From an uncultured Myxococcales bacterium (GTDB lineage: Bacteria; Myxococcota_A; UBA9042), in assembly GCA_903955385.1 (NCBI GenBank), contig CAJBNH010000042.1, forward strand, positions 1 to 49,561: a stretch of 49,561 bases of DNA, read 5' to 3'. Shown piece by piece: positions 1 to 49,561 of this stretch; position 1 is the stretch's first letter; each line of letters opens with the position of its first letter. Under the pieces are notes generated by a model. That model saw nothing but the letters and a program-made list of their open reading frames with translations, had not been told where the DNA came from and made no database searches. The position numbers and the translations under genes are program-made.

Positions 1-2006
1 AACACCCAACCGACCGCGGCCGAGTCGGCATAGCCGTTGTCTGTCAGGTAGCAGGCGAGGTTGCCCGACGTCGGCAAGCCCGGGTTGCCGCAGATGCCCG
101 GCGTGCCCCCCAGGCCCAGCCACGAGTCGGGCGTCGCGCAGTCGTCTTCGTTGTTGCCCAAGATGCCGATGCGAACGCGGGTGCCGCCGCCGGTCGCGTT
201 CAGCCCCTCAGCGTGGCAGTTCGCCTGCAAACTTGGCTTGGGCATCAATGACTTCCATGCGACCAACCCAAGCTGCGTCGGCACCGGCTTGTCTGCGGCG
301 AACAGGTCCCGCAGCGACGTCCCGACGGCGGGCAGCGTCAGCCACCGCTCGACCACGCCCGCCTTGTCTTCGGGCTTGCCCGTGCGCATCGCCACCCGCA
401 CCTGCTGGATCGGCAGCGTCCAGAACCCCGGCAGCTTGGCCTGTTGGGAGTCTGGCAAAATCGCTTGCCCATTCAGAGACTTGGCTTCCGTCCACAGCGT
501 TGAGGTGAAGCCTGCCTCCTTGTCGGCGCCGTCAACCTTCAGCACCAGCGTCCAGCCACCACCGTCGGCGTGCATGTCGCAGTACGCCGCGAAGGGCTCG
601 ATGGGGCCCGCACCGTCGGGGTCCAGCGTGTAGACGCCGCTGGGGGCCGTGGGGTGCGCGGCGAGCAACGTTGCACAGCTGGCGACCGGTGCGACCTGAT
701 TGATCTGGCAGATGGCAGACTTGCACGTGCCGGCGAGGTTCTGGTCGGCAAGGCCGCAGCTGGTGCCGTCGTCGACCACGGTGTGGGCGCAGGCCAGACC
801 GACCTCGCAGCCGTCCAGCGTGCAAGGGTTGCCGTCGTTGCAATCCCTTGGAGCTGTGGGGGGTTGGCACTTGCCGCCGCCGCAGATGGCGCCGATCTCG
901 CACGCCTTGTCGTCGTCGCAGGGCGTCGCGGTCGCGCGGGCGCAGACATAGCAGCCGAGTTCGATGTCCGGGACGTCGTTCCAAACGCCGCTGTCGTACA
1001 TCTCGGCAAAATCCTCGTTGCCGCCCGCGTCGTTGGGCTCGCCGCCTGCCCAACCCTGAAAGCCGCCCTTCTTCGCGTTGCTCCAGCGCCAGATGCCCTC
1101 GTGCGCCCGGTCGGTCGCGCCGATCCACAACGCCTGCACGCCGCACTCTGCGGTGGCCAGATCGCGTACATACTTGTTTTCGTACTTGTTGTGGATGCTG
1201 ACGAGCTCGCCGTCCCACGCCTGACAGGCCGCCCGCGCTTGGGTCCAGGTGACCTTGCCACCAAACGCCTCAAAGCAGCGACCGAATTGCTCAGACCCTG
1301 AGCACGCTTGCGGCGCCGGCTCGGGGCGCGGCTCGCAGCCCTTGACGGGGTCACAGGTGTCGTAGGTGCAGATCTGGCCGTCGTCGCAGGGTTTGTCGTC
1401 TCCCGGCGGACAGTAGCCGTACTCGCAGTTGGACGGCTCCAGACACGCGTTGCCGTCTGCGCACGGGGCCTTGTTGTGGATGTAGGCGCACCCTTGCCCC
1501 GGCTGGCAGACGTCGTCCGTGCAGCCGTTGCCGTCGTCGCAGACTCGCGGCTTGCCCGCCACGCACGCGCCGTCGACGCACAAGTCACCGACCGTGCAGG
1601 GGTCGCCGTCCTGGCACGCCCCGTTCTGCAGCGTGTTCTGACAGCCGCCAGCTTTCAGGCACGTGTCGGTCGTGCAGCCGTTGCCATCGTCGCAGGACTC
1701 TTGAAAACCCTTGGAGCAGAAGCCGTCCACGCACGACGCGCCCCAAGTGCAAGGGTCACCGTCGTCGCAGTCGAAGTCGTTGCCGCAGGGGCACCCGGCA
1801 CCACCGGGGCAGGGATCGACAGTTGTGTCGGTGGGTTCTGAGGTGTCGATGGCGGCGTCGGTCGCTGCGGTCGCGTCTGTGGGCAGGTCGGTGTCGGCGG
1901 TCTCGGCGACGTCGAAAGCGTCGGCAGACTCCACCGTTGCGGTGTCCGAGCAGGCTGCCGGCAGCACCAGCGCGAACAGCACGACCATCGCGCGGCAAGG
2001 CCTCAT
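1..2006 (-). CDS. Cys-rich lipoprotein with C-type lectin and fibrinogen-like domains (3' end cut by window edge)
   Basis: The reading frame is open to position 1, so the C-terminus is missing; 668 residues are visible. The start at 2006 has GGAG upstream. The N-terminus is a lipoprotein signal ending at Cys19, followed by an Asp/Thr-rich linker to about residue 64. Four to five Cys repeats (pattern CDDGxxCT) cover 66-235. Residues 236-358 look like a C-type lectin fold: FGRCFEAFGGKVTWTQARAAC, WIGATD, GGEPNDAGGNEDFAEM and WNDV are typical. Another Cys block (362-435) leads to a fibrinogen-like region from about 443, with a GVYTLDPDG start and YCDMHADGGGWTLV. These are binding folds, so a surface adhesin or ligand-binding role is inferred. 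It starts 70 bp after the metallohydrolase gene on the same strand and is probably cotranscribed. The ligand is unknown. Confidence 0.85.
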   Translation of the reverse strand, partial: MRPCRAMVVLFALVLPAACSDTATVESADAFDVAETADTDLPTDATAATDAAIDTSEPTDTTVDPCPGGAGCPCGNDFDCDDGDPCTWGASCVDGFCSKGFQESCDDGNGCTTDTCLKAGGCQNTLQNGACQDGDPCTVGDLCVDGACVAGKPRVCDDGNGCTDDVCQPGQGCAYIHNKAPCADGNACLEPSNCEYGYCPPGDDKPCDDGQICTYDTCDPVKGCEPRPEPAPQACSGSEQFGRCFEAFGGKVTWTQARAACQAWDGELVSIHNKYENKYVRDLATAECGVQALWIGATDRAHEGIWRWSNAKKGGFQGWAGGEPNDAGGNEDFAEMYDSGVWNDVPDIELGCYVCARATATPCDDDKACEIGAICGGGKCQPPTAPRDCNDGNPCTLDGCEVGLACAHTVVDDGTSCGLADQNLAGTCKSAICQINQVAPVASCATLLAAHPTAPSGVYTLDPDGAGPIEPFAAYCDMHADGGGWTLVLKVDGADKEAGFTSTLWTEAKSLNGQAILPDSQQAKLPGFWTLPIQQVRVAMRTGKPEDKAGVVERWLTLPAVGTSLRDLFAADKPVPTQLGLVAWKSLMPKPSLQANCHAEGLNATGGGTRVRIGILGNNEDDCATPDSWLGLGGTPGICGNPGLPTSGNLACYLTDNGYADSAAVGWV

Positions 2007-2076
2007 CAAGCGCTCCGTCCGGTGCGGGTCCACGGCCCGTTCCGGCGGCTGGGTGTACGTCCCCGCTGTCGCCCGG

Positions 2077-5000
2077 TCAATGACCCGGGCGGTTGCAGCG
2101 CTCCAATTCCTCCAACACAGGCAACCAGTTCGTGCCTTCCGGAGCCTTGGTGCGCGGTCGTGGCGGAGGAGGCGCTCGCTTGGCGCCGGACCCCAACTTG
2201 CCCAGCGGAGGCTTGTCGTACCCGCCGCCGTCGGCATCGACGAAGATCGGGTTGGTGAAGGCAAATGGCTTGGCGGTCCCGTCGCCCATCAGCGCCTTGG
2301 GCATCGACTGGCTGCCCGACACGTAGGCGACGAAGTAGCCATCACCGTCGACCACCGCCTGGAACGGCACCTTGACCAGCCACCGCGACGTGCCTGCGGT
2401 CACACCGGCCACCTTGTCCTCGGGCTTCAGCGAGATCTTCTGCACCTGCCAGGGCTTGGCGGGGGTCTCGTTGCGCTCTCCGGGGGGCGGCGTGGTGTCG
2501 GTCGGGTTGCGGTAGAGCTCGACCGTGTCGACCGGCATCCAATCGGGCGTCTGCACCTCGACTTCCAGATCGATCGTCGCGCCCTTGGCCGCCGCAAGCG
2601 TCTCGCCCAACCCCACCTTGGCGCCGCTGCCGGACCACGCCGTCATGCGAACGAAGGGGCCGTTGCTGCCGAACGCGCGCTGGCCGTTGACGGCGTGGGC
2701 GAACGCCTGGACGTCAAAGGTGGCGGGGGTGTCCTTGCCCGCGCCGACGTAGACCCATGTGCGCGGACCGCCCGACAGGCTGGAGTGTCGGTCGTGGGTG
2801 TCGGTCACCGCCGTACCAGTCCACTTCACACCGCGAGACAGCAGGGCGTACCACCAGTTGGCAATCGTGGCGAAGCGACTGCGCGACTGTCCGTTCATCA
2901 GCTCCATGGCGGTGAAGCCGGTGGTGAACAGGCCGGTGTCGCCGGTGACAGGGTCGGGGGTGACAGCCGGCATGCGGAACTTGGTGGGGTCGGCCAGGCT
3001 GATGCCCTGCGACAAATCTGCTTGAATCGCAGAGAGATAGCCGCCGTCTGGGTGGTTGACCTGCACGACTCGCTCGCTCGGGTTGTTGGCCTGCAGCGCC
3101 GCAAGGATTTCCGCAGGCGTGTGGCCGGGGCCCTCGCCGCCGCCCCAGTCGAACACGCCGCCCAGAATGTCGAGCGGGTCCCGCACCAAGGGAAACGCGT
3201 TGTAGTGCCCGTAGTCGAACGTGGTCAGCTCGACACCCTGCACGGTCGCCAGGAACTTGCCCGCAGCCAGCGCCTGCACAAACGGGCCGTAGTCGGTGAC
3301 GTAGTCGTGGTCGGTCGAGACCAGCACGTCATGCCCCTCACCCAGAAACGACAGCACACGGTCGCGGTTGGCCACCGGACTGTCGGGCGAGTTGACGCCG
3401 TGCACGTGGAAGTCCCCGGACAGCCAGCCAGAGGTGTCCACCACCTTGCCCAATTCCGCAAACAGCTGCGCGGGCTTGTCCGAGCCGACCGTCACCGGCG
3501 CGCCAGAGCCGTCGGGGGGAAACAGCGAGTACGTCGGGCCCCGCGTCGCCACCACCCGGTAGTCGCCGGGAACGAGATCGAACGACAGCTTGCCGTCCGG
3601 ACCCGCGAACGCCAGCGCGGCGGCCCCGGCGGGCAGTGGGTCCTTGCTGACGTCGTCGAACAGGCTCTGCCCCACCTTCTGACACACGCCTTCGCAGTAC
3701 ACGGTCACTTTGGCGGGCATGGGCGCACCATCGGGCGTGCGGACCAGCACCTCCAGCCGCCCCGCGGGTCCAAAGGTAGTGTCGCTGGCCTGTGCGGTCT
3801 CTCCTGCCTTCACTTCGACGCTGCCCGGCTCGATCGTCTTGCGCCCGGGAGCGTCGGCGTCCAGCTGGTACTTGCCCGGCAGCAGCGCGCCGGAAAACTT
3901 GCCGTCCGCAGCCGTGAGGAACTGGGTCCACGCACGTCCGTCCCGGATTGCGGAAATGCGCACTCCGGCCAAGGGCTTGGCACCTGGCATCTCGACCGCT
4001 CGCCCCGTCACCGTCCCTGTCACCGTGCCCCGCGCCTGCCACACGGCAGAGGTGACGGTTGCAAGCTCGCCGGTACCGACGCCCGCGAGATGCGTCCGGA
4101 ACGCGACGGTGCCGGGAGCGATCTTCAGCGTCGCCGAATTCGCACGCGCCGCTGCCTTGCCAGCAAGCAGCAACGGCAGGCCCTGATCGGTGCCGAACAT
4201 GCACCCCGCACAGCCGGTAATGGTCAGGCAGGCAGCACCGGGCTTGCCGTTGGGCAGCGGGTCCACGGCGATGAAGTGACTCGACGCGTCGCCGCGAAAC
4301 GCGAGGTAGTCGACCGGCTCTGGCGTGTACTTGTAGCCAAAGCCCTTGGTGGTGGACAGCGGGTTGAAGAACTCGACGCTGCCCCCAGACTCGACAAATT
4401 CTCCCATCAGGATGGCGACTTCCTTGTCGCCGTCGTTGCGAAACGCCGAAGCGACCCGCAACGCGTGCTCCGCAGGACGAAGCACGAAATAGCGCGTAAT
4501 CGTGACGGGTTCGTCCTGATCCGGGTCAAACGGCATCTCCAGATCGACGCCAGGCAGGTACTGCGCCACGACGTTGGGCAGGTTGATGAAGTCGAGCAGC
4601 GTGTCCGGCCCGGTGACGGCAAGCACCGCCGCGCCGCCCTTGGACCCGTCTGCCAGAATCTCGAAGTCGGTTGCCAGCTGCGTGCGCCCAAGGTTGAACA
4701 GCAGGCAGTGCTCGCCCATGTTGTCCTGACCGGGTTCGCCGGCAGGTCGAACGATGTCGGCATCGAGCACCGTTCCGCCCCACGGACAAGGCGAAGAGTG
4801 GCGGTCGGGCCCTTGGATGATGAACCGCACGTCGCCGTTGCCAATCAGGAAGTCGCCCACCCGCCCCTGTGCAGCGACACCGCCGATCAGGTCTTTCGCG
4901 TCGGTGATCTTGCGGAGATAGGCGCCCTTGGTCGTCCCCACGCCCACCATCGGTGCCAGGTCGACCGGCACCCGAACAAACTGGGGAGCCGGTGTGCTGT

Positions 5001-5106
5001 CGACGGTTGCATCCGGGGAGTCGGCCGCGCCGCCCCCACAAGACACGGCAACGAAAAGCACGACCAGAAGGACGAGCGGAGCGCGAAGGCGAAGAAGCAA
5101 CGTCAT
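2077..5106 (-). CDS. CehA/McbA-family PHP-domain metallohydrolase lipoprotein
   Basis: A 1009-residue lipoprotein; the signal ends at Cys23 and is followed by a short acidic linker. The region 50-350 is an unassigned beta-rich domain. Residues about 361-445 resemble a carboxypeptidase-regulatory-like domain (GKPLAGVRISAIRDG, then DGKFSGALLPGKYQL), and about 450-550 may be a second one. The C-terminal half carries the PHP metal-binding motifs in order: GDFHVHG (564-570), STDHD (597-601), GHYNAFPL (633-640) and QVNHP (682-686), the pattern of the CehA/McbA family. Members hydrolyse ester or phosphoester-like bonds, but the substrate here cannot be read from sequence. It should act outside the cytoplasm, anchored by lipid. 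A candidate promoter lies at 5196-5224 with a palindrome between it and the start. The lectin lipoprotein follows directly downstream. Confidence 0.85.
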   Translation of the reverse strand: MTLLLRLRAPLVLLVVLFVAVSCGGGAADSPDATVDSTPAPQFVRVPVDLAPMVGVGTTKGAYLRKITDAKDLIGGVAAQGRVGDFLIGNGDVRFIIQGPDRHSSPCPWGGTVLDADIVRPAGEPGQDNMGEHCLLFNLGRTQLATDFEILADGSKGGAAVLAVTGPDTLLDFINLPNVVAQYLPGVDLEMPFDPDQDEPVTITRYFVLRPAEHALRVASAFRNDGDKEVAILMGEFVESGGSVEFFNPLSTTKGFGYKYTPEPVDYLAFRGDASSHFIAVDPLPNGKPGAACLTITGCAGCMFGTDQGLPLLLAGKAAARANSATLKIAPGTVAFRTHLAGVGTGELATVTSAVWQARGTVTGTVTGRAVEMPGAKPLAGVRISAIRDGRAWTQFLTAADGKFSGALLPGKYQLDADAPGRKTIEPGSVEVKAGETAQASDTTFGPAGRLEVLVRTPDGAPMPAKVTVYCEGVCQKVGQSLFDDVSKDPLPAGAAALAFAGPDGKLSFDLVPGDYRVVATRGPTYSLFPPDGSGAPVTVGSDKPAQLFAELGKVVDTSGWLSGDFHVHGVNSPDSPVANRDRVLSFLGEGHDVLVSTDHDYVTDYGPFVQALAAGKFLATVQGVELTTFDYGHYNAFPLVRDPLDILGGVFDWGGGEGPGHTPAEILAALQANNPSERVVQVNHPDGGYLSAIQADLSQGISLADPTKFRMPAVTPDPVTGDTGLFTTGFTAMELMNGQSRSRFATIANWWYALLSRGVKWTGTAVTDTHDRHSSLSGGPRTWVYVGAGKDTPATFDVQAFAHAVNGQRAFGSNGPFVRMTAWSGSGAKVGLGETLAAAKGATIDLEVEVQTPDWMPVDTVELYRNPTDTTPPPGERNETPAKPWQVQKISLKPEDKVAGVTAGTSRWLVKVPFQAVVDGDGYFVAYVSGSQSMPKALMGDGTAKPFAFTNPIFVDADGGGYDKPPLGKLGSGAKRAPPPPRPRTKAPEGTNWLPVLEELERCNRPGH

Positions 5107-5163
5107 GCGGACTCGCAGGCACGAGGAAGGGGGGCTGCTCGTTGGTGATTCGGCTTGGATGCA

Positions 5164-5183
5164 GCACCGCTGCCCAGCGGTGC
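5164..5183. promoter_or_regulatory. perfect inverted repeat in the metallohydrolase leader
   Basis: GCACCGCTG, two bases, CAGCGGTGC. It sits about 13 bp downstream of the proposed -10 element (5196-5201) and 58 bp before the start codon at 5106. It could be an operator DNA site or, once transcribed, an 8-bp stem with a four-base loop. No regulator gene is next to it. Confidence 0.5.
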
Positions 5184-5195
5184 GTCGCGGGCAGC

Positions 5196-5224
5196 AGAAT
5201 AGCCACGCGACGGGTAGGCCGCAA
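5196..5224 (-). promoter_or_regulatory. candidate promoter of the metallohydrolase/lectin operon
   Basis: TTGCGG, 17 bp, TATTCT on the minus strand, about 90 bp before the start codon at 5106. It matches the TTGNNN-17-TANNNT pattern seen upstream of several other genes here. The box is flanked by GTCGCG (5184-5189) and CGCGAC (5206-5211). Confidence 0.5.
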
Positions 5225-5342
5225 GGAAAGCAAGGGGCGGGGGGTCAGCTGGCTGCGGTGCGGCCGGTCAGGCAGGCGCTGGTCCTGCCCCCGTGGCCGA
5301 CGCAAAGCGAATCCTTGAACTCGCGATCGTTCCCAGGGGAAA

Positions 5343-5357
5343 CAGCGAAAACCGCTG
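5343..5357 (-). terminator. short hairpin just after serC, possible terminator
   Basis: CAGCG, five-base loop, CGCTG, followed on the minus strand by TTT and a C run. It begins 4 bp after the serC stop. The stem is short and the T tract is weak, so termination here is only a possibility. Confidence 0.25.
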
Positions 5358-5360
5358 CGG

Positions 5361-6506
5361 CTACCCCTTGACCTGCTTCCAGGCCCACTCGATCCAGGGC
5401 AGCACCTTCTCGATGTCGCTGGTCTCGACAGTGGCCCCACCCCAGAACCGCAGTCCGGGAGGCGCATCGCGGTACGGCGCGACGTCCTTGGCGACGCCCT
5501 CGGCATCCAGCAAGCTCGACACCTTCTTGGCGGTGACGGCCTGATCTTCCGGGCTCTGGGAAGTGAACCACGGATCGACGAACTTGAACGAAATCGAAGT
5601 GTTCGAGCGTGTCGCCGGGTCCTCTGCCAGGAAGTCGATGAACGGTGTCCGCTCCACCCAGCGCTCGAACGCGTGCAGGTTGGCCCGCGACCGGCTCAGC
5701 AGCCCCGACAGCCCGCCCACCTGCTCGGCCCACACCAGCGAGTCGATGGCGTCCTCGACCGCCACCATCGACGGCGTATTGATGGTGTCGCCCAGGAAGA
5801 TGCCTTCCTCGACCTTGCCGCCCTTGGTCATGCGGAAGATCTTCGGCATCGGCCACGACGGCGTGTAGCTCTCCAGCCGCTCGACCGCGCGGGGGCTCAG
5901 CACCAGCATGCCGTGCGCTGCCTCGCCGCCCAGCACCTTCTGCCAAGACCACGTGACCACATCGAGCTTCTTCCAGGGCAGATCCATCGCGAACACTGCC
6001 GACGTCGCATCGCAGATGGTCAGACCCTTGCGGTCATCCTTGATCCAGTCGGCATTGGGCACGCGCACGCCGGAAGTGGTGCCGTTCCAGGTGAAGATGA
6101 CGTCGCGGTCGGTGTCGATCTCGGTCATGTTCGGCAACTTGCCATAGGGCGCCTTGAAGACACGCACGTCCGGCAACTTCAGCTGCTTCTGCAGGTCGGT
6201 GACCCAGCCAAGGCCGAACGCCTCCCAGCCCGCCACGTCGACGCCGCGGGGCCCGAGCAGCGACCACATCGCCATTTCGACGGCGCCGGTGTCCGACGCG
6301 GGCACGATGCCGATGCGGTAATCATCCGGGATGCCGAGGATCTTGCGGCTGCGGTGGATGACGTCGGCCAGCTTGGCCTTGCCCGGCTTGGACCGGTGCG
6401 ACCGGCCGACCAGCGCCCCCTGCAGGGACTGAATGGTCCACCCCGGACGCTTGGCACAGGGACCAGACGAGAAGTTGGGGCAATCGGGCTTGATCGTGGG
6501 CTTCAT
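5361..6506 (-). CDS. serC: phosphoserine aminotransferase, SerC
   Basis: A 381-residue PLP-dependent class V aminotransferase that converts 3-phosphohydroxypyruvate and glutamate to phosphoserine in serine synthesis (cytoplasmic). The opening [18 protein letters not shown], the [13 protein letters not shown] segment and [17 protein letters not shown] are those of the SerC subgroup found in alphaproteobacteria and Methanosarcina. The Schiff-base lysine is Lys190 in [16 protein letters not shown] start nine codons upstream (6533) is possible, but 6506 has GGAG at the right distance and gives the family N-terminus. No serA or serB lies nearby. A good promoter (TTGACC-17-TAGCCT) sits 80 bp upstream. 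Confidence 0.92.
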
Positions 6507-6586
6507 GGGGGGGGTCTCCAGTGTTCCGGGCACCCCGTCATCCCGGCGGTTCCGCAGGGTCGGTGATGCGCAGAGAGGCGTGCGTG

Positions 6587-6615
6587 AGGCTAAGCAGTTC
6601 GGCAGCCCCGGTCAA
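6587..6615 (-). promoter_or_regulatory. candidate serC promoter
   Basis: TTGACC, 17 bp, TAGCCT on the minus strand; the -35 box matches the sigma-70 consensus in five of six bases. The predicted leader is about 75 nt. Confidence 0.5.
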
Positions 6616-6635
6616 TGCTTCCGAGGCCGTTGCGC

Positions 6636-6663
6636 TTGCGTTTTGACCCGTCCGTACTAGCTT
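6636..6663 (+). promoter_or_regulatory. candidate promoter of the HD phosphohydrolase gene
   Basis: TTGCGT, 16 bp, TAGCTT, about 93 bp before the start at 6757. It lies back to back with the serC promoter, 20 bp away. Weaker than its neighbour. Confidence 0.35.
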
Positions 6664-6756
6664 CGCCAAGCCGGTCGCGGGCACCGTTGGTCCGCAATCG
6701 AAGCCCGCCAGCCCTTTCGCCGCCCCAGCCATCATCGTCCGGGGGGGAGCAGCGCC

Positions 6757-7356
6757 ATGACCGACAAGCCCACCAGTGCGCAGTGGTTTTCGCCCGCCCC
6801 GCCCGCCACCCGCCAAGGTGGCTGGATCCAGACCCGCACCGGACGCAAATTCTGGCCGCTGGACCCGCGCCCTGAGGACGTGCACATCGAGGACATCGCC
6901 CACGCGCTGGCCATGAAGTGTCGCTACGGCGGGCACTGCCTGCGCTTCTACAGCGTGGCGGAACACAGCGTGCTGGTGTCGCAATTCCTGCCGCCAGAGC
7001 TTGCGCTGTGGGGCCTGCTGCACGACGCGGGAGAGGCGTATCTGGCCGACGTCCCGCGACCGGTCAAGCAGCAGCTGACGGGCTTTCACGCACTGGAAGC
7101 GGCGGTGCTGCGTGCGGTCGCGGTGCGCTTCGGACTGCAAGGGGTGGTGGAGCCGCCAGAGGTGAAGCGGATCGACACGGCGCTGCTCAGCGACGAGCGA
7201 AAGGTGTTGATGGCTCCCCTGTTGGACGGGGCGGCAAGCGACGCTGAGTGGGGGGCGACCGAGCCGGGCGTGGGCGCGCACGTCCGCGGGCTGGACCCGG
7301 TGGCGGCGGCCGAGCTGTTCTTGCAGCGGTTCGCCGAGCTGACGCAAGTGCGCTGA
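6757..7356 (+). CDS. HD-domain phosphohydrolase (YfbR-like)
   Basis: A 199-residue cytoplasmic protein with an HD-type metal site: H70 in FYSVAEHSVLVS, H89-D90 in LLHDAGEAYLADVPRPVK, and D140 in VKRIDTALLSDE. The preceding HIEDIAHALAMKCRYGGH is typical of the COG1896/YfbR-like branch, whose characterised member removes phosphate from deoxynucleoside 5'-monophosphates. A role in nucleotide housekeeping is likely but the substrate is not proven. A strong GGGGGAG ribosome site precedes the ATG. It stands alone, divergent from serC and convergent with the next gene, with a gap of only 6 bp. Confidence 0.8.
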   Translation: MTDKPTSAQWFSPAPPATRQGGWIQTRTGRKFWPLDPRPEDVHIEDIAHALAMKCRYGGHCLRFYSVAEHSVLVSQFLPPELALWGLLHDAGEAYLADVPRPVKQQLTGFHALEAAVLRAVAVRFGLQGVVEPPEVKRIDTALLSDERKVLMAPLLDGAASDAEWGATEPGVGAHVRGLDPVAAAELFLQRFAELTQVR

Positions 7357-7362
7357 CGAACG

Positions 7363-8820
7363 CTAGCCGCACTGGCCCGACGGCACGCAGATCTGGTCGG
7401 CGCCGGTGTTGCAGCAGATCTCGCCCGCCCCGCAATCCTGAATCGTCTTGCAGGGCGTCGGCAGCGTGCCGCAGTCCTCGGGACACGTGTCTTGCTCACC
7501 CGCGTCGCAGGTGCCGTTGCCGCACAGGACGCTGCCGTTGCAGCCCTTGGCCGATGCGCATTCTCCCAACGGCATGAACCATTGCGCGGCCGCCTGCAGC
7601 CATGTGTCCTGGCACTTTTGCACGCAGTCGGCGGACGAGCACTGGACCGCGCAATTCAACAGCGCTCCACAGGCCTTGTCGTTGATGCAGGCCATGTACT
7701 GGTCCGGGCACACCTCCTTGGCGCACGAGATCGGGTTGCCGGGAGGGCCACAGTCGCTGGGGCACGTGTCATGCGACTCGTTGGGACCGCATGTGCCGTC
7801 GCCGCACGCGTCAGTCGCGGGGCAGTCGCTGGGGCAGGAGTACTCCTCGCCAGCGTCGCATAGCCCGTCGCCGCACACGGTTCCGCCGTTCACGCAACCC
7901 GCAGCCTGCGCGCACTGAGCCAGCGGCATGAACTGTTGCAAGCCCTCAGGACCGACCTCGACGGCGCACATCTGGATGCAGTCCATCGAGCCCTGGCACT
8001 GCGATGCGCACTCCAGCACCTTGCCGCAGACGGGCTGGCTTTTGCAGATTTCCCAATCCTTCGGACAGTTCAGCGAGGCGCACGCCATCGGGTCGCTGAC
8101 GCCGCAGTCGGCGGGACAGGTCGCTGCGGTCTCGTAGTACTCGCACATGCCGTTGCCGCACATCGGGCCCGTGTAGCAGTCCTCAAGGCAAGTGTCTTGC
8201 TCGCCGTCCTCGCACTTGCCGTTGCCACAACTCGTGGGCGTCAGGCTGATGCAGCCGGTATCGGCGCCGCACTGCAGCACGGTCAGCATCGCGCCGCTGA
8301 TCGGCACCGACTCGCTGCACTTCAGGATGCAGGCGTTGTCGGGGCAGCCGTTGGCGCAGTCGAGGAACTTGGAGCAGCCGGGCGCCATCGCGCACTTCTG
8401 GATCGCCTTGCCGCAATTCAGGTTGACGCACGTCATGGGATTCTTGGTCTGGGTGCAGTCGAACGGGCACGAATTCGCGTCTTCGTTCCAGTCGCACAGG
8501 CCGTCGCCGCACCAGCCGTCGAAGCCGTCGGGACCGGTGTCGGGCTTGACGTCCGCGATGTCCGATTGAATGTCGGTGTGACTGTCCGGCACATCGTGGG
8601 GCTGCGAGTCGGGGTAGGCATCGACTTCGTACGGCGTGGTGTCGGCCCACGGCGTGTCGGCCAGCGCGTCGGTGCCCGTGATGCCGTCCGGGTTGGTCGC
8701 GTCTGCGTCAGCCGCGTCGATCGCCAAACCGCCACCATAGGTGTACGACGCGTCGCCGCAGCCGGTCAGGGCAAGCGGCACTGCGGTCAAAAGCGCTGCA
8801 AACACAGCAAGCTTGCTCAT
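7363..8820 (-). CDS. Cys-rich lipoprotein with three ten-Cys modules
   Basis: A 485-residue lipoprotein. The signal ends LTG-Cys21 and is followed by an Asp-rich linker to about residue 100. Two repeat types alternate. Six short units of the form CGxGxCxxxExxxxCxxDC lie near 104, 198, 221, 316, 339 and 433. Three longer units (131-190, 247-309, 366-427) share ten cysteines spaced C-x4-C-x6-C-x5-C-x5-C-x3-C-x4/5-C-x3-C-x15/17-C-x5-C. The arrangement suggests a rigid, disulphide-bonded, extracytoplasmic protein. No catalytic motif is seen and the function is unknown. It has its own promoter at 8904-8932. Confidence 0.85.
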   Translation of the reverse strand: MSKLAVFAALLTAVPLALTGCGDASYTYGGGLAIDAADADATNPDGITGTDALADTPWADTTPYEVDAYPDSQPHDVPDSHTDIQSDIADVKPDTGPDGFDGWCGDGLCDWNEDANSCPFDCTQTKNPMTCVNLNCGKAIQKCAMAPGCSKFLDCANGCPDNACILKCSESVPISGAMLTVLQCGADTGCISLTPTSCGNGKCEDGEQDTCLEDCYTGPMCGNGMCEYYETAATCPADCGVSDPMACASLNCPKDWEICKSQPVCGKVLECASQCQGSMDCIQMCAVEVGPEGLQQFMPLAQCAQAAGCVNGGTVCGDGLCDAGEEYSCPSDCPATDACGDGTCGPNESHDTCPSDCGPPGNPISCAKEVCPDQYMACINDKACGALLNCAVQCSSADCVQKCQDTWLQAAAQWFMPLGECASAKGCNGSVLCGNGTCDAGEQDTCPEDCGTLPTPCKTIQDCGAGEICCNTGADQICVPSGQCG

Positions 8821-8903
8821 GGAGTCCCCTTCTTCCGGGCGCGGACGACCTCTCGGCCTGACTGGCGGAGATCGCTTCCCTGCGCGTCGGCAAGTGCAGG
8901 GGC

Positions 8904-8932
8904 AGCCTACGACCCACTCCCGGGCCTTTCAA
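8904..8932 (-). promoter_or_regulatory. candidate promoter of the ten-Cys lipoprotein gene
   Basis: TTGAAA, 17 bp, TAGGCT on the minus strand, about 84 bp before the start at 8820 and between the ccm operon end (8995) and this gene. It argues that the lipoprotein gene is not simply the tail of the ccm operon. Confidence 0.5.
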
Positions 8933-8994
8933 CCCTGCCGTGCGCAAGGGGGTGCAGCGAGCGGTCGCAGAAGCCCCTGCCATCTCGTTTTCCG

Positions 8995-9159
8995 TCAGGC
9001 AGCGGGCGGGGTGTCGGAGGCTTGGCGTCGGGCACGGCGCTCGGCCAGGCGACGCTGCTCCTCCTGCTCGGCCAGCAGCAGCTTGCGGCCAATGAAGTAT
9101 CCGAGCGCCGTCCCGAGCAGGATCACCAGAGGGATGTAGAACAGGTGAGCAGTCGTCAC
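8995..9159 (-). CDS. 54-residue single-helix membrane protein at the end of the ccm operon
   Basis: A short GTG-start frame whose first bases overlap the stop codon of the CcmD-like gene (GTGA), a classic coupling arrangement. The product begins with one hydrophobic helix (LFYIPLVILLGTALGYFIG, residues 6-24) followed by a charged, Arg/Glu-rich tail of about 25 residues. The helix-plus-charged-tail layout resembles a second CcmD-type protein, but the sequence is too short to name. It is the last gene of the operon. The evidence for it being real is position, coupling and a believable membrane topology. Confidence 0.65.
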   Translation of the reverse strand: MTTAHLFYIPLVILLGTALGYFIGRKLLLAEQEEQRRLAERRARRQASDTPPAA

Positions 9160-9500
9160 AGGGTGTCTCCGGGCTCGATGCGGTCTTCCAGGGAGCGGAT
9201 CTCAGCCTCGAGACGCGCCTGCCGCATCAGCAGGCGGGCGACGAATCCGGCCAGAACCAGCCACATCACGAAGTAGGCGGCGACCAGCAAGTTGCCGCCG
9301 GGAATCGGCTCTTCCTTGTACCGCGACAGATCGCTGGGCGCCGCAGCAAAGACCGTCGAAGGCGCGCCGGCCTGCGGCACGGCGGCTGCGGGTTCGGCCG
9401 TCACCGGCTTGGGGACTGCGACGTCGGCAAGCGCGGCGGACGAGGTCAACAGCGTCGCAGCGGCGAGAAGCAACAGGGCGGTTCCGCGAGAGGTCGTCAT
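9156..9500 (-). CDS. CcmD-like heme exporter accessory protein with N-terminal extension
   Basis: A 114-residue protein. The last 45 residues fit CcmD: a single helix (LLVAAYFVMWLVLAGFVARL, about 71-90) and then a short coiled tail (RQARLEAEIRSLEDRIE). CcmD tethers heme-loaded CcmE to the CcmABC complex in the inner membrane. Unlike the usual 45-70-residue CcmD, this one has a signal-peptide-like N-terminus (1-25) and an Ala/Pro-rich stretch of about 40 residues. It follows ccmC by 62 bp and overlaps the next small gene by 4 bp. The ATG at 9500 has AGGA upstream. The family call rests on the tail and on operon context. Confidence 0.7.
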   Translation of the reverse strand: MTTSRGTALLLLAAATLLTSSAALADVAVPKPVTAEPAAAVPQAGAPSTVFAAAPSDLSRYKEEPIPGGNLLVAAYFVMWLVLAGFVARLLMRQARLEAEIRSLEDRIEPGDTL

Positions 9501-9562
9501 CCTAATTCCTTGCCACGAAAGGTGTTTTCTTGGGCCGTCACCCAGTTCCGAGGTTGTTCGAG

Positions 9563-10318
9563 CTAGTGCGCCGCCCTCGCCCTGCGAAGGTCGCGCGCTG
9601 ACAGGTCCAGGCGCAAGGCCAGCACCCGCTGCTCCAACCGCAGCCCGCGGTACCGCACGACCACCAAAACGGCGGCGAACATCAGCAGCGCGAGCACCGA
9701 TATCCAGAAGGCCACGCGCATCTCCGGGCTCTGCACGCCGCCCCCCTGAATGACCTGCGGATGCGTGCCGCCCCACTTCTGCACCGCGACGTGGATCAGC
9801 CACGCGATGGGACCCGCCAGCACCGCCATCGCGGCGCCGACGCGACGACCGACCTCGCCCTGCGACAGGTCGCGCACGGCCAACACCGCAAGGGCAATCA
9901 GCATCACCAGCAGCGTCAGGGTCAGGCGCGGCTCCCAAGTCCACCAGGCTCCCCACGACTTGCGCGCCCACAGCGGACCCGAGGTCAGCACGATCCAGGA
10001 AAACGCGAGACCGGTCTCGATCAACGACCGACCCAGCGCGTCCATGCGCGGCGACGGCGTCACCAGATCGACCAGACCGGCGAGCGACGCCCCCACCAGA
10101 CACAGCAGCATGGCAAACGCGCCGCCGACGTGGAAGTAGAAGACTTTCTGGACGATTCCCAAGGTCACGTCGGGCGGCGCATAGGCCGCCACTGCGTACA
10201 ATGCGGCCTGCACCAGCAGCGCTGCGACGACCAGAAAGGTGAGCCATCCCCAAGGCACGCGCACGACCACGCGACGGGGCAGAGCGGCGGCGGGGGCAGT
10301 GGAAGGGGCAAGCGACAC
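9563..10318 (-). CDS. ccmC: cytochrome c maturation heme-handling protein CcmC
   Basis: A 251-residue membrane protein with about six helices. It carries the CcmC/CcmF tryptophan-rich heme motif as WGAWWTWEPRLT (122-133) and the expected histidines before and after it (YFHV near 63; KWGGTHPQVI near 187). CcmC holds heme at the outer face of the inner membrane for covalent attachment to CcmE. It starts with GTG behind AAGGA. It lies 45 bp after ccmB in the operon. A C-terminal extension of about 25 residues is basic. Confidence 0.9.
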   Translation of the reverse strand: MSLAPSTAPAAALPRRVVVRVPWGWLTFLVVAALLVQAALYAVAAYAPPDVTLGIVQKVFYFHVGGAFAMLLCLVGASLAGLVDLVTPSPRMDALGRSLIETGLAFSWIVLTSGPLWARKSWGAWWTWEPRLTLTLLVMLIALAVLAVRDLSQGEVGRRVGAAMAVLAGPIAWLIHVAVQKWGGTHPQVIQGGGVQSPEMRVAFWISVLALLMFAAVLVVVRYRGLRLEQRVLALRLDLSARDLRRARAAH

Positions 10319-10363
10319 GACAGGTTCCTTCAGGTCATGGGGGGACCAGCATCCCCGCCCTCG

Positions 10364-11038
10364 TCAACCATTCACCACCCTGGCGTGCAACCAAGGCGAA
10401 ATCACAAGGAGAAGCACGTCGAAGGCGAGCATCAGGCCCAGCCACCCGACCACGGCCTCGTCGCCCGCGCCGGTCTGGGCAAGCGCGGTGGCCTTGACGC
10501 CGGCAATCAGCACCGGAGCCAGCAGCGGGTACAGCACCAGGGGGAGCAGCACCTCTCGCAGCCGCACCTGAACCAGCAGCGCCGCACACAGCGTTCCCAG
10601 AACGGCCTGACCGACCAGACCCAACGCTAGCGCCGCGACCACTGTCGAACCGCCCCGCACTGGCGCGTCAAAGAAGATGGCCACAACGGGCACCAGCAGC
10701 ACCGTGACGATGCCTGAAAAGGCAAGCTGCAACAGGGCCTTGGAGAAGAACAGCGGCGAACTGCCGGCGATCGACCGCTGCACGGTCTCCAGAGTCCCGC
10801 CCTCTTCCTCAGGACCGAACAGGCGCAACAGGCCCACCGTGCCGGAGAACAGTAGCGTCACCCACAACACGCCCGGCACGTAGTCGGCCGCCGCCGCTCC
10901 CTCACGCAGGAAACCAAAGGCGAACACGACCACGCACAGCAGCGCGAACAGCAACATGAATCCCAGGACTTCCCGGGACCGCGCGGCAATCTTCACGTCC
11001 TTGCGGAACAACAGCCACGTCAGGCGCAGGGCGGTCAT
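10364..11038 (-). CDS. ccmB: heme exporter permease CcmB
   Basis: A 224-residue polytopic inner-membrane protein with six hydrophobic segments. The N-terminus (LFRKDVKIAARSREVLGFML) and the loop LRLFGPEEEGGTLETVQRS are characteristic of CcmB, the permease partner of the CcmA ATPase. The ATG at 11038 overlaps the ccmA stop by 4 bp (ATGA), so I prefer it over a start 14 codons upstream. Together CcmAB power release of holo-CcmE. Confidence 0.9.
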   Translation of the reverse strand: MTALRLTWLLFRKDVKIAARSREVLGFMLLFALLCVVVFAFGFLREGAAAADYVPGVLWVTLLFSGTVGLLRLFGPEEEGGTLETVQRSIAGSSPLFFSKALLQLAFSGIVTVLLVPVVAIFFDAPVRGGSTVVAALALGLVGQAVLGTLCAALLVQVRLREVLLPLVLYPLLAPVLIAGVKATALAQTGAGDEAVVGWLGLMLAFDVLLLVISPWLHARVVNG

Positions 11039-11718
11039 GCGACCTCCTGCTCGGGCACGACCAACCCACCGCGCACGCACAGCTTTCGGTCGGCGACCGG
11101 CAGCAATGCGGGGTCGTGGGTGGCCAACACGATCGTCGCCCCTCGCTCGCGTGCCCGCCGCAGCGTCGAGACCAGCAGCTCGGTGCCGGCCACATCAAGG
11201 CCGGTCGAGGGCTCGTCGAGCACCCAGACGTCCGCGCCGCTCATCAGGATCCGCGCCAAGGCCGTGCGCTGCAGCATCCCTCGCGAAAAGCCGCGAACGG
11301 GGCGGTGCTGGTCGCGTGGCGCGATGCCGACCAGCGTGAGTTCCGCCGTCACGTCGGCAAGGGTGACCGGCAGATTCGCCAATGCCGCGAAAAGGCTGAC
11401 GTTCTCATGGGCGCTCAGGTCCAGGTACAGCCCCGGTCGGTGCCCCAGCCTGGCGATGCGCCGTGCCAGATGCCCCGGGTCGATGTCCGGCAGCGGCACG
11501 CCGTCCAGCCGCAGCGAGCCGCGAGCTGGGGCGCGAACCCCCGCCAGCAGGTCCAGCAGGGTCGACTTGCCCGCGCCGTTCTCACCGACCAGCACGACGC
11601 ACTCACCCACGGCAACGTCCAGACAGGCGTCCAGCAGGATGAAGCGATCGCCCGCAGCCCACGCCGCACCAATCGCCTGCAACCGCAGCGGGTTCCCTGT
11701 CGTGACGGGTGCTGTCAT
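11035..11718 (-). CDS. ccmA: heme exporter ATPase CcmA
   Basis: A 227-residue ABC ATPase with Walker A GENGAGKS (45-52), signature FSRGMLQR (144-151), Walker B WVLDEP (165-170) and a switch histidine in LATHDP. The small size and the FSRGMLQR signature fit CcmA, and ccmB and ccmC follow directly. It overlaps ccmB by 4 bp and the upstream gene by 4 bp. Confidence 0.92.
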   Translation of the reverse strand: MTAPVTTGNPLRLQAIGAAWAAGDRFILLDACLDVAVGECVVLVGENGAGKSTLLDLLAGVRAPARGSLRLDGVPLPDIDPGHLARRIARLGHRPGLYLDLSAHENVSLFAALANLPVTLADVTAELTLVGIAPRDQHRPVRGFSRGMLQRTALARILMSGADVWVLDEPSTGLDVAGTELLVSTLRRARERGATIVLATHDPALLPVADRKLCVRGGLVVPEQEVA

Positions 11719-12530
11719 GCCGCGTCCTGACGCGCCACGCCGCGCCGCGACCGGGCCATCGCGCCCTGCCCCACGACCACCGCCGCCCCCAAGGCCAGCA
11801 GCGCGCCAAGGATCATCAGCAGGCGGCGGGGCCCCTGCGCGGCAGCCGGCAAGTCGCTGATCTGAATCGTCACGTGCTCACCCTGGCGCAGCGGCTGGGA
11901 GACGAAGGCGCCGACCACGCGCTCGCGCCCCTCCTCGAACCTGGACACGCGCGCGCCTCGGTCGACCTCCAGCTGCAGCCGCACCGGGGGCAGATAGCCG
12001 AACGCCACTTCCAGCGTCGACTTGCCGGTGGCACCGCGGAACCCCAGCGCAAGACTGGCGTCTTCGAACGCGACCGGATAGCGGATCCGCACCGCGCCCG
12101 GGTTCGCTGGGTCCACAAAGCCGCGCACCTGCAGGGCGCCTTGCACACGCTCGACGGTCACGCCACCTTGTACCTCGGTCTCGATGGTCTGGGCGGTGGG
12201 GGGCAGCGAGCCCCGGTCGACCACGACGCCGCGCACGGTCGGTGCCAGCAGAGGCAAGTCCAGAGGCGTGCGATCAAAGCGGACCGTGCCCGGGCGATCG
12301 ACCGCCAGCGCGTAGTCTGCCGTCACGATCAGCTTGCCCTCGTCGACCTGAATCTGTGCCTTGGCCGTCAAGGTCAGCGCTTGCAACCCCAGATCGGGTG
12401 TCGGCGCGGCCACTTCCACTGCGGCAACATGGGCCGGTGCAACAGGGGCGGCCGAAGGGGTCTGCGCCGCTGCGGCACCTGCCATGCCGAGGAAAACGGA
12501 GGCGACACCCGCCCCTACACGCAGCTTCAT
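11715..12530 (-). CDS. periplasmic protein of the ccm operon, unknown function
   Basis: A 271-residue protein with a signal peptide (cleavage likely after AAAAQ, near residue 22), a beta-rich extracytoplasmic domain (about 45-235) and one C-terminal helix (LLMILGALLALGAAVVVGQ) ending in a basic cytoplasmic tail. I recognise no family. It is linked to its neighbours on both sides by 4-bp ATGA overlaps (ccmA downstream, the CcmI-like gene upstream), so it is made together with the heme exporter. A role in heme delivery or in anchoring part of the complex is an inference from position only. Confidence 0.8.
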   Translation of the reverse strand: MKLRVGAGVASVFLGMAGAAAAQTPSAAPVAPAHVAAVEVAAPTPDLGLQALTLTAKAQIQVDEGKLIVTADYALAVDRPGTVRFDRTPLDLPLLAPTVRGVVVDRGSLPPTAQTIETEVQGGVTVERVQGALQVRGFVDPANPGAVRIRYPVAFEDASLALGFRGATGKSTLEVAFGYLPPVRLQLEVDRGARVSRFEEGRERVVGAFVSQPLRQGEHVTIQISDLPAAAQGPRRLLMILGALLALGAAVVVGQGAMARSRRGVARQDAA

Positions 12531-12892
12531 GCGGGCCTCCGGGGGGCCACAGCCGCGCGACTGGCCTCCATGCGGTCGATCTCCTCAAGCACGGCGATCG
12601 CCTCGGCCTCGTAGCGCTCGGTCAGGGAGCGGAAGTCGTCGGCGTCCAGCTTGCCCGTGTCGTGATCAAAGCGGATCTCTCTCAAATGATTCAGCAAACG
12701 CCGACGCTCGTCCTCCAGACGCGTGCGCTCGGCATCCTGCAGCGCAGCGAGACCGTCCTCTCGCCCCCGCACGGCCGCCAGCCAGCGCAACCCCTGGTAC
12801 AACGCCAGCAGACTGAGGATCGCCAGCATGACGACCGCCAACAAGGCGATGATGCTCTTCAATTCCGTCCCCCCCACAGCCAGCTTGTCCAC
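12527..12892 (-). CDS. small CcmI/CycH-like membrane protein, first gene of the ccm operon
   Basis: A 121-residue protein with one helix (IIALLAVVMLAILSLLALY, 14-32) followed by a charged coiled segment. The stretch LLNHLREIRFDHDTGKLDADD resembles the N-terminal part of CcmI/CycH, where a LEFDYRTGKLSEEDY-like sequence follows the first membrane helix. The TPR domain that binds apocytochrome in full-length CcmI is absent. The GTG at 12892 has no clear ribosome site; a TTG about ten codons later, behind GGGGGGGACGGA, is a possible alternative. It overlaps the next gene by 4 bp (ATGA). Confidence 0.7.
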   Translation of the reverse strand: MDKLAVGGTELKSIIALLAVVMLAILSLLALYQGLRWLAAVRGREDGLAALQDAERTRLEDERRRLLNHLREIRFDHDTGKLDADDFRSLTERYEAEAIAVLEEIDRMEASRAAVAPRRPA

Positions 12893-13219
12893 CGGCCCCG
12901 CGACCGTCCGCTGCCCAGCCCCCTGGCCTCAACCGTCTGATCCGGACCCGGAACGAACACGGAGGCGTCGGAATACCTGCGTTCCGCCCCCCGAGACAAG
13001 CCCCTGTGCACCACCTGCTCGACCCGCAAAGGAAGTTCCGGGCGCACCTGCGCCAGTTGGCGGCTGCGCGATGGGCTGGACCACGCCGGATGCCTCCGCA
13101 ACCCAGACTGGCCAACGCCCCAGTGCAAGGTCTTGAAGTGTCGCACGAATCCGCGCTCACCGGAACCGAAGCGGATCCGCCCTTCAACCCGGACCCGCGC
13201 GATGGTACGCTGCACGGCC
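12893..13219. other. 327-bp divergent intergenic region between the ccm operon and the pentapeptide-repeat gene
   Basis: The only gap above 300 bp. It should hold the ccm promoter, but I see no convincing box on the minus strand; TTGTCT-18-TATTCC near its left half is weak. The right end holds the plus-strand promoter listed at 13183. A minus-strand frame crosses the whole gap but does not look coding. No RNA gene or strong hairpin was seen. Confidence 0.5.
13183..13211 (+). promoter_or_regulatory. candidate promoter giving a leaderless pentapeptide-repeat mRNA
   Basis: TTCAAC, 17 bp, TACGCT. The -10 box ends 8 bp before the ATG at 13220, so transcription would begin at or next to the start codon. 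No Shine-Dalgarno sequence precedes the ATG, which agrees with leaderless translation. The -35 box is weak. Confidence 0.4.
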
Positions 13220-14347
13220 ATGAGCGATCTCTCCTCCATCGTCAATGTGTCAGACCTGCGCAACGCCCTTCATGCGGGCTCTCTCGAACGGCTGGACGTT
13301 CAGGCCGTGGACCTGCCACCCACCGACGCGGGTCGCGTGCAGATGAACCACGTGCGCTTCACGGGCACCAAGCTCGTCGGCTTGCATCTGGCGGGTCTGG
13401 AGGCCGCCCGCGTGCAATGTCGCGGCGTGATCCTGCGTGGGACGCGCTTCGAGCAAGCCGAGCTGCGCAACTGGGACGTGTCGGCATCCCACGCGCAAGA
13501 GATTCAGTGGCCTGCAGCGCGGATGTACGACTGCCGCTTCACCGAGACACCGCTGACCAACGCCAACCTGGGCCGCGCGCTGCTGGTCGGTTGCGAGTTC
13601 GCGATGGCTGACCTGAATCAGGCCAACCTTTCGGAATCGCTGATCATCCAGTCCAAGTTCACCGACACGCGTCAAGGCGGTGCGGTGCTGGACAACGCCA
13701 ACCTGTCGGGTGCGGTGTTGAGCGGCGTCAGCCTGCGTGGCGCCAACCTGTTCCGCGCCAACTTCACGGGCGCCGTGCTGATCGGCGTGGACCTGCGCGA
13801 CGCGAATCTGGTGGGCGTCAGCTTCAAGGACGCGGTCCTGATCGACGTCAAGACCGAGCGCGCTGAGATGGCGGGCTCCACGATCACCGAGATGCAGATG
13901 GCCGGCACCAGTCTGCTGGACGTGTTCGAGCGGCTGCGCCACCTGCCGGTCGAACACACTGCGCTGGTCGCCGCGGCCGCTCTGCTGCGGGGCAACCAGA
14001 CGACGGCGGCCACGCCGGGTTCGGCGACTTCGGGCCAGCTGGACCCGCTGACGGTGCTGTTGCGCCTGTCGTTCCCCGCCATGGTGCGCGAGCTGCAAGG
14101 GCGCGGTGGCCCTCCGGAATTGGCCAACCTGCGCGTCGACGGCGACCACGTCTACGCCCGCGGCGTCAGCGGCGAAGAAATTCGCTTGACCGGCGCAGAG
14201 CGAGCTGCCGTCCGTCAGGCCCCGCAAATGCGCGACCCGCTGCCCGGTCCCGCCGCAGCGCCAGCCCGTCCGGCTGCCGCGCCTGCGCAGCCCGCCGCGG
14301 CGCCACGACCCGGTGACGGCCGCTATGGCGGTCTCGAGATCGACTGA
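13220..14347 (+). CDS. pentapeptide-repeat protein
   Basis: A 375-residue protein without signal peptide. Residues about 15-235 contain A(D/N)LxX-type pentapeptide repeats (for example ANLSGAVLSGVSLRGANLFR), which fold into a right-handed quadrilateral beta-helix. After about 245 comes a helical region and an Ala/Pro-rich tail (GPAAAPARPAAAPAQPAAA). Some relatives mimic DNA, but many have no known role, and nothing here decides the function. The start at 13220 is chosen from promoter spacing; ATGs 6 and 29 codons upstream are less likely. It is convergent with the PilZ gene. Confidence 0.85.
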   Translation: MSDLSSIVNVSDLRNALHAGSLERLDVQAVDLPPTDAGRVQMNHVRFTGTKLVGLHLAGLEAARVQCRGVILRGTRFEQAELRNWDVSASHAQEIQWPAARMYDCRFTETPLTNANLGRALLVGCEFAMADLNQANLSESLIIQSKFTDTRQGGAVLDNANLSGAVLSGVSLRGANLFRANFTGAVLIGVDLRDANLVGVSFKDAVLIDVKTERAEMAGSTITEMQMAGTSLLDVFERLRHLPVEHTALVAAAALLRGNQTTAATPGSATSGQLDPLTVLLRLSFPAMVRELQGRGGPPELANLRVDGDHVYARGVSGEEIRLTGAERAAVRQAPQMRDPLPGPAAAPARPAAAPAQPAAAPRPGDGRYGGLEID

Positions 14348-14386
14348 TCCCCTGAATGATTTCGTGAATCGCCCTGTCGACCCGGC

Positions 14387-14722
14387 CTAGCGGCCGAGCT
14401 CCGACTTGTCCAGCGCGCGCATCAACCGGCGCTTCTGGTCGGGAAACAGGTGCTTGAACTTGATGTCGAGCGCCAGGGACACGGGGTCGCGCCACAGCAC
14501 TTCCCCCAAGGCCCGCACCGGCTCGTCGTCCGGCATGTCGACGTCCAGCCACACGAACCGACCGATGTCGACGTCCCCGGCATCCACGATCAACATGCCA
14601 TCGGCGTCCACGCGCGATGCGGTCGCCTCGCGGTCATCGCCCCCCTGACCGTGCAAGCGCACCCGGCGGTCGCTCAAGCGGATGACGTTGTCGGCGGAGT
14701 CGGGCTTCTGCTGGGCGTGCAT
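14387..14722 (-). CDS. PilZ-like domain protein
   Basis: A 111-residue single-domain cytoplasmic protein. The beta-barrel pattern and the tail LALDIKFKHLFPDQKRRLM look like PilZ, the c-di-GMP receptor domain. An RxxxR motif is present (RLSDR), but the second motif, usually (D/N)xSxxG, is only approximated by VDADG, so nucleotide binding is uncertain. It is the last gene of the minus-strand run starting at 19391, 98 bp after the glutaredoxin lipoprotein gene. A link to motility or surface behaviour is inferred from the family alone. Confidence 0.65.
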   Translation of the reverse strand: MHAQQKPDSADNVIRLSDRRVRLHGQGGDDREATASRVDADGMLIVDAGDVDIGRFVWLDVDMPDDEPVRALGEVLWRDPVSLALDIKFKHLFPDQKRRLMRALDKSELGR

Positions 14723-14820
14723 CGGGTCGGCCTCGGCGCGTGGTCTGGGCGCCTCGCCATCCTCGCCTGCCGTCGCGGGTCGTCAAGAAATCCGGGGCGC
14801 CGCTTGGCCCCGCGCACAAG

Positions 14821-15498
14821 TCAGCGCAGCGCCTGATCGATCGCGTTGCGGTCGAAGCCGGCGATGATCTTGCCGCGGATGGCGAGGATCGGCACGCCCT
14901 GCAACCCGTCCTGCCCCACGCCCGCCTTGGCCGCCCTCGCAAGCATGTCCTCGCGGGCACCCGGGTCGCGTTCCAGATCCTTCTCGACGAACGGAACTCC
15001 CTTCAGCGTCAGGTACTCTGCCGTCTTCTTGCAGTACCCGCACCACGACGTCCGGTACAGCACGACCTCGCCGTCCGCCACCACCGGGGGGGCCACCGCC
15101 GCGGCCGGTTCGGGCTTTGGCGCGGGGCGGGCGGCGGCCACCTGGCGCTCCAAATCGGCGCGGTTCACGACGCGCACCTCGTAGTGGTTCCCCGCCTTCT
15201 TCGTCAGGTCGGCCACGTACAGCCACGGTCCAAGCTTGGCAGGATCCTGAGGCGCGACGAGCACTTGCCCTCGGGCACCCTCTGGCACGTCGGCCCTGGC
15301 CGCGACCGCCACCAGCTCGCCGGTGGCCGGGGTGAAATAGCGTAGCAGGAAGTCGCCGGGACCGTCGCCCACCGCGGGAGGCACGGGTGGAGTCGGCGCA
15401 GCCGAAGCCGCCGTCGAACCAGAGTCTGCGGCGCGCTGACAAGCGACCGCTGGCAGGAAGGAAAGCAGGGTCCAAACGAGGACTGTGGAGCGCTTCAT
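14821..15498 (-). CDS. glutaredoxin-domain lipoprotein
   Basis: A 225-residue protein. The signal peptide ends in AVA-Cys20, so it is probably lipid-anchored outside the cytoplasm. A low-complexity Ala/Pro linker and an unassigned domain (48-112) precede a glutaredoxin-like domain (143-225) with redox motif SWCGYCKK (C153, C156), the cis-proline loop GVPIL (P203) and a final GFD segment. Glutaredoxins are usually cytoplasmic and glutathione-dependent, so a tethered periplasmic copy is unusual. It may reduce or isomerise disulphides in the many Cys-rich secreted proteins nearby, but that is inference. It lies 24 bp after the HEAT lipoprotein gene. Confidence 0.85.
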   Translation of the reverse strand: MKRSTVLVWTLLSFLPAVACQRAADSGSTAASAAPTPPVPPAVGDGPGDFLLRYFTPATGELVAVAARADVPEGARGQVLVAPQDPAKLGPWLYVADLTKKAGNHYEVRVVNRADLERQVAAARPAPKPEPAAAVAPPVVADGEVVLYRTSWCGYCKKTAEYLTLKGVPFVEKDLERDPGAREDMLARAAKAGVGQDGLQGVPILAIRGKIIAGFDRNAIDQALR

Positions 15499-15522
15499 CG
15501 TCCCCCCGGATGTGGTGCGCGG

Positions 15523-16326
15523 CTACCGAACGGTTGGCGTCACCGTGCCCGCCAGCGCCTGATCGACGGCATAGGAAAGGCCGCTGCCGTGCTGCTGCAA
15601 CCCCGCAAGTGCACGTCGGACCTGCGGATCGGCGGCGCGGGGCAGCAGCGTGCGCAGGGCCGCCTCTTGCACGACGGCTGACGGGTCATGCAGCCGGGCG
15701 ATCAACGCCTGAACCACGGCAGAATCATCCCCGCGTCCGACAAATGGCGTCAGCGCCGTCGCCGCCTCAGCCCGCAGCAGCTGGGTCCCGAGCTCGAGAT
15801 CTGCAATCAGGTCAGCCACGACGGTCGGATCGCCGCCCCTGCCAAGGACACGTCGCGCCGCGGCGGCCACACGCTCGTCACTCGCCGCCGTCTCTGACCG
15901 CAAGGCCATGCAGACCTTGCCGCACACGAATGGCTTGGCGGCGTCGACCTCCAGCAGGGCTCCCAGGCCTTCGATGGCGCCCAGACGCTCTCGCAGGGAC
16001 ACGGGCGGCGGACTGATGGCGCCAAGCAGCAGTTTCTCTGCAGCGACACGGACTTGCGAGTCAGCGTGGGCCAGCCGATCCGCCAGGACGCGGCGGGCCG
16101 AGCGTTGGTCACTGGTCAACAGGCCAAAGCAGGTGCCGAGCACGCAGGCGCCGCTTGCGTGGCCCACGGCGCAGTCGCGATCGTTGCGACAGGAAGTGGC
16201 GGTCAGACCCTGCACAAGCGCCGTGGCTTCCAGTGCGTAGTCACGGACTTCGGCCGCAGGCGCCTGTTGACATGCGCCCAGGACGAGGCCCAGCAGCACC
16301 CAGGGGCCAAGCTTGGACGCCACCAT
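15523..16326 (-). CDS. HEAT-repeat lipoprotein
   Basis: A 267-residue lipoprotein (signal ends LGA-Cys19). A short Cys-containing segment (CRNDRDCAVGHASGACVLGTC, about 46-66) is followed by helical HEAT-like repeats (75-260), for example DPTVVADLIADLELG and DPSAVVQEAALRTLLPRAAD. HEAT arrays form curved scaffolds for protein contacts. It starts 3 bp after the stop of the larger HEAT gene, so the two are surely cotranscribed and probably partners at the membrane. Confidence 0.8.
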   Translation of the reverse strand: MVASKLGPWVLLGLVLGACQQAPAAEVRDYALEATALVQGLTATSCRNDRDCAVGHASGACVLGTCFGLLTSDQRSARRVLADRLAHADSQVRVAAEKLLLGAISPPPVSLRERLGAIEGLGALLEVDAAKPFVCGKVCMALRSETAASDERVAAAARRVLGRGGDPTVVADLIADLELGTQLLRAEAATALTPFVGRGDDSAVVQALIARLHDPSAVVQEAALRTLLPRAADPQVRRALAGLQQHGSGLSYAVDQALAGTVTPTVR

Positions 16327-16329
16327 GAA

Positions 16330-18210
16330 CTAGCCCCCCAGATAGGTCAGGGCGGCGGCGACGCGGATGCGCTCGTCCGGTTCGTCCAGCGCCTTCTCGA
16401 GGATGTCGCGGGCTTCCTTGTCGCCCTTCAGCTTGCTCAGCAGCCGCAGGCCGGCGATGCGGGCGCGCGGGCTCTGCGACATCGCAAGCGTCTTGATTTC
16501 CACGGCAACCTTGGAGCCCTCGAGCTCGAACAGACGGGTCAACACGCGGATGCGCAGGTCGTCGTCCTCCGTGATCTGCTCCACCTTGCGCAGCATCGGT
16601 CCCTGCGCCTGGGGCAGCAGCTGCAGGGCGATGAAGGCCTCTTCGCGCAACGCCACGCCCGCCTCGTCGTTGCGGGTCTCGAACAGCCCGATCTCGATGA
16701 AGCCTTCCATGGTCTTGCCGAGCTCGCGGGTCAGGTCCAGCAGCGCACCGCGGGGCAGCCACTGCAGCGACCGACGCCACACCTTCACCGCCTCGGCGAT
16801 GTCCGACAGCAGGAAGCCGCGCACGGCCTCGGTGCGGATGTGGACATCGCTGTCATTCAAGGCGTTTTGCAGACCGGGGCGAGCCAGCGACTCTCCCGAC
16901 TCGGCCAGCGCGCGGACGACGATGCGACGCAGCTCGGTGTTCTTCTCCCGCGTGTAGAACATCAGGCCTTCGTAGGCGTCACGGTGCTTGATCGAGGCCA
17001 GTGCCTTGATCAGCTCGATGCGGACGCCGTCGTCGCGCTCTTTGTCCAGCCGATCGCGCAGCGGCACCACGGACACGGGCGAGGCGATGTAACCCACCAC
17101 CCGAGCAGCCGCGATGCGAACCGACGGGATGCCGTCGCGCAGGTACTCGTGCATTTCGCCCAGCCGCCCCGCACCGCCGACCCAACCGAGGTAAAACACA
17201 CCGGAAGCGCGAACTTCCACGTCGGTCGACTCTGCAAGCTTCAGGGCTTCGGCTGCCAGCGACCGGTCGCCCAAGCGGGCCAGGATCTCGTACAGCACGA
17301 ACACCAGCTGCGGATTTGCCGCCGACTCCACCAGGACCTTCAGGGCGGGAGCGTCTGCCTTGTCCGCGACCTTCTTGTAGGCCTCGAGGGCGGCGATCTG
17401 GGCCTCTGCCGTCTCCGTTTGGCAAACCTTCAGCAGCGCCTTGGACACGCCCTTGTCGCCGTGCAGCGCGCGCAGCACCACGATTCGGTTGGCCAGCGAA
17501 ACGTCCTTGGGCTTGACCGACGCCAGAAACGCCAGCGCCACGCGCTCATCTGCGGCCGCGCCGACGTCGACCAGGATGCGGATCACCTCGTCGTCACCGG
17601 CGTGCCCCTTGGCGACCACTTCCAAGTGCGCCGCCTGCAGCACCGGGTCCAGCGCCGCGACGCCCTTGAGGCCGGTCTGCCGGGCGAGCAGGGCCTTCGA
17701 TGCGACGGCAACCTTCAGAAATGCGCCCAGATTCGGACGGTTACGACCCACAAGGGCCGCCATGATCTTGTCCTGTTGCGAGTGCTCCGTGTCGGATAGC
17801 GACTCGACCAGCACCGCGAACGCCTGTGCGTCCGGGATCGTGTCCAGGGTCGGCAGCACGTCGTAGGGGTTCAGCACGGGCAACGCCAGTGCGTCCTTGA
17901 TCACCTGCTTCCACTTGGGGTTGCCGATGGCATAGAACGCCTCGGCCACGCCCTTGCGCACCACCCACTGCGGGTCCTGGGTGCCGTCCTCCAGCTGCTT
18001 GACCAGATCCTTGTTCGACCGGTCGAACACGAGCCCCCGGTAGGCCATGCCGCGCGCCGTGAAGTCGGCGGCCTTGATGCCACCGCGAAGGATGTACTGC
18101 GCGTTGGTGCGGGGGGTCAGCTTGCCCTGCGGGGCGGCAGTGGCGACCGACGCCAACAGCAGCGCCGCGGCGACGAGCGTCAGAGTGGAGCGAAAGTGAG
18201 CAGAAATCAT
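16330..18210 (-). CDS. secreted HEAT-repeat protein
   Basis: A 626-residue protein with a signal peptide (ending near SVATAAPQ, residue 27) and then helical HEAT repeats over nearly the whole length. Recognisable units include DPQWVVRKGVAEAFYAIG, STDVEVRASGVFYLGWVG and DSDVHIRTEAVRGFLLSD. There is no catalytic motif. The ATG at 18210 has AGGA upstream and begins the signal peptide, so I prefer it over a start 34 codons earlier. A promoter with a consensus TTGACA lies at 18284-18312. The next gene is another HEAT protein that is lipid-anchored. Confidence 0.8.
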   Translation of the reverse strand: MISAHFRSTLTLVAAALLLASVATAAPQGKLTPRTNAQYILRGGIKAADFTARGMAYRGLVFDRSNKDLVKQLEDGTQDPQWVVRKGVAEAFYAIGNPKWKQVIKDALALPVLNPYDVLPTLDTIPDAQAFAVLVESLSDTEHSQQDKIMAALVGRNRPNLGAFLKVAVASKALLARQTGLKGVAALDPVLQAAHLEVVAKGHAGDDEVIRILVDVGAAADERVALAFLASVKPKDVSLANRIVVLRALHGDKGVSKALLKVCQTETAEAQIAALEAYKKVADKADAPALKVLVESAANPQLVFVLYEILARLGDRSLAAEALKLAESTDVEVRASGVFYLGWVGGAGRLGEMHEYLRDGIPSVRIAAARVVGYIASPVSVVPLRDRLDKERDDGVRIELIKALASIKHRDAYEGLMFYTREKNTELRRIVVRALAESGESLARPGLQNALNDSDVHIRTEAVRGFLLSDIAEAVKVWRRSLQWLPRGALLDLTRELGKTMEGFIEIGLFETRNDEAGVALREEAFIALQLLPQAQGPMLRKVEQITEDDDLRIRVLTRLFELEGSKVAVEIKTLAMSQSPRARIAGLRLLSKLKGDKEARDILEKALDEPDERIRVAAALTYLGG

Positions 18211-18283
18211 GTGCTTCCTCGTCTGGAGGGGGGCGAAAGCCGGGTGTGGCCGCTTGCAGGCGGGAACCCCTGAAACGCGCGGG

Positions 18284-18312
18284 ATGATCGGGGGCGGCGG
18301 GGGGAGTGTCAA
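18284..18312 (-). promoter_or_regulatory. candidate promoter of the HEAT-repeat genes
   Basis: TTGACA (perfect -35), 17 bp, GATCAT on the minus strand. It overlaps the stop codon of the phosphotransferase gene (18309), so the HEAT genes can be expressed separately from it. Leader of about 65 nt. Confidence 0.5.
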
Positions 18313-19391
18313 CCTCGTGCACGCACCGACAACCCTTGCAGATCCGCGTCCAACCTCGGCCGCGCGGCGGCGACGCTGCGGGCGAGCGCCAGCTGGTTTC
18401 TGGCACGAATCAGGTTGTGCTCTCCGCGACCGGTCGCCTTCAGCGGGTCCCAGCCGAAGTACCGCTCGTTCAGGGCGTCGGCGGCAAAGCGGGCCGACAG
18501 CTCAAGGCAGATGCACTCCAGGCCGCCTGACAGCGACTGAAGCTCCGCTGGCGTGATCCATTCCTGCGTCGTGTCCAGATAGCCTTCGACTGCGGCGAGG
18601 AACAAGTCCGTGTCCAGCCTCGGCTGCGGGTCGTCCTCCGTCGTCGGGTTCGCCCAGGACCGCAGCGCGTCGCCCAGCTCCACGTCCAGCGTGCCGTGCG
18701 CCATCGTGTCGAGGTCCAGAATGCCGACCGCCTCGCCCATGCTGTCGAACAGCAGGTTGCTGGCCTTCAGGTCGCCGTGCACCAACCGCTTCGGCAGCGT
18801 CGGCAGACCCCCGTGGTGGGCCCATCGCTCCAGTAATTCGTTGGCCACCGTAGCCACTTGCGCCGCAAGCCGGTGGCCCGGATGGGAGGCCAGTGCCTCC
18901 CGCAACACGGCCATGTGCCGAGGGGTGTCGTGCGCTCCCGGTCGGGTGAAGGCGAAGGTGTGGTCCTCGTCGCGCAGCGCCCCGTGGAACTGCCCGACCA
19001 GTCGTCCCGCCGACCGGGCTTGCGATGCGGCAGTCAGGCGATGCAGCGTCTCGCCGGGAATTCGCGTGAGAATCCGCCAGACTCCAGCCACTTCCGGCTG
19101 GTCGGAGGACACCGCGACCCAAGGCCGCCCGTCTCTCGCCAGAACGATATCGGGGACCGGCACGCCTGCGCGACGCAACCGGGGGACGATCGCGGCAATG
19201 TCGAGGTTGACCTCGGCCGCGAAGATCGGGTGCAACCGCTGAAGAACGTAGGACTCTCCCAGCGAGAACGTGTCATTGATCAGCCCGCCGGACAGACGGG
19301 CCACCTCAAGGCTCTCTGCCGGACGGTGGGGCGCACCGATCGGGTCGGACAGTGCTGGGTAACCATCTAGAATCACACCGAACTTTGGCAT
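18309..19391 (-). CDS. APH-fold phosphotransferase (NahK-like sugar kinase family)
   Basis: A 360-residue kinase of the aminoglycoside-phosphotransferase/choline-kinase fold. The catalytic loop is HGDLKASN (205-212; D207, N212) and the metal site is LDLD (225-228). The N-terminal GGLINDTFSLGESYVLQRL closely follows the pattern of N-acetylhexosamine 1-kinase-like proteins, so a small sugar or amino-alcohol substrate is more likely than a drug. It may feed salvage of amino sugars, but the substrate is not shown by sequence. The start at 19391 has AAGGA upstream. Confidence 0.8.
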   Translation of the reverse strand: MPKFGVILDGYPALSDPIGAPHRPAESLEVARLSGGLINDTFSLGESYVLQRLHPIFAAEVNLDIAAIVPRLRRAGVPVPDIVLARDGRPWVAVSSDQPEVAGVWRILTRIPGETLHRLTAASQARSAGRLVGQFHGALRDEDHTFAFTRPGAHDTPRHMAVLREALASHPGHRLAAQVATVANELLERWAHHGGLPTLPKRLVHGDLKASNLLFDSMGEAVGILDLDTMAHGTLDVELGDALRSWANPTTEDDPQPRLDTDLFLAAVEGYLDTTQEWITPAELQSLSGGLECICLELSARFAADALNERYFGWDPLKATGRGEHNLIRARNQLALARSVAAARPRLDADLQGLSVRARG

Positions 19392-19437
19392 CTGCTTCCT
19401 TGCGCGATGGGTCCGCCGCCGACGTGCAGCGGGGTCC

Positions 19438-19466
19438 ATTGAACCGCAGGGGCGGAGCCGACGCAA
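19438..19466 (-). promoter_or_regulatory. candidate promoter of the phosphotransferase gene
   Basis: TTGCGT, 17 bp, TTCAAT on the minus strand, about 47 bp before the start at 19391. It shares the divergent region with the plus-strand promoter at 19496. Confidence 0.4.
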
Positions 19467-19495
19467 AAACGGTCGCCTTCCGCACGCACCATGTC

Positions 19496-19524
19496 TTGCA
19501 ACGGTGCAGGGGCATGCCTATGGT
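19496..19524 (+). promoter_or_regulatory. promoter giving a leaderless mRNA for the TPR-like gene
   Basis: TTGCAA, 17 bp, TATGGT. The -10 box ends 7 bp before the ATG at 19532, exactly where transcription should start. The earlier in-frame ATGs at 19514 and 19520 lie before or inside the -10 box and would not be transcribed from here. Confidence 0.5.
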
Positions 19525-19531
19525 AGCGACC

Positions 19532-20470
19532 ATGCTTCAGCTGCAAAGTCACGCAAGTTCGCTGTCCAGACAAAGACGGCGGCTGCCGGTGCTGCTGTCT
19601 GTGCTCACGCTGCTGCTTGCCCCCATCGCATCGGCGGAGCCTCGGATCGATTCCGACCGTCTGACAAAGGCAGAGGCACTGGCGACTGAGGCCAAGGCCT
19701 TCTTCCAAGCCGGACTGTTCGACAAGGCGTCGTCGAAGTTCATGGAGGCCTACGCCCTCTCCCAGCGTCCGTCGCTGATGTACAACGCCGCGAGATCGTA
19801 CGAGGAAGGCGGCAACCTGCGCGAGGCGCTTGCGCTGCTGAAGGCCTACCGGAGCTTGCCCTCTGTGGACGATGCCGGTCGCGCCGACGCTGACTCCCGG
19901 ATCGCTCGAATCGAGGCCAAGCTGGCCGGAACCTCTGCAGACCCTGCCAAGGCTTTGCCGCCGGCGCCGCGGACCGACATGGACTCGCGCGTTGCCGATC
20001 GGCAGGGAGAGAAGCCGCCACCTGAGGCCGCCCCGCCAGCGGCTGAAGGCCCCGCGCGGCCGACGACTCCCCCGCCTCCTCTGCCGGTAGCCACACCGAT
20101 GCCGCCCCCGCTTGCCGGCATCGACAAGTCTGCGGATCAACATGAACTTCCGTGGTGGCAGGTGGGAGGCGGCGCCGCGCTGATCGCTACCAGTTTGGTC
20201 GGTTACAGCGTCGCCCTATCGTCCGCCGACGACGCGAGGGCCATCGACGTCCGTACGACTCAGGACAAGACCCGGTACCTCGACTTGGCGTCGCAGGCGA
20301 CGACCCTGCGCAACCTCTCGGTCGCTGCTGCTGTGGCCGGCGTGGCCGTTTGGGGCTGGGGTGCGTGGGAATGGCTCGCCCCCCCGCCTGCAATGACCAG
20401 CGGACCTGTGGCGGGCTGGCCTCGTCTCGTCACGGACGGACAATCTCTGACGCTGGTCGGACAGTTCTAG
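19532..20470 (+). CDS. secreted TPR-like protein with C-terminal membrane segments
   Basis: A 312-residue protein with a long signal peptide (to about ASAEP, residue 36). One or two TPR-like hairpins (about 45-115; AFFQAGLFDKASSKFMEAYA and YNAARSYEEGGNLREALALL) are followed by a Pro-rich linker (125-200). Two hydrophobic stretches follow (about 206-224 and 250-270), and a short tail. This layout is common in myxobacterial tetratricopeptide proteins of unknown role. The start at 19532 is chosen from the promoter position. The large RCC1 lipoprotein gene begins 20 bp downstream and is likely cotranscribed. Confidence 0.75.
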   Translation: MLQLQSHASSLSRQRRRLPVLLSVLTLLLAPIASAEPRIDSDRLTKAEALATEAKAFFQAGLFDKASSKFMEAYALSQRPSLMYNAARSYEEGGNLREALALLKAYRSLPSVDDAGRADADSRIARIEAKLAGTSADPAKALPPAPRTDMDSRVADRQGEKPPPEAAPPAAEGPARPTTPPPPLPVATPMPPPLAGIDKSADQHELPWWQVGGGAALIATSLVGYSVALSSADDARAIDVRTTQDKTRYLDLASQATTLRNLSVAAAVAGVAVWGWGAWEWLAPPPAMTSGPVAGWPRLVTDGQSLTLVGQF

Positions 20471-20490
20471 TGAAGGAATTGAACCCCCAC

Positions 20491-23400
20491 ATGGCATCCA
20501 CAGGGCGAAACAGAACGACGCAGATGCTTTGGCTCCGGCTGCTGTCGGTGTCGTTGACGCTGCTGCCGATGTCCGGATGTCTGGGGGACCTGGCCACCGA
20601 AGCAGAGTTGGACAAGCGAATCGCAGCTTTGGACGTCTCCGACGGCGCGCTTGCGGACGCGGCAACGGAGACGACCGATGCTCAGGGAGACGTCACGCCC
20701 GCCGACGCCGACCTTCCAGACGCCGCCACGACCGACGCCGACCTGCCAGACGTCGCCACGACCGACACAACCTCCGACGTCTGCCCCGGCGCGGATGGAT
20801 GCGAGTGCGCAGCCGACAGCGAGTGCCATTCCGGCGCGTGCATCCCCACGCCTCAGGGGGTCCAGTGTGCGGCAACCTGCGACGGCACCTGCGAAGCTGG
20901 GGCCACCTGCAAGTCCGTCCCGTTGAAAGCCGGCGGAACAACGATGATTTGCGAGCCGAACTGGCTGACCCTGTGCGACCCCTGCGACACCTCCGAAGAC
21001 TGCCATCACTCGGGCGACCCGACTGCCGCCTGCATCGGCCCCACTGCGCTGGGTTCGTACTGTGGCGCTTCGTGCACCGCGACCGGGGATTGCCCGACCG
21101 GCTATGCGTGTGAAGAGGCCCAGACGGTAGAGGGCGGGACGTCAAAGCAGTGCCGGCGCTTGCCTTCGGGTTCTGATCCGCAGGGTGAGCCGGGCGCCTG
21201 CCCTTGCTCCAAGCTCGCATCGCAGCTGCAGCGCTCCACCGGCTGCACCCGCGGCGCTGGTGCCGAATTGGGCCCCGATGCGGGGGCTTGCAAGGGACGA
21301 CGGGCCTGCGGACTCTCGGGCCTTGGGACTTGTGACGCTCCGCAGCCACAGGCTGAGGTCTGTGACGGCAACGACAACGACTGCGACAACTTCGTCGACG
21401 AAAAGACCTGCGATGACGCCGATCCTTGCACGGCCGACGCGTGCAGCATCCCCGAAGGCTGCACGCACACCGCGTTGTCGGCGGGTGTGTGCGACGACGG
21501 CAACCCTTGCACCCTCAACGACAAGTGCCAGAACGGCAAGTGCGCTCCCGGTGGGGCCAAGCCGTGTCCGACAGGTCCGTGTTCGCTGGCCCAGTGCGAC
21601 CCCCTCACAGGGGCCTGTTCCATGACGGACCGCGACGACGGCACGCAGTGCAACCCGGGCGACGCATGCATTCAGGCGGCCGTCTGCAACAGTGGAAAGT
21701 GCAAGGGGAATGTGGTGACGTGCAGTGACGGCTTGCCATGCACCTCGGACTGGTGCGACCCGGTTGAGGGGTGTCTGGCCCAGCCCGGCGCCGGTCAGTG
21801 CAGCGACGGCAACGCGTGCACGGGGCCTGACAAGTGCTCGGAAGGCAAGTGCTCCGGGCTACCTCTGGTGTGCGACGACGGCCAGCAGTGCACCGCCGAC
21901 AGCTGCAATCCGGCGACGGGCTGTGTGTACGCGCTGATCGTCGGTGCGTGTGACGACGGCAATTCCTGCACCAGCGGCGACACCTGCAAGTCCGGCACCT
22001 GTGCGCCCGGGGCCAATAGCTGCCAGTGTCAGGTCACCGCGGATTGCGCCACGCTCGAGGACGGCGACCTGTGCAACGGCACCCTGTTCTGCGACGCGAA
22101 CAAGAAGTGCGCGAATCTGCCCGGGTCCGTGAAGACGTGCGCGCCAGTCCTCAACCCGTGCCTGACGAACAAGTGCGTGCCCGCGACAGGCAAGTGTCTG
22201 GCGGCGCCCAACGCGGATGGGACTTCCTGCGACGCCGACGGCAGCGCCTGCACGGTGAACGACGCCTGCGCGAAGGGGGTCTGCACCGCCGGAACCGCCA
22301 AGGGTTGCGACGACGGCAACACCTGCACCGCCGATTCGTGCGACCCGCAGAACGGTTGCGTGAACCTCCCGGTCACCGGCGCGTGCACCGACGGTAACGC
22401 TTGCACCACCGGAGACCAGTGCCAGGGCGGTAAATGCGTGACCTCAGGCGCTGTCAGCTGCACCGCCAAGCCTTGCTACACCGCCAGCTGCAATGTCGGC
22501 ACCGGCACCTGCGACTACGTGCAGGCCGACGTCGCGTGCGAGGACGGCAAGGTGTGCACCGGTCCCGACAAATGCCAAGGAGGCCAATGCCTTGCGGGTC
22601 CGATGTCCTGTGTAGCCGCCAGCAAGTGCGCAACCGCGAGCTGCGGATCGATTGGAGAGTGCGTGCAGATCAAGCTCGACTGCGACGACAGCAACCCCTG
22701 CACAAAGGACGACTGCGCCCCCTCGACCGGTTGTCTGCACCCCCCGGTGACCGATGCAACCCCTTGCGGCTTGGGCCAATTCTGTTGGACGGGCAAGTGC
22801 GTGTCCCCGTGGGCCAAGGCGATCGCGCTGGGCGGCGATAGCGGCTGCGCGCTGCGGGTCGACGGGTCGGTCACGTGCTGGGGCGCCAACAGCAAGGGAC
22901 AACTCGGCAACGGCAGCAACCAACCGACCAATGCGCCGGTCGCGATCCCGGCGCCGTTTACCGCCACGTCGCTGCGCGGTGGTGACGCCCACATGAGCGC
23001 GCTGACGAGCGGCGGAACCGGTGCTGCGAGCTGGGGCTCCAACAAGTACGGACAGTTGGGCATCGGCACGCTGAAGGACGTCAACAAACCCACCGCCGTC
23101 GCGCTCTCGCTGGGCGGTGGCGTCGCCTTCCTGAGTCTCGCTGCGGGAGAGCGGCACACCTGCGCCGTCGTCAGCCAAGGCAAGGTCGCATGCTGGGGAG
23201 ACAACTCCATGGGCCAGCTGGGCACCGCGACCGGCGACCCCGTCACCACGCCGACCCTGACGAAGGTCGTGGACACCAAGCTGATCCACGCCGGCTCGTT
23301 TCACTCCTGCGCGGTTGTGCAGGGAGCAAGCGAGATTCAAGGGCATCTGGTGTGCTGGGGCAGCAACGCCAAGGGACAACTCGGCTTTGCGACCGCAGAC

Positions 23401-23907
23401 GACTGGGGCGGCCCGAAGTCGGTGCCCGGCTCTCTGGGGGCCAGCGATGTCGCGGGCGGACTCGAGCACACCTGCGGCCTGGTCGGCACCGTCAACCGGG
23501 CCGTGATTTGCTTTGGCGGCAACTCCCGCGGGCAGCTCGGCGTCAGCGGTGACGGTGGTGTCGGAGGCCCCATGGTGGCCGTGCAAGGCTTGGCCTTGCC
23601 CGAGAAGCTGACGGCAGGCGACGAGCACAGCTGCGCAGTGGTCGCGATGGGCAAGGTGATGTGCTGGGGGCGCAATTCGGAGGGCGAGCTGGGCAACGGC
23701 GGAAGTGCGGACTCTCACACGCCGGTGCAGGTCTCGAACCTATCCGGCGCGATCGCCATCTCGGCAGGTGCTCGACACACCTGCGCCCTGCGGCTCGACG
23801 GGTCGGTCTGGTGCTGGGGGGACAACAGCTCAGGCCAATTGGGGGCGGGCACCACCAGCAACGCCGAGTACGTACCTGTTCAGGTCGTCGGCTCGGCCCC
23901 CAAGTGA
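20491..23907 (+). CDS. Cys-rich lipoprotein with C-terminal RCC1-like beta-propeller
   Basis: A 1138-residue protein. The signal ends MSG-Cys30, followed by an acidic linker containing a duplicated ADLPDAATTD unit. Residues about 90-775 hold more than a dozen Cys repeats of the form CDDGNxCTxDxC. One metal-binding-like motif (CDGNDNDCDNFVDEKTC) resembles those of MopE-type copper-binding proteins. The last 360 residues contain seven RCC1 repeats (CWGANSKGQLGNG to CWGDNSSGQLGAG), enough for one closed seven-bladed propeller. Bacterial RCC1 proteins are generally extracellular binding modules, so an adhesin or receptor is likely. GAAGGA lies 12 bp before the ATG, a little far. GTG at 20470, overlapping the previous stop, is an alternative. 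Confidence 0.85.
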   Translation: MASTGRNRTTQMLWLRLLSVSLTLLPMSGCLGDLATEAELDKRIAALDVSDGALADAATETTDAQGDVTPADADLPDAATTDADLPDVATTDTTSDVCPGADGCECAADSECHSGACIPTPQGVQCAATCDGTCEAGATCKSVPLKAGGTTMICEPNWLTLCDPCDTSEDCHHSGDPTAACIGPTALGSYCGASCTATGDCPTGYACEEAQTVEGGTSKQCRRLPSGSDPQGEPGACPCSKLASQLQRSTGCTRGAGAELGPDAGACKGRRACGLSGLGTCDAPQPQAEVCDGNDNDCDNFVDEKTCDDADPCTADACSIPEGCTHTALSAGVCDDGNPCTLNDKCQNGKCAPGGAKPCPTGPCSLAQCDPLTGACSMTDRDDGTQCNPGDACIQAAVCNSGKCKGNVVTCSDGLPCTSDWCDPVEGCLAQPGAGQCSDGNACTGPDKCSEGKCSGLPLVCDDGQQCTADSCNPATGCVYALIVGACDDGNSCTSGDTCKSGTCAPGANSCQCQVTADCATLEDGDLCNGTLFCDANKKCANLPGSVKTCAPVLNPCLTNKCVPATGKCLAAPNADGTSCDADGSACTVNDACAKGVCTAGTAKGCDDGNTCTADSCDPQNGCVNLPVTGACTDGNACTTGDQCQGGKCVTSGAVSCTAKPCYTASCNVGTGTCDYVQADVACEDGKVCTGPDKCQGGQCLAGPMSCVAASKCATASCGSIGECVQIKLDCDDSNPCTKDDCAPSTGCLHPPVTDATPCGLGQFCWTGKCVSPWAKAIALGGDSGCALRVDGSVTCWGANSKGQLGNGSNQPTNAPVAIPAPFTATSLRGGDAHMSALTSGGTGAASWGSNKYGQLGIGTLKDVNKPTAVALSLGGGVAFLSLAAGERHTCAVVSQGKVACWGDNSMGQLGTATGDPVTTPTLTKVVDTKLIHAGSFHSCAVVQGASEIQGHLVCWGSNAKGQLGFATADDWGGPKSVPGSLGASDVAGGLEHTCGLVGTVNRAVICFGGNSRGQLGVSGDGGVGGPMVAVQGLALPEKLTAGDEHSCAVVAMGKVMCWGRNSEGELGNGGSADSHTPVQVSNLSGAIAISAGARHTCALRLDGSVWCWGDNSSGQLGAGTTSNAEYVPVQVVGSAPK
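20707..20766 (+). repeat. two tandem 30-bp units in the acidic linker
   Basis: Two near-identical 30-bp units, each coding for ADLPD(A/V)ATTD, inside the RCC1 lipoprotein gene. They differ at only a few bases, which suggests recent duplication of linker DNA. Confidence 0.8.
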
Positions 23908-23915
23908 CGCGGCCG

Positions 23916-23940
23916 GGCGTCACAGTGCTGTACTGACGCC
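23916..23940. terminator. hairpin between convergent RCC1 and nadB genes
   Basis: GGCGTCA, 11-base loop, TGACGCC, in the 67-bp gap between two converging genes, 8 bp after the RCC1 stop. The loop itself contains CAG-TG-CTG. It has no clear T run on either side (plus strand: CCCTTTCTC further on), so it may be a weak bidirectional terminator. Confidence 0.4.
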
Positions 23941-23974
23941 AGCGCCTTGCCCCTTTCTCGTGACGACCGCAGCA

Positions 23975-25612
23975 TCAAGTCGAACGCGACCGCGCCGTGA
24001 TCGTGTCGTGCTTCCAGTGCTCGTCTTCGGTGTCGGGATAATCCGACGAGTAGTGCAGGCCGCGGGACTCTTGCCGCGCAATCGCGCTCTCGACGATGAG
24101 GGTGGCGACGGCGGTGATGTTGCGCAGCTCGACAAGGTCCGGCGTCAGCAGAAAACGCCAGTAATCCTCGCCCACTTCCTGCGAGATCATCTGCAGCCGC
24201 CGTCTGGCCCGCAGCAGCCGTCGGTTGGTCCGTACGATGCCGACGTAGTTCCACATCAGCCGGCGGATCTCCTCCCAGCTCTGCGTGACCACGACCGCTT
24301 CGTCCGCGTTGCCCGCGCTGCCGGTGTCCCAGTCGGGAACCCGCAGCACCTCGGAACGTCCTGATTCAGCAACGGTCTTCACCGCCACCTTGGCCGCCCG
24401 CTCGGCAAACACGGCCGCCTCGAGCAGCGAGTTCGACGCGAGCCGGTTGGCGCCGTGCAGTCCCGTGCACGACACTTCGCCAATCGCCAGCAGGCCCGCC
24501 AGGCTGGTCTTGCCGTCGAGGTCGACGTTGACGCCACCGCATTGGTAGTGCGCCGCGGGCACGACCGGAATCGGCTCGGTGCGCAGGTCGATGCCCAGCG
24601 ACAGACAGCGGGCGTGGATGGTCGGAAAGCGCTCGACCAGAAACTCGGCCGGCAGGTGCGTCATGTCCAGGTAGACCGACTCCTCACCGCTGTGCTTCAT
24701 CTCGTCGTCGATGGCGCGGGTCACGATGTCGCGCGGGGCCAAGTCGCGCAGGGGGTGATAGCGCGTCATGAAGGCGTCGCCGCGCCGGTTGCGCAGGATG
24801 CCGCCTTCCCCACGCAAGGCTTCAGAGATCAGGAAGTTCTTCGCCTTGGGGTGGAACAGGCAGGTTGGGTGGAACTGGAAGAACTCCATGTTCGCAATCC
24901 GGGCGCCGGCCCGCCACGCCATCGCCACGCCGTCGCCCGTCGCCACGTCGGGATTCGACGTGTACAGGTACACCTTGCCGGACCCGCCGGTCGCCAGACA
25001 CACGACGCGCGCCGCCATCGCGTGCACTTGCGTCGTCTTCAGGTCCAGCACGTACACGCCCAGCACGCGGTCGCCCTTGCCACCGGGCACGCCGCTGCCG
25101 GTCCCCTTGGCCAGTCGGCCTCGCGTGATCAGGTCGACGGCCTGATGGTACTCGTACAGCGCGATGCGTGGGTGAGCCCGAGCCTTTTCCAGCAGCGCCC
25201 GCTCGATGGCTTCTCCCGTGATATCGGTATGATGCGCGATACGCCGGGCCTGGTGACCGCCCTCACGCGTCAGTGCCAGGTCGCCCTCGTCGTTGCGGTC
25301 GAAGTCCACGCCGCGGTCCACCAGCCGCTGGATCGCCGCTGGACCACCTGCCACGACCATCTCGACCACATCGCGACGGCACAGCCCCGCGCCTGCGACC
25401 AGCGTGTCCTGAACGTGCTTGGCGACGCTGTCCTGATCCTCGTCCAGGACAGCAGCGATGCCGCCCTGCGCGTAGCGTGTGTTGGTCTCGCTCAACGATT
25501 GCTTGGCCAGCACGGCGACGGTGCAGTGCTCGGCGGTCTCGAGGGCAAAGCTGAGGCCGGCAATGCCGCTGCCGACTACGATGACGTCAAAGGTGGGTTC
25601 GTGGGGGGTCAT
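23975..25612 (-). CDS. nadB: L-aspartate oxidase, NadB
   Basis: A 545-residue flavoprotein that oxidises L-aspartate to iminoaspartate, the first step of de novo NAD synthesis (cytoplasmic). The FAD-binding start VIVVGSGIAGLSFALE (10-25), TNTRYAQGGIAAV, and the succinate-dehydrogenase-like substrate segment EFFQFHPTCL with HYQCGGVNVDLDG are diagnostic; NadB is preferred over the related SdhA/FrdA by length and RYAQGG. The start at 25612 is preceded by AGGCGAGG and gives the family N-terminus. nadA and nadC are not in the window. It is divergent from mutH. Confidence 0.92.
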   Translation of the reverse strand: MTPHEPTFDVIVVGSGIAGLSFALETAEHCTVAVLAKQSLSETNTRYAQGGIAAVLDEDQDSVAKHVQDTLVAGAGLCRRDVVEMVVAGGPAAIQRLVDRGVDFDRNDEGDLALTREGGHQARRIAHHTDITGEAIERALLEKARAHPRIALYEYHQAVDLITRGRLAKGTGSGVPGGKGDRVLGVYVLDLKTTQVHAMAARVVCLATGGSGKVYLYTSNPDVATGDGVAMAWRAGARIANMEFFQFHPTCLFHPKAKNFLISEALRGEGGILRNRRGDAFMTRYHPLRDLAPRDIVTRAIDDEMKHSGEESVYLDMTHLPAEFLVERFPTIHARCLSLGIDLRTEPIPVVPAAHYQCGGVNVDLDGKTSLAGLLAIGEVSCTGLHGANRLASNSLLEAAVFAERAAKVAVKTVAESGRSEVLRVPDWDTGSAGNADEAVVVTQSWEEIRRLMWNYVGIVRTNRRLLRARRRLQMISQEVGEDYWRFLLTPDLVELRNITAVATLIVESAIARQESRGLHYSSDYPDTEDEHWKHDTITARSRST

Positions 25613-25723
25613 GGCCTCGCCTGGGCACGACGGTAGGGGGGAGGAACCGACCGCGCCGCTGTTGGGCGCATGACGTTGGCACAGGTTGACGGTGGGGTAA
25701 ACCGCAAAGGTGGAACAAGTGGC

Positions 25724-25753
25724 TAGCCGACCCGCCTGCTGCCATGGGATGCT
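25724..25753 (+). promoter_or_regulatory. possible promoter giving a leaderless mutH mRNA
   Basis: TAGCCG, 18 bp, GATGCT. The -10-like box ends 7 bp before the ATG at 25761, and no ribosome site is visible. Both boxes are poor matches. The call leans on the same spacing seen at the two other leaderless candidates. Confidence 0.3.
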
Positions 25754-25760
25754 GCGGTGC

Positions 25761-26423
25761 ATGACGCAGTCGCCCGCCAGCGAAGCCGACCTCCTGCTGC
25801 GTGCGAGCAGCCTGCAAGGACGCACGGTCGCCGCTCTCGCCGCGCAGCTGGGCCTGCCGCCTCAGGATCCGCGCCGGCACAAGGGGCTGGCGGGGCAGGT
25901 GCTCGAGCGGCTGCTGGGCGCCTCAGCAGGGTCGCTGGCCGAACCGGACTTTCCGCACCTGGGCATCGAGCTCAAGACGCTGCCCCTGCGCGCCAATGGT
26001 CGGCCCGCCGAGTCGACCTGGGTCACCACCGTACCGCTGTTGAACGACCAGGAGACATGGCAGACCTGCGCCGTCTACCGCAAGCTCGCTCGGGTGCTGT
26101 GGATTCCCCTGCTGCCCCACGAGTCCGGTCGGGTGGTCGGCCGCCCGGTGCTGTGGTCACCCGACGCTCGCCAGCTGGCCCTGCTGCGCGCCGACTGGGA
26201 GGACCTGATGGAGTCCGTGGTGCTGGGTCGGCTGGACGAGCTCGACGGACACCGTGGCGAAGTGCTGCAAGTCCGCCCCAAGGCTGCCCATTCCGGTGTG
26301 CGCGTCGCCGGTCTGGACGCCGACGGCTTCCGGACGGCTGTGGCGCCGCTGGGCTTCTACCTGCGCGCGTCGTTCACCGCCGCGCTCCTGCAACATCTGT
26401 CCGACGCGCCAAGCGCCCGCTGA
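25761..26423 (+). CDS. mutH: DNA mismatch repair endonuclease MutH
   Basis: A 220-residue protein, close to the 229 of E. coli MutH. The hallmark block KGLAGQVLERLLGASAGS (41-58) then EPDFPHLGIELKTLPL (61-76) places the catalytic triad at D63, E70 and K72, exactly seven less than D70/E77/K79 in E. coli. VYRKLARVLWIPLLP matches the downstream conserved lysine region. MutH nicks the unmethylated strand at hemimethylated GATC when activated by MutL. The fold is shared with Sau3AI-type restriction enzymes, but length and motifs favour MutH. No dam, mutS or mutL is nearby. It is rare outside Dam-positive gammaproteobacteria. Confidence 0.85.
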   Translation: MTQSPASEADLLLRASSLQGRTVAALAAQLGLPPQDPRRHKGLAGQVLERLLGASAGSLAEPDFPHLGIELKTLPLRANGRPAESTWVTTVPLLNDQETWQTCAVYRKLARVLWIPLLPHESGRVVGRPVLWSPDARQLALLRADWEDLMESVVLGRLDELDGHRGEVLQVRPKAAHSGVRVAGLDADGFRTAVAPLGFYLRASFTAALLQHLSDAPSAR

Positions 26424-26425
26424 CG

Positions 26426-26454
26426 TTGCCGGGCCGGGTCCCCTGCCGTATGCT
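26426..26454 (+). promoter_or_regulatory. candidate promoter of the polytopic membrane protein gene
   Basis: TTGCCG, 17 bp, TATGCT, directly after the mutH stop and about 70 bp before the start at 26524. Confidence 0.5.
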
Positions 26455-26523
26455 GCAACGCCGCGTCGGCTTCCGGTCGAGCAACGCAACCCACCGTCCT
26501 GCCAACGGAACCCGCCGAGCTGC

Positions 26524-28389
26524 ATGTACCCTGCCCCGCCCCGCACCCGCCACCTGACCGTCCTGCTGCCTGTGCTGGCGGCCTTGACGGCCTTGGCGGT
26601 GCTGCCGCTGTGGGTCGCAGAGTGGCTGCCGCTGCTCGATCTGCCGCCCTATCTGCACGCGGTCACGGTCTGGATGTCGGCGCCGCTGCACGGACCCTAC
26701 GCGCACGCCTACGAGTGGCTGACGATCCCGGTGCCGACGTGGCTGTCCCTGGGAGGCGTGCGGCTGCTGTCGGTGTTCGGCGGGGTCGAGACGGGGGCGC
26801 GGCTGCTGCTGACGCTGGCGCTGATTTCTGTTCCGCTGGCCGGACTTGCGCTGGTCCGCTCTGCCCGGCACAGCGGCTGGCTGGTCGTGGGGATGCTGCC
26901 GTGGCTGCTGGGGGCGGACCTTGTGGCCGGTCGGTTGCCTCAGGTCGTGGCCCTTCCGGTTGCGCTGGGCGTGCTGGCGGCCCACCTGTCGTGGCTGCGT
27001 CACACGACCCCGCTGCGCGCAGCGGTTCTGGCCTGGCTGCTTGCCTTGCTGGCGCTGTCGCACTGGTTGCCGTGGCTGGTGTTCCTGGCGCTGCTGCCGG
27101 TGCTGGCCGCGTGGGAGGGAGCGCGCGTCGGCGGCTGGCGCAAGGCGGTGGCATGGCCGCTGCGGGATCTGGTGATTGCGCTGCCGTCGATCGGACTGAT
27201 GCTGCCGTGGATGGTGAGCGTGCTGCGGCACCCGGCGTCCGGCCCGGTGTACAAGGCCCGACACGCCCTGCCGCTCGAGAACCTGGACCAGCTGGCTGAC
27301 CGGCTGTTCGACCATCTGGCGCCCCGGTCGGAAGTCCTGAATGGTTTTGGGGATCTGCTGCTGGGGCGACCCGGCGATCTGGCCAGCGGTCTGTGGCTGC
27401 TGGCGCTGACGCTTGGGGCCCTGGGCGCTGCACGTCAGCCGCGATCCATCGCAAATCCGCGTCACATCAACGGTACGGCCTATCTGGGCCGAGCGCTGGG
27501 GCTGTTGTTCGCGGCGTATTTCGGGCTACCCCGCGACCTGTGGTCGCCGCTGCCGTTGGGCGAGGCGAACGCCGTCCTGATACCGCTGTTGGGCGTGCTG
27601 GCCGTCGCCGCGTTGCCGGTGCGACCCGACGATGCGCCACCCACGGCACGGGTCCGGGTCTTGATCGGCACCCTGCTGATGGGCACCGTGGCCGTGGTGG
27701 TGCCGATGGCCACGCTGCACGCCTTTGCGCTGGCATCGACCGAGGTCGAGCCGATGCGTCAGGCACTTGCCGTTGTGCCCAAGGGCAAGTCGGTGCTGAC
27801 GTTGCGGACGCAGCCCGACAGCGCGTTCGTGCGCGGTGCGCCGTGGAGCGCGGTGGGCGACTACGCCGCCGTGTTGCGCAAGGGCTATGCCCCCGCCACG
27901 TTTGCCGGCGACCCGACGCTGCCGGTGCGACCGCGCCCCTCCCGTATCCGCCCCGCGCCGCCCCCCGACCAACCGGACAGCTTCACGTGGCAGGACCACG
28001 GCCGCTTCTATGACTACGTCGCGGTGCTGCGCGACCCGTCTATCCAGCCGCCGCTGTTCGAGGTCTGGCTGCGGGCGATGACGCGTGTCTACCAGCGCGG
28101 TCCGTGGCAGGTGTACCGCAACGACGACGTCGTGAAGTTCCCGCCGCCGCCCGATCCGCCCCGGCCGCCGCCGCAGCTCCCGCCACGCGCCCTGCAAGCC
28201 CCGCAGACGGCCCCCGCGCCGGCGCCCTTGCCACCGACGCCCTCGCCGCTGAGGCCCAGGCCTCTCCCGCGGCCGGCCGCTCTGCCGGTGGTGGAGCCGG
28301 CAGCAGCGCCCACCTTCCCGCGGTTGGACCCGGTGCGCGTGCCGCGCCTCGCTCCGCCCCTGCGGCCGCCACCGCCGCGCGGCCCCTGA
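26524..28389 (+). CDS. polytopic membrane protein with Pro-rich C-terminal tail
   Basis: A 621-residue protein with about ten to twelve membrane helices in residues 10-410 (for example VLLPVLAALTALAVLPLWVA and AVLAWLLALLALSHWLPWLV). An extracytoplasmic domain (about 415-540) follows. The last 80 residues are mostly Pro, Ala and Arg (PPPPDPPRPPPQLPPRAL). The helical layout with a soluble C-terminal domain recalls GT-C glycosyltransferase-like proteins, but I do not see their catalytic Asp motif clearly, so no enzyme call is made. The ribosome site is weak (GAG 5 bp before the ATG). It stands alone between mutH and the protease gene. Confidence 0.7.
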   Translation: MYPAPPRTRHLTVLLPVLAALTALAVLPLWVAEWLPLLDLPPYLHAVTVWMSAPLHGPYAHAYEWLTIPVPTWLSLGGVRLLSVFGGVETGARLLLTLALISVPLAGLALVRSARHSGWLVVGMLPWLLGADLVAGRLPQVVALPVALGVLAAHLSWLRHTTPLRAAVLAWLLALLALSHWLPWLVFLALLPVLAAWEGARVGGWRKAVAWPLRDLVIALPSIGLMLPWMVSVLRHPASGPVYKARHALPLENLDQLADRLFDHLAPRSEVLNGFGDLLLGRPGDLASGLWLLALTLGALGAARQPRSIANPRHINGTAYLGRALGLLFAAYFGLPRDLWSPLPLGEANAVLIPLLGVLAVAALPVRPDDAPPTARVRVLIGTLLMGTVAVVVPMATLHAFALASTEVEPMRQALAVVPKGKSVLTLRTQPDSAFVRGAPWSAVGDYAAVLRKGYAPATFAGDPTLPVRPRPSRIRPAPPPDQPDSFTWQDHGRFYDYVAVLRDPSIQPPLFEVWLRAMTRVYQRGPWQVYRNDDVVKFPPPPDPPRPPPQLPPRALQAPQTAPAPAPLPPTPSPLRPRPLPRPAALPVVEPAAAPTFPRLDPVRVPRLAPPLRPPPPRGP

Positions 28390-28455
28390 CCCAAGCATTG
28401 CGTCGCAAGAGGCCTTGTCACAAGGCTGCTTTCCGCCAAGCCCTTCCCCGCGACG

Positions 28456-28483
28456 TTGCCGCCGAGACCTCGCGTGCTACCTT
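28456..28483 (+). promoter_or_regulatory. candidate promoter of the site-2 protease gene
   Basis: TTGCCG, 16 bp, TACCTT, about 55 bp before the start at 28539. Confidence 0.45.
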
Positions 28484-28538
28484 GGGCCGAAGGTCCCCCG
28501 CCCCGACCGGAAGCGGGCTCGCCCCTGTCTGGAGGAAG

Positions 28539-29564
28539 ATGTTCGAGCAGCCCCCCACCCGCCCCCTCTTTACCGTGTTCGGCATCCCGGTCGGGATCTC
28601 GATCTGGCACGTCCTGCTGCTGCTGATGCTGTTCTACCCCTACTTGCAGGAGAGTCTGGCGTTTGGCATCGGCGTGATGGTGGCGGCCAGCTTCTCCGTG
28701 TTGATGCACGAGATGGGGCACGCGCTCGTCAGCCTGCTGCTGCGGCTCGAGCCGGCGATCATGCTGACGGGATTCGGCGGCTATACGATGCATCAGCCGG
28801 CCAAGCGTCCTCGCGATGAGTTCTTCGTCGTTGCGGCGGGTCCGACGATGAACTTCGTGCTAGCCGCGGCCTTCTACATGGTCGGTGCGGCAACCGAGGG
28901 CATGGTCGCGGATCTGGCCGGCTACGCGGCGCTGCTCAACGTGGTGTGGGGTGCCTACAACCTGATGCCGATCTTTCCCTTGGACGGCGGCCAGCTGCTG
29001 AAGTGGCTGTTGAACCGCTTCATGAAGCCCCTGAAGGCCGACCGCGCCGCGTATTGGACGGGCCTGATTCTGGGCGGCGTGCTCGCAGTGGTTGGCCTGA
29101 CGAGCGGCAAGTTCTTCGTGACCGTGATCTTGGGCCTCGCCGCCTTTGAGAACTGGCAAATGCTCAAGCGCTTGGACCAAAGCCCGGCGCGCCACTTGGA
29201 CATGAAGCACAACCGTGTCCGCGAGCTGCTGAACATCGCGCATCAGGCCTATCAGGCGGGCGACTTCGACGCAGCGATGCGGGCTGCTCACCAAGCACGG
29301 GCGGAACCCCACCTGTCGAATCAGGAATTGGAGCACGTCTGGCAAGTGCTGGCCCTGTCCGCCACCCAGCTGCACGAGTTCGCAGAGGCCCTGCGGTTCG
29401 CAGAACGACTTCCCGCGTCGGCGCCAATGGCGCAGGTTCAAGCCACCTGCCTGTTGAATCTTGCCGATCCTGCTTTGGCCCGTCGCTTTCTGGCGACTCC
29501 GGCGGCGCGACTGCTGACCACCGAGAACGCCGAGCGGCTGCAGCAGCTGGCGCGCCAGGCCTGA
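28539..29564 (+). CDS. site-2 protease family (M50) membrane metalloprotease
   Basis: A 341-residue protein. The zinc site is HEMGH (57-61) in a membrane helix, with the second M50 motif NLMPIFPLDGGQ (141-152; D149 as third ligand). About six helices span 1-215. Residues 220-341 form a helical, TPR-like cytoplasmic tail. Site-2 proteases cut membrane-embedded substrates such as anti-sigma factors. No PDZ domain is present, so this is the compact SpoIVFB/rhomboid-neighbour type rather than RseP. A perfect GGAGGA ribosome site fixes the start. No anti-sigma factor gene is adjacent, so its target is unknown. Confidence 0.88.
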   Translation: MFEQPPTRPLFTVFGIPVGISIWHVLLLLMLFYPYLQESLAFGIGVMVAASFSVLMHEMGHALVSLLLRLEPAIMLTGFGGYTMHQPAKRPRDEFFVVAAGPTMNFVLAAAFYMVGAATEGMVADLAGYAALLNVVWGAYNLMPIFPLDGGQLLKWLLNRFMKPLKADRAAYWTGLILGGVLAVVGLTSGKFFVTVILGLAAFENWQMLKRLDQSPARHLDMKHNRVRELLNIAHQAYQAGDFDAAMRAAHQARAEPHLSNQELEHVWQVLALSATQLHEFAEALRFAERLPASAPMAQVQATCLLNLADPALARRFLATPAARLLTTENAERLQQLARQA

Positions 29565-29742
29565 CGCTTTCGCCAGTCTTTGCCGACGGCGGGTCTGCAG
29601 GCCAGCGCAAATCCCCCCAAAGGACGCGAAGTTGCGGATCACGGGTTGCGCCGATCCCGACTCGCATGGACACTTTCGCCCCCGGCACCCCAATCCGGCC
29701 CCTTTTCTCGCCCGCCAGTTCCGGGCAAGGATCCCGCATCCC

Positions 29743-30966
29743 ATGATGACCGTTGTGAATTCCCAAGCCGCCGCTGCGCAGTCCATCTCCAACCGCCCCC
29801 ATCCGGTCGATCTGATCCCGATGGGCGGCATCGTCACGGTACGGGACCGCCTGCTCGAGCTGCAGGCCCAGGGCCGCACGGTGATGCGCCTGGAATCCGG
29901 CGACCCGTCTTTCGACATCGCCCCCCACGTGCGCGAGGCGATCGAGAAGGCGCTGCGCGACGGCCACACGCACTACACCGCCGGCGCCGGCATCCCCGGA
30001 TTGCGCAAGGCGATCTTTGAGAAGCTGCGCACCGTCAACCGCATCGCGATCAAGGACGCCAACCACGTGCTGGTGACCAACGGCGCCATGCACGCGCTGT
30101 ACATCACGTTTCGCGCCCTGTGCTCGGATGGCGAAGAGGTCATCGTCCCCGACCCGACCTGGACCGAAACGGCCGACAACGTGCGCCTGGCGGGCGGTGT
30201 CGCCGTCGGTTGCCGTACCACGGCCCAGACCGGCTACAAGATGACGGCCGCGGCCGTCGAGCCCCTGATCACGCCGCGCACCCGCGCCATCGTGCTGAAC
30301 ACGCCGCACAATCCGACCGGCGCGGTGCTGGACCGCCAGACGTTGACCGACCTGCTGGAGCTGGCCCACCGGCACAACCTGATGATCGTCAGCGACGAAG
30401 CCTACGAGCACGTGATCTACGATGGTCTCGAGCACGTCAGCATCGGCTCGCTGCCGGGTGCCGAGGGCCGCGTGATCAGCATCTACTCGTACTCGAAGTC
30501 GTATGCGATGAGCGGACTTCGCGTGGGCTATGTGGCCTGCGACGACGACCTGCTGATGGAGCGGATGGCCAAGCTGACCCGCTGCACGATCAACGGCGTC
30601 AATTCTGCGACCCAGTATGGCGCCATCGCTGCGCTGACCGGCCCACAGGACTTCACCGTCGAGATGAACCGCGTCTACCAGCATCGGCGCGATCTGCTGC
30701 TGAAGGGTCTGGAGCGCCTCACGTTCTTGAAGCCATTCAAGCCCGACGGCGCTTTCTACGTCTGGGCGGCGATCGACCCTGCGTGGGAAGGCATCGAAGG
30801 CAAGCGTGACGGCTGGGCGATGACGCACTGGCTGCTCGACACGTTTGGCGTGGGCTCAGCGCCGGGCGAGGTGTTCGGTGCGGCGGGCGCCGGCCATGTG
30901 CGGTTCGCGTTCTCGTGCGCAACCGACCACATCGAGCGCGCCGTGGCGGCCTTCGAGCGGATGTGA
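29743..30966 (+). CDS. class I/II PLP-dependent aminotransferase
   Basis: A 407-residue aspartate-aminotransferase-fold enzyme. The conserved residues are all present: N190 in NTPHNPTGA, D218/Y221 in SDEAYEHV, PLP lysine K252 in YSYSKSYAMSGLRVGYV, and R260. The N-terminal VMRLESGDPSFDIAPHVREAI and HYTAGAGIPGLRKAI place it with aspartate/aromatic aminotransferase-like enzymes, but substrate preference cannot be read from these motifs. Two ATGs in tandem (29743, 29746) lie behind AAGGA. It is monocistronic by spacing (178 bp upstream, 97 bp downstream). Confidence 0.88.
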   Translation: MMTVVNSQAAAAQSISNRPHPVDLIPMGGIVTVRDRLLELQAQGRTVMRLESGDPSFDIAPHVREAIEKALRDGHTHYTAGAGIPGLRKAIFEKLRTVNRIAIKDANHVLVTNGAMHALYITFRALCSDGEEVIVPDPTWTETADNVRLAGGVAVGCRTTAQTGYKMTAAAVEPLITPRTRAIVLNTPHNPTGAVLDRQTLTDLLELAHRHNLMIVSDEAYEHVIYDGLEHVSIGSLPGAEGRVISIYSYSKSYAMSGLRVGYVACDDDLLMERMAKLTRCTINGVNSATQYGAIAALTGPQDFTVEMNRVYQHRRDLLLKGLERLTFLKPFKPDGAFYVWAAIDPAWEGIEGKRDGWAMTHWLLDTFGVGSAPGEVFGAAGAGHVRFAFSCATDHIERAVAAFERM

Positions 30967-30974
30967 ACCGCGAC

Positions 30975-31003
30975 TTGTGAGATCGAGGAATTCTCTCTAC
31001 CTT
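30975..31003 (+). promoter_or_regulatory. candidate promoter of the CGD-repeat lipoprotein gene
   Basis: TTGTGA, 17 bp, TACCTT, about 60 bp before the start at 31064 and right after the aminotransferase stop. The -10 box TACCTT is identical to the one proposed for the site-2 protease gene. Confidence 0.45.
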
Positions 31004-31063
31004 GAACGTGCTGCGCGCCGCCGACCGGCCAAGTGCAAGCCCCCTTCTCCGGTGGAGCCCATC

Positions 31064-32332
31064 ATGCGCCTCCTGCCTCTTCTCTGGATCCTGCTGGCCT
31101 GCGCGTTTGCCGCCTGCGGATCGGCGGCCAATGCCGGCGGCGGCACCACGACCGATGAGCCCGACGTCGTCGCCGTGTTCAACAAGGACGTGCCGGACGC
31201 GGACACCAAGACGGACACCAAGACCGACACCGTCACCGACACCAAGACCGACATCGACCCGATCGACGTCTCGATCGTCGATGGCAACGACCCCGATGCG
31301 GCGACCGACACGCCCGACGTCCCCGATCTGGACACCGTCGTCCCCGACGGAACCCCCTCGACCTGCGGCGACAAGTGGTGCGTCGTCGACGACGGCGAGA
31401 CCTGCGAGACCTGCCCTGAGGACTGCGGCGCGTGCGTGATCAAGTGCGGCGACGCGAAGTGCAGCGCTCCCAACGAGGACTGCGCGACCTGCCCCAAGGA
31501 CTGCGGCATCTGCCCCGTACCGTGCGGCGACGGCACATGCAAGGACGGCGAGAACTGCTCGTCCTGCCCTGATGACTGTGGCAAGTGCCCGGATCTGTGC
31601 GGAGACAAGACCTGCAAGGCGCCTGAGGACTGCAAGACCTGCCCACAGGACTGCGGCGTCTGCCCGCCCTCGTGCGGCGACAGCAGCTGCAAGTCGCCGG
31701 AGGACTGCAAGACCTGCCCGGCGGACTGCGGCGTGTGTCCGGGCATCTGCAACCCGCTGACGTCAGAGCTCTGCACCGCCGCGCAGCAGTGCTACTACAC
31801 GCCCACCATGACCAATCCGACGTGCAGCCCGGTCGGCGCGCTGACCAAGGGGTCTGCCTGCCAATTCCTGAATGACTGCGCCAAGGGGATGCTGTGCGTC
31901 AACAGCGTCTGCTCCGCGGTCTGTGACACCTCGGGCAAGACCGCGGGCCTGAACTGCTCGCTGCCCGCCAAGTGCGCAGAGCTCTCCAGCGGCGGCAAGC
32001 CCTTGGGCTACAACATCGGCGCGTGCCTGGGCGGCGACACCTGCAACGTCCTGACCAGCGTCGGCTGCCCCAGCGGCATGGCGTGCAGCCCGGTCGTCGA
32101 GGGCAAGATGTGCGTCCCGACCGGCACCGGCACCCTGAACGTCGCCTGCCCGAATGGCGACAGCGACTGCACCAAGGCCTACATCTGCATGGAAGACAAC
32201 GGCCCCAAGTGCAAGCAGCGCTGCAACACCACCGGCGCTTTGCCCAAGTGCACAAGCCCGCTGACCTGCGTTGGCATCGTGATGGGCGAAGCTCAGGTGC
32301 CCGCCCCGGACAACCTTGGCGTGTGCAACTGA
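31064..32332 (+). CDS. Cys-rich lipoprotein with CGD-type repeats
   Basis: A 422-residue lipoprotein; the signal ends FAA-Cys18. The linker (25-100) is Asp/Thr/Lys-rich and contains four DT(K/V)T units. Five units of the form CGDxxCxxxExCxxCPxDCGxC cover about 105-225. A longer, less regular Cys-rich domain (226-422) has no family I recognise. It is probably a surface or periplasmic protein. GGAG lies 6 bp before the ATG at 31064. The UspA gene follows after 39 bp and might be partly cotranscribed. Confidence 0.82.
   Translation: MRLLPLLWILLACAFAACGSAANAGGGTTTDEPDVVAVFNKDVPDADTKTDTKTDTVTDTKTDIDPIDVSIVDGNDPDAATDTPDVPDLDTVVPDGTPSTCGDKWCVVDDGETCETCPEDCGACVIKCGDAKCSAPNEDCATCPKDCGICPVPCGDGTCKDGENCSSCPDDCGKCPDLCGDKTCKAPEDCKTCPQDCGVCPPSCGDSSCKSPEDCKTCPADCGVCPGICNPLTSELCTAAQQCYYTPTMTNPTCSPVGALTKGSACQFLNDCAKGMLCVNSVCSAVCDTSGKTAGLNCSLPAKCAELSSGGKPLGYNIGACLGGDTCNVLTSVGCPSGMACSPVVEGKMCVPTGTGTLNVACPNGDSDCTKAYICMEDNGPKCKQRCNTTGALPKCTSPLTCVGIVMGEAQVPAPDNLGVCN
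31202..31249 (+). repeat. four tandem 12-bp units in the lipoprotein linker
   Basis: Four tandem copies of GACACCAAGACC with one to three changes each, coding for repeated DTKT. They sit inside the coding frame, so length changes would keep the frame. Confidence 0.8.
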
Positions 32333-32371
32333 GCTTTGCACCTCTGAATTCCCCTCGCCGCCAGGAGCTCC

Positions 32372-32851
32372 ATGAAGACCGTGCTCGCCGCCGTCGACTT
32401 CAGCGAAGGCTCGTTCGCCGCCCTGCAGTTCGCCGACGAAATGGCGCGGGTCTATGACTCGGACGTCACCGTGCTGCACGTGGTGCCTCGCTCGACGCAA
32501 GTCCAGGACGGCGGCATCGACCCGAAGGCGGCTGAGCTGTTGATGGACGGCCTGCTCAACGAGGGCAAGCTCGTCACCAACCTGCAAGAGCAGCTGGAGC
32601 TGTTTCTGGCCCGCGCCCCCGACCCACGCCGCCCGCGCCGGGTCATCTTCCGCGCCGGCACGCCCGCCGCCACCATCGTGAAGACAGCCACGGCGTTGGA
32701 CGCGGTGATGATCGTGATGAGCACCCACGGCCGCCGCGGACTCGAGCGGCTGGTGCTGGGCTCGGTCACGGGCGAGGTCGTCAAGCTGGCCCGTCTGCCC
32801 GTTCTGACGCTGCGCCCCGACGTGGTGCCAGGGAAGAAGGGCGGCCGGTAG
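32372..32851 (+). CDS. universal stress protein, UspA family
   Basis: A 159-residue single-domain Usp. The N-terminal VLAAVDFSEGSFAALQFA and the C-terminal STHGRRGLERLVLGSVT fit the ATP-binding type; the first glycine of G-x2-G-x9-G-S is replaced by Ser, as in some members. Usp proteins aid survival in stress and low energy. It ends 10 bp from the convergent hemerythrin gene. That neighbourhood fits a stress or redox role but does not prove coregulation. AGGAG precedes the start. Confidence 0.9.
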   Translation: MKTVLAAVDFSEGSFAALQFADEMARVYDSDVTVLHVVPRSTQVQDGGIDPKAAELLMDGLLNEGKLVTNLQEQLELFLARAPDPRRPRRVIFRAGTPAATIVKTATALDAVMIVMSTHGRRGLERLVLGSVTGEVVKLARLPVLTLRPDVVPGKKGGR

Positions 32852-32861
32852 TACGCCGAGC

Positions 32862-33320
32862 CTAGCCCACGTACGGCTGCAGGCGGTCCCGCAGCCCGAC
32901 CCACATGCCGCCCAGCACCTGCTCGGACATCGGGTACAGCATCGCTTCTTCCTTGGCGTTGTGCTGCTGGATCAGCATCAGCAGCGTGTCGCCTTGGTCC
33001 AGGACCTCGCGCGAGTCGCCACGCACCGCCGCACTCGCCATCTGTCCCAGCACGGCGCGCATCTGGGTGTGCTCCAGACGCATGACGTAGGTGGGTCCGC
33101 CGGTCATGCCGGTCGCCTCCTCGAACGCCGGGAACAGCACCTCCTCCTCCATCGCCAGATGCTGCCGCAACGTCTGCTCGAAGGTCCCCCACAGCGCGGT
33201 CAGGGCGGCCGGGTCTCGACGGTCGATGGCCTGCTCGATGGCTCCCCAGGCGTCGTCGCAGCGGTGATGGTCGTCGGCGAAGAAGGCGGCGAGGGTGGCG
33301 GGACGGTCGGCAAGGCTCAT
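32862..33320 (-). CDS. hemerythrin-like HHE-domain di-iron protein
   Basis: A 152-residue four-helix protein. Likely iron ligands are H18/H19 (DDHHRCD), H54 and E58 (RQHLAMEEE), H84 (RLEHTQM), and H120 and E124 (QQHNAKEE), the hemerythrin HHE pattern. Such proteins bind O2 or NO or repair iron centres. It is transcribed away from the TetR-DUF2249 gene, and both promoters overlap one palindrome, so the regulator very likely controls it. The start at 33320 has GGAG upstream; a start 22 codons earlier would run into the operator. Confidence 0.88.
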   Translation of the reverse strand: MSLADRPATLAAFFADDHHRCDDAWGAIEQAIDRRDPAALTALWGTFEQTLRQHLAMEEEVLFPAFEEATGMTGGPTYVMRLEHTQMRAVLGQMASAAVRGDSREVLDQGDTLLMLIQQHNAKEEAMLYPMSEQVLGGMWVGLRDRLQPYVG

Positions 33321-33357
33321 GGCGGCTCCGGCTTGTGAGAGAGGGCGGCAAGGCCCG

Positions 33358-33386
33358 TTGTGCGATTTGTGGGCCAATGTTATCAT
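33358..33386 (+). promoter_or_regulatory. promoter of the TetR-DUF2249 operon
   Basis: TTGTGC, 17 bp, TATCAT (five of six bases of the -10 consensus). The -10 box lies inside the palindrome at 33379-33394, as expected for autorepression. The leader is short, about 18 nt, with GAGG before the ATG. Confidence 0.55.
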
Positions 33387-33405
33387 GCGATAACTTTAGA
33401 GGCAA
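33377..33405 (-). promoter_or_regulatory. promoter of the hemerythrin gene
   Basis: TTGCCT, 17 bp, TAACAT on the minus strand; the -10 box overlaps the palindrome and the opposing -10 box. Predicted leader of about 50 nt. Confidence 0.45.
33379..33394. promoter_or_regulatory. palindromic operator between hemerythrin and TetR-DUF2249 genes
   Basis: GTTATC, ATGC, GATAAC: a perfect 6-bp inverted repeat with a 4-bp centre, extended outward by AA and TT after one mismatch. It is AT-rich in a GC-rich genome and covers the overlap of two face-to-face promoters. This is the usual place and size for a TetR-family binding site. Confidence 0.65.
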
Positions 33406-33410
33406 CCCCG

Positions 33411-34556
33411 ATGACCGACCACCGCTCCACAGAAGAACGCCGCCAGCAGATCGTTCAGGTCGCGCTGGAGCTGCTGGCCGACCAGTCCGTCGAGCTGCTC
33501 TCGACCCGAGCGATCGCTCTGCGGATGGGACTGTCGCAACCGGCGATCTTTCGGCACTTTCGCACGCGAGACGATCTGCTGGAGGGCGTGGTGGCCCACG
33601 CTCGCGAGGGTCTTGCTGACTTGGCGGCGCGCGCGCTGGCCGGGCGGTCGGGCGGCCTGCGCGACCTGAGTGCGCTGGTCCGCGCCCTGTTCGACCACGT
33701 GCAGCGACACCCGGGGCTGCCACGCATCCTGTTCCACGATGCGTCAGGGGCCGGCCACCCGCAGCTGCGTGCGATGCTGCACGCTCTGGTCGACATGCAG
33801 CGGACACTGGTGGCCGAGCTGGTGCGGGCGGGTCAGCGAGAGGGCGAGATCCCCGACACCGTCGCTCCCGAGCCCGCTGGGCAGTTGTTCGTCGCGCTGC
33901 TGCAGGGAACGCTGCTGCAGTGGCGACTCGCGGGGGCACCGCAAGACCCGAGCCCGGACGGCCTGACGATGCGAGCGGAGGTACTGATCACCTTTCTGCA
34001 AGGTGTGTTGCGCGCGGGAGAGCCGAAGCAGACCGAGCCGACCGGGCTCCCGTCGATGCCGGACTGTCACGCGCCCATTCCATCGGTTCAGCTGCCGCCG
34101 CACGCGGGTCACGCGGGCCTTGTGCAGCTCGATGTGCGGCCCATTCTGGCGTCCGGAACCGACCCGCTGCACGCCATCCTTGCGGCCCTGAAGACGGTTG
34201 CAGCTGACGGAATGCTGCAAGTGATCGCGCCCTTCCGCCCCGCACCGCTGCTGGCGTTGCTGACGGACCAGGGCTTTCGGTGTGAGGCCCTCTTGCTCGG
34301 CCCTGCCTTGTGGCAGGTCGAGGTGCTTGGGCCCGATGCAACCGACGTCGTGGACCTGCGGGAACTGGAGGCGCCAGAGCCCATGGAACAGGTCTTGCTG
34401 CGGTCGTCTCGCCTGCTGGCAGGTCAGTCCCTGCTGGCCCGCGTCCCCCGTACGCCGACCCTGCTGTTGCCCCGCTTGGCCGAACGGGGCTTGGTCGCCA
34501 CGCCCTGCTTGCAGCCAGACGGCTCGGCGCTGCTGCATGTACGGAGGCTCGGGTGA
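33411..34556 (+). CDS. TetR-family regulator fused to two DUF2249-like domains
   Basis: A 381-residue protein with three parts. Residues 5-55 are a TetR helix-turn-helix (STRAIALRMGLSQPAIFRHF); 60-205 is a TetR-type helical ligand domain. After a linker come two DUF2249-like domains: 239-305 (QLDVRPILASGTDPLHAILA and LLALLTDQGF) and 314-380 (VVDLRELEAPEPMEQVLL and LHVRRLG). DUF2249 proteins commonly accompany hemerythrin-like and denitrification or NO-response genes; a fusion to TetR is not a form I know. It probably represses its own operon and the hemerythrin gene through the palindrome, with the DUF2249 pair as sensor or cofactor binder (inference). The start at 33411 follows the promoter. 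The stop overlaps the next start. Confidence 0.85.
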   Translation: MTDHRSTEERRQQIVQVALELLADQSVELLSTRAIALRMGLSQPAIFRHFRTRDDLLEGVVAHAREGLADLAARALAGRSGGLRDLSALVRALFDHVQRHPGLPRILFHDASGAGHPQLRAMLHALVDMQRTLVAELVRAGQREGEIPDTVAPEPAGQLFVALLQGTLLQWRLAGAPQDPSPDGLTMRAEVLITFLQGVLRAGEPKQTEPTGLPSMPDCHAPIPSVQLPPHAGHAGLVQLDVRPILASGTDPLHAILAALKTVAADGMLQVIAPFRPAPLLALLTDQGFRCEALLLGPALWQVEVLGPDATDVVDLRELEAPEPMEQVLLRSSRLLAGQSLLARVPRTPTLLLPRLAERGLVATPCLQPDGSALLHVRRLG

Positions 34557-35872
34557 ACCACGCCGGACTCCGACTGGACCAGGCCCCGCCGCTGCACGTT
34601 CCGCTCGCCTTCTTCGCGACGGCGCCGCTGTTCCTTGCCGTTGCGGGCTGGCTGCTGCTGTCGGACGGGGCGGCGGTGTTCTCAAGCCCTTGGACACCAG
34701 TGACGTTGGGGCTGACCCACTTGGGAACGCTTGGCTTTCTCAGCATGGTGATGCTGGGGGCGCTGTACCAGATGACTCCGGTGGTGGCAGCCGTGCCCGT
34801 GCCTGCGGTGCGCGGGGCCCTTGGGGTGCAGGCGCTGGTGACCGTCGGCGCCGCGGGGCTGGCAGCGGTGCTGGCGGCGGGACTGGGCGGGGGGTCTGCC
34901 TGGCGCAACGGAGCGGCGATCGTGACGCTCGCGACAGGGCTTGTGCTGGTTCTGGGGCCGGTCGCGGTGGCCCTGGGCCGGTCGCGGACGCCGGGGGAAA
35001 CTGTCGCCGGAATGCGTTTGGCGCTGGCCTGTCTGGCGGTGCTGGCCGTGCTGGGCGTGTGGATGGCTTGGGGATACGTGGACTTCCGTTTCCCGGGGTC
35101 GCGCCGCCTGTGGACGCAGGTGCACCTGACGGTGGCCTTGGGTGGCTGGGTTGGAGGCTTGGTCACCGCGGTGTCGTGGCAAGTGGTGCCGATGTTCTAT
35201 CTCGCGGCCCCGGTCCCGCAGGCGTGGCGCCGCGTGGTGCTGGGAGGGGTCGCTATCGGCGTCGTGGCTCCGCTGCTGGTGCTCGCGAGCGCGCACGCGG
35301 GGCTGCCGTGGCCAGATCCGCAGCTGGCGGCCGGACTTGCGGCCCTTCCCGTGGTGCTGGCGGTCGGCTGGGCCCACCCGTTGCTGCTGCTGGGCAGCCT
35401 GCGGGCGCGCAAGCGGAGGCGGTCGGACCCGAGCCTCCTTGCGTGGAAGGCCGCGCTGTTGCACGCATTTCTCCTGCCTCCACTGGCGGTCGCCGCCCTG
35501 CTGTCGGCTGCCCCAGCTCCTTCGCTGCTGTTCGGGTGGTGGGCCATCTGGGGCTGGGCGGGGCTGGTCGTGCACGGGATGCTGACGCGCATCGTCCCGT
35601 TTCTGGTGTGGTTCCATCGGTTCTCGCCGCTGGTTGGCTTGCAGCCCACCCCACCGATGAATCGCTTGTGGCCAGAGCACTTGCAGCAAGTCGGCCTCAG
35701 TCTTCACCTGGCCTCGGTGCTGTCGGGTGTGATGGCTATCGTGACCGGCTGGGAAATTGCCGCGAGAGTGACGGGCGGTCTGGTGATGGCGACCGCAGCG
35801 GCGTTGGCGGCGGGGCTGTACCGCACGTGGCGGCAGCGCCCCACGCCACCACCGGAGAATTCAGCCAATTGA
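34553..35872 (+). CDS. heme-copper-oxidase-subunit-I/NnrS-like membrane protein
   Basis: A 439-residue protein with about twelve membrane helices and little loop sequence. Conserved-looking histidines sit in helices: THLGTLGFLSMVMLGALYQM, VHLTVALGGWVGGLVTAVSW, and VVHGMLTRIVPFLVWFHRF. This fits the group of membrane proteins related to cbb3 oxidase subunit I or NnrS that accompany NO and nitrogen-oxide metabolism. It lacks an obvious full oxidase metal site, so it is not called an oxidase. The GTG start overlaps the regulator stop (GTGA) behind GGAGG, so the two are translationally coupled. Confidence 0.72.
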   Translation: MNHAGLRLDQAPPLHVPLAFFATAPLFLAVAGWLLLSDGAAVFSSPWTPVTLGLTHLGTLGFLSMVMLGALYQMTPVVAAVPVPAVRGALGVQALVTVGAAGLAAVLAAGLGGGSAWRNGAAIVTLATGLVLVLGPVAVALGRSRTPGETVAGMRLALACLAVLAVLGVWMAWGYVDFRFPGSRRLWTQVHLTVALGGWVGGLVTAVSWQVVPMFYLAAPVPQAWRRVVLGGVAIGVVAPLLVLASAHAGLPWPDPQLAAGLAALPVVLAVGWAHPLLLLGSLRARKRRRSDPSLLAWKAALLHAFLLPPLAVAALLSAAPAPSLLFGWWAIWGWAGLVVHGMLTRIVPFLVWFHRFSPLVGLQPTPPMNRLWPEHLQQVGLSLHLASVLSGVMAIVTGWEIAARVTGGLVMATAAALAAGLYRTWRQRPTPPPENSAN

Positions 35873-35897
35873 CTGCATTTCCAAGCAGATCGCGGAG

Positions 35898-35926
35898 TTG
35901 ACGCGCCGTGTTGCGAGTGGCATCGT
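35898..35926 (+). promoter_or_regulatory. candidate promoter of the CHAP/MYXO-CTERM operon
   Basis: TTGACG, 17 bp, CATCGT, about 30 bp before the start at 35955. The -35 box is good, the -10 box weak. Read-through from the upstream operon is also possible because the gap is only 82 bp. Confidence 0.4.
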
Positions 35927-35954
35927 GGCCCTTCGGGGTCATCGAGGGCGGCTG

Positions 35955-37046
35955 ATGCAACGCGCAAGGTTTCCTGTAGTTGGCAGCAGCGCCTTGGCCG
36001 TGGCCGTGGCCATGCTCTTGTTCGCCTCCGCGACCGCCTGGGCCAAGTCCGAGTACTTGGGGCTGTGGGTCGTCCAGCAGGCACCCAACCTGACCGTCAG
36101 CTTCCCCGCCGCCGACGAACTGGGCTCGGCCGTGCGGATCGCGCCCGCCGGGGAAGCGAACGTTACCGCCCTGACACGCGCCAGCATCCCCTTCTTCGAG
36201 AATGGATTCGAGAAGGTGCGAATGCATGTGCTGTACGAGCTGGACCCGAGCAAGGTCCACGCCCGCATCACCATCGACGGCAAGCCGGCAGAGCTGCTGG
36301 ACGGTACCGGACCGCAGGACCGCGTGCTTGCGCTGACGACGGCCGGCAGCACGCTGGGCGTCGAGGTGCAGGCCACGGATGCAACGCCCAGCGGGTGGTC
36401 CGTGCAGGTCCAGGGCGTGGGGTTTGACCGCAACGGTTGGACCTTCTGGTACAGCCCCGACTGCGCCGGACTCGCCGGTTGGGCAGAGGCGGATGACCGC
36501 TTGCGCTTGGGCGTGGACCCGGACTGGGGCGAGCTCGAGTGGCCGCTGGTCGGCAGCCTGACCGTGACGCGCAAGCCCCAAGGTGGCGTGGACTCGCTGG
36601 CCTTTACCTACGCGCAACAGCTGCCGGGCGCCGGGCTGGTCGTTCGCGCCGGTCTGGACGGTCTGCCGCTGGAGCTCTTCGCTCCGGGCGCGCTGGACCC
36701 CGCTGCCTACACCTGGCCCGACGCCAAGGGACAGCAAGTGGAATTCACCCTGCACGCTTACGACGCCCTTGGTGCGGACCCGACCTGGCAGGCTGTGGTG
36801 GCCGACCTGCGCTGCAACCCGAACGCCACGCCGCCGTCGCCCGACAGCTTCAGCTGGGAGTTCCAGCTGCCGGGGGATGCCACCCCGACCGGAGCGACCG
36901 CCTCGCCCGCACCGTCGGGAGGCTGCACGGCTGCCACCACCGCCGCTGCACCGAACTCGCTGTTTGCGCTGCTGTTTGCCGCCTGCATCGCCCTTGCGAC
37001 CGCCCGTAGGCGGCGCCCTGTTTCGTCCGAAGGAGGCTCCCTGTGA
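35955..37046 (+). CDS. MYXO-CTERM secreted protein, unknown function
   Basis: A 363-residue protein. The signal peptide likely ends at ATAWA (residue 30). A beta-rich body (32-310) contains the elements RITIDGKPAELLDGTGPQDR and NGWTFWYSPDCAGLAGWA, which recur in the large CHAP protein two genes later. The tail is a MYXO-CTERM-like sorting signal: SGGC, an Ala/Thr linker, a helix (SLFALLFAACIALATA) and RRRRP. Such tails are processed by myxosortases and leave the protein at the cell surface. Its stop overlaps the next start (GTGA). Confidence 0.78.
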   Translation: MQRARFPVVGSSALAVAVAMLLFASATAWAKSEYLGLWVVQQAPNLTVSFPAADELGSAVRIAPAGEANVTALTRASIPFFENGFEKVRMHVLYELDPSKVHARITIDGKPAELLDGTGPQDRVLALTTAGSTLGVEVQATDATPSGWSVQVQGVGFDRNGWTFWYSPDCAGLAGWAEADDRLRLGVDPDWGELEWPLVGSLTVTRKPQGGVDSLAFTYAQQLPGAGLVVRAGLDGLPLELFAPGALDPAAYTWPDAKGQQVEFTLHAYDALGADPTWQAVVADLRCNPNATPPSPDSFSWEFQLPGDATPTGATASPAPSGGCTAATTAAAPNSLFALLFAACIALATARRRRPVSSEGGSL

Positions 37047-37642
37047 CGCCCATCCTCCCCACCACACTGGCGGCTGCTTGTGCGCTGGCCTGCGCGCTGG
37101 CCACCGGCGGACTGCCGGCCACCGCCCATGCCACGGCTCCGGCAGCCAAGTCAGCAAGCAAGCCCGCGACCAGTCTGCGTTTTCATGCCTGGCGCGGCGA
37201 CGGATTCCGCGTGGACGTGCCCAGCGCCGACCATACGGTTCAGGGCGAGTCGTTCCCCGACGCCCGCCCGCAACAAGCCGTCTACACGGCCGATATCCTG
37301 CGCGGCAAGGATGCCGTCGCCCGCTTCGAGTCGTTCGCCAATCCCGGGCGGCTGACGGCGCGGCAGTGGCTGGCCGGCGATCAGGCCTTCCTGATCATGC
37401 CGGGCGCGGTCGTCACGGACCTTCCAGCCAAAGGCAAGCGCACGTCGGTTCGGCTTGTCCAGCCCCGCACGCCGCAGTCCCTTGCGCGAGACATGGTGCT
37501 GATTTCAGATGGGATGTGGCTGTTGCGACTGACTTGTGAGCGCAGCGACGACCCGGACGCGCGGGCCGTTCTGGACCGCGCCGCCGCGACCATTCGCCCG
37601 ATCGCCAGCGCTCGAACCGTCACCGCGCGGAGGAAGCCATGA
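37043..37642 (+). CDS. small secreted protein of the CHAP operon
   Basis: A 199-residue protein with a signal peptide (cleavage near ATAHA, residue 30) and one globular domain (40-190). I recognise no family. The GTG start overlaps the upstream stop and has a perfect AAGGAGG ribosome site; its own stop overlaps the CHAP gene start (ATGA). The coupling implies equal production and a shared extracytoplasmic task. Confidence 0.8.
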   Translation: MTPILPTTLAAACALACALATGGLPATAHATAPAAKSASKPATSLRFHAWRGDGFRVDVPSADHTVQGESFPDARPQQAVYTADILRGKDAVARFESFANPGRLTARQWLAGDQAFLIMPGAVVTDLPAKGKRTSVRLVQPRTPQSLARDMVLISDGMWLLRLTCERSDDPDARAVLDRAAATIRPIASARTVTARRKP

Positions 37643-40485
37643 TCCGCCGCCTGTTGCCCCTGCTGACCGGTCTGGTCCTCGCGCTTGCCGCGACCGCCGC
37701 ACCCGAGACCGCCCACGCCGTCTCGTGCGGCGGCCAATCCGACAACTGCCAATGCGGCAAGAACAATCCGTATCCGTGCTGCGACAACAACGGCAACTGC
37801 ACCTGGTGGGCTTGGCACTCGGCCTGCTGCGGCTGGGGCGTGGGTCTGCCGGGGTGGGGCAACGCCAACACCTGGGCCAGCTATGCCAGCCAAAACGGCA
37901 ACTTCGAGGTCCTGAACTACCCGGTACCGAACTCGATCGCGACCAGCACCAAGGGCGGCTACGGCCACGTCGCGTGGGTCACGGCCGTCAACGGCAGCAA
38001 GATCACGGTGACCGAGCAGAACTGCTGCGGCAGTTGCAAGGGCGGCGCCCGGACGTGGTCGTATGACGCCAGCTACTTCAACTCGGGCTACGTCATCCGC
38101 AAGGGCCAGCTGGGACCCGTATGCGGCAACGGCAAGTGCGAGAACAACGAAAACTGCTCGAATTGCAGCCAAGACTGCGGATCGTGCTGCGGCAACGGCG
38201 CCTGCGACAACGGCGAAAATTGCGGGTCGTGCTCGAAGGACTGCGGCTCGTGCTGCGGCAACGGCCAGTGCGACAACGGCGAGAACTGCAGCACCTGTGA
38301 CAAGGACTGCGGCAAGTGCTGCGGCAACGGTGCCTGCGACTACGGCGAGCAGTGCGAGACCTGCCCCACCGACTGCAAGTGCCTGCCCAGCGGCGAATTG
38401 AGCCCGACCTGCGCACAGGCGGCGGGGTGGGCGTGGGACCCCGACAATCAGGGCGAAAAGGTGCATCTGGCCGTTCAGGTCGACGGCGCGGAGATGGCCA
38501 AGTTCGTCGCGGAGGGCCCCTATCCCAACCACGATGGCCGCGGCTTCGCATGGCCTGTCCCTGCAGAGCTGAAAGACGGCCAACCCCACGCCGTGACCGC
38601 CGTCGTCGCCGACACGCAGACGGCCGGCACCACCACGTTGGGGCCCAAGAGCTTCCTGTGCGAGAACAGCGTGGGACAGCTGGGCATTTGGACGGTCACG
38701 CGCACCGACTCGGCCGGCATGAGCGTGCTGCTGCCTGAGGTCGACCCGCCCAACCTCGCCCTGCGCAACGAGCACCCCGCCGGCTATCCGTATCCGATCT
38801 CTGGCACCGTCGACACGTGCACCCAGCCGGGCGTGCAGCCGTTCGACGCGGTGGAGGCCCTGGCCGAGTGGGACCTGGCCGGTGCGCCCTTTGTCGCCAA
38901 GGTGCTGATCGACGGCAAGGAAGCCAAGGCGTGGCAAGGACCTGCAGGCAGCGAGCCGTTCGCGTTTGTCGGCAAGGGTACGCAGATCTGCATTCGCACC
39001 GAGGCCATGGCGATGGTCGACGCGCCCGCCGCGGCGATGGCCGTGCTGCGGAGCCTGCGGATGCAGCGGGGGCCCTGGTGGTACTCGTACCGCTATGACA
39101 CCGAAGGCCTCACGTTCAGTCGCCCGGGGGCCGACGAGGTCGTGTTTCTGCCGCGATCTCCCGCGGGTGGCGCCGCACAGGGTTGGGCGCGTGCGTGGCA
39201 CGACTTTTCGCAGGCGTTTGATGCCGTGTCGTACCAGTTGCACCTGGGGCCAGCGCCCGTGCCGGGTGGTGTGGCTGAGCTGCTGATCGACGGCAAGCCT
39301 TACGTCGCCACCGAAGGCGGCCGTGTGCAAGCCGTGACGCCCGGCAAGCAATTGGCCGTGCAGCTGCGCCTGGAGCAGCCGACGACCCTGGATCCGACGG
39401 CGGCCGTCGCGTTCTCGCAAGTGCGGGTGCACCAGAACGACGTGCAGACCGACGGGCCGTGGACGATTGCGAAGAAAAACTCCTGGGGCTTCAGCGGCGG
39501 CATCTCTCCCGACGTGGACCTGCTGGCCCGCGGTTTGGACGTGACCCTGCGCCACGATTCCCCCGGCTGGTGGACCACGGGTGCGGTCGAGGCCCTGCTG
39601 GAGGTCAAGGGCGCGCCGTTTGAGCGAGTCCGCGGTCAGGTGCGCACGGTGCTGCCGCATCCGTCGCTGCAAGTGCAGGTAATCGCAAATGGAGAGGTCG
39701 CCCACACGGTTCAGGGGCAGAGCGACCTGCAGGCGTTCGATGTTCCGGCGATCGGCAACTGGCTGGCGGTGCGACTGGGCGTGTCGCAGGACCGCGAGAT
39801 GTCGGAGGCGGCCGAGGCGCAGGTTCGCAACGTCGAGTGGCTGCGTCAGGGTTGGTGGTCGGCGTACAGCCCGCGCGCTGCTGGGTTCCGCGACGACCGT
39901 CCTGCACCCGGAGCTGTGCGCTTCGAACACTCGCGGGCGTGGGCGATGTTGGACCATGCGCCCCAGGGTGCCGTCGTGGTGCACCGGGAATTCGTGCAAC
40001 CCCAGACCGGTGTTCGCTTTACCTACAGCTATGACCTGCCCCAAGGGCTGTACCGGGTGTTCGTGCTGCTGGACGGCAAGCCCGCGCGTTTGCTGGACGA
40101 CATGGGAGCGGACGAGGTCGAGGTCGAGCTGACCGGCGAGTCCTTTACCGACTTGGGGTTGGCGTTCGTTGCCCGCGAAGACGCGCCCATCGTCGCGGAG
40201 CATGGCTTTGCCGAGGCCACGCAGATCGCGGTGCAGGGCAAGACTGGCAAGTGGACGCCCTTCAAGGACGCTGCGGTGATCGCGCCGATGATGCCGAACG
40301 ACGCGGGGACGCTGGACATCGCCGACATCGCCTCAGACGCCACGGCAACGGCCGCCCAGCCCAGCGACCCCGGTGGCGGCGGCTGCACGGCAACCCCGCA
40401 GTCCACACCGGCGACGGGCGGCCTGCTGATGCTGGTGCTGCTTGGGCTGTGGGGTCTGGCGCGTCGGCGGATCGGCCGGGCGTAG
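37639..40485 (+). CDS. CHAP-domain amidase-like protein with Cys repeats and MYXO-CTERM tail
   Basis: A 948-residue protein. Signal peptide to AHA27. The CHAP domain (about 30-155) has its catalytic Cys54 in NGNCTWWAWH and His110 in GYGHVAWV; CHAP enzymes cut amide bonds in peptidoglycan. Four repeats of the form CGNGxCDNGENCxxCxxDC cover 162-248. Residues 250-910 hold about four copies of a diverged module marked by LIDGK and a WW-YS motif (RGPWWYSYRYDTEGL, RQGWWSAYSPRAAGF). The tail GGGGC, helix and RRRIGRA is MYXO-CTERM-like. A surface-displayed wall hydrolase, useful for remodelling or attacking other bacteria, is the likely role. It ends 12 bp from a convergent gene. Confidence 0.82.
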   Translation: MIRRLLPLLTGLVLALAATAAPETAHAVSCGGQSDNCQCGKNNPYPCCDNNGNCTWWAWHSACCGWGVGLPGWGNANTWASYASQNGNFEVLNYPVPNSIATSTKGGYGHVAWVTAVNGSKITVTEQNCCGSCKGGARTWSYDASYFNSGYVIRKGQLGPVCGNGKCENNENCSNCSQDCGSCCGNGACDNGENCGSCSKDCGSCCGNGQCDNGENCSTCDKDCGKCCGNGACDYGEQCETCPTDCKCLPSGELSPTCAQAAGWAWDPDNQGEKVHLAVQVDGAEMAKFVAEGPYPNHDGRGFAWPVPAELKDGQPHAVTAVVADTQTAGTTTLGPKSFLCENSVGQLGIWTVTRTDSAGMSVLLPEVDPPNLALRNEHPAGYPYPISGTVDTCTQPGVQPFDAVEALAEWDLAGAPFVAKVLIDGKEAKAWQGPAGSEPFAFVGKGTQICIRTEAMAMVDAPAAAMAVLRSLRMQRGPWWYSYRYDTEGLTFSRPGADEVVFLPRSPAGGAAQGWARAWHDFSQAFDAVSYQLHLGPAPVPGGVAELLIDGKPYVATEGGRVQAVTPGKQLAVQLRLEQPTTLDPTAAVAFSQVRVHQNDVQTDGPWTIAKKNSWGFSGGISPDVDLLARGLDVTLRHDSPGWWTTGAVEALLEVKGAPFERVRGQVRTVLPHPSLQVQVIANGEVAHTVQGQSDLQAFDVPAIGNWLAVRLGVSQDREMSEAAEAQVRNVEWLRQGWWSAYSPRAAGFRDDRPAPGAVRFEHSRAWAMLDHAPQGAVVVHREFVQPQTGVRFTYSYDLPQGLYRVFVLLDGKPARLLDDMGADEVEVELTGESFTDLGLAFVAREDAPIVAEHGFAEATQIAVQGKTGKWTPFKDAAVIAPMMPNDAGTLDIADIASDATATAAQPSDPGGGGCTATPQSTPATGGLLMLVLLGLWGLARRRIGRA

Positions 40486-40497
40486 CCGAATACCGGC

Positions 40498-41517
40498 TCA
40501 ATTCACCGTAATCGTGTCCGGCAGGTCGATCTCGGTCAGCGCACGCGAGACCTTGACCGTCCCCGGCAAGCTGCCCTGCTGGGTGACGCTGAAGGTCGGC
40601 CCCTTGGCTTCCGAAGGGTACAGCGCCTCGAAGAACGCCAAGTAGAATCCAATCTTCCACTCGATGCTGGCGTCAGCGACGAACAGTCGCGCTGTCCAGT
40701 CGTGTTCACCCGCGCCGACGAACGGCAGCATGTCCCACGCCAGAGCGACCTGAGCCGTGCTGGTGATCTTCGACTTGGCCGTCACGGACTTGCCATCGAC
40801 CATCAGGGTGTCGATGCCCACCATGTCGCCGTTCTTCGACGGGATGTCGGCGTGTCCGTACAGTCCGAATCCCGCCCCAGTCGGCGACGACGAGAACGCA
40901 AGCTTGCCGGTCTGCTGTTGATTGAGGTCGATCGACTCGGGCAGGTACTGCCGCCAGTACTGACCGGCGCGCTGCGTATACCACGCGGTCGGTTGCGCCC
41001 AACGCCGGGTCACGGCGACGTAGTCCAGCGGCGTCTGCAGGCTGGCCAGCACCTGGGATGCCGCCGCAAGTGCGTAGTCGAGGCGACGGACCTGCCCCAG
41101 ATCGTCCAGCGTGCAATAGGACGCGACCGCCAGATCACCGTTGGACAGCAGAAACACGCGATCGCCCAAGGGATTGATGCCACCGGCAAAGGGCTGCGCG
41201 GGCACCGGCGGGGGAGCGGAGGGGTCTGCTGCCGCTGCGGCAGCCGGATCCCAGTAGGCGGCCTGATAACCGGCACCTTTCAACGCAGCGGCGTACGCGG
41301 GCAACAGCGCCGGGTCTGCCGCGGCGGCGATGACGACCGCGGATCGATAGCCACCGGTTGGCGAGCAAGGTCCGGGATCGACCGTCATGGTGCCGTCACC
41401 GGCCAGATCACCGGTGTACGCATCGCTGTTGGTGTAGGACGGCGGCGTGGACGCCGTCGACGAGCACCCAGTCGCCAGGGCCGCGCCTGCTAGCGCCAGA
41501 AAGAATAGGCCTCGCAT
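40498..41517 (-). CDS. lipoprotein of unknown function
   Basis: A 339-residue lipoprotein; the signal ends ATG-Cys18-SS and is followed by a Thr/Ser/Asp-rich spacer. It contains an alpha/beta-like N-terminal part (SAVVIAAAADPALLPAYAAALKGAGYQAAYW, as two short runs) and a beta-rich C-terminal half. No family is recognised and no Cys repeats are present, unlike many neighbours. The start at 41517 has GAGG 8 bp upstream. The 225 bp to the next, divergent gene hold that gene's promoter; none is clear for this one. Confidence 0.75.
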   Translation of the reverse strand: MRGLFFLALAGAALATGCSSTASTPPSYTNSDAYTGDLAGDGTMTVDPGPCSPTGGYRSAVVIAAAADPALLPAYAAALKGAGYQAAYWDPAAAAAADPSAPPPVPAQPFAGGINPLGDRVFLLSNGDLAVASYCTLDDLGQVRRLDYALAAASQVLASLQTPLDYVAVTRRWAQPTAWYTQRAGQYWRQYLPESIDLNQQQTGKLAFSSSPTGAGFGLYGHADIPSKNGDMVGIDTLMVDGKSVTAKSKITSTAQVALAWDMLPFVGAGEHDWTARLFVADASIEWKIGFYLAFFEALYPSEAKGPTFSVTQQGSLPGTVKVSRALTEIDLPDTITVN

Positions 41518-41663
41518 GTCTACTACCTCGTCGGGGGGATTCGGGTTCCGGGCCGAAGGGTTCCTACCGCAACCGGGCCTCGCAGTCCAGCGAAGGACAG
41601 GGGCCGGCGGTGACTCGCCCCCCTTCGCCCAGCCGGTCCGTCGCCCCACTGCGCAATCGAGCC

Positions 41664-41692
41664 TTGCGGCACCGCGCCGGGAGCGGTAGCGT
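41664..41692 (+). promoter_or_regulatory. candidate promoter of the 262-residue lipoprotein gene
   Basis: TTGCGG, 17 bp, TAGCGT, about 50 bp before the start at 41743. Confidence 0.45.
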
Positions 41693-41742
41693 GCCTGCCA
41701 TCGACCATGGCCGGGAGAGCCCGCCCCGCCCGGAGGAAATCC

Positions 41743-42531
41743 ATGCAGCTGCACCTGATCCACGTTCTCGCCGTCGCCGGCTTGCTGACCGCCTGCACGT
41801 CCGAAGATCCTGTTCCGGCCAAGACGGTCCAGACGTTCTGCGCCGCGAAAGCCGCCGCGGAATGCCAGGTTGCAGCCCGCTGCGGCACCGACGTGACGGC
41901 CTGTTCCACCCAGCGCCAGACCCTGTGCGAGACCGCCGCGGCCGACGCAGCATCGTTTGGACGCGTGTTCTCGGCCACCCAGTCCGAAGCGTGCGTCGCC
42001 AAGGTGAAGGCCCTGTACGTCAAGGTGACACCGATCACGCCGACCGAGCTGGCGGCCGTGGCAGACGCTTGCGAGCGCGTCATGGCGGGCACGGTCAAGG
42101 CGCTGGAGGCCTGCCCTGCTGGCACGTATCAGTGCTCCGGAAAGTTGATTTGCGACAAGGGGTTCTGTGGCACGCCCACGGCCAAGGCCAGCGGCCAGCC
42201 CTGCGCCAACCCAGGTGACATCTGCGGGGCCGCGTTCCACTGCGCCGCCAACGCTTCAGGCCTGCCGATCTGTCAGGCCAACGTCGTCAAGGGCCAGCCC
42301 TGCAGCGCAACCGCGCAGGCGAACGGACCCGGCCCATGCCTGTCGACGTTGCGCTGCGACACCACCAGCACCTGCACCGACCGCATCGCCTCGGGCGGCG
42401 ACTGTACGCCGGGCGCCGACGAATGCGTCGCGACCGCGCCGTACTGCCACCCGACGCTGAAGAAGTGCACGGCCGGCATCACGTACAGTGCGATGGAGAC
42501 CGAGGCCTGCAAGCCGTTCTCCGGCAGCTGA
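41743..42531 (+). CDS. Cys-containing lipoprotein of unknown function
   Basis: A 262-residue lipoprotein; the signal ends LTA-Cys18. A helical region with paired cysteines (CAAKAAAECQVAARC, ACSTQRQTLC; 33-65) is followed by a Cys-rich C-terminal half with GQPCANPGDICG and GGDCTPGADECVATAPYC, a pattern common in myxobacterial surface proteins where segments are separated by G-(x)-xC. Function unknown. A CGGAGGA ribosome site fixes the start. Confidence 0.8.
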   Translation: MQLHLIHVLAVAGLLTACTSEDPVPAKTVQTFCAAKAAAECQVAARCGTDVTACSTQRQTLCETAAADAASFGRVFSATQSEACVAKVKALYVKVTPITPTELAAVADACERVMAGTVKALEACPAGTYQCSGKLICDKGFCGTPTAKASGQPCANPGDICGAAFHCAANASGLPICQANVVKGQPCSATAQANGPGPCLSTLRCDTTSTCTDRIASGGDCTPGADECVATAPYCHPTLKKCTAGITYSAMETEACKPFSGS

Positions 42532-42638
42532 TCCTCGCCGCGGGAGCCCCTTGGAGCGCTGGGCCGAACGCACCGCGCCCAGGCAGGCGTTGGCGGGGTC
42601 CGCGACTGGGTGCATGGATCCAAGCTCAGGAGGTGCGC

Positions 42639-43928
42639 GTGTTTACACGGGCGGGGTCGCTTGTGTCGGCCATCGTGGTGCTGTGGATGCTGGCGGCGAC
42701 CGTACACGGACTGCCGCGGGCTTGTCCGGTGCCGACGACGACTCAGGCAACCGAAGCGATCTCCGCAGGCCAGTTCGAGCGCGCCGTGCATGGCTTGGAC
42801 GAGGCGGTCGATGCGCTTGTTCAAGTGCGCCGTGCGGTGGCGCTGGAGCAGACCGGCCGACTGGACGCCGCTGGCAAGACTTGGCAAGGACTGCTGAATT
42901 CGACGGGTGGCGACGTCCGCATCCGGCTCGAGCGGCGGATCAACGCGCTCGCAGAGACCGAGCTGGCACTGTCGTTGGCGGCCGCGGGCAAGCGCGGGCC
43001 TGCGGCAGAGCGGCGGCGGTCGTTGACCATCGACCTCTCGTCACAAGCGCATGGCCCGCTGTTTCCCGACTGGCTGCAGGATCCGCAGGCGCTGTCTGTC
43101 CTTCTGGGCTCGATGCCGGTTCCGCCGCTCGCCCAAGCCCAAGCCCCAGAGGTATGGCGGCGGGTGCTGGGCGGCCCCGAGGACGAAGAGGCGGTGACGG
43201 TCGTGTGGCCCAAGACCGGTGGTCCGGTGGTCGTCGGTCGGGTGTTCGTCGGCGGCGACGTGCGGCTGCGGGCTTGGGCCGTGGACGACCGCACCGGCCG
43301 ACGCAAGTCAGAGCTGACCATGGGCGCGCACCCGAACGGTGAGCCCGTAAACACGCTGGGCGCCACGTCTTTTCAGGACGGCTGGGTGGCGTTCGGTACC
43401 GCTTCGGCGGCCCCCGACGGCAAGAATGCGTGGCTGCTGCATCTGGGAGGGACGCTGCGGCCGCGCTGGCAGGCGACGCTGCATGGACAGGCGGTGCTGG
43501 CGGCGACGTCGCCCAAACCTGGCGTGCTGCTGCTGGCGGGGACGGCGCCGGATGGCGGGCTGCGGCTGTGGCAGGTGGACGGCCAGGGTCAGGTGGCGTG
43601 GCAGGCGGATCGGCCTGAGCTGAAGCCCGACGCCTTGCCCACCGGGCTGCAGTGGTCGCAAGCCAAGCGGGGACGAGTCAAGCTGGAAAGCCCAACCGTC
43701 GGTGCGCTGGAGGTGGTCTCGGCAAAGGATGGATTGCAGATCAAGGTGTTGCAGACTCCGCAGCGGTGGCGAGCGGCGCGCCTTCCTGCCCGGCCGCCAG
43801 CGCTGGCCAAGGTCGCGGGGCTGCAGGCGGTCTGGGTGCGGTCGCCCGACGGTTGGCTGGTGCTTGACGCGGTCGCGACCGACGGTTGTGCCCGCGACGT
43901 CGTGTGGCTGGGTCCGAACCGACGGTAG
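42639..43928 (+). CDS. secreted protein with helical N-terminus and beta-propeller-like C-terminus
   Basis: A 429-residue protein with an N-terminal signal or anchor (SLVSAIVVLWMLAATVHG, 7-24). Residues 30-120 are helical and TPR-like. From about 150 there are repeated blade-like strands (AWLLHLGGTLRPRWQATL, LRLWQVDGQGQVAWQADR), as in PQQ-type or similar propellers. No enzyme motif is seen. The GTG at 42639 is chosen because AGGAGG lies 5 bp before it. It is convergent with the CAP gene, with a gap of 48 bp holding no clear hairpin. Confidence 0.72.
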   Translation: MFTRAGSLVSAIVVLWMLAATVHGLPRACPVPTTTQATEAISAGQFERAVHGLDEAVDALVQVRRAVALEQTGRLDAAGKTWQGLLNSTGGDVRIRLERRINALAETELALSLAAAGKRGPAAERRRSLTIDLSSQAHGPLFPDWLQDPQALSVLLGSMPVPPLAQAQAPEVWRRVLGGPEDEEAVTVVWPKTGGPVVVGRVFVGGDVRLRAWAVDDRTGRRKSELTMGAHPNGEPVNTLGATSFQDGWVAFGTASAAPDGKNAWLLHLGGTLRPRWQATLHGQAVLAATSPKPGVLLLAGTAPDGGLRLWQVDGQGQVAWQADRPELKPDALPTGLQWSQAKRGRVKLESPTVGALEVVSAKDGLQIKVLQTPQRWRAARLPARPPALAKVAGLQAVWVRSPDGWLVLDAVATDGCARDVVWLGPNRR

Positions 43929-43976
43929 TGCCGCTGTCGCCCGTGCCGCCCCGGAAGCCCGCAATGCGCCTGACGA

Positions 43977-45257
43977 TCAATAGGGCTTGACGCCCACCAT
44001 GTTGCCGCCCGGACCGTAGTCGCACACCCAGACGAAGCCGCCCCATCCCAACCCGCCGATGCTGGGGCAGCTGGCCACACCGCAGCCGACCTCCAACGTC
44101 GTGCTCCAGACCAGCTGGGTGTAGTGGCCGCACATCTGGTTGGCGTCGCAAGTGTTCGTTTCGTAATGGTAAAAGGCGACTTCACTCGCCCACATGTCCG
44201 TGACCTGATCGACTGTGAGCATGGTCGAAGAGGCCGCCATGTTCTCGCCGACGTAGTACGGGTGACCCAAGCTGCGGTCGGGATTGTGCTGCCACTTGCA
44301 TTGGTTGGCCCACGCCTGCGCGGTGACGGCCAGTGCCGCGTTCCACGTCAGCGACGGCAGGGGCGAGGCGGGAACGGGCTTCGAGTTGTCACGAACGAAG
44401 TTATGCCGCGCCACGATGCCGCACAGCTGTGCGCCGGGCGTCGGGTCCCCCAAGTGGTTGCACTGCCCGGTCAGCGGCTCGCACTGGTCGACCGTGCAGG
44501 CGTTGCCATCGTCACAGCTTTTCGCGTTGCTGCCCAAGCACTTGCCCCCTTGGCATTGGTCCGTCTGGGTGCACGCGTTGCCGTCATCGCAGGTCGCGGC
44601 GTCGTTGGCGGTGTGGACGCAGCCGCTGGTCGGGTCGCAAGTGTCGGTGGTGCACGGCAGCTGGTCGTCGCAGGGGATGGGCGAGCCCAAGCACTTGCTG
44701 TTCCCGCAACTGTCGTCGGTCGTACAGGCATCGCCGTCGCTGCACGCGATCGTGTTCGGGACGAACAAGCACCCGGTCGCGGGGGCGCAGGCGTCGTCGG
44801 TGCAGGGGTTGCCATCGTCGCAGGGCTTGGCGATCCCCAAGCAGGAGCCGGACTTGCAGGTGTCGTCCGCCGTGCAAGCATCGCCATCGCTGCAGGCAAG
44901 CGCGTTGGCCGCGGCCATACAGCCCGTCGCGGGGTCGCAGCCGTCGTCGGTGCACGGGTTGCCGTCATCACACACCCGCGCGCTTCCCGTGCACTTGCCG
45001 TCCTGGCAGGCGGGCACCAGACACGCGTCGCCGGTGGCGCACTCGGTGGCAAGCGTACACTCCGGCGCGGTGTCGATGGGCGCCACGTCTGCCGACGTCT
45101 CAGGCTCCCCGACATCTGAACCGACAACGACGTCGGTGCCGGCCGATTCCTCTTGCATGTCGGGAAACTCGACCTGCGGGCTTGCGGCTTCGCTGCAGCC
45201 CCACACGGCCAGCGGCCACACCACCCACAGTCCTCTCGTCCAGCTGCGCATCGCCAT
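43977..45257 (-). CDS. Cys-rich lipoprotein with CAP (SCP/PR-1) domain
   Basis: A 426-residue lipoprotein; the signal ends VWG-Cys21 and is followed by an acidic linker. Five to six CDDGNxCTxDxC-type repeats cover about 62-265. The C-terminal 150 residues are a CAP domain: ARHNFVRDN, LTWNAALAVTAQAWANQCKW, LGHPYYVGENMA, and the signature MCGHYTQLVW with a following WVCDYGPGGN. Bacterial CAP proteins bind lipids or cell-wall material, and some are proteases; the role here is unknown. Start 45257 (MAM) or 45251. A perfect TTGACA lies at 45306-45311 on this strand, but its -10 partner (GACTCA) is poor. Confidence 0.85.
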   Translation of the reverse strand: MAMRSWTRGLWVVWPLAVWGCSEAASPQVEFPDMQEESAGTDVVVGSDVGEPETSADVAPIDTAPECTLATECATGDACLVPACQDGKCTGSARVCDDGNPCTDDGCDPATGCMAAANALACSDGDACTADDTCKSGSCLGIAKPCDDGNPCTDDACAPATGCLFVPNTIACSDGDACTTDDSCGNSKCLGSPIPCDDQLPCTTDTCDPTSGCVHTANDAATCDDGNACTQTDQCQGGKCLGSNAKSCDDGNACTVDQCEPLTGQCNHLGDPTPGAQLCGIVARHNFVRDNSKPVPASPLPSLTWNAALAVTAQAWANQCKWQHNPDRSLGHPYYVGENMAASSTMLTVDQVTDMWASEVAFYHYETNTCDANQMCGHYTQLVWSTTLEVGCGVASCPSIGGLGWGGFVWVCDYGPGGNMVGVKPY

Positions 45258-45339
45258 GGTCGCGGTCCCCCCTGAGGAACCGTGAGTCGCCCGAGAGGGG
45301 CGTTGTGTCAACTTCCAAGACCGGAAACCCGAGCCGCAG

Positions 45340-48300
45340 CTAGAGGCTCGACACCTTGCCGTCGGTCGCCACGGGCTCCTGACCTTTCGACTGTTTGGAC
45401 CCCGGCAAATAGCGAAAGATCGACAGTCGGCGTGCGGGGTTGCCCTGTGCTTCGGCAGTGGTCGTGCCGTGTCCGCCCTTGCCGCCTGCCTTGCGCCGCT
45501 TCCAGTCCTCGTGGATCTCAAACGCAAAGTGGTCCAGGACCTCCGGATCCACCGGGTCGCCGTTCAGCGAGAGCGTCAGCGACTTCAGCCCTTCCTGCTC
45601 GGCGACGTGGAAGAACTGCGACTCCGCGATCTTGTTGGGCATGCACTCCAGCGGACCCACACTCACCACGCCGTCGATGTGCCCGCGCTGCCACTCGTAG
45701 ACCGGACCACCCAGCGTCAGCACCGACTCGACCTCCAGCTTCTGCCGCAGCCAAGGCTTGGCCGCTTCCAGTGAGTCCTGCACCGTCATCCGCTTGGGCC
45801 ACCCGAGGTTGGCCGCCATCGCCTCGTACAACGCCTTCTGCACCATCTGCTGCACCAGGGTCGTCGCCTTGTCGCCCAGCCCCTTGTTGCGCCCTTCGAC
45901 GCCGTTCATGTAGTCGCAGTACTCGACCCACTCGTAGAAGGGGGCGAAACGACTGCGGATACCGCGCTCCTCCAGCCGGTCGATCACGAAGTCGTTGGCA
46001 AACGGGTCGCAGCGCACGTAGATCTCGCCCACCACCAACACCGACGGGATCTCGCGGTCGTCCTTGATGGCAGCGTACTCGCGAGCCGCGCCCGCCAGCA
46101 CCTCGGTCACGCCGTAGAGTCGGCCACTTGCGACCTCCAGCAGCGCCTCGCCCAGACCCAGCCCCGACTTGCCGGCCGCTTGCAGCACCGCGTGCAGCTC
46201 GGTCTGGCGCCTCGCGTAGATCTCTTGCGCCGCGCCTTTGCGGGTCTCGACCGGTCGCGCGTCGTACATGCCCTCGAGCAGCAGGTCGATCGCCATCAGA
46301 CCGGTGAACGCAAGGGTCGCGAACCCCGCGGGAACCCCCTTGAAATACCCTTCGGCCGACGGCGTCCACACGCGCACCCGCTCTTGCCACCCCAGCTTCT
46401 CCAACGTGATCTTGTGCAGGGTGTTGTAGACGCCAAAGCGGCAGGGCCCCGCCGAATTGGGCATGAAGAACGAGAACTTCTCATCCGAGTCGCGCGACTG
46501 TTCCAGGCGCCCCAGCAGGCTGCCCAGCGTCAGCGTCATCGGCACGCACTCCTTGCCCGACGTGTAGCGGCGCCCGAGGCGCAACGCATCCCGATCGGTG
46601 GGCGGAAGTGCCTCTGCGGGAACGCCAATTCCATTCAGGCACGCCGCCAGCGCACCCGCCCCCGGTCCCATGCGCGGGATCAACACCGTGGCCTTTTCGC
46701 GCACGACGTCGAGCATCTGCTGCCGGTCGGCTTCGATGGCGTCCAGTCTGCCGCCCGCCCCCGCCGTGCCGCCGGTCGCCAGATCTTCGTTGACGCAGTG
46801 CAGGAAGGCCTCGATGCGCGTGCGCGTGCCCGCGTCGCCCGAGTGACCGTCGGTCTCGATGATGGCGAACGGCTTGCCCTCCATCAGGTAGGCGAAAAAG
46901 TGCAGCGTGAAGCTGTCGGGCCCGCACGAGTAGTTGCTGCAGTACAGCGCGTACTGGCCCTGTGTGCGCCGAACCTGATGCGCTGCCCGCAGGTTGCGCT
47001 GTCCGTACCCCCAGAACATGTCCTGAAACACCGGCACGTCGTCGGCGACCGGATAGCAGTCGACCGGGATGGCAATCGCCCCCTGCTCGCGCAAGATCGC
47101 GGGAACGTTGGAATTCAGCACCGTGTTGTGGATGGTGTACGAGCGGCCCAGCACCACCACCGGCGTCAGGTTCTTTTCCTCGCAGAACGCTAGCGCCCGA
47201 AGCCCGAGCGTCAGGCACTCGGCGTCGAACACGCGCTGGGCCTCCAGACCCGCCGTGTGCGCCTTGCGCCACGCCTTGCCGCGCACGCCCAGCTCTTTGG
47301 CCAGCCGCTCGCAGCTCGCCAGAAACGCCGTGCTCTCCAGGTTGCCCGCGCCGATCTCGATCACGGGCGACAGCTGCCGGGGCGCGCTCGATCCCGCCAT
47401 GTCCCAGCGCAGCATGTCGGGCGCCGCTTGCACGATCGGGCACACGACCGAGTTCGTCTCGTTGCCCACCCGCGGCAGGTCGCGCAGCATCGGCAGGAAC
47501 AGCCAGTCGGCGCCGCCGCTCGCCATGTCGGTCGCAAGTCCGTGGAATTGCTGCATGGGAGCACAGAAGGGCACGTGCGCGTCCTCGATGCCCCGCTTCA
47601 GCATCGCCTGGGTCGCGCCCAGCCGCACCTGCAGGTCGAACCCCAGCGCGTGCAGGTAGGTGGCAAAGAACGGCAGCAGGCCCTTGAGCTGGAACTCGTC
47701 GGTCATCGCGATGGTCGGAAGTCCGCGCGGCGCCGAAAGATTCGCCACCAGTTGCTCGGTCAATTCCCTGCGCTCGCGAAACGGGTCGGGCGACCGGTCG
47801 GGCAGCTTCTTGCGCCGCGTGCCCTTGTCGTACAGCGAGCAGCCGCCGCCCCACGTAAAGCGGGCGCGCTTGTCGTCCACCACCGTCGAGAGTCGGTCGA
47901 TGCGGCACTTGTTGCCGGCACCGCCGCAGCCCTGGGTGCTGTTGCAGACGAAGGTGTCCTTGCCCTCGACGCGGGCAGACAGAAAGCGTTCGGGGTCCAT
48001 CGGTTGCGAATCAAGGGCGACGTAGCGCGTGGTCAGCAACGCGATGCCCAGTGCGCCGGTGGTGCCGGGGTCGGGCGGGATGATGACCTCGCAGCCGGTC
48101 TGGCGGGCGACGGCTGCGGCAAGCGCATCGGCGGCGAACGGCATGCCCTGACAGAACACGACCTGACCGACCGAGCGGCTGCCCTTCACGCGGTTGAGGT
48201 AGTTCTGCACGATCGAGTCGTAGATGCCCGCGACGATGGCGGGCCGCTCGACGCCCGCCGCCACCGCCTCGTCGATGATCTCGGCCATGAAGACGCTGCA

Positions 48301-49561
48301 GTGCTGACCCAGCGAAACCCCGGATTCCGCATCGAGTCCCACCTGCCCCAGCTGCACGATGTCGTCGATGCCCTGGAACTTGCGGCCCTGCTCTTCGATG
48401 AAAGAACCCGTGCCGGCGCTGCAGGCCTCGTTCATGGCGGCGTCGATCACGCGACCACCGGAAAGCCGAATGTACTTGGCGTCTTGGCCGCCGATCTCGA
48501 AGATCGTGTCGACGCGCGGATCGAAGTGCACGGCGCCTTCCGCATGGGCGGCAATCTCGTTCAGCACGTAGACCTGCTGGGCACCATAGCAGCTCGACAG
48601 CAGCGAACCCACGATTTCTCTTCCGCTTCCCGTCGCCCCCATCGCCACCACCGGCAGGTGCCCGGCGGGACCGTCGCGAAATTGCTGCATCAGGCTCTGC
48701 GCCGCGCCGACGGGGTTGCCGCCCGTGCGCAGATAGCCCTTCCACACCGTCTCGCGCGTGTGCACGTCCAGCGCCACCGTCTTGGAGCCGGTCGAGCCGA
48801 TGTCGAACCCCAGCACCAGCGTGCGCCCCAAGCCCACCTCGGGCATCACTTCCGCAGGCATCCGCTTGACCTTGGCCAACGCCGCGTGCAGCCCGGGCAC
48901 CCGCTCCAACGTGTCATGCACCTGGGGCGCCAGCACGTCGTTCAGCGCAGGCAGTCGCGCCTGCCGTTCCGCCGCCAGCACCGCCGCGCCCAACGCCTCG
49001 ACGAACACGGCCTCTTCCGGGTCCAGATCCAGCAGCTCCATGTCCCGCCGTTCCAGGAACTTGCGAAAGTGGGCGCGCACGCGGGGAGAGCGCGCCACGC
49101 CCCCAAGCAATGCCACACGCGGCGGAGAAAGCCGTGGCTTGACCAGCACTTGCACGTTCTCGCACACGGCGTCGAACAGACCGGCCAGGATGCGCGCGCG
49201 ACTCTCGCCCTTGTTGGCCAGGTGCGTCATGTCGGTCTTGAGGATGACCGGGCAGCGGCCCGAAAGCGGTGCCGGATCCGCGACATCCGCGCAAAGGTCG
49301 GTCGCCTGCTCAATCGTCAGGTCGAACCGCTCGACCAGCTGGCGCAGGAAGTTGCCCGTGCCTTGGGAACACCGTGAATTCTCGCGAAAGACGTGGTGGC
49401 CGCCGTCGCGCAGCTCGAGGACCGAGAAGCCGTGGCTGCCAATCGACACCAGCGTCGCCGGCTCGTCGCCGCACAGGTGCTGAAAGCCCAGCACTTGCGC
49501 CTGCTTGACCGGTACGCGCTGCAAGGTCGTCTGGCGGCTCAGGCGCCCCGTGACCGCCGCG
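45340..49561 (-). CDS. fused CoA-activase (BadF/BcrA-type) and dehydratase-like protein (5' end cut by window edge)
   Basis: The frame is open to the right edge, so the start is missing; 1406 residues are visible. Two ATPase modules of the BadF/BadG/BcrA/BcrD type are present. The first lacks its beginning here and shows SRCSQGTGNF (Cys64) and SGRCPVILKTDM (Cys103). The second is complete, with DIGSTGSK (253-260), EACSAGTGSF (Cys380) and GQHCSVFMAE (Cys421); these cysteine pairs hold the bridging iron-sulphur cluster in HgdC-type activases. A four-Cys segment (CNSTQGCGGAGNKC, about 539-552) leads to a DUF2229/dehydratase-like C-terminal half. The family is found mostly in anaerobes. ATP-driven electron transfer to an iron-sulphur enzyme is expected; the substrate is unknown. 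Confidence 0.88.
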   Translation of the reverse strand, partial: AAVTGRLSRQTTLQRVPVKQAQVLGFQHLCGDEPATLVSIGSHGFSVLELRDGGHHVFRENSRCSQGTGNFLRQLVERFDLTIEQATDLCADVADPAPLSGRCPVILKTDMTHLANKGESRARILAGLFDAVCENVQVLVKPRLSPPRVALLGGVARSPRVRAHFRKFLERRDMELLDLDPEEAVFVEALGAAVLAAERQARLPALNDVLAPQVHDTLERVPGLHAALAKVKRMPAEVMPEVGLGRTLVLGFDIGSTGSKTVALDVHTRETVWKGYLRTGGNPVGAAQSLMQQFRDGPAGHLPVVAMGATGSGREIVGSLLSSCYGAQQVYVLNEIAAHAEGAVHFDPRVDTIFEIGGQDAKYIRLSGGRVIDAAMNEACSAGTGSFIEEQGRKFQGIDDIVQLGQVGLDAESGVSLGQHCSVFMAEIIDEAVAAGVERPAIVAGIYDSIVQNYLNRVKGSRSVGQVVFCQGMPFAADALAAAVARQTGCEVIIPPDPGTTGALGIALLTTRYVALDSQPMDPERFLSARVEGKDTFVCNSTQGCGGAGNKCRIDRLSTVVDDKRARFTWGGGCSLYDKGTRRKKLPDRSPDPFRERRELTEQLVANLSAPRGLPTIAMTDEFQLKGLLPFFATYLHALGFDLQVRLGATQAMLKRGIEDAHVPFCAPMQQFHGLATDMASGGADWLFLPMLRDLPRVGNETNSVVCPIVQAAPDMLRWDMAGSSAPRQLSPVIEIGAGNLESTAFLASCERLAKELGVRGKAWRKAHTAGLEAQRVFDAECLTLGLRALAFCEEKNLTPVVVLGRSYTIHNTVLNSNVPAILREQGAIAIPVDCYPVADDVPVFQDMFWGYGQRNLRAAHQVRRTQGQYALYCSNYSCGPDSFTLHFFAYLMEGKPFAIIETDGHSGDAGTRTRIEAFLHCVNEDLATGGTAGAGGRLDAIEADRQQMLDVVREKATVLIPRMGPGAGALAACLNGIGVPAEALPPTDRDALRLGRRYTSGKECVPMTLTLGSLLGRLEQSRDSDEKFSFFMPNSAGPCRFGVYNTLHKITLEKLGWQERVRVWTPSAEGYFKGVPAGFATLAFTGLMAIDLLLEGMYDARPVETRKGAAQEIYARRQTELHAVLQAAGKSGLGLGEALLEVASGRLYGVTEVLAGAAREYAAIKDDREIPSVLVVGEIYVRCDPFANDFVIDRLEERGIRSRFAPFYEWVEYCDYMNGVEGRNKGLGDKATTLVQQMVQKALYEAMAANLGWPKRMTVQDSLEAAKPWLRQKLEVESVLTLGGPVYEWQRGHIDGVVSVGPLECMPNKIAESQFFHVAEQEGLKSLTLSLNGDPVDPEVLDHFAFEIHEDWKRRKAGGKGGHGTTTAEAQGNPARRLSIFRYLPGSKQSKGQEPVATDGKVSSL

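Follow-up and report, generated by a model that had tools for sequence, protein, structure and literature searches.

A TetR-DUF2249 fusion, its co-conserved palindrome, and a putative autoregulated stress module in Myxococcota

Genes and proteins of the locus

The locus described here lies in a 49,561-nucleotide stretch of DNA (referred to as the window) from the phylum Myxococcota, whose own genome, G000, is a draft of 5.3 Mb in 201 contigs. It contains a gene for a hemerythrin-fold protein, a divergently oriented gene for a TetR-DUF2249-DUF2249 fusion, and a membrane protein gene whose GTG start overlaps the TGA of the fusion gene as GTGA (Table 1). An in-frame ATG at 33386, inside the palindrome that separates the divergent genes, was considered as the start of the hemerythrin gene, but the alignment favors the conserved ATG at 33320.

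Table 1 Features of the module in the window
Feature	Positions	Strand	Size and basis
Hemerythrin-fold (HHE) di-iron protein	32862-33320	-	152 aa; Pfam Hemerythrin 5e-20, invariant columns
Putative operator GTTATC-ATGC-GATAAC, common to both divergent promoters	33379-33394	.	Conservation, co-occurrence with the fusion
TetR-DUF2249-DUF2249 fusion	33411-34556	+	381 aa; Pfam, AlphaFold, orthologues
Twelve-helix membrane protein, predicted heme-copper oxidase subunit I fold	34553-35872	+	439 aa; AlphaFold, Foldseek, alignment

The fusion protein is composed of an N-terminal helix-turn-helix (HTH; residues 14 to 58), a TetR C-terminal domain (about 84 to 200), a flexible linker (about 206 to 233), and two DUF2249 copies (about 240 to 305 and 314 to 369). 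Pfam models identified TetR_N (PF00440; 1.7e-10, 40.9 bits with a cutoff of 24), TetR_C_13 (3.6e-6, 27.8 bits with a cutoff of 27), and, for both copies together, DUF2249 (PF10006; 2e-20), and each DUF2249 copy alone exceeds the gathering cutoff of 29.5 (43.8 and 36.8 bits). In the AlphaFold model (pLDDT 89), residues 211 to 231 are disordered, and Foldseek matched TetR chains over about 190 residues; the best 50 matches of this model in the PDB were TetR-type chains only. Like TetR-family repressors, the protein combines an N-terminal HTH with a helical C-terminal domain and has a palindrome near its own gene, at a divergent promoter. Unlike them, it adds two C-terminal DUF2249 domains on a flexible linker, and its putative operator reads GTTATC-RNNY-GATAAC. 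The nearest curated models for the TetR part are SlmA and TetR, although orthology to SlmA was rejected on score (64.2 bits versus a family cutoff of 120). For DUF2249 itself, weak Pfam TusA matches in other DUF2249 proteins (best, 5e-8), together with the predicted order of strands and helices, suggest a TusA-like fold. The literature that we searched, which left out most subscription journals, contains no description of a TetR-DUF2249 fusion.

In the hemerythrin-fold protein, the ligands H18, H54, E58, H84, H120, and E124 are invariant in 22 sequences, in the order of those of YtfE (the RIC/YtfE-type set). YtfE was also the only profile match in the PDB, with H54, E58, and H84 falling on its conserved H-x3-E and H. 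RIC, YtfE, ScdA, and DnrN likewise have a domain of the hemerythrin fold, in which four His and two Glu follow the same order. Unlike these, the window protein has no ScdA_N domain and lies far below the RIC and YtfE score cutoffs (30.5 bits versus 204.7 for TIGR03652), and membership in RIC/YtfE was therefore rejected.

No Pfam family matched the window membrane protein. Its AlphaFold model contains twelve long helices (pLDDT 94, pTM 0.92), and the best PDB matches by Foldseek were CcoN of the cbb3 oxidase (TM score 0.71, E value 6e-6) and the NO reductase NorB (TM score 0.60), with which it has in common the twelve-helix oxidase-I fold and His in helices II, VI, and X. Five His are invariant in the alignment (H56, H191, H341, H355, and H385) and, judging from the helix borders, are confined to helices II, VI, X, and XI. 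In oxidases, a His pair in helix VII is part of the CuB site; this pair is absent here, leaving the set of heme and CuB ligands incomplete, and the modeled protein may bind heme without being an oxidase. It differs from heme-copper oxidase subunit I and from NnrS in having no significant COX1 or NnrS sequence match: an identity as NnrS was rejected on profile comparison (hhalign probability, 0.5%), and PF05940 was found neither in the window protein nor in its family members. Homology was detected (hhalign, 100%) to a profile that combines two distant members with the membrane proteins encoded in another operon containing DUF2249, and no relatives were found on plasmids. Judged by its predicted structure, the membrane protein is a separate family with the heme-copper oxidase subunit I fold.

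An earlier note on this DNA, made from the letters alone, had described an HHE di-iron protein divergent from a 381-residue protein in which a TetR domain is joined to two DUF2249-like domains, coupled by GTGA to a twelve-helix, His-containing membrane protein. Our gene calls reproduce this layout, and the domain assignments are borne out by the Pfam matches (including that of both C-terminal domains to the DUF2249 model), the conserved di-iron ligands, and the twelve modeled helices with their invariant His. Its label “oxidase-I/NnrS-like” for the membrane protein survives in its first half, at the level of the fold, and fails in its second.

Distribution of the fusion and of the palindrome

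Orthologues of the fusion were searched for in 138 relatives first and then in 379 genomes of the phylum. The fusion is present in 39 of the 379 genomes (contig ends cut two of these), most of the families sampled include it, and aligned orthologues are 34 to 51% identical to the window protein. The gene order in relatives was obtained from our own gene calling and HMMs built on the alignments; gene starts in these draft genomes come partly from a custom gene-calling script that was checked on the window. Wherever the contig is long enough, the order of divergent hemerythrin gene, fusion, and membrane protein is kept; the one exception is G032, with a solitary fusion. A contig search with one protein yielded one relative, whose contig carries the same module as G106. 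Several fusions (L026, L161, and L164) contain a single DUF2249 domain, with the operator still present.

The palindrome GTTATCATGCGATAAC has no second match in the window even when three mismatches are allowed (mean expected by chance, 0.06), and GTTATCN4GATAAC occurs as one exact copy in the entire genome G000. It is located 16 nt before the fusion ATG and 58 nt before the hemerythrin ATG, so that, as the earlier note had claimed, a single palindrome covers both promoters. Its conservation upstream of orthologues, which that note had named as a check, extends to 39 fusion loci: 36 carry it exactly at the promoter and three with one mismatch (L028, L068, and L153). In 38 loci it lies between the divergent genes and in G032 upstream of the solitary fusion. 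The family consensus is AT-GTTATC-R-NN-Y-GATAAC-AT, and the distance to the fusion start is 0 to 94 nt in nearly all loci, several sites being directly at the ATG. No sigma-70 consensus promoter was found between the genes, a consensus that says little for this phylum. Across the 379 genomes, an exact copy is present in 37 of the 39 with the fusion versus 5 of the 340 without it (Fisher p = 2e-43, a value that serves as a guide only, the genomes being related, with contrasts between branches as the independent evidence). A reversed control pattern was nearly absent from the same scan. The sites in genomes lacking the fusion (L108, L109, L112, and L230 to L233) have no connection to the module and appear to be random occurrences. 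The architecture of the module and its palindrome are far beyond chance.

Modules without the TetR part provide a natural contrast. The membrane protein family is broader than the fusion, with matches, some of them weak, in 95 of the 379 genomes; we examined 12 loci at which the same module has a free-standing DUF2249, and several loci combine the hemerythrin and membrane protein genes without DUF2249. The operator is absent from the unfused modules (the best intergenic match has at least three mismatches), being found in 0 of 19 genomes with an unfused module versus 37 of 39 with a fused one (p = 2e-13). Neither FNR-type boxes nor a common substitute palindrome were detected in the modules lacking the TetR part. 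In a membrane protein phylogeny, five changes are needed to account for the fused state, and unfused branches lie beside or inside fused ones: L146/L148 by L060, L168 by L169 of the same genus, and a 12-row unfused clade that adjoins L057/L153. On each separate branch the operator accompanies the TetR part. This association of operator and TetR part is the strongest nonbiochemical evidence suggesting that the TetR part reads the site. Given that the module also occurs with a free DUF2249 or with none, DUF2249 probably serves the module in some way other than transcription. The fused and unfused versions, found side by side and in one pair within a genus, make a ready comparison set.

Proposed regulation, signal, and alternatives

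Since the operator tracks the fusion and never occurs in modules that lack its TetR part, autorepression of the divergent operon by the TetR part is very probable, in agreement with the self-regulation through one common operator proposed in the earlier note. We consider it probable that the locus as a whole is a self-contained, autoregulated stress module working as follows. The TetR half, presumably acting as one dimer or two, would occupy the one operator lying between the two divergent promoters and repress both the hemerythrin gene and its own operon with the membrane protein. A signal, most likely NO or nitrosative stress or a related redox stress, would release the repressor, and all three products would be made. 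The di-iron and oxidase-fold proteins may then bind, convert, or pass on a small molecule, or repair damaged iron centers, and DUF2249 would work with these partners and, via the fusion, signal their condition to the DNA-binding part. Sequence statistics establish the gene set, how the fusion is built, and the operator with its coupling to the TetR part; we infer that the fusion represses rather than activates, what the signal is, and that DUF2249 acts as a transmitter.

It is very hard to credit that another protein reads the palindrome and that the fusion merely co-occurs with it. Palindromes are bound by non-TetR regulators too, and binding by the fusion is a prediction, but the operator tracks the TetR part on several branches on which the other module genes persist, and no other TetR gene is consistently linked. 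The fusion could also be mainly an activator of the module, or switch from repressor to activator; SlmA, the curated protein nearest to its TetR part, is reported to be a direct activator in Vibrio cholerae (PMC5519180). However, the operator sits at the start codons or a short distance upstream of them, between the two divergent genes, where a bound protein would block transcription, which makes this reading improbable.

The assignment of the gene set to NO and redox biology, already made in the earlier note, is supported by relatives of the module and by published regulons. G082 has a second operator, 38 nt ahead of a RIC gene (TIGR03652, 207.7 bits with a cutoff of 204.7), and in G060 the gene immediately after the module encodes NnrS (3e-57). 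The RIC-type ligand set of the hemerythrin-fold protein points in the same direction. Both dnrN (RIC) and nnrS are core NO-regulon genes, and COG4309 (equivalent to DUF2249) occurs in NnrR and NsrR regulons with nor genes, and in operons with norB (PMC1274295); DUF2249 genes are induced in denitrifying haloarchaea (PMC11218638), and in Thermus the DUF2249 proteins DrpA and DrpB take part in nitrate respiration (PMC6282519). In those nitrogen-oxide gene sets the same domain, single or in tandem, was proposed as a sensor or accessory protein and is stand-alone, combined with DUF1858, or under the control of NnrR, NsrR, or other regulators, whereas here it is joined to a regulator with its own putative operator. 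Likewise, the NsrR, NorR, NnrR, and DNR regulons contain the same kinds of genes (RIC, NnrS, DUF2249, and hemerythrin-like), but these regulators are Rrf2, sigma54-dependent, or CRP/FNR proteins with other operators. The module would be a candidate for NO/redox control in Myxococcota by a regulator that belongs to none of the NsrR, NorR, and DNR families.

NO, nitrosative, or redox stress appears to be the likeliest signal, the hints from G082 and G060 coming from one genome each. That the cue is instead oxygen, peroxide, zinc or iron status, or another redox condition is a real possibility that falls short of being probable. Proteins with hemerythrin and oxidase folds also occur in oxygen and iron biology, DrpA/DrpB serve nitrate respiration in Thermus (PMC6282519), and G000 has no NnrS (PF05940) match genome-wide and one COX1-type match only; on the other side, relatives link RIC and NnrS to the operator or the module. 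The lack of NnrS and the single COX1-type gene make defense a likelier role in G000 than denitrification, and the lack of an evident NO source or reductase of its own counts against an NO module.

To our knowledge, DUF2249 has no assigned function, widespread as it is in NO and denitrification gene sets. None of its Cys or His is invariant in 22 sequences. Direct metal sensing by such residues was rejected, the best candidate, H289, being present in 15 of 22 sequences and replaced by F in the window; direct sensing of a metal or NO by DUF2249 alone is accordingly unsupported, and the lack of conserved metal ligands counts against our preferred explanation. The earlier note had placed sensor and repressor in one polypeptide. 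The DNA-binding part and two DUF2249 domains are indeed in one chain, but DUF2249 is one candidate sensor among several: none of its Cys or His is invariant, and the chain also includes an entire TetR C-terminal ligand domain. Sensing could reside in that domain, in DUF2249, or in a partner such as the di-iron or the membrane protein.

In most TetR regulators, the C-terminal domain binds a small-molecule ligand. The fusion may do the same, with DUF2249 as a joined-on effector that has no part in sensing. Consistent with this, the TetR C-terminal domain is present, the one-DUF2249 fusions retain the operator, and free-standing DUF2249 is common in the module, pointing to a role without DNA binding. 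We nevertheless regard such an arrangement as unlikely, though not far-fetched: no pocket residues indicating a ligand class were found, and the fusion is kept across 34 to 51% identity and most families sampled, which suggests that the link itself is useful. With DUF2249 joined to a DNA-binding part and a sharp operator, a reporter or gel-shift assay could read out its response.

Further copies of the site inside genes

Some genomes contain more sites than a purely local switch needs, which counts against an explanation restricted to the module. Within the family of the window, 28 further exact sites occur in the 13 fusion-bearing genomes, all of them in G004, G009, G016, G005, G006, and G019, versus none in the 9 genomes without a detected fusion (in one of these, G020, the contig breaks off at the module, and a fusion may be present). 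Across all 22 genomes, two control palindromes matched in composition gave 8 and 5 hits. The number of sites per genome ranges from 1 in G000 to 5 to 10 in G004, G005, G009, and G016, with 8 in G032, and most are intragenic. The extra sites are nearly all inside unrelated genes, encoding two asparagine synthases, an FHA-GAF-cyclase protein, TerC, a PLP decarboxylase, and others.

These copies obey the R-NN-Y rule of the spacer in 27 of 28 cases, versus 2 of 7 sites in genomes without the fusion. Inside genes the site requires TTA or ATA codons, which account for 0.6% of Leu codons and 1% of Ile codons in these genomes. Sister genomes have the site at the same codons for 6 of 6 sites of G009 and 4 of 4 of G004, whereas both arms are retained in 5 to 29% of comparable stretches of those genes; the asparagine synthase site is eroded in G013 and G020. 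This pattern looks like selection for a DNA site within coding sequence. The TetR family offers precedents for binding to chromosomal sites in RefZ and SlmA, although the TetR part described here falls below the membership score of SlmA. We tentatively propose, as a conceivable but rather doubtful extension, that in several lineages the fusion also binds these intragenic sites at rare codons and has a second role away from promoters, such as a roadblock or a coupling to the nucleoid or to division, tied to NO or redox state via DUF2249. If bound, the intragenic sites would connect a stress regulator with binding away from promoters.

Operator copies and nitric-oxide-type genes in relatives

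Where the fusion gene stands alone, in genome G032, its own operator copy carries one mismatch, and eight exact copies lie elsewhere in the genome. Two further relatives have nitric-oxide-type genes tied to the operator or to the module, and in one of them (G082) the RIC gene is followed by a gene for a CopD-like membrane protein.

Additional operator copies were observed within unrelated genes of genomes G004, G005, G006, G009, G016 and G019 (loci L075-L087 and L093-L106). These intragenic copies fall on rare TTA/ATA codons and are conserved across species at the same codon, and none were found in members of the window's family without a detected fusion.

Features discussed in this section
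Feature	Position	Remarks
Two exported-looking proteins	window 31052-32332; 37639-40485	repeated cysteine motifs, type CGDxxCxxxENCxxCPxDCGxC
Universal stress protein gene	window 32372-32851	PF00582, 2e-28
Lone fusion gene (G032)	L068:2886-4115	neither hemerythrin nor membrane protein gene beside it
Second operon kind with DUF2249	L150:4591-7011; L151:3544-5923; L181:3264-5604	
Second operator and RIC (iron-sulfur repair) gene (G082)	L111:3976-4696	operator 38 nt upstream of RIC gene
NnrS gene (G060)	L061:10277-11443	PF05940, 3e-57; true NnrS, immediately downstream of module
TetR-only genes	L240:3802-4428; L241:3928-4557	closest relatives among those found in this analysis

Relatives of the fusion's parts

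The second kind of operon encodes an oxidase-fold membrane protein related to that of the module, a protein with DUF2249 in tandem or triplicate and, in the loci tested, a FeS_assembly_P (DUF59) protein. The DUF2249 protein at L150 also contains DUF1858, as does DrpB of Thermus. The TetR-only genes each come first in an exporter-looking operon (ABC ATPase and permease), a possible source of the fusion's TetR part.

Neighboring genes in the window

The universal stress protein gene adjoins the module, in convergent orientation to the hemerythrin gene.
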